Virus record (IMG/VR): IMGVR_UViG_3300025889_001154
Span: 1 to 20,871 of that record
Strand: one strand, 5' to 3'
Origin: a virus
Length of the DNA: 20,871 nt
Shown here: positions 1 to 20,871 of the stretch, in pieces
Layout of the letters: every line of letters starts with the position of its first letter
Position numbering within the stretch: the stretch's first letter is position 1
Program-made: the position numbers and the translations under genes
The notes under the pieces: model-generated
The model's input: only the letters and a program-made list of their open reading frames with translations
Told to the model about the DNA's origin: nothing
Database searches by the model: none

Positions 1-4
1 CAAC

Positions 5-1492
5 GTGGCGCAGCCTTCGCAACCGATGGGATTTTTAGAAACACTCAAGTCAATCCCCTCAGGCATCGCCAACGATCTGAAGATGGGTTGGCAAGCTGGC
101 ATGTTCCGTGGTCGCGACACGCAGCGTGAGAACTTGATGAACGCCGGTTACAACCCCGCGCAGATTCAAGACTACTTTGCACGGACGGACGCGACGCTGG
201 CTCGGAACGCTGCTGAAGCCGCCATGCGCCAAGATCGAGGCGACACGTCTCCGCAGAACCCGATGGACCAATATTCAGAACTGGCCAAGGGTTTCGCGCA
301 GGAGTACAACATCGTTGGACGCAACCGCTCTCAGCTGATGCCGTTGTTGGAGAACTTCTTGCGCTCACGTGGCATCTTGCAGCCAACAAATTACAGCGAC
401 AAGATCTTCGAGGTTCTTTCCGTGCCGATGCAGCAAGGCGGCTCTGTGAGCCTCGAAGACCTGTATCAGAAGTACGAACAAGGCGGCAAGGTTCGTCCCT
501 CGTTGCTCGAAGGGTTCATGGCTGAGTTGAATCGTCTGCGTTCTCTGCAGCGCAAGCAAGACGCGCAGGAGTTCCGCTTGGACACGGCTGAGACGCCTGC
601 TTCGCGCAGCCCGACGCGTCCGCCACCGCGACCGACAACAACCGCTGCCGTGCCGACTGGCGAATCTGTTGCGCTCACCGGAGACGTTTACCGCGACACA
701 GCTGTGATGCTCGCTGAACGGTACGGTCTGCCGCCGAATGTGTTCGTGTCGTTAATTCAAAACGAAAGCTCATACAACCCCAACGCTCGCAGCCCCAAGG
801 GTGCGATTGGCTTGGCGCAGTTGATGCCTGGAACGGCTCGTGATTTGGGCGTCGACCCGACGGATTGGCGACAGAACCTCGAAGGCGGCGCACGTTACTT
901 GCGCCAGCAGTGGGACGAGTTCGGTTCACTGCCTCTCGCATTGGCGGCGTACAACGCTGGTCCAGGCAACGTCCGCAAGCACAATGGCATCCCGCCGTTC
1001 CGCGAGACGCAGAACTACGTCACGAGTGTGTTGCGCGACGCAGGCGTTCCTGGTTACGCAGCCGGTGGCGCAGTGAGAGCATACGATCCCGCAGCGGTCG
1101 AAGCACTCATGGCTTCTGTCGGCAACGGTTACGCAAAAGGCGGTCTCAAAACGCACGACGGGTTCGAGGCTGTGCAGAATCCGGACGGCAGCGTTTCGAC
1201 CGAGATCTCGATCACGGTGCAAGATCCGCGCCTGAACGAAGGTCGTCCGACCAACATCCCTTCGTTGTGGGATCGTAAAGTGGTCGACGACGATACGGCG
1301 GTGGAGCGCGCACTCAAGAGCGGCAAGAAGTACAACTCGTACGAAACAATCGAAGAAGCCGTACGCGCCGCTCGTCAACGCTCCTCCGACCTCGGAACCA
1401 GACTCAACAAAGCCGAAGGCGGTTACATCAAGTACGATCCGGCTTTGGTCGACACAATTGTGAAAAAATTCAGAGAGGGAACCCATGTCTGA
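5..1492 (+). CDS. Virion-associated lytic transglycosylase (SLT domain), possibly 5'-partial
   Basis: This protein probably cleaves peptidoglycan glycan strands so that phage DNA can cross the wall. The SLT domain covers about residues 232-345. It has the catalytic-type glutamate E254 in QNESSYNP, the [13 protein letters not shown] block at 266-278 and the AAYNAGPGN block near 314-322. Residues 1-200 are mostly helical with no recognised domain, as in internal virion or ejection proteins, and 195-215 is a Pro/Thr/Arg-rich linker. After the SLT domain come a [12 protein letters not shown] motif (354-365), a segment with [14 protein letters not shown] that resembles a small domain found in many phage proteins, and a second [11 protein letters not shown] motif (472-482). 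The start used is a GTG at base 5. No ribosome site is visible and the frame is open to the window edge, so the true start may lie upstream. The stop overlaps the portal gene by 8 bases. The enzyme class is confident; the ejection role is inferred. Confidence 0.85.
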
Positions 1493-3983
1493 TATCAACG
1501 AACGCGACGACGAGTCCCTCGAAGAAGGCGAAACTGTCTCCTACGAGGACTCACTTCCAGACGTAGAAGACACCGAAGACGGTGGCGCAGTCCTGCGCAT
1601 GGAAAACGACGAAGACGAGAAGCGCAACCTCGCGCATTTCGCCAACATTGTCGAAGAGGTTGACCAAGCCGCGCTGAAGGTCGCGGTCACCGACCTGCTC
1701 GACAAGATCGGAAAAGACAAAGAGGCTCGCGAAAAACGCGACAAGCAGTACGAGGAAGGTCTGCGCCGCACAGGGTTGGGCGACGACGCTCCTGGAGGCG
1801 CGCAGTTCACCGGCGCGAACAAGGTCGTTCACCCGATGCTGGTCGAGGCGTGCGTGGACTTCTCGGCGCGGTTCATGAAAGAGATTTTTCCGCCCAACGG
1901 TCCAGTGAAGTCGAAGATCTACGGCGAGCAGGACAAGAAGAAGGTCGAGAAGGCTGAACGCAAAACAGAGTTCCTGAACTGGCAAACCACCAAGCAGATG
2001 CCCGAGTTCCGCAGCGAACTTGAACAGCTGAGCACGCAGTTGCCGCTCGGCGGTGGGCAGTACATGAAGTTCATGTGGAATCCGCAGCGTCGCCGACCCA
2101 TGAGCGAGTTCGTGCCGATCGACGACATTTACCTGCCGTTCGCCGCAACGAACTTCTACACCGCCGAACGCAAGACGCACGTCCAGTACATAACCAAGAT
2201 GGAATACCAGCGTCGCGTCAAGAGCGGCATGTACATCGACGTGGACCTTGGTTACGCTGGCGAGATCGATTGGAGCAAGTCGTCCATCGCCAACGACAAG
2301 ATCGAAGGTCGCAAGGAATCCAGCTACAACGAAGACGGTCTGCGCACCATCTACGAGATCTACACGTTCTTGGAGTTTGAAGACGGGCTGGAACCTTACA
2401 TCCTCAGCATCGACAAAACCACCGAGTTGCCGCTGGCGCTCTACCGCAACTGGGAGCCGGACGACGAACTGCGCAATGAGCTGGATTGGATCGTTGAGTT
2501 CCCGTTCGTTCCGTGGCGTGGTGCGTACCCGATCGGGTTGACCCACATGATTGGCGGCTTGAGCGGCGCGGCCACTGGCGCGTTGCGCGCATTGTTGGAC
2601 AGCGCACACATTCAGAACGTCCCCACACTGCTCAAGTTGAAAGGTGGACCGAACGGTCAGACCATCAACGTCCAGCCCACCGAGGTTGTTGAACTGGACG
2701 GCGGCGCGATGGTGGACGATGTTCGCAAGCTGGCGATGCCTCTGCCGTTCAATGGTCCGAGTCCGGTGTTGTTCCAGCTGCTGGGCTTCTTGGTCGATGC
2801 GGGCAAAGGCGTCGTGCAAACGTCGTTCGAGAAACTCAGCGACCAGAACCCCAATCAGCCGGTCGGCACGACGATGGCGCTGATCGAGCAGGGCATGGTG
2901 GTTTTCTCGTCCATCCATTCGCGACTGCACAACGCGATGGAAAAGTGTTTTTCGATCTTGCACCGCCTGAACAGCGCGTACCTGACCGAAGAAGACATCG
3001 AGGCGCACAACGCAGGTTTGGAGATCGACCCCAGCGACTTCGATGGTCCGATGGACGTGATGCCGGTCAGCGATCCGGCAATCTTCAGCGAGACGCAACG
3101 CTTCGCGCAAACGCAAGCCATCATGCAGCGCGCACAAATGATGCCGCAGCTGTACGACCCGCGCAAGGTCGAAGAGATGTTCTTGCGCACACTGAAGATC
3201 ACGCCGGACGATGTCATGCAGCCACAGATGGCCAGCGAGGACATGGATCCGGTCAGCGAGAACGTGGCGGCGTCGATGGGCAGACCGCTTTACGTTTTGC
3301 CGCGCCAGGATCATATCGCGCATATCATGACGCATATGGCGTTCCTGAAGTCGCCGTTGCTGGGTTCCAACCCGCCAATCATGCAAGCGTGCATCTATGC
3401 GATTGCGCAGCACTTGAAAGATCACTTGTTGAACTACTACCTTGTGGAGGCTCACAACGCCGTGGACAAAGCGCAACGCGAAGAACTGATCGAGGCAGAA
3501 GCGGAAGAGCAGGTCAAGTTGATCATTCAGGTTCAACAACTGATCGAAAAGCAGCTTGGTTCGTTCGGTCAGGAACTGGCCGCGCTCACGGAGTTCGCCG
3601 AGCAGTTCAAGCCGCAGCCTCCGATGCCGCCCGACAACAGCATGCAGATTGCACAGATGAACGCGCAAGTTCAGGGTCAGGCACTGCAAGAGCGTGCGCA
3701 GTACAATCAGGCACGCGTCCAACTGGATCAGCAGAAGCTGCAAACGCAACAGCAACTGGAAGCCGCAAAGCTGGCCGCACGCCAGCAGGAGCAGGCAGAA
3801 AAGCTGCAGGCAGAGCAGATGAAGCAAATTGCCGAAAACGAGCGCACCGCTGCGGACATCGCCGCACGCGAGCGCATGAACACGGCAGACAACGACACCG
3901 CGAAATTGCTCGCTGCAGCCGAATTGGCAACTGGCGAACGAGTCTCGGTGAGCACCGGCACAGGCATCAACCCCAACCCTTGA
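1485..3983 (+). CDS. Portal protein
   Basis: This is the probable dodecameric portal at the capsid vertex through which DNA is packaged and ejected. The 832 residues are large for a portal but fit the P22-like kind. An acidic, disordered-looking N-terminus (1-60) precedes a helical part. Then comes a core with blocks recalling phage portals, such as [40 protein letters not shown] and [14 protein letters not shown]. From about residue 720 to 815 the chain is Gln/Ala/Glu-rich and strongly heptad-like, which suits the C-terminal helical barrel known from P22 portal. The start ATG sits behind an AGAGGGA ribosome site and overlaps the end of the transglycosylase gene. Placement upstream of co-chaperonin, scaffold and capsid genes supports the assignment. 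Family membership is recognised from the sequence and gene order; the barrel is inferred from composition. Confidence 0.85.
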
Positions 3984-3996
3984 AAAGGAGCGCATC

Positions 3997-4140
3997 ATGA
4001 GCGACAATCCCAACAAAGCCAAAGAAGTTCCAATGAACACGGCTGAAGTTCCCCAGCATCACCGCATGGCCGCAGGCGAAAAGTGTGACGGCCAGCACAC
4101 ACCACCTTCTAAGAGTTCTGGACCGAAGACACCGGCATGA
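3997..4140 (+). CDS. Small unknown protein, 47 aa
   Basis: A short open frame runs from ATG 3997 to TGA 4140. A clean AAAAGGAG ribosome site lies six bases upstream. It fills the gap between the portal gene (13 bases upstream) and the next gene, whose ATG overlaps this stop as ATGA. The product is hydrophilic and rich in Pro, Lys and His (for example AEVPQHHRMAAGEK and TPPSKSSGPKTPA), with one cysteine and no membrane segment. It looks disordered. I recognise no family. Translation is likely because of the ribosome site and the coupled start of the following gene; the function is unknown. Confidence 0.6.
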   Translation: MSDNPNKAKEVPMNTAEVPQHHRMAAGEKCDGQHTPPSKSSGPKTPA

Positions 4141-4334
4141 ACTTCGAAACCCTCTTGTTGAACCGTCTCAAGGAAGAGCAGCAGAAGTTTGCTGTTGACG
4201 CCTTGAGACGGCCACAGGAACGCGACGCCTTTGAGTACGGGTTGCGCGTTGGAATATTCGCCGGTTATGAGGCGGCGATCAATGTGCTCTTGAAACTTGT
4301 TGATGAGGAGAAAAACGGTGACAATGACATCTGA
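4137..4334 (+). CDS. Small conserved-looking unknown protein, 65 aa
   Basis: This is a short helical protein with a charged start (NRLKEEQQKFAVDALRRPQERDAF) and a central stretch EYGLRVGIFAGYEAAINVLLKLVDEEK that could form an amphipathic or weakly hydrophobic helix. It resembles small proteins of unknown role near the portal in other phages, but I cannot name a family. Its ATG overlaps the stop of the 47-residue frame (ATGA) and it has only a weak ribosome site, so translation is probably coupled. Its end overlaps the preferred start of the GroES-like gene by 17 bases. A structural or chaperone-accessory role is possible but not shown. Confidence 0.65.
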   Translation: MNFETLLLNRLKEEQQKFAVDALRRPQERDAFEYGLRVGIFAGYEAAINVLLKLVDEEKNGDNDI

Positions 4335-4740
4335 GAACGCTTTGGCAGAGGCGTTTCCGGCGGCAGACGCTGGAGTGCAGCCTTTTGGAAGCCGCGTTCT
4401 GGTTCAAATCCGTACGCCGAAGAGCAAAACTTCTGGCGGCATCATTTTGCACAGCGAGTCGCGCGACACTGAAAAGTGGAACACACAAGTTGCCAAGGTG
4501 ATCAGCATTGGACCACTCGCGTTCAAAAATCGCAACACCATGGAACACTGGCCGGAAGGCTCTTGGTGCAACGTGGGAGACTTTGTTCGGGTGCCGAAAT
4601 ACGGTGGAGACCGTTGGGAGGTGCCTCTTACAAAAGAAACCATGGGCAAAAAAGAGTCAGCAATGTTCGTAATTTTCAATGACCTCGACATCATCGGGCA
4701 GGTAACTGGTGACCCGTTGGCGATCAAGGCGTTCATCTGA
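4318..4740 (+). CDS. GroES-type co-chaperonin
   Basis: This protein likely caps host GroEL and changes its folding chamber for phage proteins, probably the major capsid protein, as T4 gp31 does. The fold signature is clear: PFGSRVLVQIR opens the beta barrel. Next comes a mobile-loop-like stretch KSKTSGGIIL, in which I42-I43-L44 match the GroEL-contacting hydrophobic tripeptide of GroES (IVL in Escherichia coli). Then follow VAKVISIGP, GDFVRVPKYGGDRW and a closing strand FVIFNDLDIIGQV. At 140 residues it is longer than bacterial GroES (about 95) because of N-terminal, central (around LAFKNRNTMEHWPEGSW) and C-terminal extensions. I prefer GTG 4318 because GAGGAG lies seven bases upstream; ATG 4324 would give 138 residues. 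The frame is open further back to TTG 4297, but that has no better site. Family call is firm; the client protein is inferred. Confidence 0.85.
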   Translation: MTMTSENALAEAFPAADAGVQPFGSRVLVQIRTPKSKTSGGIILHSESRDTEKWNTQVAKVISIGPLAFKNRNTMEHWPEGSWCNVGDFVRVPKYGGDRWEVPLTKETMGKKESAMFVIFNDLDIIGQVTGDPLAIKAFI

Positions 4741-4753
4741 AAGGAGATGACAA

Positions 4754-5701
4754 ATGAGTGAAGTGATCAAAGAAGAAGACCCCAAAGACGAAGAGATCGT
4801 GATCGTTGAAGACGAGTCCAAGCTGAGGGCCTCAGCTGAAGATGACGACGACGGGCAAGACGACGAGCGCATCTCTACAGAAGAAGAAGATGATGAAGAC
4901 GAAGAAGAACACGACGACGAGCGTGAAGCAATCCGCGAACGCCGTCGCAAGGAGAAGTTGGAGCGCAAACAGCGTCGCGAAGAAGCCATCAAGCGTGACA
5001 AACTTGAGTTGGATTTCCTGCGCAGCCGCAACGACGATCTTGAACGTCGCCTGACTGCACAAGAACAGCGTGCGCACCAAGGTGACCTCAACACAATAGA
5101 CTCTGCAATCGCGCAAGCCGCCAAAGAAGCCGAGATGGCCGATAAGGTTATCGCTAAAGCGGTCGCGGCTGGCAACGGTGAAGACGTCACGCAAGCAATG
5201 CGCTACCGCGATCAGGCACTGGCTCGCATCCAGCAACTGAGCGCACAGAAACAAAATGTGCAACAGCGTCCGCCGCAACCTAAGCAACAGATCGACGAGC
5301 GCACAATGCACTACGCGCAGGAGTTCATTAAGGAGAACCCTTGGTACGACTCACAAGGTCGTGACGAGGATTCATCCATCGTGATCGCCATCGATCAGTC
5401 TCTCGCCAAAGACGGTTACGACCCTCGCAGCGAGGAATACTGGACAGAACTGCGCAAGCGTGCTGCGCGCCGGTTGCCGGAGCGGTTCGGCAAAACAGGA
5501 ACCAAGGAGCAACGCACCCCGCGTGGCGGTCCAGCAGTTGGGTCTGGCCGTGAGCACGCGCCAACCAGCACGCGCAAAGAAGTGTACATCAGTCCTGAGC
5601 GCAAACAGGCGTTGATCGACGCAGGCGTTTGGGACGACCCCGTGCTGCGACAGAAATATGTAAAGAGGTATGCAGAATATGATCGAGCGAACAGATCATA
5701 A
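4754..5701 (+). CDS. Probable capsid scaffolding protein
   Basis: This protein probably guides capsid shell assembly and is then lost from the head. The 315 residues start with a very acidic, low-complexity segment (about 1-60, runs of Glu and Asp). A long charged coiled coil follows (60-175, for example RRRKEKLERKQRREEAIKRDK, LERRLTAQEQ and ARIQQLSAQKQ). A region recalling other phage scaffolds comes next: ENPWYDSQGRDEDSSIVIAIDQSLAKDGYDPRSEEYW, given here as key positions near 198-236. The C-terminus (about 277-315) is basic and helical with YISPERKQALIDAGVW, a likely capsid-binding end. The gene has AAGGAG seven bases before ATG 4754 and lies between the co-chaperonin and capsid genes, where scaffolds usually sit. 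There is no protease motif. The call rests on composition, layout and position. Confidence 0.7.
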   Translation: MSEVIKEEDPKDEEIVIVEDESKLRASAEDDDDGQDDERISTEEEDDEDEEEHDDEREAIRERRRKEKLERKQRREEAIKRDKLELDFLRSRNDDLERRLTAQEQRAHQGDLNTIDSAIAQAAKEAEMADKVIAKAVAAGNGEDVTQAMRYRDQALARIQQLSAQKQNVQQRPPQPKQQIDERTMHYAQEFIKENPWYDSQGRDEDSSIVIAIDQSLAKDGYDPRSEEYWTELRKRAARRLPERFGKTGTKEQRTPRGGPAVGSGREHAPTSTRKEVYISPERKQALIDAGVWDDPVLRQKYVKRYAEYDRANRS

Positions 5702-5706
5702 AACGC

Positions 5707-5735
5707 TTGCCTTTTTCATAGAAACAGATTTTAAT
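5707..5735 (+). promoter_or_regulatory. Candidate sigma70-like promoter before the capsid genes
   Basis: The 63-base gap after the scaffold gene is AT-rich and holds TTGCCT, a 17-base spacer and TTTAAT. The -10 match is only moderate. It would drive the genes from 5765 through the capsid gene. The sequence AATCAATCG just downstream (5738-5746) recurs at 15552-15560 beside another promoter candidate. This is a pattern match only. Confidence 0.3.
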
Positions 5736-5764
5736 TCAATCAATCGCTGAAAGGAGCGAGTACC

Positions 5765-6295
5765 ATGACCGACGAACGACTAAAGAAATCCGCTGGCGAA
5801 GGTCGCGAGAACCGCGCGATGCAGGATCGTGCATCCACACAAAATCGCGCCATTTCCGATGATGAGCGGGTAGAAATGTTCCGTCAGCAATTTCACCAAT
5901 CCTCTCTACCGGATTTGCCCAAACTAGACGGCTGGCACTTGTGCTGGCTGACCACGACAAACCCGCGTGACTCCATCCAAATGCGTATCCGTTTGGGCTA
6001 TGAGCCCGTGAAGCCAGAAGATGTTCCTGGCTGGGAATATGCAACGCTCAAGACGGGCGATTGGCAGGGGTTCATCGGCGTGAACGAGATGCTTGCCTTC
6101 AAACTGCCGCTTTCACTGTACGAAAAGTACATGCGTGAAGCGCACCACGATGCTCCGTTGCGTGAGGAAGAAAAACTCACCGACACTCAAGACTTCTTGG
6201 AACAGCAGGCGCGTGCTTCTAAAACTCGTGTTGACATGGGCGACGGAAATAGGGAGTTTGGTGTGGATAGGGAACCGGTCTTTGACCTTTCCTGA
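5765..6295 (+). CDS. Conserved-type phage protein of unknown function, 176 aa, in the capsid block
   Basis: The protein has a charged, probably disordered N-terminus (1-40, with RENRAMQDRASTQNR). A compact Trp-rich middle follows, with DGWHLCWLTTTNPRDSIQMRIRLGYEPVKPEDVPGWEY and then KTGDWQGFIGVNEMLAFKLPLSLYEKYMREAHHD. A helical, charged C-terminus ends the chain. Proteins of this look are found beside capsid genes of uncultured phages, but I know of no assigned function. AAGGAG lies eight bases before the ATG. Its place between the scaffold and a decoration-like protein suggests a role in head assembly or a minor head component; that is inference. No membrane segment, cysteine cluster or enzyme motif is visible. 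Confidence 0.75.
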   Translation: MTDERLKKSAGEGRENRAMQDRASTQNRAISDDERVEMFRQQFHQSSLPDLPKLDGWHLCWLTTTNPRDSIQMRIRLGYEPVKPEDVPGWEYATLKTGDWQGFIGVNEMLAFKLPLSLYEKYMREAHHDAPLREEEKLTDTQDFLEQQARASKTRVDMGDGNREFGVDREPVFDLS

Positions 6296-6322
6296 CGAAC
6301 CATTCAACCTTAGGAGCAAACT

Positions 6323-6916
6323 ATGTCTTCGACTAGCGCACCCTTTGGCTTTCGTCCGTCTTACCACAACAGTGGCCAGATGCGCCCGAAAGCCTACACG
6401 ATCGCTAGCACCTACGCTGCCAACATCTTTCAGGGCGACCCTGTAAAGTTGACGGATGCAGGTGTTATCCAGTTGGGCACCAGTGATGGTACCCGTTCCG
6501 GCACCGTGGATGGGATTTCCCTTCTCGGTATTTTTGCTGGTTGTCAGTACAACGATTCCACCGGTCGTCCGGTTGTTTCGCCGTTCTGGCCCACCGGCAC
6601 AACGGCAACTAACATCGTTGCATGGGTCTACGACGATCCTGAAACGCTGTTCGATGTTCAGTACAACAATCCTTCTGCAGGCACCACGGTTCAAACCGCT
6701 GTTGGCGAAGAATGTGATTGGACGGTTGCTTCTCCGGGCGGTTCTACCAGCACCGGTCTGAGCAACACGTACCTGACGGCCATCCAAGCGACTTCTGGCC
6801 AATTCCAGATCACCGGTTGGGGCTACAACATCAACGACTCCTTGACTGACGCTTACGTGGTTGCGACTGTTCGCATCAACGAGCACCAGTACAAGGCTTC
6901 TGTCAACTCGGTGTAA
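6323..6916 (+). CDS. Probable head decoration or minor structural protein
   Basis: This 197-residue, beta-rich protein starts with SSTSAPFGFRPSYHNSGQ, an FGLRP-like opening seen in decoration-type proteins of many aquatic phages. It continues with FQGDPVKLTDAGVIQLG, a GISLLGIFAGCQYND segment and IVAWVYDDPETLFDVQY, a pattern of the same group. It is low in Lys and rich in Gly, Ser and Thr, as outer-surface capsid proteins often are. The gene has GGAG six bases before ATG 6323 and ends 14 bases before the major capsid gene, so the two are probably made in a fixed ratio from one message. It could instead be a minor capsid component; decoration is inferred from sequence style and position. Confidence 0.6.
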   Translation: MSSTSAPFGFRPSYHNSGQMRPKAYTIASTYAANIFQGDPVKLTDAGVIQLGTSDGTRSGTVDGISLLGIFAGCQYNDSTGRPVVSPFWPTGTTATNIVAWVYDDPETLFDVQYNNPSAGTTVQTAVGEECDWTVASPGGSTSTGLSNTYLTAIQATSGQFQITGWGYNINDSLTDAYVVATVRINEHQYKASVNSV

Positions 6917-6930
6917 GGAGGGCTTGAACC

Positions 6931-7845
6931 ATGGCTACACCTATGCGTAGTACTGACTTTCGGTCAGTCGTCGAGCCGATCCTGAACGAGGTCTTCGACG
7001 GAGTTTACGATCAGCGTGCTGATGAATGGAAGATGGTCTTCCGTGAGCAAAAGGGCATTCCCCGCAACTACCATGAAGAACCCGTCCTGTACGGCTTCGG
7101 TGCTGCGCCGGAACTTCCTGATGGCATGGCAGTCACCTACCAGTCTGGCGGCGTGCTGTTCATTCAGCGTTACCTCTACAAGGTCTACGGTCTGGCGTTC
7201 AGCCTGACCAAGGTTCTGGTGGAGGATGGCGATCACATTCGTATCGGTCAGACCTATGCCAAGCACTTGGCTCAGTCTCTGATTGAAACGAAAGAGACGC
7301 TGTCGGCCAACATTCTGAACCGTGCATTTAACAGCTCGTATACGGGTGGTGACGGCGTTTCGCTGATCAACGCTTCGCATCCGATTGTTAACGGCACCTT
7401 CAGCAACCAGCTGACCACCGCTGCGGCTCTGTCGCAGACTTCTCTTGAGCAGATGCTGATCCAGATCCGCAACGCTGTTGACAACAACGGCAAGCGTATC
7501 CGCCTGACGCCCAAGAAGATTGTCACTGGTCCCAGCAACGTGTTCCAAGCAGAAGTTCTGCTGAAGAGCGTGCTGCGTGCGGGCACAGCTGACAACGACA
7601 TCAACCCCGTGAAATCCATGGGTCTGCTGTCGGAAGGTCAGGCTAACCTTTCTCGTATCACCTCGACCACCGCATGGTGGGTGCAGACTGATGCGCCGGA
7701 AGGCATGAAGCTGCTGATGCGTCGTCCGCTGGAAAAGAGCATGGAAGGTGATTTCGAAACCGACTCCATGCGCTACAAGGCGACTGAGCGTTACACCGTT
7801 GGTTGGACTGACCCTCGTGGTCTTTTCGGCACAGCCGGTGTGTAA
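6931..7845 (+). CDS. Major capsid protein
   Basis: This 304-residue protein is the best candidate for the shell subunit, probably with the HK97 fold. The N-terminus (SVVEPILNEVFDGVYDQRADEWKMVFRE) and the following block with GFGAAPELPDGMAVTYQSGG and KVYGLAFSLTKVLVEDGDH look like major head proteins of the Mu gpT-like and related kinds. So do the middle (LSANILNRAFNSSYTGGDGVSLINASHPI) and the C-terminal part (MRRPLEKSMEGDFETDSMRYKATERYTVGWTDPRGLFG). The size fits a shell subunit without a protease domain. GGAGGG lies eight bases before the ATG. Codons are regular (frequent CTG, GGT, CGT), as in highly expressed genes, and a strong hairpin follows the stop. Scaffold and decoration candidates immediately upstream support the call. 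Confidence 0.85.
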   Translation: MATPMRSTDFRSVVEPILNEVFDGVYDQRADEWKMVFREQKGIPRNYHEEPVLYGFGAAPELPDGMAVTYQSGGVLFIQRYLYKVYGLAFSLTKVLVEDGDHIRIGQTYAKHLAQSLIETKETLSANILNRAFNSSYTGGDGVSLINASHPIVNGTFSNQLTTAAALSQTSLEQMLIQIRNAVDNNGKRIRLTPKKIVTGPSNVFQAEVLLKSVLRAGTADNDINPVKSMGLLSEGQANLSRITSTTAWWVQTDAPEGMKLLMRRPLEKSMEGDFETDSMRYKATERYTVGWTDPRGLFGTAGV

Positions 7846-7852
7846 ACGGATT

Positions 7853-7873
7853 GGGGGAGCCTCGTGCTCCCCC
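7853..7873 (+). terminator. Hairpin after the major capsid gene, terminator-like
   Basis: A perfect 8-base-pair stem, GGGGGAGC paired with GCTCCCCC around the loop CTCGT, begins eight bases after the capsid stop. The sequence after it (TCTCCACAATT) has only scattered T residues, so it is not a textbook intrinsic terminator. It may act as a partial terminator or protect the 3' end of the capsid message. Confidence 0.6.
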
Positions 7874-7884
7874 TCTCCACAATT

Positions 7885-7942
7885 CCGAGGCAAACTCGGT
7901 GTGTTAGACAGTCCTCGGCTGACGTCATGCAGACTAACACAC
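7885..7942 (+). other. Second structured segment in the capsid 3' gap
   Basis: Two further pairings follow the terminator-like hairpin. CCGAG (7885-7889) can pair with CTCGG (7895-7899) across GCAAA. GTGTGTTAG (7899-7907) can pair perfectly with CTAACACAC (7934-7942) across 26 bases. The two stems share base 7899, so they abut or compete. The segment ends 12 bases before the ribosome site of the next gene. I recognise no riboswitch or known RNA family. Confidence 0.45.
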
Positions 7943-7967
7943 TTAACTCGCATGAGAGGAAAATGAA

Positions 7968-8231
7968 ATGGCATCGACTACTTTTTCTGGTCCCGTAACC
8001 TCCACCAACGGTTTTGTGGGCGACGTCACTGGTAGCGTCACTGGCGCTGTTTACGTGGCTGACTTCATCAAAATGACCGCCATCACAACCGCTGAACTGC
8101 CTGCTGCAGCTGCAGCGAACGCTGGACAAGTTCGCTTGATCAACGACAATGGCGCAGGCGACGACGAATATTGCTTGGTCATTTCCACGGGTGCTGCTTG
8201 GGTGACCGCTGTTGGCGCGGCTCTCAGCTAA
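7968..8231 (+). CDS. Small probable virion protein with fibre-like repeats, 87 aa
   Basis: The short product begins ASTTFSGPVTSTNGFVGDVTGSVTGAV, a pattern with repeated VTG units like the shaft starts of phage fibres. It continues with a beta-type part containing AGQVRLINDNGAGDDEYCLVISTGAAWVTAVGAAL. Small proteins of this kind occur after capsid genes in aquatic phages, but their exact place in the particle is not known to me. AGAGG lies seven bases before ATG 7968; a second ATG at 7963 is in another frame. It opens the message downstream of the capsid hairpin. It could be a head fibre or a minor structural protein. Confidence 0.65.
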   Translation: MASTTFSGPVTSTNGFVGDVTGSVTGAVYVADFIKMTAITTAELPAAAAANAGQVRLINDNGAGDDEYCLVISTGAAWVTAVGAALS

Positions 8232-8247
8232 TTGAGGAGGTGTCAAC

Positions 8248-8661
8248 ATGGCTGATGCAGTCACGTCACAAACGATTCTTGACGGTGAACGACTGTTCAT
8301 CGCCAAATTCACCAACATCTCCGACGGCACAGGCGAAACCACTGTAACCAAAATCGATGTCTCCACCTTAGCCAAGAGTTTTGCAGGCAACGCTTGCAAC
8401 GGCGTCAAGATCAACAAGATCTGGGCACAAACTCAAGGTATGGGTGTAGACATCATTTGGGACGCAACGGCAGACGTTCTTTGCGAAACCATCCCAGCTG
8501 ACAAGTTTTACCTGATGGACTACTCGTCGTTCGGCGGTTTGCCGAACAACGCTGGCGCAGGTGTCACTGGCGATGTCGCGTTCACCACAGTTGGAGCCGA
8601 TTCTGGCGACCGTTACACCATCGTCTTAGAGTGCATCAAGACTTATGGCACGGCACCGTGA
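8248..8661 (+). CDS. Conserved-type structural protein of unknown role, 137 aa
   Basis: The protein opens ADAVTSQTILDGERLFIAKFTNISDGTGE and goes on with a beta-rich middle containing GVKINKIWAQTQGMGVDIIWDA, then MDYSSFGGLPNNAGAGVTGDVAFTTVG. I associate this pattern with a widespread but unassigned structural protein of aquatic phages. There is no transmembrane helix. A strong GAGGAGG ribosome site lies seven bases before the ATG. The gene sits 16 bases after the fibre-like small gene and 12 bases before the membrane-protein gene. A decoration or tail component is possible. Confidence 0.7.
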   Translation: MADAVTSQTILDGERLFIAKFTNISDGTGETTVTKIDVSTLAKSFAGNACNGVKINKIWAQTQGMGVDIIWDATADVLCETIPADKFYLMDYSSFGGLPNNAGAGVTGDVAFTTVGADSGDRYTIVLECIKTYGTAP

Positions 8662-8673
8662 GGGGGCAACCAA

Positions 8674-8931
8674 GTGGAGATCGCGACACTGTGGAACGTA
8701 ATACTGTCTTTCGTGAGCGCGATTTTGATTTGGGGCTGGCGAGGCCACGTCGACGAGGTCAAGCGGCTCCAAATTCTCCTAAACCGCACCCGTGAGGAGA
8801 TGGCCAAAGAATACGTCACAAAAGAAGAGGTTCACGCCGACATCAACCGCGTGATGAACCGACTCGAAGTGCTGGACGCAAAACTAGACCGTCTCATCGA
8901 AGGATATCGAACAAGAGGGCAACCAATATGA
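8674..8931 (+). CDS. Small membrane protein with coiled coil, 85 aa
   Basis: The N-terminus (LWNVILSFVSAILIWGW, about residues 6-22) is a single transmembrane helix. After it the chain is charged and helical, with a probable coiled coil at 27-80 (VKRLQILLNRTREEMAKEY, VMNRLEVLDAKLDRLIEG). This layout is like small phage membrane proteins and the inner-membrane part of some spanins, but I see no lipobox partner and no lysis gene beside it. The start is GTG 8674, seven bases after AGGGGG. Its TGA overlaps the next ATG (ATGA), so the two are probably coupled. The role is unknown; membrane insertion is a confident prediction. Confidence 0.7.
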   Translation: MEIATLWNVILSFVSAILIWGWRGHVDEVKRLQILLNRTREEMAKEYVTKEEVHADINRVMNRLEVLDAKLDRLIEGYRTRGQPI

Positions 8932-9527
8932 GCAAGTCGTTCAAATATGTCTCAGACTTCGAGTTCCCCAGTGAAGCTGGTTACACCGGCTCCGCAGGGA
9001 AAACGATGGTCAGGGGTTACGCACGCGGAGGCAAAGCCGACACCGCGCAAGACAAAGCGATGGTGAAAGCCGCCGTGCACAAACACGAAAAGTCGATGCA
9101 CAAAGGCGAGCCGCTCACCAAGCTGTCTCACGGTGGCAAATACCGAGAAGGCGGCAAGATCAAAGACACAATCCGCAACGAGCGCGAGGAAATGTCTCGG
9201 ATCAAGCGGGAAACCCGCAGCGAACGCAAGGATGCTGGTGAAGAAATGTCTCGCGTGCGCAAAGAGATGCGCTACGACGAGGCAAAGATGAAAAACGACC
9301 GCCCGATGCGCAAACAATACCCCGTCGATCGTCGCGAACCGATGATCCCGATGAAGAAAGGCGGCATGACCCCGAAGCAGGAAGCCAAAGTCGGACGGGT
9401 GATGGGTGAGTTCAAGGAAGGCAAGCTGCATTCTGGCAGCAAGTCTGGTCCAGAGGTCACAAATCGCAAGCAAGCTGTGGCGATCGCGCTGAACGAGGCA
9501 AGAAACATGGGCAAAAAGAAGAAATGA
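8928..9527 (+). CDS. Very basic protein with C-terminal DUF6496-type domain
   Basis: The 199 residues are dominated by Lys and Arg. The C-terminal part (about 148-199, with KVGRVMGEFKEGKLHSGSKSG and NRKQAVAIALNEA) matches my memory of the DUF6496 family, whose function is unknown. The middle (60-120) is a charged helix with repeated EEMSRIK/EEMSRVR units, probably a coiled coil. Four or more short GG motifs (YARGGKAD, LSHGGKY, REGGKI, KKGGM) are spread along it. The net charge would allow nucleic-acid binding, for example to packaged DNA, but this is only inference. AGAGGG lies eight bases before the ATG, which overlaps the stop of the membrane-protein gene. A promoter-bearing gap follows. 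Confidence 0.7.
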   Translation: MSKSFKYVSDFEFPSEAGYTGSAGKTMVRGYARGGKADTAQDKAMVKAAVHKHEKSMHKGEPLTKLSHGGKYREGGKIKDTIRNEREEMSRIKRETRSERKDAGEEMSRVRKEMRYDEAKMKNDRPMRKQYPVDRREPMIPMKKGGMTPKQEAKVGRVMGEFKEGKLHSGSKSGPEVTNRKQAVAIALNEARNMGKKKK

Positions 9528-9528
9528 C

Positions 9529-9557
9529 TTGTTATTTCTTCAAAAATGTACCATAAT
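9529..9557 (+). promoter_or_regulatory. Candidate sigma70-like promoter before the connector gene
   Basis: TTGTTA, a spacer of exactly 17 bases and CATAAT lie in the AT-rich 92-base gap after the basic-protein gene. The -10 hexamer matches five of six consensus bases and the -35 matches four of six. Transcription would start near 9564 and cover the connector and fibre genes. Confidence 0.5.
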
Positions 9558-9574
9558 TAAGTGTAAACAAAGAG

Positions 9575-9594
9575 GGCTAGCTGTACCAGCAGCC
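9575..9594 (+). other. Small hairpin in the 5' leader of the connector gene
   Basis: GGCT-A-GCTG can pair with CAGCAGCC around a TAC loop, leaving one bulged A. It lies about 18 bases downstream of the promoter candidate and 16 bases before the ribosome site, so it would be in the untranslated leader. It could stabilise the message; no T tract follows, so it is not a terminator. Confidence 0.35.
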
Positions 9595-9619
9595 ATATCT
9601 GACCATAGATGGAGTTGGA

Positions 9620-10609
9620 ATGGCGTACTCTGGTGAAATAGGCAACACCACGTTCAATGCGCTGAAGGTCGTAGATCACGCCTTCAGGCGTTGTCGTCTG
9701 CCTGCGCAAGCCATTACAGCAGAAATGCATGACTATGCGGTCGACACCCTCAACACGACTTTAGCAGAACTGGCTAGCGTGAAAACGCCTAGCTGGTGCA
9801 TCGAGAAAATCGTCCTCCCGATGTACGAAAATCAACCCGTTGTGACGCTTCCTGAAGGAACGGTCAGCGTGTTGAACTTGAACTACCGCATTCTTCAGCT
9901 TTTGAGTGGCGCGACCACCACTGCTGGCAACTTGTATCAGGTTTCTTTCACCACCTCGACTGTCGTAGACACGATCGGAATCAAGTGGTCTGGCACTGCG
10001 GTGCCGGTCAACTTCCAAGTCAGCACGAACGGCTCGGTTTTCACAACTGTCGGCTCTTCGAGCGCAACGGCTTCAGCCGGTGAGATCACTTGGACAGACA
10101 TCAGTGGTGCGTTGGCTTATCCGTACTTCAGGGTCTACACTCAAGAACCGAACGATGTTTTGAGTTACTCCTCGATCACGCTCGGCAACATGCCGCAAGA
10201 GATTCCTCTCGGTCAGCTGAACCGTGACGGCTACGTGAATCAGTCGAACAAAGTGTTTCCTGGTCGTCCGAGCAACTACTACTTCCAGCGCGACCTGCCA
10301 GAGCCGATCGTGCGCATCTGGCCTGCGCCATTTTCAGCCGCTGAACAAGCGCAACTGGTGTTGTGGCGTCACCGGCAGATCATGAGCAACTCCAACTTGC
10401 AACAAGACGTGGAAATCCCCGCTCGCTGGTTGGAGGCGATAATCAACACACTCGCGGCACGCGTAGCGGCAGAAACGCCACAGGTCGACCCGACCATCAT
10501 GGCTGTTTTGGAGCAGAAGTCTGCTATCAGCATGCAACGTGCTTGGGACGGTGACAACGATGGGTCTCCGATTCAGATCAATCCTGGCATCGCGGCGTAC
10601 ACAGCATGA
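9620..10609 (+). CDS. Head-to-tail connector-like protein (P22 gp4 / tail accessory type) with an inserted beta domain
   Basis: This protein probably binds below the portal and closes the head. Residues 1-90 (NALKVVDHAFRRCRLPAQAITAEMHDYAVDTLNTTLAELA) are helical in the style of gp4/gp6-type adaptors. About 192-235 carry the typical follow-up IPLGQLNRDGY, then FPGRPSNYYFQ and IVRIWPAPF. Between them (about 95-185) is a Ser/Thr/Val-rich beta segment with IGIKWSG, VNFQVSTNGSVFTTVG and ITWTDISG that looks like an inserted galactose-binding-like sandwich. P22 gp4 is 166 residues, so 329 is long, mostly because of this insert. GGAG lies five bases before the ATG and a promoter candidate lies upstream. 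The TGA overlaps the next start. Connector family is moderately certain; the fold of the insert is inferred. Confidence 0.65.
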   Translation: MAYSGEIGNTTFNALKVVDHAFRRCRLPAQAITAEMHDYAVDTLNTTLAELASVKTPSWCIEKIVLPMYENQPVVTLPEGTVSVLNLNYRILQLLSGATTTAGNLYQVSFTTSTVVDTIGIKWSGTAVPVNFQVSTNGSVFTTVGSSSATASAGEITWTDISGALAYPYFRVYTQEPNDVLSYSSITLGNMPQEIPLGQLNRDGYVNQSNKVFPGRPSNYYFQRDLPEPIVRIWPAPFSAAEQAQLVLWRHRQIMSNSNLQQDVEIPARWLEAIINTLAARVAAETPQVDPTIMAVLEQKSAISMQRAWDGDNDGSPIQINPGIAAYTA

Positions 10610-10914
10610 GCAACGCACTTTACTTAGATCCCACAGGCCAAACAACCTACGGCATCGGTATTTGCGCACGTTGCTCGCGCAAGATGTTCTTGTCTGACTT
10701 GCAGCCCGACCCGAACTACCCCGGACTGATGGTTTGCGAAGCAGACCGCGACAAGTACGATCCTTATCGACTGGCTCCTCGTGCGCCCGACAAGATTGTG
10801 TTGCCCTTCAACCGTCCAGACACGCCAATCAACACGCGCCCAGCGGGTTTGATTCAGGAAGCTGGCAATGAGTTCATCATCACAGAAGATGGTGACGGAT
10901 ATTTGGAGATTTGA
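10606..10914 (+). CDS. Small zinc-ribbon-like phage protein, 102 aa
   Basis: The N-terminal half has C20-x2-C23 in GICARCSRKMF and C44 in GLMVCEADRDKYDPYR, a zinc-ribbon-like arrangement in which the usual fourth cysteine position is D47. The second half (APRAPDKIVLPFNRPDTPINTRP) is Pro-rich and likely extended, ending in an acidic tail. Proteins of this look follow connector genes in many aquatic phages. The ATG overlaps the stop of the connector gene (ATGA) and has no strong ribosome site of its own, which points to coupled translation. A part in head completion or tail attachment fits the position but is not demonstrated. Confidence 0.7.
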   Translation: MSNALYLDPTGQTTYGIGICARCSRKMFLSDLQPDPNYPGLMVCEADRDKYDPYRLAPRAPDKIVLPFNRPDTPINTRPAGLIQEAGNEFIITEDGDGYLEI

Positions 10915-10917
10915 CGC

Positions 10918-13900
10918 ATGTCTGACGTTCCGAGCAATTTGATCCCGACCCGCGTCACTCAACTTCCGACTGCGCCGGTTGCGGACGAAAACTCCCTGAT
11001 GATGATTGTCTATCAGGGCAACAACTACCAGATCCGAGTCGGCGACTTGCTTAGTGTCGCTGGAGTGCCGACTTCACGGCAAGTCATCGCTGGAACTGGT
11101 CTCACGGGCGGAGGCGCACTCAGCAGCAACGTGACCTTGAGCGTCGCCAACGGCGGCATCGGCACGACCCAGTTGGCTGCTAGCGGTGTCACTCCTGGAA
11201 CTTACGGCGACGCCACCAACATCCCTGTGTTCATCGTTGATTCGACTGGGCGCGTGACGGCAGCGACAACTGTCCCTGCTTCTGGGGGCGGCGGCGTCCC
11301 AACAACCCGTGAAGTCATTGCCGGAACCGGCTTGAACGGCGGCGGTGCGCTCAGTTCTAATGTCACGTTGAACGCAAACCTTTCCAGCGCAACCCCGTTG
11401 GCTGTCAACACGACAGGTTCTGCTGGCGTTTCCACGGACATCGCTCGTGCTGATCACCAGCACCCTGCTATTGACCTAGCCGACGACGACCAAGTAGACG
11501 GGTTGCTCGGTCTTGATAACGGCGGCACAGGTCGCTCGTTGGTTCCGGAAGCAGGCGCGATCGTTTGGTCTGGTGCTGACGGTCTTTACATCGGTCCAGC
11601 TGGCGCCGTTGGCCAAGTTCTTGTTTCCAACGGCGCGAACGAATACTACTGGGCCAACACACCGACCGATGGTCCGCAGCCTGCGCATTACGTTTACATT
11701 GGACCTTCTAGCGGCGGTCCAGCGGCACCGAATTATCGTTTGTTGGTGAGTGACGATCTGCCTGTCGCAATCGACAACAAGCAGATCACCTCCAGCACGA
11801 TCAACAGCACGTCAATCGGCGCATCTTCGCCTTCGACAGGCGTCTTCACGACAGTTGACGCGACGGACGTAACCGCTTCGCTCGTAGACGCGACCAACGT
11901 CGAAACCTCGAACATCAAGGCAAAAGACGGCACCGCGTCCGCCACGATTGCAGACACGACCGGCTTGATGACGATCGCCTCGTCCGTGCTGACCACCACC
12001 GACATCAACGGTGGCAACATCGACAACACGGTGATCGGCGCGACAACGCCTGTGGCGGGTTCGTTCACGAACCTTGCGGCTGAACGCATCGACATGGACA
12101 CGACCCCACCTGCGCAAGCTGACGCAGAAGGTCGGATGTATTGGAACAGTGACGACAACGCCAAAACTCTCAACATCGGCATGGCCGGTGGCACAGTTGT
12201 CCAGCAAGTCGGCGAAGAGATCTACTACCGCGTCAAAGCGTCTGCCGCGATAAGCAATGGTCAAACCGTGATGTTCACAGGCACGGTCGGCGCGAGCGGA
12301 GGGTTGTTGGCTGCGCCAGCCACAGGTTTGACCGCCACGAACGCTGATTATTACATGGGCGTCGCCACCGAGGACATTGCGCTCAACGGTTGGGGATACA
12401 TCACGCAATTCGGCGTCGTGCGTGGCATCAACACCACCGGTGGCGCAGAAGCGTGGGTTGACGGGCAGACCCTTTATTACAACCCAGCAGTTCCTGGCGG
12501 TCTGACCAAAACAGTCCCCGTGGCTCCAGCGGCAAAGATCGAAGTTGCCTCTGTCATTCACGCAGCTTCTAACGGGTCTCTGTTCGTTCGTGCTGAAATT
12601 GGGTTTAGGCTTTCGCGGCTCAATGACGTTGAAACCGGCACGCCGACAATCGGTGACTTGCTGCAATACACAGCAGGAAACTACTGGACGCACACCCCGA
12701 GCGCTAACGTCAGCGTTGGAGAAGCCACCAACCTCGCGGGTGGTGCAGCCAACAAGATTGCGTATCAAACCGCCGCTGACACGACCAGTTTTATCGACGC
12801 ACCAACCGTCGCGAACACCTTCCTCGAATGGTCTGGTTCTGCTTATCAGTGGTCAACCAACCCGCTCGGAACCGTCACCTCAGTTGGTCTTTCGCTCCCG
12901 AGCGAATTCAATATCACCAACTCACCGGTCACCTCTTCTGGAACTCTGACAGGAAGTTGGTCCAACCAAACAGCGAACTACGTCCTAGCGGCTCCGAACG
13001 GTTCATTCGGCACACCGACCTTCCGTGCTATTGTTGCGGCTGACATCCCGACCCTGAATCAAAACACCACCGGTTCTGCAGGCTCTGTCGTGAATGCTGT
13101 GACTTTCAGCAATACGAGCGGCGGCGTGGTTAACAGCACGTTCAACGGCTCTTCGACCCTGACGGTTGACTACAGCACCGTTGGTGCTCCAAAAGCAGAC
13201 GGCACCGGAGCCAGCGGAAGCTGGGGAATCAGCATCACAGGCAATGCTGCCACAGCCACGAGCGCGACTTCAGCAACCAGCGCAACCACAGCCACAAACA
13301 TCGCCGGTGGTGCTGCAGGGTCTGTTCCTTACCAAACTGGTTCTGGCGCAACCTCGTTGCTGCCTGCAGGGACAGGCGTTTTGGTCGGGGGAGCCACACC
13401 CTCCTACACCACGACCCCGACCCTGACCGGCACGAACTTCAGTGCGATTCCGAACGCGGCTCTGACCAACAGTTCGGTCACCATCGGCTCAACAAGCGTG
13501 GCGCTGGGCGCAACAGCTTCTTCGCTCGCTGGTCTTTCCTCGGTCACATTGACCGGTGATCCAACGACAGCTTTGCAGGCTGCAACAAAGCAGTACGTAG
13601 ACACTTTGGCGGCTAGCGGGATCCATTTCCATGACCCTGTTCGGGTAGAGTCTCCAAATACTGCTGGAAATTTGAACGCCACGTATAACAATGGGGCTTC
13701 GGGCGTTGGAGCAACGCTGACCAATGCTGGGACGCAAACTGCGCTGGTCATTGACGGTGTAACGCTGAACACCAACGACCGCGTGCTGATCTACAATCAG
13801 ACCAATCAGTACGAAAATGGCGTTTACACGGTCACCAACACAGGCTCAGGCTCTACCAACTGGGTGTTGACTCGGGCGACAGACGCAGACACTTATTCCC

Positions 13901-15549
13901 CATTCAGCCCAAATTCTCTGGGACAAGGTGACGCATTTTTCGTCACCTCGGGCGATACAGGAGCAGGTGAAACTTACATCTGCAACACTGTCGGTACGAT
14001 CACTTTCGGCACCACAGCGATCACGTTTGCGCAGGTTTCTTCCGCGCAAGTTTACTCTGCCGGCACAGGGTTGACCCTGACCGGAACGCAGTTCTCTCTG
14101 ACAACCCCTGTTTCTGCATCCAACGGTGGCGTTGGACAGTCGTCTTACACGACAGGCGACATCATCTACGCCACGGGTTCCACAACACTGAGCAAGCTGG
14201 GCATCGGTGCTTCAAGTCGCATCATGACTTCAACCGGCTCGGCTCCAACTTGGACCAATCCTGCGAGCGTCACGGTTGGATCGGCCACGACAGCGACTTC
14301 TGCGACCTCAGCTACCACTGCAACAACAGCGACCAACATCGCTGGCGGTGCAGCCAATAGGATCGCTTACAACACAGGCTCTGGCGCGACGAGTTTCGTT
14401 GTTGCGCCGACGGTTGCAAACACCTATCTCGAATGGTCAGGGTCTGCATTCCAGTGGTCTTCAAACCCGCTCGGTTCTGTAACGAGCGTTAACGTTTCTG
14501 GCGGCACGACCGGTCTAACGACTTCTGGCGGTCCAATCACCAGCAGCGGCACGATCACGTTGGCCGGAACGCTCGCGGTCGCTAACGGCGGCACAGGAGC
14601 AACAACTGCGGGAGGCGCACTCACCAGTCTTGGTGCTTACCCTGCCACCAATCCGTCTGGTTACACCTCCAACACAGGCACCGTCACCAGCGTGACTGGC
14701 GGCTCTTACCTGACTGGCGGCACGATCACGACCAGCGGCACCTTGGCTGTGGACGCAACCTCGGCCAACACAGCTTCCAAGGTTGTGGCGCGTGACGCAT
14801 CAGGCAATTTCTCAGCCGGGACCATTACTGCGAGTTTGAGCGGCAACGCCACGACAGCCACTACCGCTACCAACCAATCTGGCGGTACGGTTAACGCAAC
14901 AACAGGAGCTTTCTCTAGTACGTTATCTGTTACCGGTACAACAACCGTCAATAACTACATTAACCGCATTACAGCACAGGGTAACTCGGCTTGGTTGCAG
15001 CAGGATGGTACAGGTCGTGTTCACTGGTATTGGAATACTTTGGGGGGTACATCTCCCACTTTTACCAACGGGAGTGAAGATGCGGCGGCTGCGAGCCTCA
15101 CTGCTAACAATGGTGGTGCTGGTGGTGCTTTTTTCACTCGTTCAGCAAGTGGGGTAGGTAAATCCGCTGGTGACCCAATCACATGGACGACCACACTTTA
15201 CGCTGACTTAAATACATTAAGTTACAAAGGGAACACGGTTCTTCGCTCGGACAACTACAACTCCTACGCCCCCACACTAACAGGCACAGGCGCTTCCGGC
15301 ACTTGGGGTATTAGTATTAGCGGCAACGCTGCAACAGCCACCACAGCAAGTGCAACAAGCGCAACGCTCACTCGCGGTACATACCTAACGGGCAGCAACT
15401 TCAACGGCTCTGCCGCTACTACTTGGGCTGTAGACGCAACTAGCGCGAACACAGCTTCCAAGGTTGTGGCGCGTGATGCGAGCGGCAATTTCGCAGCCGG
15501 ACAAATAACAGCCACAAGTTACGTCGGCATGAACGGAGGGACGTTCTGA
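10918..15549 (+). CDS. Long repetitive tail fibre protein
   Basis: This 1543-residue protein is very rich in Thr, Ser, Ala, Gly and Asn, as expected for a trimeric beta-structured fibre. Repeated units include REVIAGTGLNGGGALSSNVTL-type blocks (about 51-79 and 128-156) and a 57-residue repeat with IAGGAANRIAY and LEWSGSAFQWS (603-659 and 1138-1194). Others are GASGSWGISITGNAATAT-type blocks and VDATSANTASKVVARDASGNF (from 1278 and from 1505). Two segments look like widespread phage-fibre domains: about 408-568 (with GVATEDIALNGWGYI) and about 900-1042 (with FHDPVRVES and NGVYTVTNTG). I see no endosialidase, peptidase S74 or other self-cleaving C-terminal chaperone. It starts three bases after the zinc-ribbon gene, with GGAG at 10905-10908. 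The receptor-binding role is inferred. Confidence 0.85.
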   Translation: MSDVPSNLIPTRVTQLPTAPVADENSLMMIVYQGNNYQIRVGDLLSVAGVPTSRQVIAGTGLTGGGALSSNVTLSVANGGIGTTQLAASGVTPGTYGDATNIPVFIVDSTGRVTAATTVPASGGGGVPTTREVIAGTGLNGGGALSSNVTLNANLSSATPLAVNTTGSAGVSTDIARADHQHPAIDLADDDQVDGLLGLDNGGTGRSLVPEAGAIVWSGADGLYIGPAGAVGQVLVSNGANEYYWANTPTDGPQPAHYVYIGPSSGGPAAPNYRLLVSDDLPVAIDNKQITSSTINSTSIGASSPSTGVFTTVDATDVTASLVDATNVETSNIKAKDGTASATIADTTGLMTIASSVLTTTDINGGNIDNTVIGATTPVAGSFTNLAAERIDMDTTPPAQADAEGRMYWNSDDNAKTLNIGMAGGTVVQQVGEEIYYRVKASAAISNGQTVMFTGTVGASGGLLAAPATGLTATNADYYMGVATEDIALNGWGYITQFGVVRGINTTGGAEAWVDGQTLYYNPAVPGGLTKTVPVAPAAKIEVASVIHAASNGSLFVRAEIGFRLSRLNDVETGTPTIGDLLQYTAGNYWTHTPSANVSVGEATNLAGGAANKIAYQTAADTTSFIDAPTVANTFLEWSGSAYQWSTNPLGTVTSVGLSLPSEFNITNSPVTSSGTLTGSWSNQTANYVLAAPNGSFGTPTFRAIVAADIPTLNQNTTGSAGSVVNAVTFSNTSGGVVNSTFNGSSTLTVDYSTVGAPKADGTGASGSWGISITGNAATATSATSATSATTATNIAGGAAGSVPYQTGSGATSLLPAGTGVLVGGATPSYTTTPTLTGTNFSAIPNAALTNSSVTIGSTSVALGATASSLAGLSSVTLTGDPTTALQAATKQYVDTLAASGIHFHDPVRVESPNTAGNLNATYNNGASGVGATLTNAGTQTALVIDGVTLNTNDRVLIYNQTNQYENGVYTVTNTGSGSTNWVLTRATDADTYSPFSPNSLGQGDAFFVTSGDTGAGETYICNTVGTITFGTTAITFAQVSSAQVYSAGTGLTLTGTQFSLTTPVSASNGGVGQSSYTTGDIIYATGSTTLSKLGIGASSRIMTSTGSAPTWTNPASVTVGSATTATSATSATTATTATNIAGGAANRIAYNTGSGATSFVVAPTVANTYLEWSGSAFQWSSNPLGSVTSVNVSGGTTGLTTSGGPITSSGTITLAGTLAVANGGTGATTAGGALTSLGAYPATNPSGYTSNTGTVTSVTGGSYLTGGTITTSGTLAVDATSANTASKVVARDASGNFSAGTITASLSGNATTATTATNQSGGTVNATTGAFSSTLSVTGTTTVNNYINRITAQGNSAWLQQDGTGRVHWYWNTLGGTSPTFTNGSEDAAAASLTANNGGAGGAFFTRSASGVGKSAGDPITWTTTLYADLNTLSYKGNTVLRSDNYNSYAPTLTGTGASGTWGISISGNAATATTASATSATLTRGTYLTGSNFNGSAATTWAVDATSANTASKVVARDASGNFAAGQITATSYVGMNGGTF
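14767..14795 (+). repeat. Perfect 29-base direct repeat, copy 1, inside the fibre gene
   Basis: This segment is identical to 15448-15476. It encodes NTASKVVAR within a longer protein repeat that starts at fibre residue 1278. Outside the 29 bases the two copies differ at synonymous sites, so the exact identity is notable. Confidence 0.85.
15448..15476 (+). repeat. Perfect 29-base direct repeat, copy 2, inside the fibre gene
   Basis: Second copy of the repeat at 14767-14795, in the same reading frame and near the 3' end of the fibre gene. Together the copies bracket about 650 bases whose centre has a different base and codon style. Confidence 0.85.
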
Positions 15550-15560
15550 TGAATCAATCG

Positions 15561-15589
15561 TTGCCTTGTAGTGAACTTGAAGGCATAAT
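15561..15589 (+). promoter_or_regulatory. Candidate sigma70-like promoter after the long fibre gene
   Basis: TTGCCT, a 17-base spacer and CATAAT lie in the 70-base gap between the long fibre and the next gene. The -10 hexamer is the same as in the candidate at 9552-9557. TGCCTT (15562-15567) and AAGGCA (15580-15585) form an inverted repeat running from the -35 into the -10, which might serve as an operator or as a weak hairpin. Confidence 0.45.
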
Positions 15590-15619
15590 GTTTCTCAACT
15601 CAAGAAAGAGGTAACAGCA

Positions 15620-15940
15620 ATGGCACAGACAGGCTACACACCGATTCAGCTGTACCGCAGCACGACCGCGAGTGCGGTGCCTTCTGCGGCCAACCTGAAT
15701 CCTGGTGAACTCGCAATCAACATAAACGATGCCGACATGGCTCTCTACGCTGAAAATGCGACAGGAACTGTGACGCGCATCATGAACAATCCGGCGGGTC
15801 TCAAGTACCCTACAGCTGACGGCACCAGCGGTCAGGTGGTTCAGACTGACGGCGCGGGAAATTTGACTTTTGTAACTCCGTCGTCTGGCGGTGTTACGAC
15901 CGGCAAAGCCATTGCGATGGCTATGATCTTTGGATTCTAA
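15620..15940 (+). CDS. Small fibre-associated structural protein, 106 aa
   Basis: The opening AQTGYTPIQLYRSTTASAVPSAANLNPGELAININDADMALY is a pattern I know from N-terminal parts of many phage tail fibres and small tail proteins. Here it is a complete short gene. A linker with GLKYPTADGTSGQVVQTDGAGNLTF follows, and the C-terminus is hydrophobic (GKAIAMAMIFGF). The hydrophobic end may pack into a partner instead of spanning a membrane. AAAGAGG lies eight bases before the ATG. It is the first gene after the promoter candidate at 15561. It is probably a fibre base or adaptor component; the exact role is unknown. Confidence 0.7.
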   Translation: MAQTGYTPIQLYRSTTASAVPSAANLNPGELAININDADMALYAENATGTVTRIMNNPAGLKYPTADGTSGQVVQTDGAGNLTFVTPSSGGVTTGKAIAMAMIFGF

Positions 15941-15952
15941 GGAGCTAACGAA

Positions 15953-16324
15953 ATGGCCAACCCGAATATCGTCAACGTAACCTCGATTTACGGCAACACG
16001 TCGTATCTCATCCCCACGACAACCAGCGCAACAACTTGGACCGCACTGACGCCTGCAAGCGGCACGGTCAACAAGGTCAACAACATCGTCGCCTCGAACG
16101 TGACCGGCTCTGCTGTGGCGGTGACTGTTTCGGTCAATAGCGCGACTGGAGGTGGCGGAACGGCGTATCGAATCGCTTACCAGATCAGCGTTCCGGCTAA
16201 CTCCTCATTGATCATCGTTGACAAGACGACTTCGCTCTACGTGGGCGAGTCGCAGTCTGTGGTCGCAACTGTTGGGACAGCAAACGCCATCGAACTCACA
16301 GCCAGCTACGAAGCACTGACCTGA
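15953..16324 (+). CDS. Small beta-rich structural protein, 123 aa
   Basis: The sequence ANPNIVNVTSIYGNTSYLIP starts the protein. KVNNIVASNVTGSAVAVTVSVNSA and AYRIAYQISVPANSSLIIVDKTTSLYVGESQSVVATVG follow. This alternating beta pattern is familiar from an unassigned, widespread small structural protein of aquatic phages. It lacks Cys and has few charges, which suits an outer particle protein. GGAG is eight bases before the ATG and the gene ends in TGA-TAA. It lies between fibre-related genes, so a tail or fibre-decorating part is likely. Confidence 0.7.
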   Translation: MANPNIVNVTSIYGNTSYLIPTTTSATTWTALTPASGTVNKVNNIVASNVTGSAVAVTVSVNSATGGGGTAYRIAYQISVPANSSLIIVDKTTSLYVGESQSVVATVGTANAIELTASYEALT

Positions 16325-16339
16325 TAAGGAGTCGCCGCA

Positions 16340-17503
16340 ATGTCGATGCGCTATCAGGCCGGTATTCTAACGGCATCGTATTTTCCGTTGAAGGTGCCCA
16401 ACGCGCCTACAATTGGCGCAGCAACCGCTGGCGCTGCTCAAGTTTCGGTTGCTTTCACCGCGCCTTCTGACATTGGCGGAGGAGCAATCACGTCTTATCA
16501 AGTCGTTGTCACGGATTCGTCCAGCGGCGCGGTGTTCACGAACACCGGTGCATCTTCGCCTATCGTTGTGACGGGTTTGACGAACGGCAACACGTACACA
16601 GCAAAAGTCGCGGCAACCAATGCTTTCGGCACTGGCCCGTATAGCGCCAACAGCAGTTCTTTCAGCCCGATCAACCAAGGCCAGCAGGCTTACACCGCAG
16701 CAGGAACCTATTCTTGGATTGCACCGAGTGGTGTGACTAGCGTTTCCGTGGTTGCTGTTGGCGGTGGCGGTTCTGGCGGTTCTGGTTCTGGCGGCGGTGG
16801 CGGCGGTGGCGGTTTAGGCTACAAGAACAACTACACTGTTACGCCTGGAAACAGCTACACAGTTCTTGTCGGGTCTGGCGCAGCAGGAAGACCTTCCGGA
16901 GACGGAAGAGGCTCTGCAGGCGGAGATTCTTATTTCGTTTCTACAGCAGTCGTAAAAGGCGGCGGCGGTGATGGAGGCTGTTTTTACGGAAACACAGCAG
17001 CTGCAGCAGGTGGCACTTATACAGGTGATGGCGGAGGCACCGGAGGATTGGGCGAGTCCACCGGAGGAGCAAGAACCGGCGGTGGCGGCGGCGCAGCAGG
17101 CTATTCTGGCAATGGCGGACTTGGTGAAGGAAGTTCTTCAAACACTCCTGGAGGAAGCGGCTCTGGCGGCGGCGGCGGTGGTGGTGGCTGCTCCAATTAT
17201 TCTACCGTTGATTGGGGGTCTGGCGGTGGCGGCGGCGTAGGATTGCTCGGAGAAGGTTCATCTGGAGCAGGAGGAATCGTCTCTGGGAATTTGGGTTACG
17301 GAGGCTCAGGCGGTTCTGGCGGAAACAATGGTCAAAACGGTGGAACGTCTCCAAGAAAGGGAGGAGACGGAGGAAATTATGGCGCTGGTGGGGGAGGGAA
17401 CTTTAGCTACAACCCGAGCGGTGCCGGTGCAGTCGGCGCAGTCCGAATAATCTGGCCCGGAACAAGCCGTTCGTTCCCGAGCACTAACACGGGGAATCTA
17501 TAA
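16340..17503 (+). CDS. FN3 plus glycine-rich adhesin-like tail protein, paralogue 1
   Basis: Residues about 19-112 form a fibronectin type III domain (NAPTIGAAT, ITSYQVVVTD, GLTNGNTYTAKVAATNAFGTGP). A bridging element from 114 (GQQAYTAAGTYSWIAPSGVTSVSVVAVGGGG) starts a long glycine-rich region to about 365. The protein ends with the tail VRIIWPGTSRSFPSTNTGNL. Long glycine runs in phage receptor-binding proteins can fold as packed polyglycine-II helices, as in the adhesin of Salmonella phage S16; that fold is an inference here. Two cysteines lie in the glycine region (GGCFYGN and GGGCSNY). GGA codons are frequent in its last half, unlike copies 2 and 3. GGAG is eight bases before the ATG, and the stop overlaps the start of copy 2 by one base. 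Confidence 0.75.
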   Translation: MSMRYQAGILTASYFPLKVPNAPTIGAATAGAAQVSVAFTAPSDIGGGAITSYQVVVTDSSSGAVFTNTGASSPIVVTGLTNGNTYTAKVAATNAFGTGPYSANSSSFSPINQGQQAYTAAGTYSWIAPSGVTSVSVVAVGGGGSGGSGSGGGGGGGGLGYKNNYTVTPGNSYTVLVGSGAAGRPSGDGRGSAGGDSYFVSTAVVKGGGGDGGCFYGNTAAAAGGTYTGDGGGTGGLGESTGGARTGGGGGAAGYSGNGGLGEGSSSNTPGGSGSGGGGGGGGCSNYSTVDWGSGGGGGVGLLGEGSSGAGGIVSGNLGYGGSGGSGGNNGQNGGTSPRKGGDGGNYGAGGGGNFSYNPSGAGAVGAVRIIWPGTSRSFPSTNTGNL

Positions 17504-18648
17504 TGCCTAATTTCAACGGAATGTGGACCTCCCGTCAGCAGATGCAGGCTCGCGGGGCGAATATTTGGCCTGCCGCTCCTGGTGCGCCTACGATTGGCGC
17601 AGTAACCATTGTTAACAACACTACGGTGGCTGTTAATTTCACTGCCCCGAGTTCAGCAGGCTACCCCACTGCTTTGACTTACACTGCCACGTCTAGTCCG
17701 GGCGGTATCACTGCTACCGGTTCAAGTTCTCCGATAAATGTTGCCGGGCTGACCACTGGGCAGACTTACACTTTTACGGTCACAGCGACGAACGCTACGG
17801 GCACCGGCCCTGCTAGCGCGGCTAGCGCCCCGATAACGGTTGAAGTAATCGGTCAACAAGCCTACACCGCTGCCGGAACTTATAGCTGGGTTGCTCCGGC
17901 TGGAGTAAGTTCAGTTAGCGTCGTCTGTGTTGGTGGCGGGGGCGGCGGAGGCGGAGGTTACGCCGGAGGCTGTAGTTATTACAACGGTAGCGGGGGTGGT
18001 GGCGGTGCGCTTGCTTACGCTAACAATATATCTGTTACTGCCGGCAGCAGCTACACCGTTGTGGTTGGTGCGGGTGGTAGCAGCAACGGTGCTACTGCCG
18101 GGTCTTCTTCTTTTAACTCTACTTCTTGCCGGGCGGGCGGCGGTGTTAGCGGTTCTACTGGCTCTAGCGGCAGAACTGGCGGCACTGTGCTCAATGGTAC
18201 GGGTGGTTCCGGAGGCACCGGTAACTACAACGGTTCCAGCGGTGGTGGTGGTGGGGGTGCCGGAGGATATGCTGGTAACGGCGGAAACGGCGGCGGCTAC
18301 TCGACTTCAGGTTCTTCTGGTTCTGGCGGCGCGGGCGGTGGCGGTGCCGGTGGTTCCCCAGCCGTGGGTGGCGGAGGCGGCGGCGTTGGTTTGCTAGGTC
18401 AAGGTAGCAGCGGGGCCGGGGGCACAGGCGGAACCACTAACGGTGGAACTGGACAGGGCGGCTCAGGAGGCGGTTCGGGTTCTTCAATTCCAAGCAGACC
18501 CGCTGGTGGCGCGATTTACGGCGGCGGCTCGGGAGGAGATTCTAACAGCTCGCAATACGGGTTCGTGGTTGGCGCTGTAGGCGCAGTGCGTATAATTTGG
18601 CCGGGCACCACTCGTTCGTTCCCTTCAACCAACACCGGTAATCTGTAA
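17503..18648 (+). CDS. FN3 plus glycine-rich adhesin-like tail protein, paralogue 2
   Basis: The N-terminus has GMWTSRQQMQARGANIWPAAPGAPTIG, a leader shared with copy 3 in outline. An FN3 domain (about 22-115) follows, then the bridge GQQAYTAAGTYSWVAPAG from 117, a glycine-rich region and the conserved end RSFPSTNTGNL. Three cysteines (VVCVGG, GGCSYYN, STSCRAGG) match those of copy 3 in position and context. Between the shared ends, the glycine-rich parts differ in order and length. The start ATG overlaps the stop of copy 1 as TAATG. Likely a receptor-binding adhesin; the receptor is unknown. Confidence 0.75.
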   Translation: MPNFNGMWTSRQQMQARGANIWPAAPGAPTIGAVTIVNNTTVAVNFTAPSSAGYPTALTYTATSSPGGITATGSSSPINVAGLTTGQTYTFTVTATNATGTGPASAASAPITVEVIGQQAYTAAGTYSWVAPAGVSSVSVVCVGGGGGGGGGYAGGCSYYNGSGGGGGALAYANNISVTAGSSYTVVVGAGGSSNGATAGSSSFNSTSCRAGGGVSGSTGSSGRTGGTVLNGTGGSGGTGNYNGSSGGGGGGAGGYAGNGGNGGGYSTSGSSGSGGAGGGGAGGSPAVGGGGGGVGLLGQGSSGAGGTGGTTNGGTGQGGSGGGSGSSIPSRPAGGAIYGGGSGGDSNSSQYGFVVGAVGAVRIIWPGTTRSFPSTNTGNL

Positions 18649-18663
18649 ACAAAGGAGAAAACC

Positions 18664-19146
18664 ATGGAACTTTTCATTCGCATCAAAGACGGCCAACCTT
18701 TTGAGCACCCCATTTTCGGCGACAATTTTCGGCAGGCATTCCCTGACGTAGACGTCAACAACCTGCCTCCTGAATTCATGCGCTTTGAAAGAATTGAAAG
18801 ACCTCAAGTCGGCCCTTATGAGATTTACGAAGGTGTGACTTACGAAATCCAAAACGGTGTCTGCAAAGACGTACATCACGTACGCCAGATGTCTGCTGAA
18901 GAAAAATCAATCCGCATGAATGAAATTAAGATTGAAGTCATTGAGGGGGTTGAAAATTTGAAAAAATGGGCGGCGGCTCGGAAACTAGAAGACGCTGAAG
19001 GTATGCAAGAGAAATGGCAAAAGTACATCGACGGCCTCAACGCTGTTTCTTTTGAAGGCGACCCGGTGCTTATAGTTCTGCCGATTCCGCCCAACATCGA
19101 AGCCCAGCTTTCAGCTAACGGAGGTGCTCCCAATGTTATCGGCTAA
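18664..19146 (+). CDS. Probable tail fibre assembly protein, 160 aa
   Basis: The opening MELFIRIKDGQPFEHPIFGDNFRQAFPD and the following NNLPPEFMRFERIERP and YEIYEGVTYEIQNGVCKDVHHVRQMSAEEK recall small proteins found next to fibre genes in aquatic phages and thought to help fibre folding or assembly. A charged helical part (about 74-120) comes next. The chain ends with LPIPPNIEAQLSANGG. Hydrophilic, without membrane or enzyme motifs. AAAGGAG lies six bases before the ATG. Directly following copy 2 of the adhesins, it is a candidate chaperone for one or more of them. Its 3' end overlaps the cupin gene by 14 bases. Base composition is more AT-rich than its neighbours. The chaperone role is inferred from position and general likeness. 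Confidence 0.6.
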   Translation: MELFIRIKDGQPFEHPIFGDNFRQAFPDVDVNNLPPEFMRFERIERPQVGPYEIYEGVTYEIQNGVCKDVHHVRQMSAEEKSIRMNEIKIEVIEGVENLKKWAAARKLEDAEGMQEKWQKYIDGLNAVSFEGDPVLIVLPIPPNIEAQLSANGGAPNVIG

Positions 19147-19432
19147 CTACCTCAAGGACGTCGGAGATCTGGTAGGTGTAGTATACACTTTTGAAAATGA
19201 AGGTGACATTCTACCTAAACACTCTCATACTGAAGTCAGCGCGCACATCACGATCGTGTGTAGCGGGCGGATAAAAGCGTATTCTCATGACTGGGAAATC
19301 GAAGCCGTTCCTGGGCAGGTTTTGAATTTTCTAGCTAACCAGCCTCATGAGTTCAAAGCGTTGGAACCGAACACTAAAATCGTAAACATCGTTAAAACTC
19401 ATAATGGTGATAACGAACAGGTGGATCTATGA
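19133..19432 (+). CDS. Small single-domain cupin protein, 99 aa
   Basis: The chain fits a cupin beta barrel. Motif 1 reads G24-x5-H30-x-H32-x5-H38-x6-G45 (GDILPKHSHTEVSAHITIVCSG). The usual glutamate slot is taken by H38, with E34 nearby. Motif 2 has G61 and H72 at the expected distance (PGQVLNFLANQPHEF). So H30, H32, H38 and H72 could bind a metal. Proteins of this kind occur beside tail genes of some phages, but whether they are enzymes, sugar binders or virion parts is not known to me. I chose ATG 19133 because GGAGG lies eight bases upstream. A GTG at 19124 is in frame but overlaps that ribosome site. The gene overlaps its neighbour upstream by 14 bases and the next start by ATGA. Confidence 0.75.
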   Translation: MLSANYLKDVGDLVGVVYTFENEGDILPKHSHTEVSAHITIVCSGRIKAYSHDWEIEAVPGQVLNFLANQPHEFKALEPNTKIVNIVKTHNGDNEQVDL

Positions 19433-20583
19433 GCGAGCAATACCCCGGAGGCTGGATTACTAAATCTCCGCCGACCCCTAACGGTAGCACTGCGCCGGGC
19501 CTCTGGACATTGAGCCAACAGGCTGGTTATAGTAAGCAAAATCTTTGGCCTGTTGTTCCTGGCGCTCCCACGATTGGAACCGCGACAGCGAACAATTCTC
19601 TCGGCGCCAGCGTTACTTTTACGGCTCCCGCTAACACAGGCAGTTCGGCTATCACGCAGTACACGGTGACTTCTAGCCCCGGCGGTTTTACTGCTACGGG
19701 GGCTACTTCTCCTATTGTAGTGAGCGGTCTAACTGACGGGGCAAGCTACACGTTCACCGTGACTGCTACTAACGGCGCGGGCACTGGCCCGGCATCTGCA
19801 GCGAGCAATAGCATAACCGCCTCTGCCGCAGGGCAGCAAGCATACACCTCGGCAGGCTCTTATAGCTGGGTTGCGCCTGCGGGGGTCACATCAGTTTCTG
19901 TTGTCTGCGTAGGCGGCGGCGGTGCTGGAGGTGGCGGATATGCAGGGGGTTGTAACTATTACAATGCCAGCGGCGGCGGTGGTGGCGCGCTCGCATACGT
20001 GAACAACATTTCCGTGACGCCGGGCAACTCTTACGCGGTGGTTGTAGGTAATGGAGGCTCAGGCAACGGCGGTGCTGGTGGCGTGTCATCTTTCATAAGC
20101 ACAACTTGCCGAGCTAACGGAGGCGGCGGTGGAAACACTTCTGGCGGAGGCGGATCTGGGGGTACGGTCGCCAACGGCAGCGGCGGTGCTGGTGGTAACG
20201 GCGGTTCTGCTGGGCCGGGAGGCGGAGGCGGTGCGGGTGGTTACTCAGGCAGCGGCGGTGCCGGTAGTACCGGCACAGGTACCAGCGGTTCCGGTGGGGC
20301 CGGTGGCGGTGGCGGTGGTCTGAACGGCGGCGGCGGTGTCGGTATTCTCGGGCAAGGTTCTAACGGCTCGGGTAGCTCTGGCCACGGCGGAGGCGGCTCC
20401 GGCGGCAGTAGCTCAAGTTGGATCGGGAACCGCCCGCATGGTGGCGGTTTGTACGGCGGAGGCACAGGCGGAGACGCAAATTACTATCAGGCCGGTTCGG
20501 TTCAAGGTGCGCCCGGTGCTGTGCGTATCATTTGGCCCGGCACTAGCCGTTCTTTCCCGTCTACTAACACAGGAAACCTTTGA
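19429..20583 (+). CDS. FN3 plus glycine-rich adhesin-like tail protein, paralogue 3
   Basis: The leader has LWTLSQQAGYSKQNLWPVVPGAPTIG, followed by an FN3 domain (about 38-133) with PGGFTATGATSPIVVSGLTDG. The bridge GQQAYTSAGSYSWVAPAG begins at 135. The glycine-rich region ends in the same RSFPSTNTGNL tail as the other two copies. It is closest to copy 2: both have YAGGCNYYN/YAGGCSYYN, ALAYVNNISV/ALAYANNISV and three cysteines in the same places. DNA identity is much lower than protein identity in these shared parts, so the duplication is not recent. The ATG overlaps the stop of the cupin gene. Likely a receptor-binding adhesin. Confidence 0.75.
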   Translation: MSEQYPGGWITKSPPTPNGSTAPGLWTLSQQAGYSKQNLWPVVPGAPTIGTATANNSLGASVTFTAPANTGSSAITQYTVTSSPGGFTATGATSPIVVSGLTDGASYTFTVTATNGAGTGPASAASNSITASAAGQQAYTSAGSYSWVAPAGVTSVSVVCVGGGGAGGGGYAGGCNYYNASGGGGGALAYVNNISVTPGNSYAVVVGNGGSGNGGAGGVSSFISTTCRANGGGGGNTSGGGGSGGTVANGSGGAGGNGGSAGPGGGGGAGGYSGSGGAGSTGTGTSGSGGAGGGGGGLNGGGGVGILGQGSNGSGSSGHGGGGSGGSSSSWIGNRPHGGGLYGGGTGGDANYYQAGSVQGAPGAVRIIWPGTSRSFPSTNTGNL

Positions 20584-20594
20584 TGGAGGAATGA

Positions 20595-20871
20595 ATGCTT
20601 GAAACGCTGTTAGGAGGGGTCTTTGGAGGCGTGCTGCGGCTTGCGCCGGAAGTCTTCAAGATCTTCGACAAGAAGAATGAGCGGTCGCACGAGTTGGCGA
20701 TGCTCAATGCAGAAATGGAGTTCACTCGTCTGCGCGGCGAGATAGCCATGCGACAAACCGAAGCCGCCATGACCGTTGCGGAACTGGACACAATGGCCGA
20801 GGCGTTCAAAGAACAAAGCCGCACGGCGTCCAATGCGGGGCGGTTCGTTTCTGCGATCTCTGCTCTGGTGC
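20595..20871 (+). CDS. Probable holin-like or pre-lysis phage protein, 3'-partial
   Basis: The frame runs from ATG 20595 off the window end (92 full codons). It begins MLETLLGGVFGGVLRLAPEVFKIFDKKNERSHELAM, a hydrophobic/amphipathic start followed by a charged coiled coil (MEFTRLRGEIAMRQTEAAM). I know this layout from a common phage gene found just before lysis genes, usually with membrane segments near its C-terminus, which is cut off here. GGAGG lies five bases before the ATG; an ATG at 20591 is in another frame and stops at once. It follows copy 3 of the adhesins by 11 bases. The holin role is tentative. Confidence 0.55.
   Translation, partial: MLETLLGGVFGGVLRLAPEVFKIFDKKNERSHELAMLNAEMEFTRLRGEIAMRQTEAAMTVAELDTMAEAFKEQSRTASNAGRFVSAISALV

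Follow-up and report, generated by a model that had tools for sequence, protein, structure and literature searches.

The window analysed here is the whole 20,871-base stretch of an IMG/VR virus record. Its portal protein shares 50% identity with the portal of Caulobacter phage RW, and 39% and 32% with the portals of CRP-901/902 and HTVC027P, respectively. The host is not inferable via the capsid protein, which was found in 23 MAG contigs whose bins span many phyla. The region around the three fibre genes, alpha, beta and gamma, is organized as follows:

10918..15549, +: fibre-like protein, 1543 aa; upstream neighbour of the array, slot-system membership not implied
15620..15940, +: 106-aa protein with a fibre-like N-terminus, ending in '...GKAIAMAMIFGF'; frequent upstream neighbour of the array
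15953..16324, +: 123-aa protein ('MANPNIVNV...'); invariant array companion and candidate leader-docking partner
16340..17503, +: slot alpha fibre (A), 387 aa; leader about aa 1-18 (motif I); FN3 domain aa 29-106; glycine-rich tip of type V about aa 114-387
17503..18648, +: slot beta fibre (B), 381 aa; leader about aa 1-24 (motif II); FN3 domain aa 28-108; glycine-rich tip of type V
18664..19146, +: gpX, 160 aa; beta part N-terminal, helices C-terminal; predicted to serve V-type tips as a chaperone
19124..19432, +: cupin-like gene, 102 aa, between gpX and gamma; probably accessory
19429..20583, +: slot gamma fibre (C), 384 aa; leader about aa 1-43 (bipartite, motifs I+II); FN3 domain aa 46-127; glycine-rich tip of type V about aa 134-384

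Domains, leaders and ends of the three fibre proteins

A preliminary description of this DNA had placed three paralogues of similar length here, and open reading frames of 387, 381 and 384 aa indeed exist at those positions. They do not lie in a row as it had them: alpha and beta adjoin, with the beta start overlapping the alpha stop by 1 nt, and gamma is set apart by the cupin-like gene (a sub-threshold Cupin_2 match, E 5e-4) and by gpX, a companion gene missing from that description which probably explains how the V-type tips fold. All three proteins match Pfam fn3 (E 1e-6 to 2e-10), bearing out the FN3 domain ascribed to each copy, and phrog_4474, a family of unassigned function (E 6e-42 to 2e-48). 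They also match Gly_rich_2 (PF21722; E 1e-7, 2e-4 and 7e-7 for alpha, beta and gamma), with alpha (32.5 bits) and gamma (29.9 bits) above the curated cut-off of 24.3 bits and beta (21.8 bits) just below it. The 'QQAYT-type bridge' of the preliminary description is present in all three proteins but is not a separate element, as the motif 'GQQAYT.AG.YSWVAP' forms the first strand of the glycine-rich domain. Nor is there a shared leader: alpha starts with MSMRYQAGILTASYFPL, beta with MPNFNGMWTSRQQMQARGANIWP and gamma with MSEQYPGGWITKSPP...APGLWTLSQQAGYSKQNLWP. The beta and gamma tips are 73% identical and their leaders clearly different, contrary to the view that the copies vary mainly in the glycine-rich body.

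The end said to be identical in the three proteins is nearly so, the final 25 residues being the same at 23-24/25 positions, but among related arrays this C-terminal end is specific to one tip kind. Nucleotide identity over the shared ends is only 57-59/78 and identical codons number 8-9/25. Because synonymous sites have strongly diverged, recent gene conversion or DNA copying is ruled out as the source of the identical ends, and selection at the protein level is indicated as what keeps them alike. Upstream, the 106-aa protein gave weak matches to PHROG tail-fibre N-terminal families, and the 1543-aa protein had no Pfam or PHROG match at the thresholds used.

Fixed leaders and exchanged tips in related arrays

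Loci were collected by the capsid protein (80), gpX (36), the gamma leader (80) and the beta leader (80), the last two collections being blind to tips since the leaders alone were the queries. Leader profiles identified 157 loci with at least two leaders, which were de-duplicated to 92 clusters. Slot order was alpha-beta-gamma in 69 clusters, beta-gamma in 15 and alpha-beta in five, with two double-motif leaders in the remaining three; no other order was found among the 92. A homologue of the 123-aa protein stops 0-19 nt upstream of alpha in 61/61 arrays, and one of the 106-aa protein is present 5' of alpha in 41/61. As a leader-blind check, the loci collected by capsid protein were inspected: 11 extend as far as the 123-aa gene and 10 of these have space past it. 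Leaders are present in 9/10, none out of alpha-beta-gamma order, with locus L036 holding divergent look-alikes only. A fixed slot order alone is what common descent would lead one to expect.

No relative of alpha or gpX turned up when 50,697 phage records were searched by tblastn. The stretches examined of Caulobacter phage RW, CRP-902 and HTVC027P, which share the portal, contain no convincing leader or gpX homologue, and matches to the 123-aa protein there are marginal at best (E 0.005 or worse).

The tips behind these leaders are of several kinds: V (glycine-rich, with a VRIIW/FPSTNT end), S (glycine-rich, with an SITF-like end), R (Lcl_C lectin) and L/F (DUF7483, laminin-G/ConA lectin), the non-V kinds being adhesion-type, lectin-like or fibre-like domains. 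Behind the same leaders there are also tips of families that bear a tail fibre or virion structural protein annotation. For 78 V-tip proteins we compared the best match from another cluster; it came from the same slot for 75/78 leader+FN3 parts, but for 36/78 tips (chance 33%); tips retain a slight slot memory (p 0.02, inflated because contigs are related). V, S and R tips are evenly distributed over the slots (p 0.73, contigs again related), and the large L/F tips (DUF7483, laminin-G) are almost confined to gamma. Mapped onto a tree of the 123-aa protein, which is short and yields a weakly supported topology, tip kind changed at least 25 times in alpha, 22 in beta and 29 in gamma. Leaders are thus slot-specific and constant in order, whereas tips pass from slot to slot and from phage to phage. 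The preliminary description had proposed comparing the cassette across relatives, expecting copy number and glycine regions to vary and the ends to stay fixed. Slot number does vary (two or three), as do the tips, even to non-glycine folds, but the fixed part is the leader, the C-terminal end being tied to one tip kind.

In 12 two-slot arrays a 123-aa homologue is directly followed by a first gene whose leader bears both the alpha and the beta motif. We scored leader profiles against shuffles, counting those above the 99% shuffle level. Motifs I and II, respectively, were present in 69/69 and 0/69 alpha leaders, 1/69 and 69/69 beta leaders, and 58/68 and 60/68 gamma leaders, and in 11/12 and 12/12 fused first leaders and 8/12 and 11/12 gamma partners of the two-slot arrays. 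From these sequence profiles, complete two- and three-gene arrays seem to hold the same inventory of docking motifs, each motif twice (I+II / I+II versus I / II / I+II), from which alpha and beta may dock as neighbours. The fused leaders offer only a hint, at the sequence level, that the alpha and beta N-termini might be physically joined in one tail complex. It is conceivable, and we put it forward tentatively, that the set of docking sites is fixed and that the third tip was gained by splitting a bipartite address, with alpha and beta as complementary partners that dock next to each other, perhaps with the invariant 123-aa protein as their site. The metagenome-assembled phage DSL-LC04 (OR003939) carries the same cassette in two-slot form, comprising a 123-aa homologue, a fused-leader glycine-rich fibre, a P1-type partner (see below) and a gamma-leader lectin fibre, for which the annotation goes no further than putative lectin, hypothetical protein and concanavalin A-like lectin.

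Tip-specific partner genes and predicted folds

Each tip kind has its own small downstream gene. Immediately 3' of the tips we found the pairs V-P0 (P0 being the gpX family; 35 cases), S-P1 (35), R-P2 (10) and L/F-F1 (16), with almost no cross-pairs. In complete arrays, P0 is present in 34/40 with a V tip versus 0/36 without, P1 in 31/32 with an S tip versus 0/44, P2 in 10/11 with an R tip versus 0/65, and F1 in 13/19 with an L/F tip versus 1/57. As the contigs are related, p-values for these associations are inflated, and only four supported independent pairs could be drawn, all concordant or neutral. Five mixed arrays (L090, L099, L108, L213 and L217) provide a control within genomes, each partner lying behind its own tip. 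V tips have no true cross-pair with P1 or P2, the single V-P1 case being a mis-typed S tip; the beta tip of L156 was typed V by its pattern but ends like S, leaving five rather than six V-tip arrays without P0 (L124, L127, L190, L194 and L251). A search elsewhere on those five contigs did not find gpX, suggesting that it is not strictly required or is encoded off-contig. The N-terminal parts of the partner families differ according to tip kind, and F1 matches the Pfam tail assembly chaperone family Phage_tail_APC (PF16778).

An AlphaFold2 model of gamma built with natural relatives (pLDDT 87.9) aligns over residues 133-370 with the fibre of cyanophage Pam3, 7ypx_A (Z 18.3, rmsd 2.5 Å over 179 residues, 31% identity), followed by a second match to the Pam3 fibre (Z 17.2) and one to a Bxb1 tail-tip protein (Z 14), and over residues 41-135 with many FN3 domains. 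The glycine-rich lattice fold of the tip matches Pam3, and the model has the TNF-like plus glycine-rich distal domain of Pam3 gp24. The modelled leader has one short predicted helix (28-36) ahead of FN3 in place of the long N-terminal alpha-helical bundle that docks gp24 to the baseplate, and gamma is therefore considered to share its tip fold with gp24 without the whole protein being classed as gp24. A profile of the tip had no match among PDB sequences.

The gpX model, likewise built by AlphaFold2 with natural relatives (pLDDT 91.5), has a beta part at the N-terminus and helices at the C-terminus, and its fold matches among viral proteins, with E values down to 2e-8, bear the name 'Phage tail assembly chaperone'. 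Its likeness to the solved Pam3 gp25 is weak (Z 2.9), as is that of its C-terminus to the F1 family (hhalign probability 23%). No match to gpX was obtained in Pfam, so that it belongs to no Pfam chaperone family, or in the PDB by Foldseek at E 0.001; its profile gave no convincing match to PDB sequences, the P1 partner profile gave none, and no gpX relatives were found in bacterial genomes. As in Tfa and Phage_tail_APC proteins, the gene lies directly behind a fibre gene and is matched to the distal end of the fibre, and the modelled product has their modular architecture of beta N-terminal and helical C-terminal parts. On this modelled architecture, gpX is chaperone-like rather than a member of a Pfam chaperone family.

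In Pam3, gp25 binds gp24 in a 3:3 complex, its variable N-terminal beta-sandwich gripping the tip and its helical C-terminus trimerising; gp24 is a tail fibre found in virions, in which gp25 is undetected (PMC9608196). With N-terminal parts that vary by tip kind, the partner families of the arrays show a similar division. Partners of this sort need not always leave: TfaMu of phage Mu stays in the virion (PMC9608196), and gpX and the other partners could likewise be accessory tip proteins that remain on the fibre and bind receptors themselves, a role with which the tracking of tip kind by partner kind is also compatible. We regard this as unlikely, given that the partner is absent from virions in the closest described pair, Pam3 gp24-gp25, and that the architecture of the gpX model is that of an assembly chaperone.

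A proposed modular receptor-binding apparatus

We consider it likely that these genes specify a receptor-binding apparatus of modular build, in which three slots are fixed, tips are exchangeable and chaperones belong to tip kinds. The alpha, beta and gamma leaders would serve as addresses for docking to the virion, where the invariant 123-aa protein may be their site, and FN3 would act as a spacer. Each tip would fold as a trimer resembling Pam3 gp24, with variable distal loops that may bind the surface receptor. As a Pam3-gp25/Tfa-like chaperone, gpX would fold the V-type tips in all three slots and then leave, and is probably no permanent part of the virion. Recombination at the junction of leader/FN3 and tip that takes the chaperone gene with it could then change one specificity at a time and leave assembly intact. 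The earlier suggestion of several receptor specificities or a hetero-oligomeric tip survives in outline, with distinct leaders in a fixed order, exchanged tips, and lectin-like or fibre-like domains among the other tips; the three proteins may join in a single hetero-oligomer or form separate homotrimers.

Plain paralogous amplification, in which one adhesin gene was duplicated twice for dosage or slow diversification and no dedicated slots exist, would account for the window's own tips, which are all of one kind and in beta and gamma closely similar. It appears improbable across the 92 clusters, where leaders are slot-specific while tips are exchanged between slots, and where unrelated tip folds follow the same leaders in many arrays. 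That the three are secreted or displayed on the surface and act on infected cells outside the virion, a reading left room by a PHROG family without assigned function, is very improbable in view of their location in the structural gene block, the tips with tail fibre or virion structural annotations behind the same leaders, the tail-assembly-chaperone family among the downstream genes and the homologous Pam3 fold of a virion tail fibre.

A modular apparatus of this kind extends known multi-receptor phage tails and founds no new class. Precedents exist for each of its elements, namely glycine-rich tips, fibre chaperones, multi-receptor tails and the exchange of module with chaperone (PMC10579305); the combination of short fixed addresses, fold-independent tip exchange and tip-kind chaperones was not found in the literature searched, mostly outside subscription journals. 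Multi-receptor tails have so far come from few cultivated phages, mostly with tailspikes, and the arrays add dozens of natural uncultured examples that reveal which parts are fixed (addresses), swapped (tips) or co-travelling (tip and chaperone). Rules of tail-fibre exchange thereby become testable from sequence, the number and kinds of receptor-binding tips of an uncultured phage become predictable from a contig, and functions are suggested for phrog_4474, phrog_7759, the gpX family and the 123-aa protein.

The closest likeness is to Pam3 gp24 and gp25 (PDB 7ypx, 7yfw), with which the arrays share a glycine-rich tip fold and a small adjacent gene whose product has beta N-terminal and helical C-terminal parts. 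The single fibre of Pam3 docks through a long helical domain at its N-terminus, whereas the three fibres here begin with short leaders followed by FN3, exchange their tips among slots and share one partner gene for several tips. The idea of a glycine-rich receptor-binding tip is shared with gp38 of T-even phages and S16, the latter having a glycine-rich architecture similar to the Pam3 fibre (PMC9608196). In S16, gp38 sits at the gp37 tip as a protein of its own, whereas each tip here forms one chain with a leader and FN3; window proteins gave no match to the Pfam gp38 family at E 0.1, and S16 gp38 (6F45) is absent among the structure matches listed for gamma.

In common with the branched tailspikes of Ackermannviridae (CBA120, S117; PMC8825819, PMC11414711), the arrays have several distinct proteins, judged from their tip folds to be receptor-binding, with conserved, protein-specific N-termini for assembly and exchangeable distal parts. 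Ackermannviridae tailspikes are large, with long N-terminal anchor and assembly domains, whereas the leaders here span 18-43 residues and both glycine-rich and lectin folds occur among the tips, with partner genes according to tip kind. Joint transfer has a parallel in the modules of Alteromonas phages A5/V22, where a fibre and its cognate chaperone are shared together between distant phages (PMC10579305). Each of those modules holds one fibre-chaperone pair, whereas the present system has three slots defined by their leaders and no fewer than four kinds of tip-partner pair.

Putative oxygenase, cupin-like and gpX-family genes of the arrays

A putative 2OG-Fe(II) oxygenase gene (family F3) is found in 16 clusters, inside the fibre-gene array or shortly after it, and 15 of these clusters have a V-type glycine-rich tip, the kind with a VRIIW/FPSTNT end.

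L060:8614-9291, putative 2OG-Fe(II) oxygenase gene (PF13759), found also in 15 other arrays

Common lineage would explain this co-occurrence of putative oxygenase and V-type tip more simply than does modification of tip residues by the enzyme, which is one possibility to be tested. In the window, a cupin-like gene is located between the gene for gpX, a 160-aa predicted chaperone for V-type tips, and gamma, one of the three fibre-like genes.

Window 19124-19432, cupin-like gene, 102 aa

Cupin-like genes also occur inside or adjoining the related arrays L085, L099, L156, L163 and L266. Two gpX-family genes are present within a single array at both L085:2324-4398 and L266:3895-5147; in L085, each of the pair is placed after a V-tip gene of its own.

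Terminal strand of S-type tips

The S-type glycine-rich tips (L088:6273-8478, L130, L136 and others) finish in the strand YKWTSSGSITF, which is similar to the first Gly_rich_2 (PF21722) strand of V-type tips, a likeness suggestive of circular permutation of the domain.

Genes beyond the arrays

A 5.8-kb contig, L083, matches the window end with 100% identity across 2436 nt and continues past gamma (L083:2437-5809) with the gene starting at window 20595, a lysozyme-like gene and more genes. The head gene block includes a co-chaperonin-like gene, annotated too in the related phages of Caulobacter, Roseobacter and Pelagibacter.

Window 4297-4740, GroES co-chaperonin-like gene (phrog_3188)

The capsid gene of the window's phage group was found at 23 MAG loci (L273-L295), in MAGs assigned to many phyla; these look like virus contigs mis-binned into MAGs.
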